DNA from: Mesaphorura yosii
Taxonomy: Eukaryota; Arthropoda; Collembola; Poduromorpha; Tullbergiidae
Direction: 5' to 3'
NCBI GenBank assembly: GCA_009869945.1
Contig: WIXG01000233.1
Span: 1-64,000 of the forward strand
DNA length: 64,000 nucleotides
The position numbers were made by a program, and so were the translations under genes. Below, piece by piece: positions 1-64,000 of this stretch (position 1 is the stretch's first letter; the number at the start of each line of letters is the position of its first letter). The notes under the pieces were generated by a model. That model ran no database searches. It had not been told where the DNA came from and was given only the letters and a program-made list of their open reading frames with translations.

Positions 1-153
1 GTATCGGAACAAGTTACTCGTAACAAGATAACGCATTTAAATATTATTGCAATGGATGAAACTCCTATTTGGTTTGACATGGTTAGCAGTACTACAATCG
101 GACTTCATTATTGGACAGAACCGGAACGAACTAACAGCCAGTTCACCAAATGA
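1..153 (+). pseudogene. pogo/Tigger-type transposase fragment (DDE domain remnant)
   Basis: Frame 1 is open from the window edge to a stop at 151-153 and encodes 50 residues. It includes NIIAMDETPIWFDM, the hallmark around the first catalytic Asp of pogo/Tigger-like DDE transposases (Tc1/mariner superfamily), where MDET(P)xxFDM is strongly conserved. After VSSTTI the match to the family ends, replaced by unrelated residues and a stop, so the rest of the catalytic core is missing. The upstream part lies outside the window. I infer a dead, truncated copy. No terminal inverted repeat is visible on the right side. A domesticated transposase exon is less likely because of the early stop. Confidence 0.7.
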
Positions 154-943
154 TTCATACGTTTTACTAATGAATTTTGAAGTGTTCCTTAAATGATTCC
201 AAATTCTGCCAGCAATTTCTTTTGCAATTCCTGTGAGGTTTTATGTTAGCGATTTTTGAGCCCAATAAGAATGAGCCCGTATGAATGAATAAATAAATGA
301 AGACATGATCGCTTTGAATATTAACGAGTCCGCTTCGTTCTTGGAACGGTTGCACATGACGGCAACGTAAGAAAGGGGAAATTTTTTAGATTGACTAGGC
401 TCCTATTCTATTCAATAGGTTTAAGTAAAATTCGTCCTTGACGAACCGGAAAGTTCCGTTATTATGGTCATAGGGAAAAATTCTACAAACTTCTCTACAT
501 GAAACATGCAAACTAAAGGGTGTCCGCTTGGTCCCGGGTTTAAGCACCTTGAGAATGTTTTTTCAACGTGCTTATAAGCTGTCAACTGTGATTTATAAAT
601 TTTACTTCTCTCACCATATTTCGAAGAAGTCGGAAGGGAATGTTAAATTGACGAGCGTAAACATCAGAAATGTTTCAAAATTCAATTTAGTAAATTCGGA
701 TTTTATTTTCGGATTTCGTTATTAAATTCAGAACTCCGCATCTCTGCAAGCACGTCGTGCTGAGGGGCATTTCAAGCGGATGAGATTTGAGAATTAGTGT
801 CAGTCCCAAGACTCCGTGTACACTTCACATGGTAGCGGTATGCCACGGGGTCGACTTCCCAGAGCATTCTATTAGGAGAGAGAAATAGAAAAAATCTAGC
901 TATTGTAGACAATGCAACTTTTGGCATGATATGCTGGGTCCAT
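154..943. other. non-coding spacer
   Basis: No credible gene seen. Short open frames (for example 528-725) have no recognisable motif and no splice-linked partner. The right end is the likely 3' flank of the minus-strand helicase gene. Confidence 0.5.
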
Positions 944-2948
944 TCAAGAGAGAAGAGAACTTACAAAATGTCTGATATCAGCGGACGGGAACATCATACA
1001 ATAATCGTCACTGTTGTTAAATCTTCCTCTTTCTTGTTCAGCCACTTGCTCCAACACCGGAGGGACTGGCTGCCTGGCTTCCTCGAGCACCCCAATGAGC
1101 TTCGCAGCTAGCGGTCCGTCTCTATTGATTTCGAAAAAAGAAATCGCTTTCCCCTTGTTTCCAATCCGTCCAGTCCGACCAATTTGTTGCACATATTCGT
1201 CAATGCTTTCTGGCAGATCATAATTTACAACAAAAGTGACGTTTGGGATATCTAAAGCAAAAAATCAAAGAGTTTAAGCTGTGGTGGAGTGCTGGATGCT
1301 TTTGAGATTACATGGTAATTATTTACCAAGGCCTCTTGCTGCGACTCCACTTGCAACCAAGATCTGTTTTTCCTTTCGAATAAATTGGTTTAATGAATGC
1401 TCGCGCTCACTCTGAAACATTTCGCCATGTATACCAATCACAGAAAAATCGTCTCTGGTTAATCTATCAACCAATTCATGCGTGGCCAATCTTGTCTCAC
1501 AGAACACCAAGAATTTGTCTTTTTCCATCGCCCTTGATATAATTGTGGTTAAAGCATGGTATTTGTCAGTGGTTTCCACAATTTTGAAGCTTTGATCCAC
1601 ATCATACGATGCACCTCCGATAGATCCTACCACCACAAACAGGTAGGAAGTCACAAGAAATCGCTTGGCAAGTTTCTGCACAGCAGCTGGAAAAGTTGCA
1701 CTAAATATTGCTGTCGTTCTTTTCTCCTGTGGAAAGGTTTGAAAATTGACAATCTCACAGCCAAAAACTTAAAGGGCTGTATTTTCATACTTACAATAGG
1801 TGGAAGAAATTCGTAAATATTGTAAATATCTTTGATAAACCCTCCTGCGAGCATCTTGTCGGCTTCATCTACAATGACAAACTCCACATTCTCAAGTACC
1901 ATTTTCCCTTCTGTTAAGAGCTGCAGTAGTCTACCAGGCGTAGCTACAATTATTTCATACCCATCCTGCAGATGACAGATCAAAATACATGTTGCTAAGA
2001 ATTAAAAGTCAATTCTGATCTATAATTTGAAAAATGCTAAGCTCTAAACTGACCTTAAGTCGCCGGAGTTCGGCTGACGTGCTTGTGCCACCATAAACTG
2101 CAGTTGAATTAACATTCGTAGAGGTCAGATACATTTGTGATTCGTTTGCGATTTGAAGAGCCAATTCACGAACTGGAGATATGATTAATGCCCTGGGCTT
2201 TGCAGGAGCAGACTCAGACGACGGATCTGACTCCTTCCGAGATGGAAACGACTTCGATAAACTATTTATTATGGGTAGAAGAAACGAGGCCTAGATATAA
2301 GCGAGAATATAAGGAAGCAAGTTATTAGCACTAATACTAATACCTACGAATCGTTGATATTAAACGATTTACTACCCATAAAACTTACGGTTTTCCCAGA
2401 ACCAGTCTGACCACACGCCATTACGTCCCGCTTGTCCTGTATCATCGGAATTACATATTGTTGAATTGGAGTTGGCCTTTTGAACCCACATTTGCTAACG
2501 TTGGAAAGCATCTGTTCCGATAGTTCGAATTCTCGGAATGTCTTAACAGGGCGAGGGGCATTCTCTCCTGTAACCTGATCCAGATTTGACTTATTTGTTT
2601 AGTTAACTTGTGCGGAAGTTCAAAAAGTCAAAGATTTCTGCATCCTACCTTTACAGGTGCGGAATAGAGTTCTTCTAAATTAAACCCTGATCGCTGCTTC
2701 AAAGCTTTCCGTGCTTCGATGATGTCATCACCACTTCTCATGTCTGGAGGAATGTAAATCTCATATTCAGTTGTTCCATCCTCCTTATCCTTTGCCGAAG
2801 ATGATCCAGGCTTCGATGTCTTAGATTGCCACAAGGTAGAGCTTTCTGAAGTTGAACCAGCGGCTTCATTTTGAGACTTGATTCTGATTACACGGCCTCC
2901 TGCTTCAGTAGTTTCTGAAGTTTTCGTGGAAGTCGCGAGTTCACTCAT
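944..2948 (-). CDS. vasa-like DEAD-box RNA helicase
   Basis: ATP-dependent RNA helicase, closest in character to Vasa/DDX4 (germline RNP remodelling). Six exons on the minus strand: 2649-2948, 2389-2574, 2054-2290, 1795-1965, 1327-1726 and 944-1251; phases match throughout, giving 533 residues. Motifs in order: Q-motif region GFKRPTPIQ, motif I GQTGSGKT, Ia PVRELA, GG (YGGTS), Ib TPGRL, II VDEADKML, III FSATFP, V GVAARGLDIPNV, VI QQIGRTGR. The segment FVVVGSIGGASYDV resembles Vasa rather than DDX3. Two positions deviate: Ia has PV where PT is usual, and motif VI begins QQ where HR is usual, though the later arginines remain. The N-terminus (about 120 residues) is Ser/Thr/Glu-rich and has no RGG repeats or zinc knuckles. 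The C-terminus lacks the acidic Vasa tail. It may be a vasa paralogue rather than the orthologue. Confidence 0.9.
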
Positions 2949-3415
2949 TTTCAGGACACACCAACTGCTAACTACTCACTAAATATCTGAAGGAGTTGTA
3001 AAATAGTTCAACCCATCAAGCAACGCTTTTATATTGGGCTAGAGTCTAGAGAAATGACTCCGACCAATGGTTCACGAGTACCACGAGTGTACTTATATCG
3101 AGTGCAAGTCAGTCGCTCGGAGAAAGTCGTTTCGCATCGAGTGTTTGTTCGATTCTTCGCGTTTGAAACATTCAAATCGACAGAAACAAGGATGAAGGAT
3201 GAAGGATAGCATGAACAAGAACAAAGAATGGGCCATAACAGGATCCAATTCCGATATTCGTCGTTCCTGTCGTCTTTGATTGCAATTGCTGGAATTGAAA
3301 TAGGCACAGGCCTCAAAATGTGTACAATCCATACACTGATGCAAAATAAATCGAACTGTATTAGACAATTTAATGAATATAACAATTTATTATTTTATAA
3401 TTCTAATTATTTTAT
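2949..3415. other. intergenic spacer between helicase and chemoreceptor 1
   Basis: Short overlapping open frames on both strands but no conserved domain and no splice partner. The region holds the promoter of the minus-strand helicase and the 3' flank of the receptor gene. TTTATT near 3386 reads as AATAAA on the minus strand, a plausible polyadenylation signal for receptor 1. Confidence 0.45.
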
Positions 3416-5101
3416 TTATATAATGCTTCTATAAGTTTTGTTTTTCCCAAGCATGAGCAATGCCTTCAGTGTATACAGTATCAGGAAGAGGACCATCTTG
3501 TATGTCGTGCTTCTAGCAATGTACAAGAAATTCCCAACCCAGATCTTCAACGGAGCACACGACTTCAACGATGTATGGTACAGCAGTGAACTATGGTTTG
3601 CCTGGCGGAGGTTTATCCGGGGAAAACTTTGATAGCTGCTTACGAATTTCGTAGAGTTTACATTGATTTTGGCCACCATGGGTATTACCGTCAGCAGAAA
3701 TATGACCATCGTTCCGCCAATGGATGTGGTCGTGACTAAAATGTACCAAGGGAGCTGTCGATGGAAAGTCACGCCAACACAATTTGCGATGATTGCAAGA
3801 AAGTACAGGGCGAATATCAGGCACGGTGCTATGAATGGCCGTGTGATGGAATTTTGTATGCTGACGACGATATGAAGACAGCGGTACACGTGCAATCCGA
3901 CTTTAATGCGCACATGAGTCTGGACAATATTTAGAAGAGTGGACAAAATGGTCGAAGTGTAGCCCATTCCGCCTATTGTGACGATGTACGCGAGCTGCGC
4001 TGCCAAAAGTGTATGGGCGGACACTGCTACGCTGTACAAGACAATGACTATCGCCGAGAGAAGTGTCGAGTGTCTTGTTGCCAGTTTTATAATCAACAAG
4101 ACTGGATATCGCTTGTCCAGAGGATCGCAAAAGTAGAATAGTGCCAAAGAAAGCGGTTGAAACATCACGACGACAATGGAAGAGTTCAAAATTACTTTCC
4201 ATGTTCTTGAACTCTCCTTCGGTGCCATTCTTGGATTGGCAGGATGTCGGTTTATGAACCCTGCAACGCGGATATTTTGGCTTTACTTTCCTCTAGTCTA
4301 GTTTACTTTCCTTCTATTTCTAAATAATGAATGAAATATGAAACGGGGCATTTCAACTTTTTCAGGCAAGATCTATAAAGCACATTTCCTTTTCCTTCAC
4401 TTGTTTCCTTGCACCTTTGCAAGTGTGACACTGGTGGGGTTTGGGTCCTTTTGCTCCGCACCAAGACAGGCTGCCGAACATGGGTCAGGCGCCGCTTGCC
4501 GGCTCCGCCAGTGTCACCCCCACCCTGTATTACCCCATTCGAGCCTGAGAATGTTGCCCAGAGGATCAAGAAAAACCCTCAAATGAGGTAACCCTTCTCC
4601 GTAATACAGAGCCAGCCAACTGGAAGTCCCATCCAAGCAACTATCCCGACTGTGCCTGCTTAACTTAAGTGTTCTGATGGGAACTGGTGTCCTGCACAGC
4701 TAAGGCTAGCTCTACTTCTATTTCTAAATATTAAGCATTGAAACGATCGAGCATTTACCTTCGATGAGACTGAATAAATTCAGAGTAGCATTAATAGCAG
4801 AGCAAATTTCCATCTTGTTCATAGCGAGACTAAAGTGTAAAAGCGCCGCGACGGTAGACGCGCTTACGTATCCAAAGTGTATTTCGATGCTCATCAGACT
4901 GGAACTCCAGGAGCCATTCAAGACTTTAACTAATGCTATCCACGAATACGCGATATACGCCCAGAACAGAATCAGATTGAACAAATAGACACGCAGCGCC
5001 CAACCCGTTGCAACTTCGAATTTGGATGCGGTGAAATTCCATTGGATAGGAAATACTCTCAACTTATTGAGGAAACGAAGATACGAATCGACCAGGCTCA
5101 T
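3416..5101 (-). CDS. 7TM chemoreceptor, gustatory-receptor-like (cluster member 1)
   Basis: Predicted ligand-gated chemoreceptor of the arthropod gustatory receptor superfamily, acting in the sensory-neuron membrane. Two exons: 4759-5101 and 3416-4260, joined at a phase-1 intron (last residue before it Glu, split Gly), giving 395 residues, usual for this family. It shows about seven hydrophobic segments, an early FPIQWNF motif near residue 18, and a C-terminal block LKSCAPLKIWVGNF followed by a last hydrophobic helix with YKMVLFLILYTLKALL. The two neighbours share the same N- and C-terminal motifs and the same intron, so this is a tandem duplicate. The insect-type TY...QF signature in TM7 is absent. 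The intron is unusually long because it contains a SINE. The ligand is unknown. Confidence 0.85.
4311..4326. repeat. target-site duplication, left copy
   Basis: CTTCTATTTCTAAATA, identical to 4715-4730; flanks the SINE. Confidence 0.85.
4327..4714 (-). mobile_element. SINE with 5S rRNA-like head (SINE3-like)
   Basis: A 388 bp insertion in the intron of chemoreceptor 1, bounded by a 16 bp direct repeat at 4311-4326 and 4715-4730 (CTTCTATTTCTAAATA). On the minus strand it starts, four bases inside the duplication, with a 100 nt 5S rRNA-like stretch (4611-4710). This contains a box A-like AAGTTAAGCAGG, GTCGGG, and a box C-like GCTTGGATGGGACTTCC, the internal pol III promoter of 5S genes. About 280 nt of unrelated body follows (GC-rich, rich in GGTGGGG/GTGACACTGG motifs), ending in an AT-rich tail. 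Structure, duplication and promoter together mark a retroposed 5S-derived SINE. The family is not one I can name. Confidence 0.85.
4715..4730. repeat. target-site duplication, right copy
   Basis: CTTCTATTTCTAAATA, identical to 4311-4326; adjoins the 5' (5S-like) end of the SINE. Confidence 0.85.
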
Positions 5102-5702
5102 TTTTAGAACGACCTACTGATCAGCGTATTGCACAAGCGAATCATAAACTGAGACTCAAATTATAGGTTTGCTCATTTGTGTCAAAAAATTGAGAGTGAA
5201 ATCGATTATTCTAATGTAGGGCTACGTGATCGTCACTGCCACATTGAAAATTCAGCCTAGTTAATGGACGCGACAGGATTTGGGTGGACTATTGCGTCTC
5301 TTTATTCAAACACGTCAAACAAATTCCGAGTACCACCAAACTCAAACTCGAGCATTTAATACTTCTTCTAGGATGCTTAGTTGACCTTTTCGAAATTTTA
5401 AAGTTTCATCATGATTACAAAGCACGAACAACTGGGCAAAGCCACACGCTTCACGCGTGCTGATCCGTTCGTACTTGCTATTCCACTCCAATCATCAGGT
5501 GCAAGCCTCCACGCTTCAATAACATAAATTTTATTTTGAAATGTAATACTCAACCTGAACAATTTCCAGTGGACATTCATTTTTAATCCGCGAAGGCGAA
5601 TTCGCCAGTAAGCTTCACAATCGGATTTTCCAGATTAATTTGTCCTTATACTGTGTGACTTTCTTATTCAACATAGTTCACCTTTTCAAGTACTTGATAC
5701 TG
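5102..5702. other. spacer between chemoreceptors 1 and 2
   Basis: No supported gene. It holds the promoter region of receptor 1 (minus strand) and the 3' end of receptor 2. Open frames here have no family motif. Confidence 0.45.
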
Positions 5703-6997
5703 CTACTTTTGTCTACCAAATAGTAAAAGTGCTCTCATGGTATACAAGACCCAGAGCAGGACCAGTTTATAAATTAATCCTTTCGATAAGTAATTGAAAT
5801 TACCCATCCACAGTTTGAGTGGTGCGCACGACCGCAGAAACTTGGTGCAAAACAGCAAATTTTCTCCAGTATAGTGAGCCCGAGCATATTTAGTCCAGTT
5901 TGTGACGAAATCCCTTGAGTACGCATTAATGTTAGCGGTTCCGGGTATAACTGTGAGAAATACCACAAGGACGATTGATGAGATGGTCACACACACCGGA
6001 AACATAAACATCGGAATGGAGCTGTGAAACCGAATGCAAATAAAATTCAATGCGACTCCGGCCGCGTAGAGAGTAAACATGCAGAACGGCGACAGGAACG
6101 GACGAATCACGCTATTCAAATGCTGCGTCAAAAGTTGCAGTTGGCGAAATGCTAATCCCGGAAAGGCTGGAGATGATTTCTTTGACTCGGGCGACTCTGG
6201 GCGGTTGGCAACACGCTTCAGTGCGGACAATATTGTGTACATTTGGTACGTACTGTAGGCTAGCATAAATACGGCGTGGTGGTAGCATAGGAGGACTCCG
6301 ATGAAAATGACGGGGAAGTAGAGACAAACCACGGAAAATGAGACCAAATTGTAGGATTCGTCAGAACCCGCGGCGGCAACCAGGAGCCAGACTGGAACTA
6401 GTCTCATAAACGGGTTAGTGAAATAAAACAGGATGATACCAAGTTCACCCAATGCGAAGGCTATCATGCATAGATGCAGAAAAATATCCCATGCTGATAC
6501 CTCCTTCCGCTGAGAGAGGTTTGAATTTGGCTGCGTCTCTGACTCTAATTTAAGAAAAATACATTTGAGAATGGTGACCTCAGGATTCAGAATAATGAAC
6601 ACGCATTTTGCCTGTAGTCGTATTACTTACCGGCCGCCTGCTTGGAAAACTCAAAGGTGGTGTTTATCAAATCACAAAACTCCACTCTATGTACCGTCGT
6701 ATCAATGCTGATCGCCAGCAGGCAAGTACATACAATTGCCTCTCCCACATGCAGCCCGTTGTCTAATAGGCTTGACTCAAGTGTCCCTTGGAGAGCTAAG
6801 GGTAATGAAATCCACACATAGACCATATGCAAGGCAGTTATTGCGAAATAAACGCAAAGCAAAAGTTGCAAATTCTTGGACTCAATAACTTCACACTTCC
6901 TTGCATTAAAATTCCACTTGATGGGGAATAAATTAAGAGTCTCAACAAATTTGAGATACGTACGTACTCTTTTCGCGGTGTTCTTATGCACATACAT
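5703..6997 (-). CDS. 7TM chemoreceptor, gustatory-receptor-like (cluster member 2)
   Basis: Second tandem member of the receptor cluster. Exons 6631-6997 and 5703-6544 join through an 86 bp phase-1 intron (donor GTAAGT, acceptor TTAAATTAG), giving 402 residues. The start ATG at 6997 opens MYVHKNTAKRV. The motif FPIKWNF near residue 25, seven hydrophobic stretches and the C-terminal block LRSCAPLKLWMGNF with a final helix containing YKLVLLWVLYTMRALLLF match members 1 and 3. The intron sits at the homologous place. Function as a taste or odour receptor is inferred from the family; the stimulus is unknown. Confidence 0.85.
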
Positions 6998-7219
6998 TTT
7001 GAACTTATTTTACAAGCACAAACTTAGGCTTTGAATTTGTTCTGAGGACTGAAATCAGGAATGAATATAGTCTGGGCGTCTTGAATTGAATTTGATCAAA
7101 GTCAGTTTCATCTTAAAATTGATATTTTATCGCGATTAAGAGGCGTATACATTACCAAATTGCAATTTTCAATGTATTAGAGAAATTGAAGTGTATAAAT
7201 GAAGCTTTTAGACTGACGA

Positions 7220-8504
7220 CTAATGGCGTCCTTTCTCCTTGACTCCAAACAAAAGGAGTGCTTTCATTGTGTGCAAAACAAGAAAGAGTGTCATTTTGTA
7301 TGTTGAGCTCTTAGTAACCACAAAGAAGTCACCAAAAGGAGGTTTTACTGGACCGCAGGATTTGATGAATGCCAGATGAATTTTCTTCTCCACTCCTTCG
7401 CAATTTGCTCGAAAATAATTACCCCAGACACGGGGAAATTGAGATGATTCAATGTACAAGCTGGCTGTGCCCGGTATCATTATCAGTAAGATTGCAATAA
7501 TTCCCAGCGACATGTTCAAAAGAAACACAAACCCTTGAATGGACAGGCGGGTATGAAAACTGATCAGCATGTAGTTCGAAGTTATTCCAAATGCGTATAT
7601 AAAGACCAATACGGCCAGTGACAAGAAGTATCGAATTATAGCCGCGTGCTCCTGGTGGTAGACATAAACACAACGATAGATATGAAACGACTCGCTAATT
7701 TTGAGGGCATCCTTCTGTGAAGGGACCACTAAGCACTTTTGCAGCCAAAACAATGACGAGTAGAGTATGTAGCCCAGGAATAGAGTGTGAACTAATACAT
7801 ACTGCATCGTTTGAATTGCTTGGAATAAAAATACCAGTGAATACGACAGAGCTATCAGGATGGACACGACAGAATGCGGTTGGTAGTACTCGTACAGAAC
7901 CCAAGTTGGAAACCACAACCCCCTCGGCCTACTCCAAAAGAATAGATACAGTGTGCAAGGTTGCACGATTGCAAACCCAACAATTAAAGCCTGAACCACG
8001 ACTTCCCAATTTGCAGCCTTGGCCTCGTGAATGGGTTTAGGCTTACTCGTTCCAGCTGCGCCCTTCACCCGTACATGGAACGTTTCTAAGAATAAAAGGA
8101 CGCTCTGAGATTAAATTAAGACCTTCTTACTCTTAGCAACTCTCACCATTTAGGCCTTCAAAGGTCTCCCTTCCGGTATTCAGCAGCTGACACCACTCTT
8201 TTCTCTGTTGGACCAGTCGAGCCTGAACTCCGAAGTTGAGCGTTGCACCAACCCCAAATGTGTAGAGAAGTGCGGTACTAACAAGGTCTGATGTCACAGA
8301 GCCCTTCAGGAGGAGAATGAAAACCGTCCAGTAATAGACCACGTGCAGGCCGAAAAATAAAACATTAAAATACAGCAAGTTAATTGTCCTTAAAGAAACC
8401 ACTTCGAATTTTCCTTTCAACAAATTATAACTGATGGGAAATATCTTGAAGAAATCAACGTAAAGAAGATAAAACTTGCGCAATCGCCGGGTTAACGAAT
8501 GCAT
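7220..8504 (-). CDS. 7TM chemoreceptor, gustatory-receptor-like (cluster member 3)
   Basis: Third and most divergent tandem member. Exons 8147-8504 and 7220-8085 join through a 61 bp phase-1 intron (donor GTGAGAG, acceptor TTATTCTTAG), giving 407 residues. Shared features are FPISYNL near residue 22, seven hydrophobic segments, IKSCGPVKPPFGDF and a terminal helix with YKMTLFLVLHTMKALLLFG. The Gly-Pro-Val-Lys variant of the SCAPLK block and the changed loop suggest an older split from members 1 and 2. The reading frame is intact, so it is probably functional. Confidence 0.85.
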
Positions 8505-9300
8505 CTTCTGAGAAGACTTGATGTGGAACGCAATGGAGGTACTGCGCTTCAGAAATTCTGAGTTTGTTTTATAAAGAAAAGATGATGCAAAATAAATGCG
8601 AAACTTAATACTTAATATCTCATACCTTGCGAATTCTCGCCTGGTGTCTTTTTACACGCTTCGGCTTTTTGGCTCAAGCCGGAAACGACTAGCTTTTTGC
8701 ACTCCATTCCAGCTGTTCAAAAATGTTAAGCAGACGCTTAACAATGGTCATACCACATGCATGAAAGCTCGGAGCTGGTGTAATTGCACCAAACGAAAAA
8801 TTCAGCTGAAACCGTGGACATCTATGGTTGAAGGCGATTTCGTCTTCGCATGTAACTAATGTGTAATGGAGTTTCATAAAATGCTTCAGCAATCTACATT
8901 TGAAAGCCGATGGCTTCTTTCATTCTCTTAAATGAGAAAATTTAATCCTGCTGGAACTTTTCGGATGAATTTTACCATTTAAAAAAATGATACTTAATTT
9001 TTCACCAAGTTAGTTTGCCTTATGACTGACACAACTGCTTTCTGTGGTATTTCATTTCCTTGCATGTTGTATGGTAATGTATTCATGGCTCATATGAACG
9101 GCAGCACAGTTCAATTATTAGTTGGGAATGTCTGTATTTCAGGAATGATGAACATTGACATGACCATCAAATATTTAATATCAAGCTACACTGAAAATAC
9201 TCAGAATTTTCCATATTTAATTATCAGAGCTTCAAAGCTTCTACTCAGCTGATGCCATTTTACCACTTATCAGAATCGACGCTCGGATTTAAACTGCCTT
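8505..9300. other. intergenic, AT-rich
   Basis: Nothing recognisable. Open frames at 8596-8859 and 9022-9252 lack motifs and splice partners. Receptor 3 promoter lies at the left end and the dioxygenase 3' flank at the right. Confidence 0.45.
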
Positions 9301-10372
9301 CTAATGTCGTTTGTTGATATCAGCGTCCACTTTCACATTTCGTCCCCGTAAAACCATTCCGTGGCATGGGGAAATGTGTACCTGCGCCAGCGGTTCGTCT
9401 TCCGCAGCCATCATCTTGAATATACACAAAGCATTTTAGCCCGGACGCTTGACCTTGTTTCTATATATTAATTGGTACCTGAAATAGAAGCATGCGTCTG
9501 TCTCTATTCGATTTGTTGGGGTGGCTTCCATGGACTAAAAGGTAAGAAAATATGACCACGTCACCCTTCTTGGCGTTGACGGGCATGCCTTTGTCCAATT
9601 TGAATTCTTCCTGCTCAATTCAAAATTCATGAATCGCACGTGAAGGGAGAAGCTCGTTTCATAGTTACGGCTCGGTTTACCTGGTCAACATATTTGTGTA
9701 TTGTGGCATCAGAATGATTTTCCAGGGGTCCCAACTTATGTGAACCAGGAAACACAACAAGTCCGCCATTTTCTTCGCCACAGTCTTCCAAATGAATAAA
9801 AATTGCAGTCATTGTGTGATTTTTGAATGGGAAGTAATGATAGTCCTGAGGAAAAAATAGACGGCATGACTTGCGTCAAAGGTTGAGCTGCCAATTTTTA
9901 ACGTACTTGGTGCGCTGGAAATGGCGAACCCACTTCGGGTGGCTTGACATGCGCCTTTGTATGATGCAACAAAATATTCGGTGACCCAATTACATTTGAC
10001 ACAACATCCAGAAGCTTGTCATTAAGCAGCATTTTTGTAAATATTGCATTGTGGCACTGGAGATTGTGAATGGAAAGAACCTTGGAACAGAGCAAACAAT
10101 GTCAATGCCAAAGGTCATTATCACCTTCAGGGTTTTACTTAACTCACCGATGTCTTTCCCTCACCCGCACCTTTCTTGTCCCTCCAGCTCCCTTCCCATG
10201 TTGCCTCCAAGTTGCATTGCTCTTGCTTCTTCACTTCGAACAACTCGTCGTATGCTTTGACACATTCGTCAATTTCGTCGCTGGTAAACACACTGCTAAG
10301 ATGCAAGTATCCATTCCTTTCGTACAGCTCTTTTTCTGTCACAATGTCACGAGAAAACTGTTGGGACATCAT
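9301..10372 (-). CDS. phytanoyl-CoA dioxygenase family protein
   Basis: Fe(II)/2-oxoglutarate-dependent oxygenase of the PhyH family, probably hydroxylating a fatty acyl-CoA or related lipid. Five exons on the minus strand: 10148-10372, 9907-10080, 9681-9845, 9479-9610 and 9301-9414. All introns are phase 0, giving 269 residues. The double-stranded beta-helix ligands are visible: His-Gln-Asp of the HxD iron motif (FPAHQDYHYF), the distal His in YLLVHGSHP, and the 2-oxoglutarate Arg in NRDRRML. Family blocks LLHHTKAHVKPPEVGSPF, GLVVFPGSHKLGP and VLRGRN are also present. No peroxisomal PTS1 is seen (it ends NKRH), and no N-terminal targeting sequence is obvious. The exact substrate cannot be told; it is closer to PHYH-like enzymes than to PHYHD1. 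Confidence 0.92.
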
Positions 10373-11456
10373 GGAACCTTACTCTTAATCACAAAGGTCT
10401 TTCCAGCCACCTGTGTTGTAGCCTATTGAAAGTTGGACTCAAAATGTCGAAGTGCTTGGCGATAGACATTCAATTCTGCCTGCGTAGCTTCTCACATTTA
10501 TTGAGGTACAAAATCACAAACAGCTTACTCCTTATTTCAGCTTCTCCGGTTGTAAGGTTCAGGGTCAGAGAAGTAAACTATTGCGATAAGATACCTTTAC
10601 TTGCTTGCTACTCCTCGGCTTACGTCTTAGTACGTAGGAGCCGAGAATAAATAAGCAAAAAATTATTATTATTACTTGCTGCTGTCACTTGCTGCGTCTG
10701 TTTGCATGTTCACTACATCATCGGATTTACGATTTTACACACCACAAATAAAGCGAACTACAATTTATGCCGAAGTCGTGTATACTGATTGAACTGCAGT
10801 TCAACTAATTGAACTGAGTAGAGCGTACATAGAGCAAAGGAAAAGATGGCTACTACTTCGATGACACAATTTTTTTTGTTCCTAAGATTTGATTCATTAC
10901 ATTAGTGCCAGCGTTTTGGGATAGGATTAAAATGCACAAAAGTGGCGCAAAGGCCGAGGTAAGCCCGTCTTGATGAAGAATGGGATTACTAGTTTTGTGG
11001 AAACAGATGAATATTGAGACTATGATGTGTGGACATACCAATTGAAAAAGCACAACATACCAAAACTATTTTCTATTTGAACAGCGTGGACCAATTTAAC
11101 TCTATTTGTGCAGACATTGATTTTCTGGAACGTACTATTCTATAATGTAGCTGTAGCCAGATTGGCTCTGGTTAGCCCCAGAGTTTCTGTTCTCAGGAGT
11201 ACAACAATGGACATAAAGTCCAAATACCACATTTCAGTGCTTGCGCAAATTCATTGTCAATATCGAATTCAGCGAGCATTGGGAGATTGCAGAATGTATG
11301 ATCTTGACTATCAACTTTGGACGACCTCCGCAGATGTGCATATGTTTAATGACAAAACCTCAGGCAAAGATCGCCAATGTAAACTAAACGGATTTGATAT
11401 AAAGTGATTCCGGATCCTCGCTTAATCATAATTAATTGTTCAGTTCGAAAATCGAA
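10373..11456. other. intergenic region between divergent genes
   Basis: Head-to-head spacer: the dioxygenase reads left and the lipase reads right. It contains a short imperfect inverted repeat (10614-10645) and a TATA box for the lipase. Open frame 11108-11407 has no recognisable motif. Confidence 0.45.
11398..11404 (+). promoter_or_regulatory. TATA box of lipase gene
   Basis: TATAAAG, 53 bases before the lipase ATG, leaving room for a short 5' leader. Confidence 0.5.
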
Positions 11457-12867
11457 ATGATCAAGTGCCTCTTAATTTCCTTCGTCGCCTTTGGGGCTTC
11501 TCTCGCGGTATGAAATTTTCTGAGCCGAATTTTATTACTGTCTGACACTCCTGTCCTGTTTGCAGGTTGACGAGAGAGCCCTGGCCACCATTCAACTCCA
11601 GGGGCTGCCAACGATCGATCTTTCTGGACTCACTTGGCAAAACTCTTTCCAACAACTTAACGGTTTTGGTGTCTTCAATATCGGGACGGACGCGAAGAAA
11701 ATTGTCTTCACACTGAGAACCCAAAGAGGGTAAGCAAATTTTTCGAGATCTGCCGTGCAATCATGCTTCTTGTTCGGTGTTAGTACGTCTCGTTGAATTT
11801 TAAATTTTAAATTAGAAACTATCAGGATGAAGTTCTGGACATTGACAACCCTGCATCAATCGCCAACTCTACATGGGACCAGAGTCAGAAGGTGAAAATA
11901 GTGACACATGGATACGTAGAAGACGCAACTGGAGGCCCGCTCTCCCTAACTAAAGTTGTCTTCAATGGTTAGTTAAGCTTTTCCACAAAACTCTACATCA
12001 GACTCGAATTGCCTCACCTCGCATCATCCTGCCTTGAGTTTAGAGTACACAAATGTCCGTCGCCCTGAAAATCTCGTGTTCGTCGACTGGTCAAATCTTG
12101 CTCGTCAACTTAACTACTACGACTCAGTCAAGAATGTTCCGAAGGTCGGCCAGAGACTAGCCCAATTCTTGGTCAGTATGAGAAATGCCAATCTGATCAC
12201 AGATCTTCAGAACGTGCATATCATCGGGTTCAGCTTAGGTGCACATGTGGCCGCAGTCTCGTCAAACTATACCAAGGCCATCATTGGAGAAGAGATTGCT
12301 CGCATTACTGGCCTCGACCCGGCTGGTCCTGGCTTCGTTGACAATAATAAACCACTTGAAGAACGCTTGGACGCGAGTGACGCCACCTTTGTTGATGTCA
12401 TTCACACAAATGGTGGAAGAAGCATCAACATCTTTAAATATTTTGGCTACCCTGATCCGACTGGACATGTTGACTTCTTTCCAAACGGTGGCGGCACCCA
12501 GCCGACCTGCACAGTCCCCTTGATGGGAGAAGTCGTCGGTAAGACGAACATATGCTTTGAAATAAAAATGTGCCCTGCCCGCGGAATAATCTGAGAGAGA
12601 ATCATATTTCAGGCGTCTGCAGTCATTCCAAAGCTGCTGAGTACTTCGCCAGCACAATTCTAGGAAGACAATACATCGGATGTGCTTGTTCTGATTGGGC
12701 CACTTACCAGAAAGGTGCTTGCCCATGCTCCAACGGACCTGTGATGGGAGAAAACGTGGACCAAAGGTACCAGCTTGTAACTCACACAAATATGTTTCAG
12801 CAAGTCTCATAAATCATATCCTTTCTTGTACAGTGCTCGTGGCAGTTTCTACCTGAAGCTGAAGTAA
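11457..12867 (+). CDS. secreted neutral (pancreatic-type) lipase
   Basis: Extracellular triacylglycerol lipase or phospholipase of the pancreatic lipase family. Six exons: 11457-11507, 11566-11729, 11816-11967, 12044-12538, 12613-12766 and 12834-12867; phases agree and give 349 residues. The signal peptide is MIKCLLISFVAFGASLA, encoded by exon 1. The catalytic triad is visible: Ser in GFSLGAH, Asp in GLDPAGP and His in VCSHSKAAEYF. Other family marks are VTHGY (oxyanion region), VDWSNLA and GHVDFFPNGG. A cysteine-rich C-terminus (CACSDWATYQKGACPC) replaces the vertebrate PLAT domain, as in insect lipases. The intact triad points to an active enzyme rather than a yolk-protein-like relative. 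Digestive or yolk-related use cannot be decided. Confidence 0.93.
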
Positions 12868-15654
12868 TAAACGGAAGGCAGATTGGGTCTCATCTTCATG
12901 CCCATTCCACTCCACACGTATCTGTTTAATTGGTTAACTTCAAATATTAATAAAATCCTTTACATGCAATATTCTACGTGCGCAAATATTTTTAAAAATT
13001 GGGTGTCAGTCGAGAGTTATCGTTACATATTGCGGTCATCACCAAACACTTCTGACATTCCTGACTCCGGCGAGCAGCGTGCAATAATTAGAAAAATAGT
13101 TGGCCATTACCACTGCAATGAGATTTGAACAGCTGCACCTTACAATTCCACGTGTATCAACTCCACCAATAACATTACCATCTCACTAAGAAGTTCATCA
13201 CATCAGTAATGTAACGCGGTCGGTAATGAGTTCCACAACCATCGAAAGGATCCGGTTAAATTAGAGTCACATGCGGAATGTAATTTTTTAAGGACTTCAC
13301 TCTGCAATTGCCGCTGTTCGATTGGGTTCACCGATTGTTTTTTGTTTCTAAATTCGAATTCGTACTTCCTGAATCGCTGAAAGTGAAGCATAGCCGTGGC
13401 CAAGATCTTCCTTTTAAACTGGTTCAGAATTCAGCGTAGAAATCCCGGTAACCAAAGCAGTAAATGCAATTGCAGTTAATAAAAATTAAGCGCTTCCATT
13501 GTTGAAGTAGCTGTAGCTGAAACCAATTATAAATGGTGAATAGTAAACGGTTTGGCATTGCGATACTTTCAAGCAAAATTATACCGCATCAATGCATTTC
13601 ATCGTTTTACGCCGTCGTCGTAAAATGACGTTTAATCTCAATGGCAGGCAATAAAGTGAAAAACTCTCGTAAATGTAAGCAGAGTAAAAGAACAGAACGT
13701 CTTCCTTTCATCATTTTTCCGATGAAAGACAAGAAGATGGGCTCTGAAGGTTGTAGAGCAGAAGACAAAGGACAGCGCAACTGCACCTCAGTACAGTTTT
13801 GATTGCCTTTGAATTTGTGCAGCGTGCATGCAAAAACTGCATTGTTCTCCGCCCGCTCGCTTTGTCTCCGGTGGAAAAACTCGGAAGTGATTTGCACAAC
13901 AATGAGCTCATCATTCACTACGAGGCGAGAAGAAGCGCCATCAATTCATCCATCGCAATGGCATGGCGTGATCATGATCGAGATCTTTTGCCTTTTGCAT
14001 GTGCCATCTGCTTCTGTGCAGCAGAGCAGCAGCGGCGTTGACAATTGACAATGACATTGACGAAAGACAATGCAAATGCAAGACAATTTCATTTAATTGC
14101 GAATTTCCTCGGCTTTCCGCTTGGGCCTCTGGAATTATAAATCGCAAACACGGAGGGATAGCCAGTCAGCCTCCGCCTTTTTGCATCCTGATTCGTGTGC
14201 ATGTCAAGAATTGCGTTCCATTTTCGCTTGCTCGTTACTTTTCTGCGCGCTACGCACTCGCCTCGCTCGTAAATTTGATCCCACATTACGGATTAATGAG
14301 TTTAATCTATTCCTCATCTAATCCTATTAGGCATGCTACTCACGATCAAGATGACAGGCAAGAGACAATGCGAATACGCTGCTGTCTTTGCCTTTGCCTT
14401 ACATAACGTAACCCATGCGAGCGAGCGCCATGAACCATGCGAGATGCGAGCAGAGCTCACAATAGGGCACTAGGCGTTGTCAAGGCCCACAGCCTGCCAA
14501 ATGCCAGACATGCCCTGTCTGGCGATGGTGACGGTGATGTGATTCATATATCTTTAAAAGGCAAGCCGCCAGATTCGCGATCGTGAATTGCTAGTGTGCA
14601 TTATGCCCTGCAATTTCGCGACACACCAATTATCTTTTGCTCTGCTTTTGTAGTTTTTGCGTTGCTCGTACGCGGTACAACGTACAAGACAAGACAACAA
14701 TAATAATGACGGTTATTAAAATTCATAATTTACGAGCATGACTCGATGGCATCGCAAGAGAAAAGTAAGGCGCTCGGTGCTCATTACACAAGACAAATTG
14801 TAAATTGCGATCTTGTACTTGCAAACAAGCAGAAATGGAATTCGCGAGGCAAGTTTCGCATATCATTTCCAAATGTAGCAGGAAAAAAACCTACGAAGGG
14901 AATATTTATTAATGCAAGTACATCACAAATATTGCTGATTGCAAATTAGAACAGGCACAAGAATCTCAGACAGAAAAAGGCTGAAAGCAGAGTGACGTGC
15001 AAAATTTTTGCACAAACCCCAATTGATATGGCTTTCAATCCAAGCCAAGCCAAGCTAGTCAAGCTCGAGTTGAACGCTGCACTGGGCTGAATTGAATTAT
15101 GATTATGCATAATACGAATGAATTATCGTAATAATCCAAGACAGACAACGCACAGGAAAAAATCTCACACTACTTTGTCATTCTTATTTTTATTGTGTTA
15201 ACGTATTACGTATTAAGTTTGCCATTCGCCTGATTCGCACGTATGCACATGAAGCTTGAAGCATGTAATACCGTCACCGTCACGTAGCACTCATTATCAT
15301 TGCATTATTGAGACAAGTTACCCAGGAGCATAATGGCGAGCCAAACCGTGTAGCCAAGAGCTGCAGGACATACTTTTCAATTTGCAAAGATGCAAAATGC
15401 GAAATGCGAAAACGGTGTGCCAGTGCCTTTGCCTGTACTGCCTGAACACTCACTCTCATCGTATCGCATGCATTCTTGGACTAGCATCTTAATCATCCTC
15501 ATCTCATCACATCTTTCTCGTGTTGGTTGGTGTTCGTATCACGCTCACGTTTTGCTGAATTGCATGCAGCTCGGCAGCCAGGCAGGCATTTGCATTGTTT
15601 GTGAGTTTTTTATTTCCGGGGTTATTGCAGTACAGTTACGGTACGTTCTTAATA
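12868..15654. other. long intergenic region and likely 5' leader of the RasGAP gene
   Basis: No credible coding exon seen. AATAAA-like signals just after 12867 suit the lipase 3' end. From about 13600 the sequence becomes rich in short repeated words (GACAATG, GCAAATGC, GAGCGAGC) and short ORFs without motifs, typical of arthropod regulatory DNA. It probably includes the promoter of the upstream RasGAP isoform. Confidence 0.45.
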
Positions 15655-18600
15655 ATGAAGCCTAAGAAGAGCACCACCACGAAGCTGAAGAGGCAGAGTC
15701 CACAACATCCGAATCAGGTTCAGTCTGAATGTGAACCAGTGCAGGTGCCGGTGACGGCCGTAGCGGTTGTTGTGCAATCGCAATCACAGTCGCAGTCCGA
15801 TTCGACGTCGCATTGTGTTGCTGGTGCTGATCAGGAGAAGGCAGTCACCTGCAGCGGTTCTCGGTCCTCTGCCTACGACGGCATCATCTGCACGATCGGC
15901 CAGAAAATACCCGAGTCCTTAGCTAAATGTGAGTCCGATTCATACTACACAAGTCCAGCAGTAGCAGTCATGAATCACGGCTGCGACTCCGGACCGCCAT
16001 CACTACAAATGGCGGCCGACGCCGGCGATGACAACAATTACTACGAGAAGATGTACGAGATTGATCTGAACTCGAGCAGCAGTCGAAGCAGAAGCAGTTC
16101 TACTACGAGTGAGGTGGACGTGAATGTGAACGTGAACAATGCTAATGGAAGCGCGGTGTTATTGAATGGACCCAATTCCGGTGCGAATGGGAATTTAGTG
16201 ACTTGTTCTATAAGCAGTACGCAAGCATGGAACAATGAACCACCTCCATTGCCGGCTGTGCGAGTGTCTAAGAAATCGCGAGCAAATCCGGTGGTGACTG
16301 TAGCCAGTTCATGTCCGCACGGATGCGGGAAACGTTCAGAGCCCCAAAGTTACGACTATTCCGAGCCAGTGGACTCTACTCGGTGCAGTCAGGCTCCACC
16401 ACAGCCATCACCTCCCGTACCTCTCCGTCCATCAACGCGTACCCGCTCATTCACACCAACCGCCCTTCCCCGTCAACAACTTCCGATTCCAAACCTGACC
16501 ATTCTGAACCCGGACGGCAGTGTGCGAATCCCAAACCCAGCAGAGAATGAACTCGACAGCCTCGACTTGACGTTGTTTGAAAAGAAAAGGGTGGATGCAC
16601 AGCAACAATTACAATTACTCGGTCACAATGACACCAATCATCGAGCAATGTCACCGTCATCGCTGTTGCGTGCCGCGACCAAGAAAGTGCATGCACAGAT
16701 CAGCGCGCACACGCACAGTCACGGCACGGCTGGCAGCAGCGGCAGTTATTGGATGGACGCTGGAAATGAGTTTGAGTTCATTTCGGCTGCATCTGTCCTG
16801 AAGAACGCGAATGCCAATAAGGTCAGTGCAAATTGCAATTGACAATTCGCGATATCTCAATCGCGAAATCGGAAAATTAGGACGGATTTTTTGTCTCCCT
16901 TTCTTCTTGAGTTAAGTTGATCTGATTTACTTAACGCGTGTCCATTTAGAGAGAAATCTCAATCACAAATACACAAGGACAATGTCAATTAAATTCGGCT
17001 CCTGCTCATCAAGCAAGGGAAGCTACTCCAAGCCAAGCCAATACAGTATGCAAATTGCTGCTGCTTGAGTTCTTCTGCTTGAACGCTTGATTGAAGCTAG
17101 ACACAGACCCAGAAATTAATAATACAAAACTTGAACTACTTGTTGAGTATTGGTTTTTTTGCTGGCATTATCTTATCCTGAATTTCCTTATACAGAAACC
17201 TCAAACCAAATTTTAAAGGACTGCTGTGCTACGTTTGAGCATGGGCCTCGGTCATTCATTGCGTCGCATCGTGCAGGCAAATTGATAATATTATTAAAGT
17301 GAAACCACAAAACGACAAAAGCTAAATGTTCTTGTGTTTTATGTCGCATGTGTTCATGTTCCCATCAGAATTCACAATTCAGGTTTTCGTTACAATTGCA
17401 TCGGGTTTCTTGTTGATTTCAACTTCCCCTTTCTTGTAGACGAGTCAGAATTTATTGAATAAAGTAAAAGTTGGGCCGGCCAAGTCGACGACTGTAGTAA
17501 ATCATGTTCTTGTACTCACATTTGTCGTACCGCAGCGGCGAAACGTATAATAACGAAATTATAGTACAAATGCGTACACATTTCCTCTACCCATGTTAAC
17601 TTGTTTACTAAATATTTGACTTTGACTTGATCAAGTCAAAGTCAGTTTCAATTTCTGTCTGAAATTGAAGTGCGTAATACTTTTGTGATTGGTTTATTAA
17701 CTTGTCGGTGTCCGGCTTGCTGTCTTACAGTGTCAAATTGGTGTTGGTGTTGGAAGGTCAAGCGCATTTGCTCAATCTGCCGCGGAAGAAGAATCTCATT
17801 ATTCACTCCCAGCGCCAGAGCCTGTGTGTGTCCTCTCGCCGTGCACCGTTCCCAATTGTCATTGTGGTTCCTCGCTCGCACGCACTCGCACCACTCCGAT
17901 TTGTCAGGAGGTCATCATGGAAGAAGGCTACGACTTTGATGACTGTGATCGTGGAAGTAGCACGCGGTCGCACAGTTTTGGCAAGACCAACAGCGGTAGC
18001 GGCAGTGGCCGGAAGAGTAAATCGTCCACGCCAGCAGTCACACTTCGCTCTGTGTCAGCCTCGAGTTCGATGCAATACGGTAAGCAATGTGCTATAATCA
18101 CTCAATTGCATGTTTGCATGCTAAATAGTGTCAAATGAAGATGCAGACACATGAGACAGCTTGTGCTCAATGCTCTACTTAATTTAATTTGGCCTGCGCA
18201 CTCAGCGCACAGTGTCGTTATAACTGCGCGTAGGCTCGTTAGTTATGGTTGCGACCGAACACGCGAGCTTGACCGACACTAATCTTGTATACTTTTGCTG
18301 GTGCGGTGTCTGTCCAATTGTCATTAACATTATCTTGATTACCGACATTACGTAATCCCTTAATTGCTAAATCAGTACTAGAACTCATTCAAAGCCGCAG
18401 TAGAGCACATGCGTGAAAGAAAGTAACGGGTTGATTGATGACCCAATTCGTACGTGTGCCAATCTGCATAAGAGTAAATTAAAGATCATCTTCAGTCAAA
18501 CAAACAAATCTTCACACACATTCATGCAAGTTCATCGTTCTGAACGCTTTTATCTTGAACTTTTGACAAGATGAAGTCAAAGCAATTCACAGCCCAAAAG

Positions 18601-21600
18601 TCAAGAGATGGGATCTTGCCGTGTCTCGTGGGGCAAGTCGAAGTCGCGTGCACGCGCCCGATGCGATTTGAAAGCACACGACAATAATTAAGTTTATGAC
18701 ATTTTAAACATCACTCGCTTGAAGCTCGCGCTTTCTAACTTAACCCTGATAATCGCAGGCAGGGCGCTGCGCATCTGAGGCAGGATTAAAATGATCATCA
18801 TAAAATGACATGCCAAAGCCAAGTTGAAGGCATTAAATCAAGTGCTTACTCTTTGGCGAGATTAAGTGTATGCCAGGGCTCTTAACAGGAAAACGCACCA
18901 TTACCAGAAGCCATAAACCCCACAGAGAAGGCAAGAGCCGGCGCATTACTTAAGTTTAATGTCCTCCATTAACTTTTAGACCTTAATTGCACGGGAGCTC
19001 GCGTACTCGTACACTTAATAACGCACTGTGGGACACACACGTGAGAATCGGGTGGTATAAATTGAGGATGTGTCATCATAAGATTCTCATGATTAAAATT
19101 GTAAGGAAAGCTAACGGGTTTTCGTCATAAGCTTAAGCCCTCGGCCCACTGGCTGTCTGCCTGCCTGTCCAAGTGTCTATCAAAATTGTTGATCTTGTTT
19201 TCACGTTATTAGTAAAAATGAATATTACTTTGTTGTGGCGGTGGATGAGGCTCAGGTTTTCCTGTCAAACATGTTTTAGAGTGCATGGATTTATGATTCT
19301 CACACATGCACGTGTACGTGTTCGTGTGCGTGTTTCTGAAATGATATTTGGTACGTGAGAGGGAAGCCGATCATCGACCAAACCCTGTTCCTGTTGCCAG
19401 TCAGCACAAAACGGAAATCAAACACAGAGACAGGCCAGCAGCAGAAGTCTGTGCTGAATGAACGAGCCGAGTCAGGCTAGGCAGCAGCTGCAAAAAAGAG
19501 ACCCAAAAGATTCTCTCTCCTCGCTCTTCTCGACTGATGATGTGCGATGCGTTCGTACAATTTAATAGGTATTGCCTTATATGTAATTTTATAACTCGAG
19601 AGAGACTCGCAGACTGTACGCGTACAGAATGCACAGAGATGGTAAAATATAACAATGGAAATGGTACGAGAGGGTTTACATCTGCAATCTGTTGTTATGT
19701 AAGGAAATATGGGCATGGGCAGGGTAAAAAATCAGTGCAGGGTTGGATTTCGTGTTCGTCTTTATCCGTTGCACTTTCTTTAGAATCAGAATTGACGTTC
19801 ACGCTAACATTCACCCTCGCCCTGTCCGTTCTGCATCTGCTCGCACACACAGGGAGACAGGACGAGTGTCAGAGATCAATTGAGATCTGCAAGGCGAGGC
19901 AGCAGCAGCAGACAATACAAAATGTAGTCGTGCCATACCCATAAACTTTAACTCAAGATAACGACAAATTACCAATTGTCCTTAGCTTTAATCAGTCGTT
20001 TAACTTGAATCTCAATGTAACACGTTAAGTTTGGAAGAATAGGGAAAGAATCCACAGTCACGTTTACGCCACACCTGGGTAGCCTCGCCAACAGTTTGCG
20101 TTTGCAAATATTGTCACGTTATTGCCATTCTACCGTTGCTATTTTTAGTCAGCCAAGCCAGTGCACTCGTGTGTTGTGTCTTGCTCTCGTCTGTGAATTA
20201 TTTTTATTATCGGTTGATCAACCTCAACCCACAGTCAGTCCACGTCCAAAACACTGCCGACGACAACCCGTCCCGTGCCAAACCAAGCCCTTTCAGCAGT
20301 GCCAACGCTAACATAATGATGTCTTCATGTAATGCAGTTGGCTTGAGTCTGAGCCTACAATAAAATGACGTCAGGTAAGCAAAGGAGGAAAGATTGACAA
20401 TAACAAGGACAGGGCCAGTACTAATCATAAATTTATTATGATTAGCATAATGGGTTTCATGTTCATGGGTCTGGCATCTGTTTAAAATCGAGTTTACCCT
20501 CTGCATTGCATATCATACAAACATAAATTGAGTTAACATTGAACAACTGAAACTGAACTTGTACTCGGTGCGCTGTACACAACCAATTATCATACCATTA
20601 TCATTATATCTACTGCTAGGCCGGTTCAAGTATGCGGTGCTCTGGTACTGGGGCTCTGTATCGTATGATAAGTGACTCATCTAAGTTGGCGACTCATCGT
20701 TGTCATTGCATTTGTACTTGTACATCGTGCCGTGTCCTTTGTGTCTTGTGTTCCTTAGTTTGCGTCTACAAGAAACACAAGATTGAGAACTGATTTAGTC
20801 TTGTTTCTGTGTTTGTGTTGTGAATCGTGAGTTCTTGAAGGATGCGAGAACAATTTTAACATCTGACAGCGACATTTTATTTATTTACCCTTAATTTTAA
20901 CGTAACTTTTAACCTTCCTTTAACCGTGCCTTTTAAATTTTAACAGCGTGTTCTGCATGATTTCAAGTCATTTACAATCTGAGCGAGCTCATGTCTAATC
21001 ACTGCACAGTAATTCACTTAATTGGCAAGTGTAAAGTTTTTAGCGGAGCGGCTGTGGTTTCGCTTCGCGTTGTAATTAAAAGACGTGCATAGCATGACAC
21101 ATTTGTGATAAAGTGTGAAGTTGTGCAACCAAAGTGTTCAATCCGTCCAGCAACTAACAGCTGCCACAGTCACCATCCATTAATGGAATGGCTGCATTAA
21201 GTTAATTACCCCGAATACTGACGTTACTGACGATAACAATTGAACGTACGCGAGTCAAGATGAAGTCTCTCAAGTCGCATGTGTTTAACAAGTACAATTA
21301 CAAAAGGAAATTAAGTGACAATCCGCCAGCGCACCCAAAGAATAGTCATTTAAGGACGAAAGCGCCTAGTCCAAGTAAAAGTACAACCTGTTTAGCAAGT
21401 GCGAGTAAAAGCACTGCGACTACGAGCAATGCCATCCGCAGTCGCAGGAACAGCAATGACAATAATCGAAGTACCAATTTGAAATCAAGTTTATCGTGTT
21501 TTGTGCTTAACCGGCCTGAAGTTGACGACGAGATTGAGATTTATAGGCCATCGCCAACACCTAGCTTGGCAAAGGCTCGAAATTACTCAAGTTTTTCCGA

Positions 21601-24600
21601 ATCAGAAGACCATTATGATACAAATAACGATCACGATGATGATGATATTGACAATCATGCGTGTGTGTACTACGATGAGGACTCAGGTAATGAAGGTGAA
21701 AGTATGATGTCGTTAAGTTAAGTCTGGCCACTTGATCCTGTTTAAAATAGAAATTATGATTTATTGATTTTTTGAGTGATACATTGATCTAGATCATTCA
21801 GGTTCTGTGTTGATGAAACGAAAAGTGGTTGGCACATAATCAGTCTTAGTTTTACTTTCCTCTGAGACTTGAGTTCGTCATTTAAATGCCGTTTCCTGTC
21901 TCAATTTATATCAGTCGTACCGGAGCCGTCAAGCAATAAAAGTAACAGGGAACAACGAACAGATTCTCAGTCGCGTCTTTCTTTTTTCATATACAGATAC
22001 GAGTTATGACAAAGCAATTGGTTCCGGGTCAGGATCAGTACCAATGAGTATTCAACAGCTTAACAAGCGAAGAGGATCTCTACCGTTAACCATGACATCT
22101 GGAATTGTCCACGATCCAGCAAATGACCAATCGACTAATACTAATCAAAGTTCTACAAGCAGTAGTTTAAGCTCCACATCAAGATTAGTGGTAAGTTCCT
22201 AAAAAGATACGAGTACAAAGTTAAAGTAGTATGCAAGCGCATAATGATCACCCAACTTAAATTGAGCAATTTTTCGATTTCAGAACTTCTTTGCTAAGCG
22301 GTCGTTCAAAGTATCCTCTGGAAATCCGTTAAATCGAGCAAGGAGTGCGTCCAAGTTAGATCCTAAGATCTTAAACAGTGCTACCAGCAATGTGGCCAAC
22401 GCTGAATTAGAGGAGCGGTAAGTTCACTTCTGAATGAGATAATTTTTAACCATAGACCAAAAATTAAGAAATTGGTTCAATAATTTCAGGAGAAACAGTC
22501 AAAGTCAAACACCGCCGCTGTCAAGCAACTCGGATCCTGCTGCACAACAATTGGTTAATGCTCAAAGCTTGCATCCGTCCGTAATCAACAATCAACATGG
22601 TTTTGTAACCACCTCTGCCGACGGCACAACCCAGTATTACAGTTGTAAGACGCGCGCAGAACGAGATACATGGCTCCGACACATTTTGGAATCAATTCAC
22701 CATCCTGAGAAGCCAAGAGTAGAAAACTCTTTCCAAATATGGATCCTGGAAGGAAAAGACATCGGAAAGCCGGGCCAATCAAAAAGATATCATTGTGAAA
22801 TTCATCTGGATGACAAACTGTATGGGAGAACAAGTGGAAAGATCAAGGATGAGTTATTATTTTGGGGCGAAGAGTTCATATTCAACGAACTTCAAGTCAG
22901 CGAAGCCACTGAGGCCGTCATATCAGTTTGGAGAAGAGATGCGACGAAGAAGAATTCTGGCAAGACGAAGAAAAAGGAAAAGAAAGAAATGATTGGAACC
23001 GTGAAGCTTCCATTAAAAAATTTACAATCCAGGCAGTTGGTCGAAAAATGGTATCCGCTGAACTCAGAAGCGTCATCAGCGAAGCTCAAACCGACACTTC
23101 GCATTAAATGCAAGTTTGAGGCGATCCAGATTCTTCCCATTTCGAGTTATCTTCCATTGGTGCAGGTAATTTTAAACCATGTTTCAGTCTGTCTATGCAA
23201 ATATGCGACGATGCGAGTATGCAAGAGCGATGTAAAGCAATCGATATGGTTTCTTGTTTTAGTTTGTTGAAGAGAACTACGTTCTGTTGTGTGAACATTT
23301 GGAGCCATTTCTGAGTGTAAAAGGGAAAGAAGATCTTGCAGACGCTCTTATTAACGTGCTTCATCATCAGTCAATTGCAAAGAGATTCGTGGCAGATTTG
23401 GCTTTAAGGGAAATACTAAGAGGAGGTAAACATGGTTACTATTTTTGTTGCTTAACAAACACCTCGTGGAGTGTCTGGATTTCCTGTCCACCACAAAAGG
23501 ATTACGGACTGTTTGTCGGCTAAACTTAAACTTCGGCTAGTGTAATAATTTCCGAATATTCTTCCTCTGGTTTTTTCAAGGTGATGACAAATTGACATTT
23601 CGTGGAAATTCAATTGCTACGAAGGCGATGGAGTCATATCTGAAGTTGCTTGGATCCAACTATCTCGATACAATTTTGGGACCCTTCATTGAGCAGTTCC
23701 AAAATTGTGACTTGTACGATTGTGAAGTGGACCCTATGAGAATTCAACAGATCACGCATTTGCCCAGGAATCAATCAAATCTGAGAATGTGCGTAGATAA
23801 CATCTGGCACGCAATTCTTGATGGACTCGAATCGTTTCCTGTGGAGTTGGAGGAATGCTTCAGCTACTGCAGGCAAGAGCTGAAGGACGTTGGCAGAGAG
23901 GAGTTGTGCGGCCATTTGATTTCAGCGAGTGTGTTCTTGAGGTTTCTATGTCCAGCTATTCTTTCTCCAAGCCTCTTCCGTATCACAACAGGTATGGATC
24001 ATTAGTCTCAAATCTCATTCACACTGGAAATGAAGAATGAAGTCAGAAAACTTTAATCAAATTTTGTCACAGAATATCCAAGTGAGAGATCTGCCCGAAA
24101 TCTCATGCTTATCGCCAAAGTCATGCAAACGCTTGCCAATTTCACTCGGTTTCAAGGCAAAGAGAGCTACATGGAATTTATAAATGATTACGTCGAAAAG
24201 GAGGCTGAAAACATGGCTAACTTCCTGCTGAAAATCTCTGCTGTAAGATAATCAAAGCTTGTCTAAATTCCTATAGTAAGATAACATTTATTTTATTTAT
24301 TGCATTACAGCCGGTCTACTCGAGCCAACTCACGTCAGCTCCGACGACTACAGTTGATTTTGGAAGATGGCTGAGTGTTTTGACAACGTTGCTGTCCGAT
24401 TCTATCGATAAAATCGCCAATAAGACGGAAGAATTCCGGACATTGGAGGACATTTTGAGAAAACTTCAACCGTTGCAGCAAGTGACATCTTCTGCGCCGA
24501 CATCTTCTCCGCCACCACCCCCAATGGTGACGACAGCTCAAGTCGGACAAACGGGAACTTTAGCTTACGCAATTGGAAACGTCATATCACAGTCCGCAAT

Positions 24601-25997
24601 TCCGGTGCACATGATGCCACATCTGAGATCATCTGGACAATCACCGGAGCCCCAGACGAATAGTTCCGGATACCAAAGCCAGAGTCCTGTAATGACTTCG
24701 TATACTTCAACACCTCTGAACTTCAGCAATCCCGCATTTAATCGAGGTGAAGCCGTCATGGGCTTGGAGACTCCACAAAAAGCTGGTGTTGATATAGCCA
24801 ACAAGCAGCAAAGGCTTAAACCGACTCCAGCATCGACACAGATGTTCTCTTCATCTTCCGGCTCAGACGATGATGATAGCTATGAAAATGTGACTTTGCC
24901 ACACAACGCAGGCCGTCTAAATCCTAAACGACCCATAACAAATCCGCTGTTGAGGAGTCAGCAGCACTTTAAATCAACTGCCGCATTAGAACTACATCGA
25001 AGTAGCCATCCCGTTCACTCTGCGAGTCGACACCTGAGCTCTTCAGACTCAGACAGTGGAATTGCCAATCATAATCAATCGTCGAGGACCAGAAAGATGA
25101 GATTTACTAACAGACGATCTCCTGACGGTTGTCCAGAACCCGTTGAAACTAAATCACTGGAAGAGGTGAGAAATTATATTTTTCGATGTATGATTTATGG
25201 ATATTTTGTAACAATGATAATGCGATGTTAACCCTAATCTTTTTTCTTGTAGTATGAGCACGAAATGGCTGAACTTCGACAGGCAATGGAACTTTTACAG
25301 GCAAAACTAAATCGTGCAGAAGAGCGTATCTTCAATGGACATCAACCTCATCTTCGACCAAGAAGTTCTGCCGTCGCCAATCCAGCTGAAGCTCTTTTGC
25401 CACAAGATAAACGACTATCGACTGCATCTGCACGTGAACTGGAAATTGAAGGCTTGTTGCAGAGGTTACTGAGTGCGGAGGAGGAGATGAAAAGGGAACA
25501 AGAACTTTTAAGTGCCTTAGATCAAAAACAAAAATTAATCGATGCTCAAGAGCAAAAGGTAAGAAACGGTAAGCTTGTTACATCTGAGGTGGGAACTTAC
25601 TTACTTAAAACGCTTCATGTTGCAGATTACTCATTTGGACACTGTGAATACACAGCTCATCACTGCCCTGTCGAAGATTCATTCAAGTCTTCAACAGCAA
25701 CGCCAACCAGACTCAACTCGACCTAAAAGCAGTCTTCCAACACAAATGAACGACATTGTAAACAATAATAACACAAGCAATAATTCCACAATAGTAACAA
25801 TATCCACCGGTGGAGAACCAGCAGTAATTCGCAATGATCTTGAGTCAAGAAGAAGCATGAGTCCAGACAGTTTGAATGGTGCACAGGCGGCGATCGTACC
25901 AGGCTTGCCGCCGAAATCTGCAACCGATCCAAACCAAGTAGTTATCGGCGAGGAGGAACTTAAATTACTAGCAGACTTGAAGAGTAGCGCTTGTTAG
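15655..25997 (+). CDS. Ras GTPase-activating protein, SYNGAP/DAB2IP/raskol family (long isoform)
   Basis: Stimulates GTP hydrolysis by Ras at the membrane cortex. Exons: 15655-16821, 17908-18079, 21997-22190, 22284-22417, 22490-23165, 23263-23425, 23581-23991, 24073-24242, 24311-25165, 25253-25558 and 25626-25997. Phases agree and give about 1539 residues. Domains in order: a low-complexity N-terminus (Gln/Ser/Asn-rich), the family block NFFAKRSFK, a partial PH ending [15 protein letters not shown], a C2 domain ([16 protein letters not shown] to [10 protein letters not shown]), and a RasGAP domain with arginine finger in [14 protein letters not shown] and the structural motif [12 protein letters not shown]. 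These are followed by a Ser/Pro-rich linker and a C-terminal coiled coil ([16 protein letters not shown] onward) as in DUF3498. The join of exon one (389 residues) to 17908 is inferred from matching phase 0. The ATG at 17917 could instead start a shorter form. Confidence 0.9.
17617..17669. repeat. 28 bp perfect palindrome followed by a second inverted repeat
   Basis: 17617-17644 is a perfect palindrome (left half TGACTTTGACTTGA). Two bases on, 17647-17655 (TTCAATTTC) and 17661-17669 (GAAATTGAA) form a 9 bp inverted repeat with a 5-base gap. The pair lies about 240 bp before RasGAP exon 17908-18079. Confidence 0.8.
18080..21259. other. large RasGAP intron / internal promoter region
   Basis: No additional exon could be supported. 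Contents noted are a GT-rich tract around 19300-19335, a perfect 10 bp inverted repeat at 20421-20445, and the likely promoter of the short isoform upstream of 21260. Open frames here (for example 19537-19944) are compositional. Confidence 0.45.
21260..21686 (+). CDS. alternative first exon of the RasGAP gene (short isoform)
   Basis: The ATG at 21260 opens [18 protein letters not shown] and 142 codons, ending at the donor TCAG|GTAATG in phase 1. That is exactly the phase with which 17908-18079 ends, so both can splice to 21997 and give a product of about 1235 residues. The encoded segment is basic at the start, Ser/Thr/Asn-rich in the middle, and ends in an acidic run (DHDDDDID). If splicing fails, the frame stops at 21721. 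A clear 5' leader region with few open frames precedes it, suggesting a second promoter near 20900-21250. No known domain. Confidence 0.75.
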
Positions 25998-26795
25998 AGC
26001 TGCGGTGAAGAAGTAGTTGCCTTTTGGGCGCGTCGTTCACAACGCGTACATGACAAAGTTATTTATTTATTTTTTACAATTCGTACTTTTTACATTATAT
26101 TTATAGTGAGAGTGAGAGAATTAATGTGAGATTATGCCTCATCTTTTGCCAGCAGTATAAATGTGATCTTCGACACAGCAAAATGTACTTAACGCTAACG
26201 AAACATTCCACATGTAACCACGATCTAGTACTAACTTAACTTATCAGCAACAGAAACGCGTATGCTAGAACCCTTTTCTTTTGAGTGTATTCGACTCTGT
26301 GATAGAAAGCACGCAATATTTGTCTTTGCCAGATGGAGAATTCTTTGCATTGATGTGGATTCGCGTTTAACTTTTGTATTAGACAAATATCGTTCTCTAT
26401 TTATATCCACACTAAACGCAGCAGCAGTCGTGCAGTACTTTTTAATTTGTTTTAACAACTTTATAAAGCGAACTTGAAATGCAAGTTATGAAATTGTTCT
26501 GGAATTATTTAATAAATGTAAAGCGAACGGTTTTATATCTAATATTTGCAATCACGTCTTTTGTGAATGGATTTCCGTATTTGAATGGCTGGATTCCGTA
26601 AACACAACGCGACAGGTATATAATATTTTTGGCGTAAGCTGCCATTGGTATTATCTTTTTTAATGACGGTCGCTCCCTTCTTTTTAAAAAAGTTGCGTTT
26701 GTACATACTCGTGTTTACTCAATTGTAAGCGTTGAGGGGGACGACATAAAACGATCGACGATCAAGGAGATCTCCAAGCTATAACGTTGACAGTC
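25998..26795 (+). other. RasGAP 3' UTR and short intergenic region
   Basis: A U-rich 3' UTR with AATAAA in TTTAATAAATG near 26508, a likely polyadenylation signal. A TATATAATA stretch near 26616 may belong to the promoter of the next gene, whose ATG is at 26796. A stop in the same frame at 26733 limits any upstream extension of that gene's first exon. Confidence 0.5.
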
Positions 26796-29700
26796 ATGAA
26801 TTCACACGTTTTTGGCCGAAATCGTAAAATTTCGCCAATGGCAGCGTACAGGGAGCAATTTTCTGCAACAATCATTCAAGAACTGGATAAAGTGCAGCAA
26901 CATCAAGAAAAGGAGCTCCCTAACTTGATCAGGGATTGGAGTTGTAATGGACCATTACTGAAAAGAGTAGAAAGGGATACTAGACTCACGAAGTATGAGA
27001 TCTCCATTGTTCAATGGGAAACTTTAACTCAACTCCTGGTCAGATATCCCGAGAAATTAAAAGCGGAAACATTGTGCAACGTCTTTGAGAGCGCAATCAC
27101 CTTGTTCGAATCAACGGTGCACGTCAACGCGAGCAGTGAGATGCTGGAGCTGTATTCCAAATTCTGGGACGCCACCCGAAGACTAATCGCAGACGTAGCA
27201 AATTATTTCGCTTCAAATTCTGACTCAATAACACACTGCACAAGTGACTCTCATTCGATGCGGAACCTGTTGACGTATGTTCAAAGAAGTACGAAACTTT
27301 TACGTGAAAGGTTGCTTATCATGCATATTTCAGAATTTTTTCAACGGTGACTGGGCGGTCACATTTTGTCCGGCCAATTCACGACAGAATTCAGGCGTCC
27401 ATATCCGAAATAATAACTTTTGAACAGAAATGTCTGGATAAGATAATTGGCAAATTCCGTGAAAGTGCTCAAGCGTGGATTCGTGCCGAAATGGAGGCTG
27501 TATCGTTGAGAAGTGGCGAAGATACCATAGAATTTGCGATCAGACTACTGTCGGAACTGAACAGAGTCCTGAAATTGTGCAAGCCATACTTGTCAACTGT
27601 GCTTAACAGGTTTCTAAAATCAGAAGAGCAGCTCCTCTGTCTTCAGTTCGGCGACTGCTTAATTGTATCTGCCTCGTAATTGCAGCTTGAAGATCAATTT
27701 GTTCCATCTAGTATTTGCCGTTTGGAGAAATCAAGTTAGTCACCTTAGTTGATAGGTCGCAAAACAATCTCAGAAAGCAAATCTCTATTTTCTATTTGAA
27801 GATTTTTAGTCTATTGAGAAGGGCACTGAAGTCTGTGATGCCAGGCGTATTCAATTCGAGTGGGTGGACGCCACAAGAAGCTGCTGCAGTAGCAGAGGAA
27901 GATTTATTTACGCTGTACCAAAAGCTTTCGCATTTTCTCAAGTATGAGCTTTGGTTAGCATTAGCTCCTCAATTAAACGTGAAGCGTGATGAAGTTTTTC
28001 CAGCATGCGCTGTTTTGTCTACAGCTTGGAAGATGCTCTTGACCGCTTTAGCGTACCGCTTCTTCAATTTTTTCCTTTGGCTAGAATTTTTCTTCCGTGT
28101 GCGATACATTGGACCCAGCTCATACGGGCAAAAAATGCATACCGCATCGAAAATGCGTGCAATTTGGACAATTTGACACCAATCGATACAGTGAGCCTGG
28201 CGAGCTCCTCAGCCGTAGATGTTTCCGAAATGCTTCTGAAGGTAATCAGCCATCACACTTGAATCTTCATCCGTCCGTGCTAATTTCAATAAGCGTACAT
28301 TATAGTAGCGGCTTGTCTTACAACTAGGTGAATGATTTTTGGACTGAATTAGCGTGGCCGGTGCCGGAGGAGAGCTATTGTCTATTGATACTCGTGGTAC
28401 ATGTAAGTTGTGACGCATTCGGGATTTTGATGCATATGAATTCTGAGAATACTTCTCCTATGAATATTTCAGAATGTGTACCGGCTCGCGTTTCAATACG
28501 TTCGAGCTCTACGTTTTAAATTGCACGACAAAATTCGACCTGAGATAAAAACTGTGGAGATATTGAACCTGGTTTGTTAATTGTGGCTCAGAATTCAATA
28601 TCTCAAGGAGCATTTCATTGATGCTGCATGTATTTAGGAATGTGTTGTTTTGAATAATATTGAGCAAGTTATCCAGCACGTGGGGATTGTCATTGAAAGG
28701 TTTCAGATTAACAAACTGATGAATGAAATTGCAATGCAAAATGGACAGCCAGTGCAACTGTGTCAGTACGCGGTGACATTGCCAAATGTTGTCAAAACTT
28801 TGGACAACAAACTGAAGAAACTGTTTACAAAGGTTCTAAGATGTGTTAGCTTTGGCCAGGTGAGAAACCGTCTCGATAGTCGATCAAATTGCATGAAACA
28901 ATTCCTGCTTTGAATAGATGACAAGATGCGTTCTGCATGAGGACAACTTCGACGGGAAGAGTTTCTCATTCTACTTGGAGCTGCTTGAAAATGTAATTGT
29001 GTCATTGCAGTTAAAGTTGTCTCCATCGCTGTTTCCAAATGTGACAGACATTCTCTGGCGAAATTTTCTCAATACTCTTGGTGATCTTACTTCCTTTAAA
29101 TTAGAATCCATCGAATACTACGAACGCCTACATATTTTGTTGTTAAAAATGAACGAGCTGATTCAGGGCTACTGTAATGCAAGACAAGCTAGAGCGTTTC
29201 CCTCTTCTGTTCGTAAGAAGAATTCAATTCAAGCAGCAAAGCTAGGGCGACTCTTAAGACTTCGTGGTAGCACAACGAGAGAATTGCAGATTGAATACTT
29301 GTCGATCAGATTCTGTGAGCAAAGCCGAGTTCGACCACACAGCAAAATCAGCTTGGGGCATGTGACGATTCGCATTGAGTACTACCGGGCAACTGAAACA
29401 CTAAAGTTAGAAATTCTCAATGCAGTTCTTAATGAAGGTGTGTCACCGCAAATTAAAATCTCATGAATGCTAATTATGCTACAAGAAGCTTGTTTTTACA
29501 GATATTAATCATTCATACGTCAAAGTGCAAGTCTTGCTGCGGGAAGATGTTGAAGAATCACGTTACCTGTATACTCAAGTCAGGAGGACAAGTTATCCAC
29601 AATTTGAAACACTTCTTGCAATGTAAGTAGTACAATTTAAAGCTCCTGCAGCATCAAACGAAGTGTAATTTAGATTTTGATAATTTTTCAGCGCCATTCC

Positions 29701-29998
29701 ATATGCAAGTTGGGCAAGTGGAGGCATAATCCGACTTTGGGTCAAAACGCGGCAAAATCCCGTACTTCAACATCGTGGCAGAATTATCGGAGAAGCATTC
29801 TTGCCTCTGGAAACTGTCTTGACCACTTTGGCGGTAGTGTCTCGTGAGCTTACTCAGCCTTTTATCAGATTACAGCTGACAAAAGCCTGCTCGTCACTGC
29901 ACTGCAATGTGAAATCAATGATACTGAACGTACTTGGCACAAGAATTAGAGACAAATCTGCGGTGGCATTTGTAAGGCGAGAGTGTCGCGAACTATGA
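26796..29998 (+). CDS. BAIAP3/staccato-like Munc13-family protein
   Basis: Munc13 relative expected to promote SNARE-mediated fusion of secretory or late-endosomal vesicles. Model: 26796-27274, 27334-27664, 27712-27941, 28004-28241, 28328-28402, 28473-28571, 28638-28859, 28918-29437, 29502-29622 and 29692-29998, giving 873 residues. MUN-type blocks include NLDNLTPIDTVSLASSSAVD (MHD1 region) and a long helical stretch to about residue 650. The C-terminus reads as a C2 domain (LKLEILNAVLNEDINHSYVK, then SWASGGIIRLWV). The usual calcium-binding Asp residues of that C2 are absent. The N-terminal C2 of BAIAP3/UNC13D is missing, and a stop at 26733 plus the nearby RasGAP 3' end leave little room for it. 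The second intron (47 bp) is the weakest junction. Confidence 0.75.
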
Positions 29999-30130
29999 CT
30001 GTGTATTAAGTAATTTCGAAATTGTATTAATCACAGACAAAATATTTTAAAAATACAGGTTAGACTTTTCTTTTCTTTGGCTTAAAAATTATGTCCTAGC
30101 ACAATAGCACAATTTGTCGTATCTGTAACA

Positions 30131-31626
30131 TTAACACTCAAGGCTTGATCTAACAATGGGCGCTACAACACCAGGATCATTTATGTGAACGAAATGGTTC
30201 CCAGATACCACGTGGAATTGAAAATTGACGTTGTGCTTCTTCAAGCACTTGACCACTTCTTCGTGATCAGGAATATACTCGAACGGCACTGTAAATAGCG
30301 CCTCTCCTTCAGTGTCAGCCCTAATTAGAGTTATCGGGCACTTTATCGAGGCACAAATGTCGTTTAACTCCACCATCGAAAACCGTCCTACACTCAATGG
30401 TATGGTGGCCCTGATGTCGTATGAAAAGGCGTAACTTCCGTTGGGAAGTTTCCGTGCTCCGCGTTCCAATAACTTTCGACAGCCTTCCATTGTCACGTTG
30501 TTGCGTCTTCCCTGATAGAACCGTTCTACTAATTCTTCATATGAAAAGGATGCGCTTGGTTTCTGTTGAGCAATTTTTTCATCAGTAGCCATTTGTCGAT
30601 CCATTAAAAATTTGAGACGATCAAGTCGTTCTTTAACCATGAATGCGTGTGCGTCAATGGATATAAAGCGATCGACAAACCTAAAGAAACGGATTACAAT
30701 TAAGAATTCGGTGTATCGTTAAGACATCACCATAAACTGGAATCTTTCTTACTCTGGGTACAGTGCCGAGAACAGGAAGCAAGTGACAGAGCCCATTGAG
30801 TGACCAATTAGAATCACTTTAGACGTGTTCAAGTGCTTGTAAGCTCGGTGAAGACTTTTGCAGCAATCAATAATCAGGTCGTAATGGCCGTCAATCAGGT
30901 GCGAGGACAAGCCGTGTCCTTGGAAATCGAAGCAGAGTACAGTCATATTGGGCCTCATTATTAACGGAAGAAGGCCAGCGTATGAGCCGGCATTGTCTAA
31001 TAATCCATGGGCACAGAGAATTGGAGGCAGCGCCTTCTCTGATGGGTCGGATTCGCCTCTCCATATTTGGCCTGGAGAATAAAGAAGGTTTATGTTAGAT
31101 GTCAAGTTAGTAAAGTCTGTTCGTGTCAATCACCTGCCAGAAATGCTCCTCCATGCGCTGACGGAACTGGAATTCTAATCTCTTCGACCGTATAATCACA
31201 CAGTTTGTGGGCAGGCTCCTTTGCAAGCGAGGATCCACTAGCATTTGCGCTACTTAACCTTCTCAGCGTCTCTGCATGACCACGAACATATGACTTCTGT
31301 GCATGTTTGAAGACCGTTGGAGTATTCCGGAAGTGATTCAACAGCATTTTGGAACCGGGTAAATTGTTCAATAACTCCAAACCCAACCGGTGTAATGTGG
31401 TCCTATCCGGCAACAACATGCAGGGCAATGAACTCCTGATTGAAATTAAGATCTGACCATTTAAGGTCCAGCAATTCCAGTCAGTTCGACCAGTTTATTG
31501 GACTTTGAATTTTCACTTTTGTCCACGCGTACTCATCACGCTGACCGCAACTCTGGTATTGCTTGTTTTGTACTCTTGTTGGAAAAATATCATATGAGAC
31601 ACAACTTACGGCAAATCGTATGGCAT
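30131..31626 (-). CDS. alpha/beta serine hydrolase, kraken/SERHL type
   Basis: Probable esterase or hydrolase of the alpha/beta fold. Minus-strand exons: 31610-31626 (17 nt, MPYDLP), 31134-31435, 30753-31071 and 30131-30680; phases agree and give 395 residues. Features visible: oxyanion-hole block ILCAHGLLDNAGSY, core DFQGHGLSS, nucleophile elbow GHSMGS, FVDRFISIDAH after it, a late acid region (ITLIRADTEGEA), and a catalytic His in SGNHFVHINDP. The first 100 residues are an extra basic N-terminal part that could target mitochondria, though this is only an inference. The tiny first coding exon is supported by a strong GTAAGT donor and perfect phase. The frame stays open upstream of that ATG, so a longer N-terminus is possible. 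The substrate is unknown. Confidence 0.85.
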
Positions 31627-32144
31627 CTTTTTGGAGCGAAGATTTTGCTCTTTGAGTTGGTAGTTGATGGGCTCTGAGCTGAGGCCAAAGTCGAGCTACT
31701 AAAATTAAAACAGCGTTCTTTTTCAGCGTTGTCTATTATTAACTTGGTGTCCCTTGGACAGCGTTTATTGCATTTTTTAAATCTTGTTTTGAGTTAACGC
31801 TCTTCAGTCCTGATTTATTGCATAATTATTTCCAGCTCATTCTGAGCCAACTCAAATCCTGCAATTAATTAACTTCCTCGCCTCTCCCGAGCATCCTGAT
31901 TTGGGAGCGTTTTAGGTACTGTTCAAGACAGAGTAAAACTGGCCAAATGGGCTGCAATGCAACACTGGAATTTACTAGATAACGGAATTGCAGACCCGTC
32001 CCTTCTTTCTCGTTGTAGATCGGTCACTTATCACTAATCAGTAACCGGGAGGACAACTCGGTTTCACCAAACGCTTTCAATGTTCTGATTTGCTGCAGAC
32101 GGCGGATATTGTGACTTGAAGGCACTTGATAAGATCTTGTCAAA
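31627..32144. promoter_or_regulatory. head-to-head (bidirectional) promoter region
   Basis: About 520 bp between the start of the minus-strand hydrolase and the plus-strand orphan gene. No TATA box is obvious at either end. It may also contain an upstream extension of the hydrolase first exon, since the frame before 31626 is open for over 25 codons. Confidence 0.4.
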
Positions 32145-33706
32145 ATGGAAGCGTCTGTTTCGACAAAGATAATGAAGGTTTCTTACATGCAAAAATGCAC
32201 ACTTAATCATCGTAATCAAGTAGCTGGTGTTAATTTATTTTTCCTGTTTTTAATCCACAGCAAACTTCGTTTCGGGTTTTGAGATCGGAGTACTCGCCAC
32301 CAGAACTGATGAAGGGTCTCATACACGAAACACCCGACACAACAACATTCAAATGCTACATACACAAATCCGACACCTTGATACAAGAAGATATATCGGA
32401 CGCATCCTTAAAAATTCGATCACTGCGATTTCGTCAACTGTCTCACCCACCACCTAACCTCTTCCAAATAACGCCATCCTCAACAAATCCATCTTCTTTA
32501 GCCCTCTTATACGGCTCAGTTTGGAAAGTGGAACTTAGTTGCCCCTTAGATGTCCGCTGGGTTTTCCATTGCGTCTTGCCTGCCCTACCAAAGTTAACGT
32601 TCCTTAGATTTGGGACAGGCTGCTTTGAGGAATTCCATTACGACTATGATAATAGCGAAGTTAATCAGTATTATGTTCAATTATTAGCCTTAAATTACAC
32701 GTCTTCCAAAAACCCTTCTTATCCTGATGTACGTGAGCTGCATGTTTCATTTGATGAAAGAAAGCTTTCAGATTTTAGTTATCCAATTCCTGCTCTGGTT
32801 GCATCGATTAACACAATTCTTGATTGCTCCATCAAATATTTAACGAATAGCTTGTCAAAAACTAATTTAACGTTACCGTCAAACTGTGCCATAGACTCTT
32901 TTCTTCACGCGTTTCCCAAGCTCAGGACACGAGGAGAGAAATTCGAGAACTACGAGAGAAACGTCGTGAGGTTCGTAACGGCAGGGGCAGGAGCAGACGC
33001 AGCCAAGGCACCAGGCATCGTAAGAACACCGTCCATTGAGCATGATCGTTTGTCAAATTCTTCCTGGTCTCCAACAACGACTCCCAGCGACCCGAGGATT
33101 ACGAACGCTGCAGGCGTGAGACCATCTGCTGGGGCAAAGAGAAAATACATTGAACCACCGGCGACACCATTCTACGCCGATCCGACCGAAATTTCAGACA
33201 AGAGAAACCACATAGAGGATCATTATCATCCAATCTTCGACGTTCCTTCTTCAGACTCAGACGATGAACCTTTGCAGGATCCACGAACAGCGCCAAAACT
33301 TCGAATTGTTGACAAAGCAAAGGTATTAGCGACGCCCGAGGCAGAGTCGGACGAGGATCAAGTTTGCTCTTCAACGACCCCCACTCCAGTAATGATTGAG
33401 CCACCGCCAAGACCACCACCAATGGGAAAGAAATGGGTGAACGACATAATTTCCAGTATTGCGAATGCTGAAGCCGACGATAGTGACAGCAATTCTTCAG
33501 ATTCAGACAGAATCATGCCAGGCGATGAGACTGAACCGGTTCCGATTCTGCTAAATTATAATTCCTCACCAAATAGCGCGCGATATATCGTTGATGATTC
33601 CGAACAGGGCGGGCAAGGAGGTCGAGGAATGGGCAGAAAGTCGCCATCTCTTTTGGCATCGCGAAACTCCAAATTCAGTGATATGTACACGAGGCGCAAG
33701 ACTTAA
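32145..33706 (+). CDS. uncharacterised protein, leucine-rich-like N-terminus and acidic disordered C-terminus
   Basis: I do not recognise this gene. Two exons: 32145-32177 (MEASVSTKIMK) and 32261-33706, phase 0, 492 residues. Residues about 40-240 have spaced hydrophobic Leu/Phe strands (LPALPKLTFLRFGTG, YPDVRELHVSF, FLHAFPKLRTRG) that resemble leucine-rich or F-box-type folds, but no F-box is seen. From about residue 250 the chain is Ser/Pro/Asp-rich and likely disordered, with three acidic serine clusters (SSDSDDEP, ESDEDQ, SDSNSSDSD) typical of CK2 sites, and a basic end (MYTRRKT). It is probably nuclear. It shares a promoter region with the hydrolase at 31626. Confidence 0.7.
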
Positions 33707-34593
33707 TCAAAACAGTTGATTTTGCAGTTGACGATAGGCTAAGATTATCATCCTAACTAGTATAACTATTATCTCATGCTTAAATTCGTTTTGACTAGAA
33801 CATAACGATTATGTATTTATATTCCATGAGTGGATCAACAGACGTTCATAAACTAATCATTTCGTTAGATGAGCGGGGTTTCTGCATAATTCAGTCAATT
33901 GCAAATTGCTCAACCAGTAGTGCGTATTCTATATGTCTTTCTTGTCTTGCTAGATGTGGATGCACTACTGTTTCATGAGCTAACGTTTTATATTTTTGTA
34001 AGAAAATTAATCAATAACAATATTTAATTAACTTACACTTTTCCGTTTGTGGTTATTGCCATTGTAGATTGTCCAATCTCCACTCTTTCCGGCTCATGTC
34101 TGGTCTAAAATCACACAGTACGCGTCATTCAATAAATATTACTCGGTTTATTACGTTGTCAATTAACATTTTGTTATTCTTTGTAATGCAATGATCGTGC
34201 GCAGTTGCGCCATTGTGGCTCTGCAGTTATCAATCCTTTCTTCAGCGAAAGTATATACATCATAAAAATCGCCGTCCATACAATTCCATATGGTTAATCA
34301 GAAATTGAGTTAGTCACATGTTTCTTAATCTAAGTCAATGCGAATCAACTCATTTATCATCATCTCATTCGTCTTTCTTAAAGAGCGCTGGACCGCAAAT
34401 CATGAACCACGAAAAACCACGATACGATTTGAGTGCACAAGACACAGAGACAGAGCATTGGACAGGCACAGGAGTCTATAAATTCGCCAACGACAAAAGC
34501 GCATAGAATGAGAACAGCATATTCTTTCGCCCATTCTTGCTTCTGTTAGTCGCAAACAAGAAGCAATTGAAACTTCAGCCGTTTAGTCAAAGT
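33707..34593. other. intergenic region with PEBP promoter
   Basis: No gene supported. The left part is the orphan gene 3' flank with several AATAAA-like words (near 34131). The right part holds a TATA box for PEBP. The frame 34318-34506 lacks homology features. Confidence 0.45.
34477..34483 (+). promoter_or_regulatory. TATA box of PEBP gene
   Basis: TATAAAT, 117 bases before the PEBP ATG, allowing a leader of about 85 bases. Confidence 0.5.
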
Positions 34594-35240
34594 ATGTCGT
34601 GGGATAAAATCGTGCCGAGTATTTTGGACGCGCCACCCGCCGAGCTTGTTGAGGTATACTTTTCTACTTAAAGCTTAGGACTACGAGTGTTGCAATTAAA
34701 TGCATGCGACCGTTTCGCACGTTTCAGGTCAAATACCCAACATTCGATATACAATTGGGTCAAGAGCTCAAGCCGTCGGATTTGCTGGCGCCGCCATCAT
34801 TCGTAAACTGGGCAAACATTGACCCAAATGGGCTGTACACGATGGTTCTCGTGGATTGCGACTCGGACAATGAGGACAAGTACCCTTTCAAGCAAGCCAA
34901 TCTCGGAATGACAACCAACATACCCGGTGGCTATATTACACAGGGATACATAACTTCGCCGTATTGTCCACCACGACCAAAGGAGGGTTCTGGGTTCCAT
35001 CGCTATCTGATTGTCATTTTCAAGCAACCTGGCACGCTTTTTGGAGTTCCATATGCAATTGACGAGTCGCAACGTTACAACTTTGACGTTCGTGTTTTTG
35101 CGAAGGCGTACAGTTTGGGGCAGCCCATCGCTGGAACTTATTTCCTTGCTCAAGCGGATCAGTCTACGATTGACTACTGGGAACATCACTACTCGTTCTC
35201 AAAGTCAGGAAGCGTGTCATTCAAGTGCAGTATTCTTTAA
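34594..35240 (+). CDS. phosphatidylethanolamine-binding protein (PEBP) family
   Basis: Small cytosolic-type PEBP/RKIP relative that would bind phospholipid head groups or kinases. Exons 34594-34653 and 34728-35240, phase 0, 190 residues, the usual family length. The beta-fold order fits: PTFDIQLGQELKPSDL, NGLYTMVLVDCDSD, TTNIPGG, YCPPRPKEGSGFHRYLIVIFKQ, FDVRVFAKAY, PIAGTYFLAQAD. The GxHR element with its His is present. The DPDAP element is altered to DCDSDN and the His-Trp pair normally before VVNIPG is missing, so the anion pocket is remodelled. No signal peptide. It converges on the next gene with only 80 bp between stops. Confidence 0.88.
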
Positions 35241-35320
35241 ACTCTTTATTTTTCTCGAATTGATTTGTGCTCTACTTGAACAACAATTTGTCTTTTACTC
35301 GGAATAAACTGATGCCCGGT

Positions 35321-35868
35321 TTACCAAACCACATTCTTTCTCCAGAACAAATACACGTCGCCGTCAGACACCTGAATGGCATCCACTCCGAGCTCGGATA
35401 GGTACGAATCTGGGGGAGGGTTCTGAGGATCGGGTGACTGTCCTGCCGGGAATTTGTAAATCATCCAGTAGATATCCCTAGATGGCTCTTCAGCGTAACC
35501 CCCGATGGCGGTCACGTAATGGCCGAAGGTTGTGTTCAAAGCAGAGAACTTGTACTTCATTTCGTTCGCGTCACCGCTGTTTGCTGCTGCGACCATGACC
35601 TGGTAAAAAGACGACCTGTCTTCAATTTGAACATTTTGGAGTTCGTCCAAATGATCTGCTTGTGGATTGGGAAGGAACCACAAATGGTAAGCCACGCGGA
35701 CTGCGGCCCTTCGGTGATTATCTTGGCTTCCATCATGATCTACAGCAAATAGTAGGATAAGATTTCAAGCGACGAAACCTTCAAATGATATGGCAACTTA
35801 CACTTGCTGAATCCGTGCGCGAATGCTAAGATGGCAACCAGTGCCGACAAAAATATGAATGCTTTCAT
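35321..35868 (-). CDS. secreted DUF4430 (transcobalamin-C-terminal-like) protein
   Basis: Exons 35802-35868 and 35321-35739 on the minus strand, joined in phase 1, 161 residues. Exon 1 encodes a classic signal peptide (MKAFIFLSALVAILAFAHG). The mature part matches the DUF4430 beta-domain pattern: FYQVMVAAANSGD, FGHYVTAIGGY, IYWMIYKFPAG, LGVDAIQVSDGDVYLFWRK. This is the fold that forms the C-terminal lid of cobalamin carriers, where it follows a long alpha/alpha barrel. Here it stands alone, so a role in cobalamin binding is not implied. Convergent with PEBP. Confidence 0.8.
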
Positions 35869-36416
35869 GGCTGATATGTCAAATGCTGAAGTCAGAAGTG
35901 ATTCCCCAGATGATTTGGTGAAGTATGGACATTTTTGCAGATTTCTAATTTAATTTATTAGCTTCGTTTCTCATTTGCAATTGCGGTATTTGGGCTCTGG
36001 CAAATATTTGCACTCTTCAGCTGCAGAAAAATTTCTTGCGAAATGGCACCTGTGTAATTTTCGGATTGGTTTCTGCTTAATTTCTAATGAAAATTAATCA
36101 TGTGATGCAAGTCATGTTTGAAGGTCAATTTCAACGAGTAATTGCTTGTGTTGCTTCATTATTTGATGTCTGAAGCTGATCTGATTTGCTAACCAAGCCA
36201 AAATACGTGCATTTCAAGTGAAAGTAAATAAAGTGCAAATATGCACTCAACTCTCTCGAATCAGAGAGACACTTCGAGGCCCAAGTCGGTCTGTTGAGTT
36301 TTTTCAAGTATGTGATTTTATTTCCTCGGAACTACGCTAAAAATCAGACTAATCACAATCACGTGATAATTGAATGTGCTTGTGGGTTTCAGCAGCTTAA
36401 TCAACGTCAACAAGTG
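35869..36416. other. intergenic spacer
   Basis: Promoter of the DUF4430 gene and 3' flank of the LDLa membrane-protein gene, both minus strand. No coding exon seen. Confidence 0.45.
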
Positions 36417-37927
36417 CTACTGCTGTGGCTGTTTTTCGTGCATGATCTGGTGATACAACGGCAGTTCGATCAGGGAACGGTTTCTAATCTCGTTAAGCTT
36501 TGTAGTAATTGTGACTTTCAAGGTTTGAAATTGTCCAGCAGTCAGCCCAACGTGAAAAGCGATGAGACAAATCAGCATCAGCAAAACGAGGATGAGGCCC
36601 ACGAACCACGTGCCGATTTTGTTCACTTCAATCTCTATACAAAATGTTCAGGCTACATTGTCCAAGTCCAAAGTACAACCAAAACTAAACAGGCGTGTCT
36701 GGCTCTGGCTTACTCAGTTGGTCGCTGTAGTCATTTCCAGTGCAGGTTGGCTTGGAAGAGCAGATGTCGGCCGATTCGTCAATCTTGCATGTATCCAAGC
36801 AGTTGAATCGCCTATTGCAGGTCAGGTCCAACGGAATACAAACGCTTCTTGTGGGACCCGAGTTTTGGCATGAATGGCGAAGGCAATTAAAGTAGGTCGA
36901 TGGACATTCGGCTACTTCTGAAGCTAAAGCAGTTGGAATGTGAATATATTAACACCTGACATTGTTTACTCATTCAGCACAAACACATAAAATTTGACTT
37001 ACACATTTGTGTGGTGAATACGACCAGTGCAGATGTCAAACCCTTCTTCCACCCATCTCCGGTCGAGCTAAGCGTTAATTTATCGCCGGGACTTAGCACT
37101 GCGATGGTTACCTGGTCAGAGTCCACATTCTGGCACCACGTCGCCGACCTCCCTGGCATCCCGATTGCATTTATCGCATCAACTTGGAGTTGCTCCACTA
37201 AGGTACGGTCGCACTTCATGTCCTGAACGCTGACTCGAACGGAGCGCGTCCAATTTGGCGATGGGAATAGTTCATCATTTGTGAAATCACCCATTGTAAG
37301 CGTGTACTGAATATCATCGACAAAATTGAGCTCAAAGTTGGGCAGAATTCTGTTGATCTTGATTTCCTTTGCATCCTCCACCGGTTCAAGATTAACTCGG
37401 ACATACACAGACGCCTTGAAATCGAATACCGTCCATCGTTCACCGACCGGCCGAATGAGGACCTTGCTTGTGTTCAGTCCGCGTCCGATGATGCTGTTTT
37501 CGTGCAAAGTCGATGAGTCAAGTTCTCCGCATTCATCCACTACATTTGTTGCAGTTTCATCGTCGGGGTTCTCGTACAGGTAGAATTTTATGTAGTCTGG
37601 CGCTGAGGATGAAATATTTCGGACACAGGCCATTGACTCAATGACCACTTGCAAATTACAACGGTAGTTGTTGGGGCATGCGAACGTAGATGTAACTTCG
37701 AATTCAGTGGCATTGCTTGTGATTAGGATCGTTTGCGAGCCAAGAGTGTCGGGCAAATGTATTTCTACAAGTACGACAAAGGTAGTGCTAACGATGAATA
37801 ATTCATATCGTTTTGTTTATATCCACTTACGTTGGGTGTCCCAAGTGAGTTTGGACAGCACAGGCCCAAGCCCTGTCACAAACGCGAATAGAAGAAACGA
37901 GTTCACAATCAGCCTGGAGTCCAACAT
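36417..37927 (-). CDS. single-pass membrane protein with LDLa-like module
   Basis: Four exons: 37831-37927, 37003-37764, 36714-36923 and 36417-36634. All introns are phase 1, giving 428 residues. Order: signal peptide (MLDSRLIVNSFLLFAF, cleavage before about residue 25); an ectodomain of about 250 residues with few cysteines and several N-glycosylation sites, built of two beta-rich halves (FACPNNYRCNLQVVIES and NWTRSVRVSVQDMKCD); then a cysteine-rich module (ECPSTYFNCLRHSCQNSG to KIDESADIC) with LDLa-like spacing. A membrane helix (GTWFVGLILVLLMLICLIAF) and a short tail of about 45 residues follow. The phase-1 introns fit a modular extracellular gene. The ectodomain resembles CUB-like folds only loosely. 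The function is unknown; a receptor or co-receptor is an inference. Confidence 0.75.
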
Positions 37928-38748
37928 TTTGAATTCCCGTAAAATGTATTGTTCAGATTCAATCTTCCCAACTTAATACACAAGTCCAGGCTGTAGCGTG
38001 AAGGTGACAATGGCATTGACAATGGATACTTTGTAAATGAGAATGGATGAAGCCATAATCGATCAAGCCCGCTCTTATCGTCACACTTAATTCCTAGATA
38101 AAAGCCAGACAGATAAATAGAAAAAAGTATTATATGCATGATTCTTGGACAAGTGTTTGCGAAATTAGCAAAATACCAAAAATCACGCGCTGAATTTGCA
38201 TTTGTTTGGTTTGCCATTTGTCAAAAGAATGCTCCATGAATTGTATTTCGTCTGCCGTCTTTCACGGGAATTGCCAATAAATTATGAATTTATTTCCTCA
38301 ACGCGAAAATTGCAATACAAAAAAGCGCAGCAATTCAATAACTGTCCCTGATCACGGTCGCCACGAATCAGAACCAAGCCACGCCACAAATTGTCAAGCA
38401 AATGTTCAGAAATAAGTCTTGTAGCCTTGCTCCCTGTATTCTAATCTAAACCCAAGTCGCCCAGTCCCCAAGATTCCTACTCGGTTTATACAACACATTA
38501 AGAACTAAAGAACGACAAATAAAACCTGCGCTACTGTCCAGTTTTTCAAGTCCAATTTCACTAAATCTACGCTAGTATTGAAAAATGACATTAAGGGAAT
38601 AAGATTCAGGCTAATCAACCATAAACAAACAATTGCCCCACGCCAATGAGATCGTACAGGAATTTCTAATACTGGGATTACTAAATTATTTAATCCTTCA
38701 ATGACAAGTCATAGCTCCCATAAATAAAATCATCTAAACTACAAATCA
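37928..38748. other. intergenic region
   Basis: Promoter of the membrane-protein gene (left) and 3' flank of the zinc-finger gene (right). No supported gene; the frame 37909-38217 is antisense or compositional. Confidence 0.4.
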
Positions 38749-39468
38749 TCATGAGTGTGGTCGTGATCTCAGATCGGTAGAAAACGGCTTACTATCATTA
38801 CTAAAACTAATGGAACTCGACTTTCTTCCTGTGTGCGTCTTACGATGCGATTTCATGTTGCCATTGTCCTTGAATTGCTTGCCGCACAGGTCACATGTGT
38901 ACGGCTTCTCCCCAGTGTGCGTTCTTCGGTGAGATTTCATATTTCCAATATCTTTGAATTGCTTTCCGCAGACGTCGCAGCTGTAGGGCTTCTCTCCAGT
39001 GTGTGTCCTCCGATGTGACTTCATGTTGCCGTTGTCCTTGAAGCGCTTTCCGCAATGGTCGCAGATGTACGGTTTTTCGCCGGTATGTGTTCTGCGATGA
39101 GACTTCATATTGACTTTATCTTTGAAGGACTTTCCACAAATGTCACAAGAGTACGGCTTCTCTCCGGTATGGGTTCTCTTGTGAGATTTCACATTGCCAT
39201 TGTCTTTGAATTGCTTCCCGCAGAGATCGCACGAGTACGGCTTCTCTCCTGTATGCGTTCTTCGATGAGATTTCAAATTACAATTGTCCTTGAACGATTT
39301 GCCACAGATTTCGCAGGCGTAGGGCTTGTCAGTGGTGTCAGATTTTGGAGACAAATTATTCACAAATGGCGGAGGTTTGTCGACAGGGAAGAGGTGGGCG
39401 TTTGTAGTCTTTTTGAGGGGTTTCATGGTGTCATCAGCACTTTTCACTAACCACCACTGCGACAACAT
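38749..39468 (-). CDS. C2H2 zinc-finger protein B, six near-identical fingers
   Basis: An uninterrupted minus-strand frame from the ATG at 39468 to the stop at 38749 gives 239 residues (a later ATG at 39426 is also possible). Six consecutive Kruppel-type fingers joined by the canonical TGEKPY linker, with helices FKDNCNLKSH, FKDNGNVKSH, FKDKVNMKSH, FKDNGNMKSH, FKDIGNMKSH and FKDNGNMKSH. Helix positions -1, 3 and 6 are Asp, Asn and Ser in every finger, so all fingers should read nearly the same triplet. It lies only 59 bp downstream of zinc-finger ORF A on the same strand. A CAG acceptor-like site at 39457-39459 could make this the last exon of gene A. A nuclear DNA-binding protein. Confidence 0.8.
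   Translation of the reverse strand: MLSQWWLVKSADDTMKPLKKTTNAHLFPVDKPPPFVNNLSPKSDTTDKPYACEICGKSFKDNCNLKSHRRTHTGEKPYSCDLCGKQFKDNGNVKSHKRTHTGEKPYSCDICGKSFKDKVNMKSHRRTHTGEKPYICDHCGKRFKDNGNMKSHRRTHTGEKPYSCDVCGKQFKDIGNMKSHRRTHTGEKPYTCDLCGKQFKDNGNMKSHRKTHTGRKSSSISFSNDSKPFSTDLRSRPHS
38820..39330 (-). repeat. 84 bp tandem repeat encoding zinc fingers
   Basis: Six successive 84 bp units, each one finger plus linker, highly similar at the DNA level. This indicates recent unit duplication or gene conversion. Confidence 0.8.
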
Positions 39469-39526
39469 GAGTAACAAGTGCACGCTTTTTATGAATTGCA
39501 CGAATAAAAATGCTGCTGTTCCAGCT

Positions 39527-40338
39527 TCAAGACAGGGAGAACTTTTGCTCTTGCAGTTCTGGAACCGACGTATTGTTGTGAGTGTTCTTGTGTGATTTCA
39601 AATTGTTGTACACAGTGAATGCTTTCCCACAAATGTCACACGCATAAGGTTTCTCTCCCTTGTGTGACCGTATATGAATGTTTAGATTGCCATTTGTTGC
39701 AAAACTTTTTTCACAGTAACTGCAGGAGTAGGGCTTCTCGCCGGTATGAACACGCCGGTGCGAAAGCATGTTACCCTTCGTTGTGAAACATTTTCCACAA
39801 GTGTCGCAGTTGAAGGGCTTTTCTCCTTTGTGCGTTCGAAGGTGTATTGCCAAATTGCCGTTGGTTCCAAAACTCTTGCCACAGTAGCTGCAGGAATATG
39901 GCCTTTCTCCGGTGTGCGTCCGCTTATGACATGTCATATTACCTTGAGTGGTAAACTGCTTGCCACATATATCGCATGGGAAACGCTTTTCGCTGCTGTG
40001 AACTCCTGCAGAATCAGAGGGCCAATCTTGAAGTATATTTCCCGTAACAAAAATAATTGCATTCATCCCGCTGCTTACCAGTGTGCTTGCCCAAGTGCTG
40101 CTTCAGTTGTGAATTGTATTGAAAGGTTTTGTCACAGTAATTGCACTTCGTGTTTCGGTCATCTGGCACAGGAGGCGGTGCAGGAGCACTTGGTAGGTGG
40201 ATCTCTGGAGGTTCTGAGCATAGTTTAGGCCAGTCCGGTGACATCTACAACAGTCCGCGCTTAAGAAAATTGCCCTAGAACAGTTTGGAGTTAGCTTACC
40301 AAGTCAAGATGTCTTGGTTCCTCAAGTCCCCGTTTCAT
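39527..40338 (-). CDS. C2H2 zinc-finger protein A, six fingers
   Basis: Exons 40300-40338 (MKRGLEEPRHLDL), 40079-40244 and 39527-40005; phases 0 and 1 agree and give 227 residues. An N-terminal Pro-rich stretch (LPSAPAPPPVP) precedes one divergent finger (CNYCDKTFQYNSQLKQHLGKH), an intron, then five fingers (CDICGKQF, CSYCGKSF, CDTCGKCF, CSYCEKSF, CDICGKAF). These have helices of the type xTxGNL/M and linkers alternating TGE(K/R)PY and KGEKP. Asn at helix position 3 is constant in the five-finger block, as in ORF B, which suggests common ancestry. It is divergent from THOC3. A transcription factor or chromatin protein is inferred; no KRAB, ZAD or BTB domain is seen. Confidence 0.8.
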
Positions 40339-41188
40339 GAAAATATGCAAAAGAATTATTGCTCTGGTCCTTCAATTGCTGTGCACTGAAAGTGCTTAAC
40401 CAACTTCCTCAATCAGCGGAGTACTGAAAAACAAAAATATCTTGTTCATAGTTTGCCACTTGCTCGAAGACAAGCACGGAAATCGTGGAATTTACCGGTA
40501 GCAATCTTACTAATTGGCAAGATTAGGTCGAACAGATAGTGTGAGTCAGTAGTCGCGTTAGCCGAGTCAGTCATTTAATGGACAATGTTGAAATTGGCGT
40601 TGGCACTGGTGGAGACCTTATAGAAAGGAAGATACGCGAGTCAGGGTTAGAAACTCAAATAAATGGCAACAAACCATAAACACTTTAATCTTACTTTGTA
40701 AGTAATCGCGTGACGTTGACCAGCAAATAATTCAAGGCATGTTGACTTGTCCAGACTCATTCGGAGTTAACACTTCCGCCCGTATCGAAGAAAGTCCGTT
40801 TAATTTAAGTCGTCAAAATTAATCGCGATTAAACTTAGTGTAAGTAATTACACCTGCTACCGTCAATCTGTAGATTCAAAAACTACGGTCTCGGTGCGAT
40901 GCCGTTAAGATCTTCCATGTTGTCTTCTCAAAACAAATAACTACTTTTATGGTTTTTTTATGATTATAGCAAATCAATGCACAGAGTGGCTGCAAGCAGA
41001 ACACAAAACAATCTTGACTCTTTCCTTGCGAGCAGGGCGCAGTATTTGTGTCGAGTCGAGTTTGAATTCTAGCCGACGAACCGATACAGCTGAACTACGG
41101 AAGAATAGAGCTGAGTTAATTAATCGTATGAACAACAGCTAATTCGTTAATTGCCTGATTAGAATTGGAGTCCCTGCCCTTATCTGTA
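40339..41188. promoter_or_regulatory. head-to-head promoter region (zinc finger A / THOC3)
   Basis: 850 bp between divergent start codons. No TATA box stands out. The frame of THOC3 is open a few codons upstream of its ATG. No other gene seen. Confidence 0.4.
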
Positions 41189-42730
41189 ATGGAGGTAGCG
41201 ACAGCACAGTCTTCATCTTCATCGTCAGCTTCAAACGCAGCCAAGCATGTCTCGTCATCAGGATCTTCAAGTCAGAAGAAGAAATCCATCGCTGCCCATT
41301 ATTCAGTTCCGCGGGTAATGTCTTTAGTCGGTAAGTCAAGGCCATTTACTTGCCGTTCCGTAATATGGCCCGTCTGAGGGAAGGAATTAATTATGGACTG
41401 ATCTGTTTACCAGATGAGCACGAATCCGCCAGAGCAGAACTGCTAAGCTTGAAGGAGCATTTCAAGAAAAACAACAAAATAAAGGAATACACTGGGCATT
41501 CCGGGAAGGTACTTAATTGATCCATACAATGGTTCACATAATGTAACAATAGTTGGGGGGATTTAACGATGGTTGCTTGTTTAGGTTCATTCCGTAGCTT
41601 GGAATTGTGAAGGTCGTCGATTGGCATCTGGCTCGTTTGACAAGTCAACTGCTGTGTTTTCCATGGACTCACATAAACTTGTTAGAACGGATCTTGTAAA
41701 GCAAAAGGCGCAGAGACTTGATTTTCAATGGCTAAATTAATTTCCTTTGTCCTTTTCCCAGAGACTGGAAAAAGTATATGAAGGCCACACTGATTCCGTG
41801 GATCAGTTATGCTGGCATCCAGCCAATAACGATCTGTTTGCAACGGCAAGTGGGGACAAATCTGTTCGTATCTGGGATTGCCGCACGTCGAAATGCGTAT
41901 CGGTTGTAAACACCAAGGGAGAGAACATAAACATCTCATGGTCACCTAATGGTGCTCACATTGCGGTTGGCAATAAAGAGGATTTGGTTTCCTTTATTGA
42001 TGTCAAAAGTGGCCAAATTATACAAGAGCACGAATACAAATTTGAGGTCAACGAAATCCGCTGGGATCCAACAAATAAATATTTTTACGTGACAAACGGT
42101 GAAGGCCTTATTCAAGTACACGAGTAAGTGAAAACTGAAGTGGTTTAGTTATAAGATAAATGAGAACTCTTCATTTTGATGACTAGACTCACTATTTTTG
42201 ATTGGATTATGTTTTTTGTAGATACCCTTCACTGAAGGTGAACCATTCAATTAAGGCACACTCAGCCAATTGTATTTGTATTGAGTTCCATCCGTCCGGG
42301 AATTACTTTGCCGTCGGATCTGCCGATGCTATTGTTTCCCTATGGAAAGTTCAGGAACGAGCGTGCATTCGCACATTCTCCAGATTGGATTGGCCAGTGA
42401 GAGCCCTCAGTTTCAGCTATGATGGAGCACTGATTGCTTGCGCATCTGAGGATCTCATGATTGACATCTCACATGTTTATACTGGAGAAAGCGTAAGTAA
42501 AACCTCGATCTAATCTATGCACGTTGGTTTCTGTGTCGGTAGAACCACTCGTAACTCCATTTCTTTGTTTTTATATGCAGGTATTTGAAGTTCCGGTTGA
42601 AGCTCCGACCTTTACTGTGGCATGGCATCCAACGAAAAATATTCTCGCTTACGCTTGTGATGATAAGGATCGTCATAATCGAGACCACGACGCGGGGACG
42701 TTGAAATTATTCGGACTTCCAAGTGAATAG
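41189..42730 (+). CDS. THOC3: THO complex subunit 3 (WD40 protein)
   Basis: Component of the THO/TREX complex, which couples transcription with mRNP assembly and export in the nucleus. Six exons: 41189-41330, 41414-41508, 41585-41695, 41762-42123, 42222-42492 and 42581-42730, giving 376 residues against about 350 in animals. A Ser/Ala-rich N-terminus precedes the WD40 propeller. Family blocks are very clear: SVAWNCEGRRLASGSFDKS, GHTDSVDQLCWHP, FATASGDKSVRIWDCRT, VNTKGENINISWSP, FKFEVNEIRW-like YKFEVNEIRW, YFAVGSADAIVSLW, FSRLDWPVRALSFSYDG, FTVAWHPTKN, LAYACDDKD and KLFGLPSE at the end. The exon 3/4 junction (VRTDL then RLEKV) uses donor CTT|GTAAAG. A single-copy housekeeping gene. Confidence 0.96.
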
Positions 42731-43232
42731 TGAATCATGAATCGGGATTACTGCATCTATAAATATATTATGTATTGTCTGGAGTTTCTGACTTTCGTTA
42801 CCTGTCGTGTTTTGTACTTTAAAATGTTAATGTCGACGAAATAACATGTTCCTGCTGATTTTATTCCATCGTTTGAAAGCAAGGCAAAGTTTTATTGTAC
42901 CTGCGCGTTATGAGTCCATTATATTCTTAAAGTGGTCAGTTTTATACATCTTTGACTTCGAGCCTTTTGTTCAGATGTGGTTAAGAAACGTCTCGTAAAA
43001 TTGGAATTCTTGCATTTATTTAAAATGTTTGTGGCACGGTTTACAGAAACGTGAACCGAAAATGGCGGTCATTCTTATTATCATGCATCAACACTTGCAC
43101 GCTGATCCTCTGGGCGGATTTAGGTTCAATTTGTGTAGAATCTGGCGCGGCTCTCGACTTCATCGGCTTCACGTTTGCACTTGGAGCTCGGTACTTTGGC
43201 CGGGCGGGCTAATTTGTGAAGAAGGCTTAATC
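42731..43232. other. THOC3 3' UTR and spacer
   Basis: 3' untranslated region and spacer before the inverted repeat. No gene seen. Confidence 0.45.
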
Positions 43233-43362
43233 TTAGCGGATGGCCCGTCGTTGGATCCATGCGATCAGAGTGTCAATCGAAAGATCTCCTCGAGTTGATT
43301 CCGAAAATATATGTTTCATACGGGGGAAACACTTCTATCAAAAGTTACAGCCATTACAAGTT
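43233..43362 (+). repeat. inverted repeat, left arm
   Basis: 130 bp arm whose reverse complement recurs at 43623-43744 with only a few substitutions and one indel of about 8 bp (AAAGATCT region). It starts TTAGCGGATGGCCCGTCG and ends GCCATTACAAGTT. Confidence 0.85.
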
Positions 43363-43622
43363 GCACTTTTTACCTTGTAAAGTCAATGAGACCGTATTCC
43401 GAGGGCCGTTGGGTCAGGATCGTTGTTATGGAGTGCCAGCTAAAGCTCCGCTAGACGCTATGCTCCGGCTTCGCCGAAACGCATCGTGGTGTTCGCTTCG
43501 CTCGCAAAGGTACCAACCTAACATAACTGATACAAATGAAAGTACAAATGATACAAAATTAATGTGCAGAGGTTTATTTCAACGAAGTACAGATTACAAG
43601 CAGCTAATATTCTGAATAGCTT

Positions 43623-43744
43623 AACTTGTAATGGCTGTAACTTTTGCTAGAAGTGTTTCCCCCGTATGAAACATGTATTTTCGGAATCAACTCGACGAGA
43701 TTGACACTCTGATCGCATGGATCAAACGACGGGCCATCTGCTAA
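43623..43744 (-). repeat. inverted repeat, right arm
   Basis: 122 bp arm, inverted relative to 43233-43362, separated from it by about 260 bp of unrelated sequence. On the minus strand it is in open frame (LADGPSFDPCDQSVN...), whereas the left copy carries a frame-breaking indel. It lies about 80 bp past the stop of the small secreted peptide gene, so it may be part of that gene's 3' UTR. Confidence 0.85.
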
Positions 43745-43824
43745 AAATGTTCCTGTGAAGAATTTGGCGTCTGATTCCGTGAGGTGCGTCTGCGGCCACT
43801 GAATTCTCTTCCTCCGTGGCCAGT

Positions 43825-44024
43825 TCAGCTTGCAGCACCTGCAGCAGGATCAATGGACGCCTCAGCAGAAGCTTCCGGGTCCGGAAACGGAGAATACGAC
43901 CCTAGAATATCAGAAAAGGAATAAATATTGTTATCCAATTTTGAAAATGTTTGAGCAAAGGGGCCTTGCCTTGGAGAAGGCAAATCGCTAAACTAATGGA
44001 CAGAAGGACCACGCAGCACTTCAT
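43825..44024 (-). CDS. small secreted peptide precursor
   Basis: The ATG at 44024 opens MKCCVVLLSISLAICLLQ, a strong signal peptide. An intron of 68 bp (43902-43969) uses a GC donor (CAAG|GCAAGG) and the acceptor ATATTCTAG. Exon 2 (43825-43901) adds SYSPFPDPEASAEASIDPAA and a few more residues to a stop, 43 residues in all. The mature part would be about 24 residues, acidic and Pro/Ala/Ser-rich with no cysteine. Candidates are a short neuropeptide-like or accessory secreted peptide. I cannot assign a family. Without the splice the frame runs to 43902 with a different tail. Confidence 0.45.
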
Positions 44025-47000
44025 CCGTGTTGATTGAGAGGCTGAGGTTTTGGGTTTTAGCTTAATCAATTCTGATATGATGATTGAAGTAAAAATTCGT
44101 ATTGGACTTCTATTTTTACCCGATACGGTGATTTTGTTTGGGGACATGCGCTAGATTGATTGAAGGAGTCCGACACACTAAATCGAGTACGGCCTTTGTT
44201 CCGGGGTTAATTGTTCGATTTTCAGATCCAGGCCAACAACTTCAATTTAGGTTACGAGAAGCTGTAGCGGTGTATTTACTAAGCAATCATAGAATAGAAT
44301 AGACCCTCCTGGTCCAGTTAGGCCGACAGCAGGTTTACCAAGAAGAAATAGCTAACTTTATGAAACACTGGGGTTTGATAGCGTTAACCACAATGACCAA
44401 ACGAGCAGACAGCAGACGTTTGTGACAATGACAGAGTCACAAACGTGTGAAAATGCTGTACATAGTTATGGGGAATTGCGATTTCACATCTGCTTGCCCC
44501 TTAATAAATTTTTTCTTATATCTTCCTAACTCCCGATCTTCATTTTCCATTTGGATTAGCCAGAAGCAGCGCGGGAGTTTATAGAGTGGTGCGAGGTAAC
44601 ACGGTTCGCATTCACTTCCAGTCCTTTGCACTTGCTATTAAATGACTTCGATTAATGCACCTTCAATATCAAAGTGAAGGAGCCAAGTAATAACGTTTAG
44701 AGTCTGACCATAAATCGCTGCAATATCTTGCACCCCGTAATACATAATGCTTCGACTATCGACAAAAACTCTTGCGTTAACTTTTATACAGTAACACTTT
44801 TACTTCTGCTGATGCGATGCCTGCCTGCCTGCCTGCCGTGCCTGCCTGTCTTCAACCAACCTCAAGCCCGAGTTTCTTATGCTGACTGCGTTCATCCTTT
44901 GCGTAAAACTCACTAGCAGAGATCACAGTCGCCTCGCGTCTCAGATCATCATCGTCTCATTTCTCAAAGCCATCATTCGATCGTCGGCGTTCTCAATGCA
45001 ATCTCATTTTTCTACGTGCGCCAGTGTCAGCCTCGCATTTCCTGGTGATTTCTGTTTCGTGCCCGAGTAAATCCTCGTAAGTCGTGGCAATTAGTAGGTT
45101 GTTGGTGTGTGTATTGTGCAATTTTGTAAAAGTGTCTCAATTTTAACATGGCTTTTATAAAATCACATCGGAATGACGCCAAACGAACTTTAGCTTCACA
45201 GAGTTCTGAATTTCGCATCGCGTCGGCACAAACTTGATGTCATCCGATTTTCAACAATTGCAGCTGTAACTGCAAGTGAATTTGGGGTGGCGTTGGATGT
45301 GATTCCTTCAGAGTTTTCTAATCTAACTCAATTTATCGTCGGACTTTGGCCTGATAATCATGGCGCAACTTGGTTCAGTGATGGTGAACTGGTGTAGAAA
45401 ACGGGCGGTGTTTCATACTGACTGTGAGCTCAAAAGGAGCCGAATTGAATTACTTTAAATGAAGTTTCAATTAGCACCGCTTAACGACGGCAATTTCAGA
45501 TTCAAGCAACTTAAATGAGTACAAGAAGACATGGTCCATGTTAGTTGGTCAACGTAAGTTAACTTTGCCCTAATTTCCCAGCAATATTATCTCGGAAGGT
45601 GCTAATGGTTTGACCTAATCTAATTAAGCTAGTACGTCAATGCTTGCTTTACTACGTCATGTTGACATGTTCTCCATTGTTCATTTCAGCTGTTGACATG
45701 TCTGAATAATCTCACACGTCTTACAGATGTTGTGTCGTGCCTTTTTCACAAAATGCCTTGCTGTTGCTTGCCAATTTGTGCTAATTGCTAATTTATTCAT
45801 TTCCTCCTCATTCAAAGAAGTTGAACTGGTCTGCCCACAGATTATCGATTGCATTAAAGCTCGCAGCATCAGCACGGCCTCGCCGAAATTTAGACTCGGA
45901 ATCGTGTAAGCTCATGTCCAAAAATTTGCTGATAAAATCTGTGAAATTTTAATTCGTTTTCATTGATTCGCGTCAATCGGCAGTTTCACGTCGTCCAGCT
46001 GGATGTGCTTAGCTAACGAGAGAGTGAATGATCTCTCAATTGCGAAATTATAAAACCTGAATCAATCTTAATTGAAGGCTGGGCGATCGTATCAGTGCGT
46101 TCATTCATAGTTCTTGGTTCAAGGGATCAGTTGAAGGAATTGCAAAAATGTCATGTCAAAGTCAAGATTCAATGTAAATACAAGCAAGTATTTAGTATCT
46201 CATTTTGTACTGGACGGAGCCAGACGAGAGACAGTTAGTAGCGTATTTATGAATATAAAACGAGCAACTGGCACTTTTATAGTAATAAATGGCACAGACA
46301 ACCACATCATCGTAATAATGGTTTTGAGATGGCATGAACATACGATACTTGACTTGGCTTGATACTAGCTTGAGGAAGGGTTAATCCAAAGTCACAGTCA
46401 AAGCCAGCTAGAGACGAGAAGAGTGAAATGGAAGTTGCGAGTCAATCTTCTCATTCTCACTCTCAAATTGAACAAAATGATATTTGAATGCTAATTTTTT
46501 CTTAATGTGCAACTTACGATGCATGCTTTTATTTTGGACTCGACCCATTAACTGCTTACTTTAACATCTCCATTCTTTGGCTTGTTCTACAACTACTTGT
46601 ATTTGCAAACTGCTTTTCACAGCAAGTTTTCGTACCAGCGATTGCGACTTTCTTAATGGGAGGCCCCATCAGTTCGTGGTGACGCAGGAACATAAAATTG
46701 TCAGCGAAAACATTCCTCGAGAAAGAGTTATTTGTTGACTGGGGAAAGACCTCAAGGTTTCTTGCCTAGACCGTTCTTCGAGCCCATTTAGAGATTGTGA
46801 CTACATCAAAGCTAACGCGTGGACTTTCTTTATGCTTTTTAAATTGGAGCGATCAAGATCACAGAGATTGGTTTTTTACTACTCAATTATGGTTCTATTG
46901 AGCTGTTTTCACTTTTGGTGATTGAAATCACTGACTATAACGATGTTTAAAGTAGGAATGATTGCTGCATTCAATTCCAAATGCATCCTTCTTAATATAG

Positions 47001-50000
47001 AATATAGACGTATGCTGAGGTAAAATGAGACTGTAGCTGCGGCGATCATTGTGATAATGATGCTGAAACAATGTACCATGGCATGAAGTCGATGAAACGA
47101 TCGTGTGGTGTTCGCCATTGGGCGAATTGAACGGTTCACCAGTCGACTTGATGGGCCTACAAGTGAATTCGAGTAGTATTTTAAGAAGTTTCAAAGACAC
47201 CTGCCAGAAAATAGTTTCAGCCACATAAATTTCCGAACCATGAATGCAAAGTACGCAGGAAAGTCAAAGTCAAGTGATTCGGAACACGATCTTGCTCTGA
47301 ATACGGCGCAGAATGAATGATGATGTTTTCTGAATGTGTGTGGCATTCCATTCAGGGCAGTGCAAATGTGAATGCCAAGACCGTACTGGACAAGGGCCAT
47401 CGTCTACTTCAGAGCTCTGGAATCTTGACTTATGACTCCAAACTCAAGCTTTGTCATGGAGTTATCTGGGATCACTGTCCAGAGTCACATTTACAATCAT
47501 TCCCAATACGGTTACGGCATTACGCAGAAGTATTGAGTCGTAGAATTTTTAATCTTGTTTTAATTGAGCCGTAGCATAAATTAGTGCGTTACAACGTTTA
47601 TTTTCACATTTGTGGTATTAATGACGTTTCACCCAATAAAAATGAGCTCAAGCGAAGAGATATAACTATGCATGGCTTTATGACTGAAAACTTTGAATCT
47701 AGTTTGTAAACACGAGTAAGTTTCTGATGCGTATGGTGCGTGAGCCGTGAGAATGACATTTGAATGGAGAACTATGCGTATGCATTGTGGAGTTGACCTT
47801 TTCCTTTTGAGTTTCGTTGCTTGATGCTTGAGACTATATACTAAGCTCAGTCTATCCAGACAGCCTTCATGAGCTGCAGCAAGAGAAATACCAAGATTCA
47901 ATAAATTATACAACACACAACGCACCCATCACTATCATGTATAATTGTGCGTGTGATTGCTTCTGCCTAATTTAATTATAAGGTGCCTTGAATTGAATTT
48001 TGATGACGAGTGAATAGAAACTCATTTACTAGCACTCGCGCCGTCGCATCACCCTCGTACATTGCACACGCACGCGTTTGATCGAGCTTTTAACTGCACA
48101 CAGTTGCGAATGGGTGCATGATTTATTCGAAATTTGGGAAATGCAAGACAAGGGATTGATTTATGATTTGTCACCCACTGCTTACTCCAAGAATGAAGTT
48201 CGTTGAGGCCTGAATATCGTGAACTTAAACACAACACAGCGAACGCATGACTCCAGTAAATAATAATCAAATTAAAGTGGAACGGATTAACATACAACAG
48301 AAATTCCAGTACCGACATTTGACTTTGCACTTATTGTGCGTGCGCAAAGCAAGACAAAATTGTCTCGAGTGTCTCAACTTTATTTTAAAGCGTATTCTCA
48401 CGCTCTTGTTGTGTACAGCTCACAAATAGAATTTGACTATTGAATTTAGAGTCAATGTTTAGTCTGGACTCTTGACTCTGCCAGACTCAAATCTTGTGAC
48501 AAGCAAATGCCACAGTCGCAATTGGCAAATTCTTGGTGATGAGATGTTTTATTTGTTGCCTGGCCTGGCATGCTTGTGCTCGCCAATTTAATGCACATAA
48601 AATAGGGAGGGGCAACTCAATCTTTGTTGTCAACTCTTGACAGACACAAAGCATGTAAGCAAGTACGGCGACATTAGAAGATTCATAAATTCTCAACATA
48701 AAACTCTCAGACAAAAGTTTCCAACCAGTCTAGTGGTTTGTAGGGAGGAGTGTGTAATTTCTTGTCAATTTCGCAAGGAGCGTCATAAATCTGCCTCAAT
48801 TCACAAAAACAAGATAATTGTAGACGATGGAAATGACACTCATTGGCAGGCCAGCAATTATCTGCGGTTTTATTTTTTTCGTATGTTTACAATTCCGATG
48901 ATTTATTTATGGCTTTTTTGTTTCTGAGAAAAGTCTAAATATTGGTGGATTCGCATTTGGCATTTTACCCTTGACATTGAGGATAAGCAATCACCGTAGT
49001 AATTATGTATACGATTTACCGCCAGAAAATTGGGACCAGGTTTACTGTAGGTAAATTATGCACCTGAAGTTCGTTTTCTGACAGCAATCCTTTCAGTTTT
49101 AGGCGCGTCTTGCACCAAACTCGGCTGCAAGCCTCACTTGAATCATAATGACCAAATTCCGACACCGGTGCCGCCAATACCAGTTTCCTTCTTTGATGCC
49201 GCCATGTCATTTCGTCTGGTTCGGAATAGAAAATTGCATTTCTGTTCCTAAGCCCTTCTGTCGGCGTGCTTAAGTTTTTAAGAGTTTTGCATTAATATTT
49301 TTACAACTAAGGTTCGACCGGAAATATTTTCTCATAAAAATATGCGCACATGCAAGCGTGAGTGAAAAGGCGGTGGAATGCCGATTATTTATTGAGACGG
49401 GCTATAAGGATCAGACCGAACTCGAACTTGAAACTCGGAAATATCGGGAAGGCAAAGCGAATGTTTAAGCGAAAGCACACTTATTGAATTATAATACAAG
49501 TCGATCGTGTCGCGAATGAAAAGCTTTTAGGCAAATTAGTGACTTGGACTCAAGTCAGAAGACAAAGAGACAATTCGAATTCCTTGTCCTGCAAGAAATT
49601 CGCTTCTGACTTGGAATATGTCATAACTCAGTATAGCAGTGCACAGAGTCCGTAATGTAGCATGAAAACTTTGTAATGGCACGCCATTCCGCTTAATACT
49701 TGAATTATGAATTCTATTTTCTTTCTTTATTTCTTTAAATGTCAAAAACTAAAGTAAAAAAGTTTATTACGCATGAAGTTTGTATTTCACGTCTTATTGC
49801 CTGTTCGAGCGAGAACTCAAAGCGAGAAGCATTTAGACAGCCGAACAAATTCTACATTCCAGTTCCAGCAGTGAGAAACCTTTCCAGAGCTGTACCAGGT
49901 TCCATGTCTCCATGCATATAAATTATGAAAATGTCAAGCGCTCCGAGCAAAGACACGGTCTTTAAAACGGCCATAGGGGCATTTAGCGTTTGTCGTATTG

Positions 50001-53000
50001 ACAGTTCACATTTACACTTGCACTCTACCGCTAAATACATGTTCAAATGTTATTAACCACTTCATCATGAGTGAAAGCAATTTAAATCAAGGTGACAAGT
50101 TTGTAGTTATGAGGTTATATACGGGAAAACGCAACTGTGATTGCAGAATATGCTTGTACGAGAATGAATTCATATTTCTCAGTTCATAAAACGATCATCA
50201 TTAAAGTCTGGTCTTGGCTTGGCTTCCATCCAATGAATCTCTGGGATCGTCTGTTTAATGTAACTCGCTACAAGGCAGGCAATGGCAACTCTGTCGGCAT
50301 TTTTTGCATTCATAATTTTCGGTTGCAATTTTATTGACTTGCCTTTGACTCCTCTTTTTCCAGCGACCTGGCAAAATGATAAACCGGGATGCTGACAGTT
50401 TGACTAATTGATCATGATCGCCGAAGTGATTTATGAGCTCGCATTCGATTATTGCAGGAGCGTTAACCAGAAACACCCCAAATACTCCAAATTAATCCAA
50501 TTAAGCGTGTTCCACCTAAATTGCTATTAAAAGAAATCGAAGGGCTCCGCAGCTCGGCTCGGCTTACACGACGAGACGCCGGGAAGACGGTGAATATCGC
50601 ACGGTGGAGCAAGAGTGCATATTAATTTACACTAAAAAAACAAGAAACTCGGTGGACTCGTGATATACAAGAAGAAACGTACAGTTGAGATTTCTCTCCA
50701 GCGTACACATTTACGTTGGTCATGCTCATGCATTTTTCTTCCAAGTTAAGCGTAAAATGTCGAGCAAGAATTTGAATTTCCTGATATGAATTAACATACT
50801 GCACCAAAATATATTTTCCGTATACAAACATTGAGGCGGGTTAACTACGTGGAATCAACAACATAATTTGGTACAGGAGGGCTGCGATATTCAATTACTT
50901 GTGATGGATTACAATAGGACGCGAATATCATATTTGCAGAAGATTCAATTTCAGGTTAATTCAAAACTTGAGAAATGCGTAATACTCAAGTTAAATCGAT
51001 TGAATTTCTTCCGGCTTTATAAGCATTAAGTTCAGATGTAGACTAGCTTTCCGCGTGGTTTCCTAATTTAAAGTACATACAGATGCATAGTATATTGATG
51101 CTTCATTCTTCACAATCTCAGCAACGCTATCCACTAACATCTGCACAACTGTCACCTCTGTGAGTAGAAATGCTAGTTGATGAAAAGCATAATAGATTGA
51201 ATGGCATCGGCACTCATTCCTTGCTCAAGTATCTAGCAAGAGTCTGGCTTGAAGATCAGTGACACTCATCATCAGTGACAAGGATTCCTCCTTCCATCGT
51301 AAGCTCAGATTCATGTCGTCTTCTAAAAAATTACACGTTGCAACAATGGCGAAGGGAGAGCACATTAGAATTTGGAAGGTCAACATCGAAGATGCGGAAT
51401 GCACGCCATTTGTCAGTTGTCTTCTGTGAGAGTCAACTTCATTCTTTGTCTCGTGCGCGTTGCACTTTAGTAATTGTTCACCATGAACTTGGACTTGGAC
51501 CTTATTTGCAGTGATTGATGCTGTCGATATTAGATAATCCTCAGAACCAGAACTTCCTGGTCTTTTATCCTCAGTGCGGGCTCCGTAAAAAATGAAGCAC
51601 CCATTCATACCACCATCCGCACGTGCAGCTCCTCTGAGTCTGCTTCCTTTTCATTTGACATCAATTTAGTAAATTCAGCAGCACATTCGACCAATACCAT
51701 CTGCTCGAATCTCTTTTCGCAAAACAGTCAAGAACACGCAGAACACAGTTTTTTGGGAATTTTTTGCGCGCTTCACGGAAGGAAAGAGCCTTAATAAATA
51801 AAGAAACCTGACAAGCAGGCCATTGCCTGATCTGGCCCCGTCTTGTCTTACAATTTGTAGAATGCGAAGAGATTAGGGAAATACAAGAAACCACGATTTA
51901 TGGTCCAATGCAAATGTTATTAAGACGATTTCTGGTACTATCCAACTATTCAACAGCGGCAGCAGTCGCAGATAACATCTTGAAAATATTTAAAACTTGG
52001 GCTTTGGCTCTCGTTACGCCTTGACTCATGACTCTTTGATGATGTCTCACTCAAAACAAGGCACGCTCGCTCTCCGCGGCTGCGATGGACGAGGGCACGA
52101 GTTCGGCAATGACAATGGCCATTAACTGACGGTATCAAAGAGCCGAGTTGCGATTCGCGAGTCAAGAAGTTGACAAAAACACAAAATCCATGAATTATTG
52201 ACTTGTTGACGACAACATGAGCCAGAGATAGTTGTTTCCATGAAAAGACCTCGCGTGTTCGTCTTTCTTCCACCGCATCGTAACAACTTCAATTTGCATG
52301 GGCACAGTTTTCTTTGAATATGAACATTGTATCATTAAGATTTGCAAAACATATCAATTTCCATTCATTCCCTGTGCTCTTGAGCACGAACTCTGCGTTA
52401 AACAAAATATAAGCCATAAATACAAAACTAAATGAATTGAATGGAGATGGTTTGCTTTTATTGCCTTTTGCATTGTAAAAAGGTTCAAATCTCAAACGTT
52501 GTTTTGCAAGTGCTGAATTTCAGGCTTTCGTATTTCATTCAGATGATTTTAATGGTGGACCAACCCAAGTTTTAAGCACATGCCACATGTGTTTTGCAAT
52601 AAAACTTAAAATAACGAGTCAATTCATCAGCAGAATGCATCAAGCGATCTTGTAGATGACGAGTCTCTTGTCTTTGCGCAACTTTTGTGTGGAAATTCAA
52701 ATTCGATGGTCCACGTATCCACGCCCTTCGCTTCTCTTTAATTATCATAAAATTGCTTGTCTTGAAGCATTGTCATAATCAAGACTCAAATTGAGATGGA
52801 GATGGAACACGGTAAAAATGTCAGCGAGTACATTTACTCGTGCCAAGTACCTTATATTGGGACTTTTTCTTTTCTATGACTGGGTTCATGGTCTCTGGTG
52901 TCCCTGTTTTTGTTCCGGTTTATGATTTCGCCAATTAGAAATTTACGACTTATGATTTTTAGCGCTTTGAGTAATAAAATTTCGGCTCTCCAACATGCTC

Positions 53001-53627
53001 GGCGGTTCTGCGTGCCTTCGCACGCAAGTGTTCCTTCTTCGTGCTTCTGTAAGGCAGCGTGAAACTGACAAGTTCCAGAAAGGAATGGGCTCCGTAAACG
53101 GTCTCATGATTTACAGCACTGTTAATTGCAGTGTATTGTAGTATACTTGTTTCTTTACATTTTGATTGTCTATATTGTGTTGTATTTGACATTGCTTCAG
53201 ACACCCAACATCAAAATTCGCAATCTGTTTACATATTCTCAATTCATTCCTTTCTTTCCAACTGCGACCCGTTTGGTCACTCCAGCGCATTGTGCCGAGT
53301 CAAGTTCTACAGTTGCAAGAAACATTCAGTCGAAGTTTAAAATCCTCAAGTCGTTAAACAACATTGCCGTCGTCGTTTATTTGATGCTGCGCATCCGGTT
53401 TTAAGTTGTCAACAACTGAAAAGTTTAATCCGGGCAGACATTGTGTAAATAATCGCATTATATTTATTATCCTTAACAGACGCATCAATAAACTAGCCTA
53501 TTTTGTCAACAACGTAATGGTGATTTGAGAGTGGCACGCATTTGGCATAAACATGCAAAATCACGCAATATTTAGCCTGAACCTTGACGAGGTATTAATT
53601 TTACGATTTCATTTTCGCAAGTTGCAG
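44025..53627. other. 9.6 kb gene-poor region, probably upstream/5' intronic DNA of the ADAMTS-like gene
   Basis: No exon could be supported on either strand; open frames are short and lack motifs. It should contain the 5' exon of the ADAMTS-like gene, because exon 53628 has no in-frame start. Noted: a CCTG microsatellite (44820-44850), a small hairpin near 53010 and a CAACAAA-rich tract near 53830 just beyond. Many short conserved-looking words (GACTCA, TGACTTG) suggest regulatory density. Confidence 0.4.
44820..44850. repeat. (CCTG)n microsatellite
   Basis: Tandem CCTG units with one interruption (CCGTG). Confidence 0.7.
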
Positions 53628-56600
53628 AGTGACAACAGCTGGAATCTACTTTCTGGTCGTACTTGTCCTTCTGGCTGAATCACATTCTGGACGAACGCAT
53701 GGCCGCAAAAGAGAGGTAAGAGCGCTGTAAAATGTCAAAAGTTCCAAGCATCGTGTGAGAACAAAGAGGAGTAGTCAGTAATCGGAACATGATTAGAGTT
53801 TCACTGGGCAAGTAACAAATGTTGTTGTCAAACAAACAACAAACAACAAATGTCAGCCCTTTTAAATGAAAAATTGATTACATTGCTGAAGAGGACAAGA
53901 AAACATGCTCTTACCGTGTAAACACTTTTATCCCTCGTTTCTCTCATTAGAGTTCAGATGACAAGAACCACAAGTACCAAGAAAGGTAAAAGAGGTGTAT
54001 ATTTTCATCGGATCTTTGAAAGTCGTAGATACAGGACTTGGCCTTCAAACGGAGTAGGAAGTGTGCATTCTGTTAACTACCGTGGTCAACCAAGTCCAAG
54101 CACTTAACGTTTTTTGTTTCTTAAGTGGTCATAAAAATTTACTAGTTAAAACCTTCGAAGCACTGTGATATTCTCTGAACCAAGCACTATGTATCACGCA
54201 ACCTAAAATGCGTCAGACATAAAATGCAACGGAATCAAATCATGTCGTTCGAATCTCGACTACCTTCTCTGAAAGTCCGATTTTATAAAGTTAAAGTAAA
54301 TTAATGAGAACTTGGCGATGAAATTCTTTTGTACCACTAATTTGGTGGTAACTGGGTTTTAGACTTCTGCCTCAAAGAATTCCATTCCATTCCATTTGCA
54401 GATTCTTCAGTGACGTTGTCCTCCAATACAGTAATGTATGCAATTAATTAACAACTTGCACTATGCCCAGATTCAGCGTCGTAACAAGCGAGAAGGAAGC
54501 TGGTCTAGTTGGTCAAATTGGTCCATGTGTTCCAGGTCTTGTGGTGGTGGCATCAGAACCCAGACAAGAACATGTCGTGCGCTGTAAGTGAACCTGAATG
54601 ATTTATTGCTGCGAAATTATGAACAGCTTCTTGCGTGCACTGATTTTTTGCGTAAATGAGATTTTTCCAATTAACGACTTATTACACGCGTAATTATAAG
54701 CCATATGCTTGCGTAATTTCTTGGCCACTTGCCATCCTGCCATTACCGAAAGAAGCTGCATGCGGCATTCGCCGGCCTGTCAGCGTTTAATGCCTGGGTG
54801 CGTCTTACAAGCCATGTCTCGTTAGAAAGATGTATGACTCGCACGCGATGAAGTGCGAACTAGTGAGAAGTAATGAACCATATTAAAATGTGGTAAATCC
54901 TAAGATGACAGGCTCTTAATTTGAAGTCTGAAGTTAATGAGCGCAGTTCATACAGATTTCAATGAATAATTCATGTGGTCGATTACGATCTCAAATGAGC
55001 AAGCGGATTGAAGACGAGAGCCCGATAAAATCAGTTCTTTAAATACGAGACTGGCCACTGACGGAGTCCATAACGAATTTCTCGTGCCTCGGTGAGCTGT
55101 TTACCTTTTAACTATAAGCTACTGGCTGCTGTTAATGTTGAGACAGTCACCGACTTTATGAAAGGTGAGTCTGCAAGTGGCAATAGAGACCGAGCCTGGG
55201 TCACGTCGCTTCGCGCTTCAGCAAGATTCATTAGGTTCTAAATTTTATGAGCCGAAAGCAAATCTCTGTCTTTAGGTCAACTGTATCCGAAACTAATTGC
55301 GTTCCCCTTAGTCAGCATAAGAAACGCTTTCCAGGCAAAGAACCGGCTTTCGAAATTGGACTGCGTGAGGTTGATGCTTCCGGAACGATTCGAGACGAGC
55401 TCGAATTTACAATGCAATCTTTATTACTACTCCGTGCATTTAAATTCTTTTGTAATTCATAAGTAATAATTGAAAATATGAGCATTGCATGCATGTTAAA
55501 TTAACAGGAGAGTCCAGCCCAACTCGAAGGAAATTATTGAAGACAGTAAACTGTGGAAGAATGTCTCAAATCGGCACTGCGAAGGGCACTCAACGAGACA
55601 TCATATTTGTAATACAGAGGTAACCCCTACATTAAACATATTATTTCATCTCACACAAAATCTTGTTTTATAACCTACAATCTTCCTGATTTCTGTGAGG
55701 TGAAAACTGCGTCGTAAAGTTTTTCAATTCTTCTTTTTACTGTTAAACATTTTGTCCTTGCGTGATACCATTGCTATTCTCCTTGTCATTTATCTTGCCG
55801 TTTCTTCCTTTTCTGTTGTCGGTGTGTTTAATTGCGCAGTTTACTGAATCCTCTGGTTAAAAAAGAGTAAAATATTATTTTTGACAAATTATGTCATGAT
55901 TCAAAATGAGTTAATTAGAATTCAAAAGTACCTGTTTCTGGTTTTGACAATGTTAAGCGTTGCGTGACAGAAACGACTGCGACGCAAATGAATCCGGTCA
56001 AAAACCCGGAAAGATGTGCTCCCACGTCGAATTCAAGACACACACCTCTTCAGATTCTGGTACCAAAATCCGACGGAGAAAATGATCATTTGAACGAGGG
56101 TCAGTAAGTTTGTCACAAGGCCGGTGATCTGGTGTTGGTTTTCTTCTCGGATGCGATGTGCCACAAATGAAGTTATGAACTGAAATGGGAGAAATATTCA
56201 TCGATAAATGTTGGGTCAAATGTGGTAGTTAAAACTATGACTGGTGAAAGAGGCAAAGAGTATAAATTACGCCTAGAATGAGGTGTCAGGGGAAAAGATC
56301 GTGGTCGACTTTCCACGTAAATAGCACAAGCATTTACGAGCTCAGAGTTCTGAGAAAGGCGAGCTTCTAAAATTGGAGTCAGCGAATTTAATCTTTCTGA
56401 GAAAAACTTTTATATAGGGCTGGGATCCAATGGGCTAAGTACACGTCCCCGTGATTCTTTGTTTTCTGTACTAATGACTAAATATATCATGCGACATATT
56501 TTGCTTCAAAACCAATTCTCGGAAATAAAATATGCGGTTCCTTGATGTCTGAAATAGGAGTATTTGCAACATACGACAATTCGTTTAATCTAGAAGCTTT

Positions 56601-57255
56601 TACTGATACCCACACTCATTTTTCAGACATGCCCAAAGGGAACGGCGGACATACGTGAAAGCCAATGCAATGCGTTTGACCAGCGGCCGTTCATGGGCAA
56701 AATGTACCAGTGGGAAGCGTACATCGACGGTAAGCAAGAAGAATATTCTCACGTGCATAGTTCCAGCATTTTATGGCCCATTACGGTCCAAGCGCATAAT
56801 TCAAACCCATCTTTACTGCTTTTAAATCTTCCAGAAATAGATCGACGTGATAAAATGTGTTAATGAGATCAAAGGCAGTTCGTGTTAGAAATTGAATTAA
56901 TGAAGCCTTTATAAATCACCCAAGCGTAAAAAGAGCAAAACGCACAATTGTATCGCACCGTCGTAAAATTGAAGAGTCTTCTTTGAGAAGAATAATTTAA
57001 TAACTCAATTTGGTCTGAATGCTTTTATTTCTGTACTCAGAACGAGCTCCGTGTTCTCTGACATGCCGTGCTAAAGGATTTCGTTTCTTTACGACGCTGA
57101 GTCAGACTGTTATCGATGGCACGTCGTGTACGACCAACTCGGAGTCGTTCGCACCGATCTCAATGCCGATGCTGCATCAAGAAACTGGACCATCATCCTC
57201 CCCGTCGACGAAGTCGTTGCAAGACCTTCAAGTGTGCATCTCCGGAGTGTGCACG
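53628..57255 (+). CDS. ADAMTS-like protein, N-terminal exons (partial)
   Basis: Secreted extracellular-matrix protein of the ADAMTSL/papilin group. Exons: 53628-53715 (signal-type helix [17 protein letters not shown], then basic THGRKRE), 54471-54580 (TSP1 start: [19 protein letters not shown]), 55508-55619 (rest of TSP1, ending HHICNTE), 56627-56729 ([17 protein letters not shown], start of the cysteine-rich module) and 57041-57255 ([16 protein letters not shown] to [10 protein letters not shown]). Phases agree (0, 2, 0, 1, 0). The expected next part (GCD and spacer, further TSP1 repeats) is not found before 64000. The first exon with the start codon is also missing; it must end with two extra bases. 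Between the modules, a Ser/Pro-rich insert in the last exon is atypical. Drosophila relatives would be nolo or loh; which one is undecided. Confidence 0.8.
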
Positions 57256-60200
57256 GTAAGATGCGCTTGTCCATTGTTCAGATCACGAATCCAGGGCGCA
57301 AGGACCCACCTGAGTCGATCTTTTGTCCAATTCAAGAATAATTGAATTACTCTCGATACAAATCTCGAATCACAGGTAAAATCTCAAATCTCCAATCCAC
57401 GCATTCCATTATGCGGGGAATGAGTTGTCAAAAATAAGTGCATAATTACCAACTAGCAATACATGCATTTCTCCATTAGTTGTAGTTATTCAGAGAGATA
57501 TTGTCCATCCAATTCTCACCTTGCTACGCGAATATGCGCAATCAATTTCAACTACCATATTAAACTTGGACGATGTTTGCCTTACCAGTACAATATGAAG
57601 AAACTCTAATTGGTATCCAGAGCGAGCGGTGAAGTTTCTCCCATCCCAGTTGAAATTGTAAGACAGGCCTGGCAACGAGAAAGGCGACTGTGAATTCAAA
57701 TGATCGAATCTTCTTTGACTTGTCATACTGTACACGTACAATCAAATTATAATTAATTGCCGGCTTGTGCAATTTAATTTGTGTTTGTATTTGCAACAGG
57801 TTATTAGTCAGGAATTAAATATTAACAGACCGGACGGGTTTGAACAAGCGAATTGACGCACCGGGTGTTGGTAAACATGAAACGACCCACGAAACTCATT
57901 TTTCATCTCAACATTTGCATTGTGCGAAATCATAATTAATTGAATGGTATTGACAAGTTGATGTTGATGCTGATGCGAATGGATTTTTAAGAGAGTGAGT
58001 CTCAGCTTGCCTCCAGCCAGCAGCCGGCAGTGTTTAAGTGGTTAGCATTCGTGGTTTACGCATTTACACACGGAGAGTTTAGTGCCAGTCTCGGTCTCGA
58101 GTTGTGCAAGTTTATGAAAATATTCCATCTATCTGCCAGTTGCCCAAATCTTTGCCAGTCTGCAAATCTTCACTTTGTTTACAGCTCCTCATGGAACCAC
58201 AGGATCTTAATCTGGTATTCATGCACACATTCGGCGAGCCAAGTGCGAATTCCCTTGCATTTCTTGCATGCACTTCGTTTTTACTTCACCACAAGTTGTG
58301 AATTCGATTTGGTAGATGACTTGCTGAGAGTTCGTTTCTCCTCTCGACGGCAACTGCTGCGCTGAAATGAAATGCAGCCGATCAGTCTGAATCTGGGTAT
58401 CGGAGGCGTGAGATCATGCACTGCACGGCACGGCGCTTGCATTCCACTGCGATGCCCTGCCAGTAGACATGATTCATGAATATTGTGCACATATTTTTCA
58501 CTTTCACTAACTTCCTGGGCTCATTGATAGGAAACCACGTTCATACACCTGAACTTTCGTCCCGCTGCATATTTATTTACATGAAAGGGTACGAAAAGTA
58601 CTCACGATTATTCTGCTTCATCTTAAGAAACGTGTGACTCGGTGCTTCGTTGCCGTTCCTTCGCTAATAATTTAGCAACTGCAAAAATCAGAAGTCATAA
58701 TTCACGCCTATTGCCGAGGCCAGGCCATCTGTGCTAAATCAGTCCACAGCGGCGGTCCACGTCCAGTGAGTCCCGCACGTACAACAAAAAGGAAATGAGA
58801 TCACACATAAATTCACTGCGGGTGTAAGACTGCCGACTACCGAGTGTACTGAGTTCCAAATTGCTCAAATTTATTATCAACACCAGCTGAAAGAAGCAAC
58901 AGCAACAGCTCCCAAGTTACATTTACATTACATGCAGTGAGATGTGATGTGGCCAATCTGATTTTGGACCAGTAGCCGAACTTGCCAAGCGCAGCAGAGC
59001 ACACATGTCAATGGACTTACTGACTGATAAACCCGCATCGTGCGTCTTCATGGCTGCGCACAAAAGGCGGCTATGTCACGTTTCATTCGGAAACACATAC
59101 ATCAAAGATTATAAATCAGATTAATTTAGCAAGCATTGAACCAGAACACGAGCATTACGCTACGCTTATGCCGAATATTTGAGCTGCAAAGCTTAAAAGC
59201 TTTTGTAGACTCACATCAGACGTCAAAACATGCCATGTGGGTATTTCGGGCGTTCTAATTTTAAAAACCTAGATTTTGATTAGGAGAATTATGCATGCCA
59301 TCACAGAAAGCTTTCTCAACCTTACTCACATTGAGGGCTGCATGACTGCATGTCATTGCACTCTTTCAAATTCCAGTTTGTGCATAAAGCTGCTCGACTC
59401 GCAGACGCTCGGATAAAGTTGTACTCATCCATTATCGGGATTCTCTGTGGTCTTGAATTTGCATAAATAAATAAAGAGAATTCAGTCGTTCATATTTTCT
59501 GACTGCCTTCATCTGGCTGAGCTAAGATTTCTTGCCATTTCTTATTCTGTCCTTCTTCTGGTGGTAGGATTTATGCACTGCAGGACAGCGACGGTAAGTA
59601 AATACGCAATATGAAAATGAGTCGGAGTCAGACATTCGCAATTTGCAAAACACAAACCAACGCACCTTGCGTGTGGTTCTTAAGTGATTAATTACACGAA
59701 ACAACGGTTTTCATTCGTCGCATTTATAAATGTCGCAGGTTTTCAACTTCACTTTGCTGATTTTCGTATTGCATATGTAAATTCGCCTGAGAACATTTAT
59801 TTACCTGAGCCGCTTTTACTCATTCCGAAGTCTCATCTCGTCTGAAATGAATTTGAGGAAAAATTGTCTTGAATTCCAACAGATTTCCATTTTATTAACT
59901 TAGAAGGCGCATCTTTTGTCTTGTCAGATTTCATGTAAACAAGGCAGTCGACGAGTAAGAAAGTGCGTGCGTCAAAGAATTCATGTAAATAGACACAAAC
60001 AAGTATCCTCAGACAAGGGACAAGAATGTGACTCATTTTTATCAGAATCTCGCAGTCGGACAACAAATTCACGAGACTGAGTAAGATTATCGCCGAATTA
60101 AAGTTTATGACGTGAGCTGCGTGTAAATATTCATAAAACCTTCGTCCACAGGCGTCGAAAGAATGTCACCTTCTCGGTGATAAGTCAATTTGACTTTGCA

Positions 60201-63031
60201 AAGGTCTGTTTCGTAATCTTTGAGATTTAAAATGTGAGTAGTGAAAATGTAGCAACAGCCGGGGCTTCGCTAATGAGCTGTGAGTAATTATGACAATGCC
60301 AGATAAGTTCATAAAAGGTTCTTGCATTCTTTCCGTTCGTATTTGCTATCTCGCCTTCCCTTACCGCTTGTTATTTGGAAACCGGTCCTTTTCTTCATTC
60401 TTCTACGTTTGGTTCATATTTCCTCTTTTCTTTAGTCACTTTCTTCTTTCTGTTTCCATGAGTGCACTGGGCACCTATCGTCATGATACCACACAAGATG
60501 ACCAGTGTCAATTTCAGTTTCATGTCTTCAGACTGGACGTTCTCTTCCCAGTGCGCGATTCTCGATGGGAGATCAATCCACGATTTCATTCTTTGAAGTG
60601 TTTAATATGACAGGCTGGGTCGGTCCTTGTCCTGTCTTTGCGAAGATTTACGAGATTTATTTTCTGGATACCGAAAGTAAAAGCGATCATAAATCTTTCC
60701 GTGTCGATTTCATTATCAACTGTCACCTGAGAGCTGAGGCCACGACAAGAGACAACACTAGATTTCAGATTTGGTAACATGAAGCATGCGTTTTAAATAT
60801 TCATGTGCTATCTTATCACTCATCTACCTACCTGATACTCTGTCGTTCGATTTCATTCCTGTAGGCGAAACTGATTCGGTTCGTACCTCATTACTGACTG
60901 CAAAAGCCAGAGTTGAACTTAATTAAGTTGTAATCAGTTGTAATTGGAAGTCAACTCAGGTTGCTGAGCCCTTTCTAGTACACTTGGTTCATAGGCTCTT
61001 TGTCCTTCTTTTGAGACCGTAAAATAATGAGCAGCAGTAGCGACCACGCATCGGTGAACTTGAATGAATGAGCTCAAACATGCATGCAAGAATATTTAAA
61101 TCTCTACCTGTTAATCCCACTGTTTAATTATTCATAATTTTCCATTCATCCAACAAACATATCGTAATGCACGTGCTTATGAATCTTGTTCCTTAAATAC
61201 CCTGCCTCATAATTCATGTTGCAATTCGTTGATCTCTCCGTTCCGTTCGAGTATACACCCGAAAATATCTTAGCTCTTGGCTTCTTCGTTGTGATTTACA
61301 TATTTTTCAGTATCCTGCTTGCAGGTATTTCACGGCTTCTGAGTCGGAGCTGGTTCAAATTAATTCTTCACGCTGGAAACGAGAAGTTTCATTAGAAGGG
61401 TACAACCTTGAACCTGTCCATTTAGGTTGAACCATTTCAATCAGGAACTGAGCCTGTAAGTGAGGCTTGTTAATTTAGATTACATTTTCATTAAATTTCG
61501 TTATTAGTGCGTACACAAAGTGCGTATGCGTATGGAGTGAGCTGATTAGAAATTCATCAATAGCCATCCGTGTTATTTAACAGCGGCCAATGCCAATGCA
61601 AGATGAAAACTTGTAACTTGTATAGCAATTACAATTGGGAACCCATCAACATCACGAATGTAATTTAATAAAAGTGATTATAATATAGAATGTGTTCTAA
61701 GTTTCTTTGCGGCAGAGTTCGATGATAGGCAAATTGAAACAATAAATCTTGTTCATGTTCAATTTATGATACACATTCTCGCCACCGCGATAAGCAGTGT
61801 ACATTTTGCCACCACAGCTTTCTGCAACAGCTGTTTCGAAGGGCGATCCCCTTGGAGAAGTAATTTTTATTGGGATGCAATGATAGTCGTAAAAATGTCG
61901 ACTGAATCTCATTCTATTCTGCTGAAGAATTTCATTCATAACTGTGGTTGTGAATGCAGAGAATGTAACTTGATACACAGGCCACAGGAAAGCCGCGACT
62001 ATTTTATTGCATTTGCAATTAAATCCGCATAAATCACTCAACGCAAACCCAAAATATGATCGTTTGACCCTGGAGGGTCAACGCCAGCGCCTGCGACGGC
62101 ACTCGCCTGCTGTTTGCATTTGCAAGGTACCTCCCAGAATTGCAGTGTGCTGGCAGTGCATTGTGTTGTGGTGTTAACAAGCTGTCAAGTACATCAATAT
62201 TTAGCCATAATCCTATTATGTGCACTTGCATTTATCGTTCACACATTTTTCACTGAATGGTGAATGCTTTCAAAATGCGTAATGCGAGACTCGCTCCGCT
62301 GTTGGTACGTTTCATAGTGGAGTCAAATCAAAAGGAAATTCAGCGTGCAACTTTCCTTTTCATCTTCGCACATACAAAGATGAGACTTTTGGCTTCGGGT
62401 TCGAGTACGCGTACGCATAAACTTCAAGGAGGCGATTCACATCACATTTCAGGCTTCGGGTTATAAAACCTTGTGAATTCTGCGCAAAGTTGGTTTAGTC
62501 TGTACGACCTGGGTAACCCAAACACAAACAGACTCAACTTTGTTCTCATGTGCCCCAACTCCTAGAGTGTGTCGATTTCTATTTCTATTGCATTTCTCTG
62601 CGGTTGTACAATTGGAGTTTGGAACAAGAAGACTCTTGTTTTATGAATGAATCCAATTTTTCACGCATTTCCGGTTCGAACTCGAGCATTTCGTGAGACA
62701 GTTCGATCCATAACTGCCAACGTGCTAACCCTTTCAAATGAGCAGTGAAATTAGCAAGAATGTGAGACACACCACGGGCTCTGCTGACACAATTTGTCAT
62801 TCTCAGTTCATTAACGAGTGATTACTTGTGTTGACAATTTAATTCTCTGTGTCTCCTCTTCTCGCTCATTGCACAGTGCCCAGTTGGTGCTAAATACAAA
62901 TGTGATCCAAACAGAAGTTAGAGGTCGGGCAGCCGTGAAACGAGTGAGTGCGGTTAATTAAAGTAAGACTTTCTTGCTCAAAATATGACGTCAGTCGGCT
63001 AGAAGTAACAAAGAAAAGCACCTAAACTGTC
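57256..63031. other. large intron or intergenic region
   Basis: 5.8 kb without a supportable exon. Reading on from 57255 gives a stop at 57345, so an intron-retaining end is possible but weak. Open frames at 58030-58365 and 60290-60777 have no motifs. Confidence 0.4.
62986..62993. promoter_or_regulatory. CRE-like palindrome upstream of a first exon
   Basis: TGACGTCA, the consensus CREB/ATF site, 39 bases before the ATG at 63032. Position is suggestive only. Confidence 0.4.
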
Positions 63032-63097
63032 ATGATGTGGAGCATTTTTAGGAGAATGCATCTTATTGTCATCGCCATCCAAATTGTGCTGTTTCAG
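63032..63097 (+). CDS. probable first coding exon with signal peptide (gene continues outside window)
   Basis: ATG ATG TGG at 63032 starts 22 codons encoding a short basic start (MMWSIFRRMH) and a hydrophobic core (LIVIAIQIVLFQ), ending exactly at CAG|GTGAGC, a strong donor in phase 0. This is the shape of a signal-peptide first exon. The ADAMTS-like gene ends its last visible exon in phase 0 as well, so this could be an alternative 5' exon for downstream exons of that gene, or the start of another secreted protein. No partner exon is visible to 64000. Confidence 0.45.
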
Positions 63098-64000
63098 GTG
63101 AGCTCCAGCTTGCTGTCTTTGCATGATGTTTTGAGATTCTTATCTCAAACCCTTGCCGTGAGGTCCACTTTTTAACGTGTCCGTGTGGGCCCTTTTAACT
63201 CTTTTCTTTATCTCAGGACCATAAAATGAGGTGAATCATGCTTAACAGCTTAATATGAGACTTTGAGGCTCGGAGAACATGAGACATAAAGCAATAATAT
63301 CCAGCGTAATGGTCCAGTACAGTCTGTATAAATATGAACGGGATTCACGGACTCTGGAACAATAAACCCACATTAGGCCGTCCATGTAATTGTAATGGCT
63401 TGGGTTGTAGAAACTTTGCTCGTTTAGATTTTATATGACCAAGTAACTAGTAATGCTGTAAACGTACATGATCCGAATAAAATTGGACCTGAGCGTGGTG
63501 CGTGCAGAGATTCCGAAATGCGTGCTACGCAAACCGCACTTAGCGCTTGTGGCTGGCTTGTAAGGCGTAATCCATAAGTGAGGGCGTTACGGCATAAAGT
63601 AAAGTAACTGCGGCCATAAAACAACCCGTTTTTATAAAGCAACAGCGATTAAATTAGTTTGTTGATAAAATTATAGTCGCGTTTGTGCTTGCGATTATGC
63701 TGCCGAGCGTCCTGAAAGCCTTTCGCACTCGCAAATTTAATCTGCACCTCAAAGAGACCCGTTTCAATTGAAAATGGCAAAGAGTTGACAGTTTTATGAA
63801 GCGCTTTAGAAGAACTTGGCTAATTTCGATCCACCAGAGCGGCGAGTGTGGAAAGTCATTAGTCACTTCACTTCCTTAATCTTTTATTATGCAACTTCAT
63901 TCATGATCTCGCCTTGCGGTGCTCTACTGCCCAGAATTCATCTCGCAGACTGAAAATCGAAGTTTGGCAATTCAAGCAGGCTCGAAGTATTTGCTATGCT
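63098..64000. other. window end, presumed intron
   Basis: No exon supported. Minus-strand frames 63424-63642 and 63654-63866 lack motifs. Confidence 0.4.

Follow-up and report, generated by a model that had tools for sequence, protein, structure and literature searches.

SINEs that begin with a sequence derived from 5S rRNA form a minor class. In Lepidoptera they include HaSE3, PxSE4, PxSE5, LaSE2 and CsSE2, and are described as a 5S head with boxes A, IE and C, followed by a body and a 3' tail (PMC3272025, PMC8010984). According to the same descriptions, the four lengths listed lie between 294 and 389 bp, target-site duplications are given for some copies of the HaSE3 type, and HaSE3 and PxSE5 share some 43 bp at the 3' end with a named LINE. 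PxSE4, LaSE2, CsSE2 and PxSE5 occur in 532 to 4415 copies, HaSE3 is described as rare, and a weak promoter has already been proposed as a reason for the rarity of SINE3 elements (PMC3272025, PMC8010984). AfuSINE3 of Aspergillus fumigatus is described as having a 5S-related head, a length of 259 to 343 bp and five copies (PMC5063351).

The element considered here very probably belongs to a small and old SINE3-type family with a 5S-derived head, of which about five copies lie dispersed in the genome. This copy lies in contig WIXG01000233.1 of the springtail Mesaphorura yosii, the first 64,000 nucleotides of which were analysed and are called the window. Its parts and those of its host gene are the following.

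3416 to 4260, minus strand: downstream coding exon of a chemoreceptor-like gene
4261 to 4758, minus strand: host intron of 498 bp, GT...AG, reading frame open across it
4759 to 5101, minus strand: upstream coding exon, starting at the first ATG of the 395-aa joined frame; more upstream exons are possible
4311 to 4326, no strand: target-site duplication at the 3' end of the element, exact 16-bp repeat
4715 to 4730, no strand: target-site duplication at the 5' end of the element, exact 16-bp repeat
4327 to 4714, minus strand: whole SINE, 388 bp, bounded by the duplication; five copies at six places in the genome
4607 to 4713, minus strand: head derived from 5S rRNA (RF00001, 34 bits, model positions 1-120)
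4657 to 4666, minus strand: box A-like AAGTTAAGCA, by alignment with host 5S
4622 to 4636, minus strand: box C region, 2 bp shorter in the window copy, as aligned to host 5S and the sister copies
4704 to 4713, minus strand: helix I, 5' arm; forms 10 pairs with 4608-4617, including one G-U
4608 to 4617, minus strand: helix I, 3' arm, partner of 4704-4713
4601 to 4607, minus strand: second stem, 5' arm, GTATTAC, pairs with 4527-4533
4527 to 4533, minus strand: second stem, 3' arm, GTAATAC, pairs with 4601-4607
4571 to 4575, minus strand: T5 run (AAAAA on the plus strand), resembling a Pol III stop, 31 nt past the head
4425 to 4517, minus strand: third module, framed by an inverted repeat of 13 nt (92%; arms 4425-4437 and 4505-4517)
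4327 to 4435, minus strand: A+T-rich 3' region with a TTTCAT-type end; its matches are copies of the SINE family only

The boundaries are those of the original prediction: the exact direct repeat CTTCTATTTCTAAATA occurs at 4311-4326 and at 4715-4730, with a spacing of 404, and encloses 388 bp. The 3' end is TTTCAT-like rather than poly(A). Stop-to-stop frames of at least 130 aa do not overlap 4327-4714, as expected of a non-coding element. Its body, which the earlier reading had failed to recognise, matched nothing searched outside the family.

The copy count that had been proposed as a check was made in the species' own assembly of 93.0 Mb in 1127 contigs; the copy numbers are lower bounds. 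Five places were found besides the window, and the same set was returned when a second copy was used as query. Two of these places, on C222 and C317, are terminal in their contigs and overlap exactly over 48 bp, for which reason they are taken as the halves of one copy; the identity of 0.875 between them is an alignment artefact, since the ends agree exactly over those 48 bp, and that row was left out. Five copies are accordingly counted, namely the window copy (C233), C174, C244, C222+C317 and C81. Three are complete and uninterrupted, with lengths of 388, 426 and 448 bp. In the alignment, C174 and C244 both carry about 50 bp more, a repeat of part of the body, and a separate extra stretch of 27 bp is seen in the split copy. 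Exact matching of two patterns to viral contigs gave no matches.

Target-site duplications of 14-16 bp with zero to two mismatches flank four of the five copies (16/16 matching positions in the window, 15/16 in C244, 13/14 in C222+C317 and 12/14 in C174), and all four begin with TA when read along the element. The same number of copies keep the shared body and tail. In C81 the duplication is unconvincing (10/12 at best) and the tail unclear. All five copies start at the 5S head and match positions 1-120 of the 5S model; in the window copy, model position 1 lies one base inside the duplication, which puts the 5S part at the element's 5' boundary on the minus strand, a strand that the original prediction had left unstated. 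Its claim of a SINE with a 5S-derived head is borne out by these copies, and what it had named as evidence to the contrary, a single copy, or copies without duplications and with the 5S part away from the border, is not what the genome contains.

The match of the window head to the Rfam 5S family runs from 4713 to 4607 on the minus strand, covers all 120 model positions and scores 34 bits (E 1.6e-4), which falls below the gathering score of 38; searched as a whole against Rfam, the window gave nothing above gathering. The heads of the sister copies score 42.2, 33.9, 32.5 and 30.6 bits, so that one head in five exceeds the threshold. A 5S search of the species' own genome gave 14 matches: the five SINE heads, seven host 5S genes, two of them complete and five truncated at contig ends, and two degenerate sequences. 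The host genes occur at dispersed places (C491, C494, C281, C103, C278, C697 and C817; L007-L012 and L014), and L009-L012 have a common 3' flank, GTACAAC, ahead of the T run. The degenerate sequences (L020, C606:4559-4674, 30 bits; L015, C51:254408-254530, 38.3 bits), in which the SINE body was not seen, are probably 5S pseudogenes.

Boxes A and C of a predicted Pol III type 1 promoter were placed by alignment with the host 5S genes, the box names being those used in the descriptions in PMC10886601, PMC3272025 and PMC8010984. Host 5S and three of the five copies (window, C174 and C81) have box A, AAGTTAAGCA, unaltered, and C244 and C222 depart from it by one change each. Box C, GATGGGTGAC, is present in host 5S and in two copies, C174 and C244; in the window copy it reads GATGG--GAC, a 2-bp deletion. 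Of the two boxes that the earlier reading called recognisable, box A is so, and box C is damaged in this copy. The IE region is weakly conserved. A block from CACCAGTTC to CACTGAAGTTAAGCA is common to the SINE heads and the host 5S genes, and the host's TTGGATGGGTGAC is exact in C244.

The common 5' end of the copies argues for transcription that would start at the 5S head, presumably by Pol III. Consider now where such a transcript might end. A T5 run occurs 15-34 nt past the head in all five copies that have the 5' half; in four it lies at 140-144 (window 140, C174 143, C244 and C222 both 144), and three have a run at 124-125 (C174, C244 and C81). Six host 5S genes have a readable 3' flank, and their first T run, which begins 5-7 nt past the 3' end motif, is T5 in five and T6 in one. 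The tRNA genes were taken from the 30 best-scoring of 63 tRNA places, where 38 ARAGORN calls less 7 repeats give 31 genes; the first run of at least four T is T5 in 15 of them, T4 in one and longer in 15, and inside the genes T5 occurs in none and T4 in two. In these 31 tRNA genes and six 5S genes, T5 is the host's commonest and nearly its shortest Pol III stop. Because the runs behind the heads have this length, a full-length SINE transcript may be a minority product that possibly requires read-through, and such a requirement could in turn explain the low copy number: stops just past the head would make full-length RNA rare and keep the family small. A literature search on early Pol III stops in SINEs listed no paper.

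The stretch from CACC to box A is the most conserved part between C81 and the rest, C81 differing at 2 of 33 columns (Fisher p 0.009 against the remaining alignment; 2/33 versus 55/261, p 0.037, when the poorly alignable tail is left out), in a region that was picked after the alignment had been viewed. The SINE head retains a 5S-like fold in spite of a rewritten helix I. In C174, the best-kept copy, this helix has nine standard pairs out of nine, compared with eight out of nine in host 5S; relative to the host helix, both bases are altered in five of the pairs and one base in two. A perfect Watson-Crick helix I beyond what shuffling gives (10 bp, reached in 0 of 4000 shuffles) is found in this copy only; in the other four the value is reached by 725 (window), 917 (C81), 2265 (C244) and 3862 (C222) of 4000 shuffles, and in C81 four of the ten pairs are broken. 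For the head together with the second module, RNAalifold predicts 52 pairs. Two-sided alterations affect five of them and occur in the C81 row alone: three in the helix 67-72/94-99 and two in the stem 111-117/187-193. The two altered pairs of the second stem (4601-4607/4527-4533 in the window) are among these five. Of 500 trials with shuffled 3' partners, 6 reached five two-sided pairs and 1 reached the covariation score, and slid versions gave zero to three two-sided pairs; the count of further pair types is ordinary, being equalled by 124 of 500 shuffles. The covariation comes from one divergent copy among five sequences in all, and selection on the RNA structure of the head is suggested by it, not shown.

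Taken further, these observations lead to a speculative and rather unlikely proposal, in which the element would encode an RNA that mimics 5S. Its fold and rewritten helix I would be under selection, Pol III would normally stop at the T5 runs, after about 128-148 nt, the mimic would join 5S-binding proteins or ribosomes and so reach a LINE enzyme, and only the rare read-through RNA that carries the tail would be copied, with a tiny copy number as the result. A literature search combining 5S, SINE and ribosomal protein L5 gave nothing pertinent as judged by title.

Mobilisation by a LINE would proceed by reverse transcription from the 3' tail of the transcript with the machinery of a non-LTR retrotransposon, and insertion would generate the 14-16 bp duplication. 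The LINE partner sharing the tail, for which a search had been recommended, did not appear. Stretches of 109 and 83 bp from the 3' end, searched against the species' own genome, matched only the four tail-keeping copies. A 29-nt tail pattern with up to three mismatches was found in three of these four, the window copy being gapped there, and had zero control matches. The genome has at least 19 places with an RVT_1 domain, 16 of them over the cut-off, and searching at the DNA level with one RT family brought up more fragments; from their motifs we read some of the 19 as LTR-like and some as LINE-like. Sensitive BLAST against these 19 loci, several of which are truncated at contig ends, and against nine places of a repeated RT family, mostly outside the 19, gave nothing significant, and the tail was seen in none of them. 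The best E value against RT loci was 0.076, between 21 bp of C81 and L093; the remainder of the window reached 0.041 at best, and both matches are taken as chance. With some RT loci truncated in this way, the partner may have escaped the search, or it may be extinct. One RT family (L038, L039, L042, L043 and L050) has the motif Y(L/M)DDA(T/S)LG(D/N)T and an open frame of up to 599 aa.

In its multi-transmembrane, chemoreceptor-like host gene the SINE lies in sense orientation, both being on the minus strand. Without the element and one duplication the intron would measure 94 bp, and its removal (GT...AG, 4758-4261) joins two frames into a product of 395 aa from the first ATG. That product has six hydrophobic zones after merging of overlaps, at least one of them long enough for two helices. 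Three frames within the window are paralogous, identities to the first being 31% and 26%. Pfam gave no match to the product at E 0.001, and with the limit relaxed to E 10 the matches were weak and irrelevant; the odorant-receptor family PF02949 gave no match, and the control genomes, being prokaryotic, have little bearing on the taxon. The AlphaFold model is unusable (mean pLDDT 42.9). Of the chemoreceptor intron originally proposed, the intron thus stands; that the gene is a chemoreceptor is plausible but unproven. Elsewhere in the window (38749-40102, minus strand), adjoining frames with tandem C2H2 zinc fingers were noted by eye.

The exact duplication had been read as the mark of a recent insertion from a family that may still be active, and the window copy does have the lowest share of private changes, scored where at least three other copies agree: 12/238, compared with 17/245 in C174, 17/236 in C244, 18/268 in C222+C317 and 72/257 in C81. 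By our own arithmetic, an exact 16-bp duplication is expected with a chance of about 18% even at 10% pair divergence (0.9^16), so that its exactness is weak evidence for youth. The four younger copies have identities of 0.838-0.895, a pairwise difference of 10.5-16%; no pair exceeds the 89.5% between the window copy and its nearest relative, each younger copy carries 5-7% private changes, the window copy still 5%, and its box C is damaged. A very recent insertion from an active family is accordingly improbable, and neither part of that claim is upheld. The four copies look like products of one source, inserted at about the same time and not very recently, and C81 like one older or separate lineage; the family, few, old and decayed, does not look active today.

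Other origins have to be weighed against a SINE of this kind, which itself must accommodate a tail-sharing LINE that was not found, C81 without a convincing duplication or clear tail, T5 runs at odds with simple full-length Pol III transcription, four heads of five under the Rfam gathering score and a copy number very low for a SINE. The 5S-like fold and the five pairs altered on both sides between C81 and the rest would also suit 5S-related genes for structured non-coding RNA that form a family by ordinary duplication rather than mobility; four of the five copies, however, sit between direct repeats of their target, the window copy lies inside an intron and every copy has changed, which makes such a family very improbable. 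TRIM retrotransposons of the Cassandra and Ajax kind have 5S promoters too, with lengths given as 421-434 bp for Ajax and 565-860 bp for Cassandra (PMC10886601). Here the two LTRs are absent from the window copy, whose only direct repeat is the duplication with its neighbours, and the duplications of 14-16 bp compare with 4-5 bp described for the related Helenus (PMC10886601), so that a TRIM is less credible still. The internal inverted repeat at 4425-4437 and 4505-4517 might recall a DNA transposon or MITE with a captured 5S gene, a reading left with hardly any probability by the lack of terminal inverted repeats in the window copy, by duplications that vary between 14 and 16 bp and by the low-complexity 3' end.

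A literature search on SINE3 or 5S and springtails gave no title recognised as this family, and absence from print is not claimed. As a 5S-headed SINE, then, the springtail family adds a very small member of the class in a compact genome with its at least 19 RVT_1 places. A 5S fold retained in spite of a rewritten helix I, together with stops like those of the host's own Pol III genes, would offer a simple and testable reason for SINE rarity, beside the weak-promoter idea. Likened by their descriptions, the lepidopteran SINE3 families agree with it in 5S head, body and tail, in target-site duplications (given for some HaSE3-type copies) and in similar length; they differ in that four of them have 532 to 4415 copies and two have a named LINE, against five copies and no LINE found here (PMC3272025, PMC8010984). 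SINE3-1_TC of the flour beetle and SINE3 of zebrafish belong to the same 5S-headed class, by their mention in PMC3272025 and from general knowledge. AfuSINE3, as described, is alike in its 5S-related head and its five copies; its boxes A, IE and C are given as poorly conserved, whereas here box A is exact in three of five copies and GATGGGTGAC is kept in two (PMC5063351).
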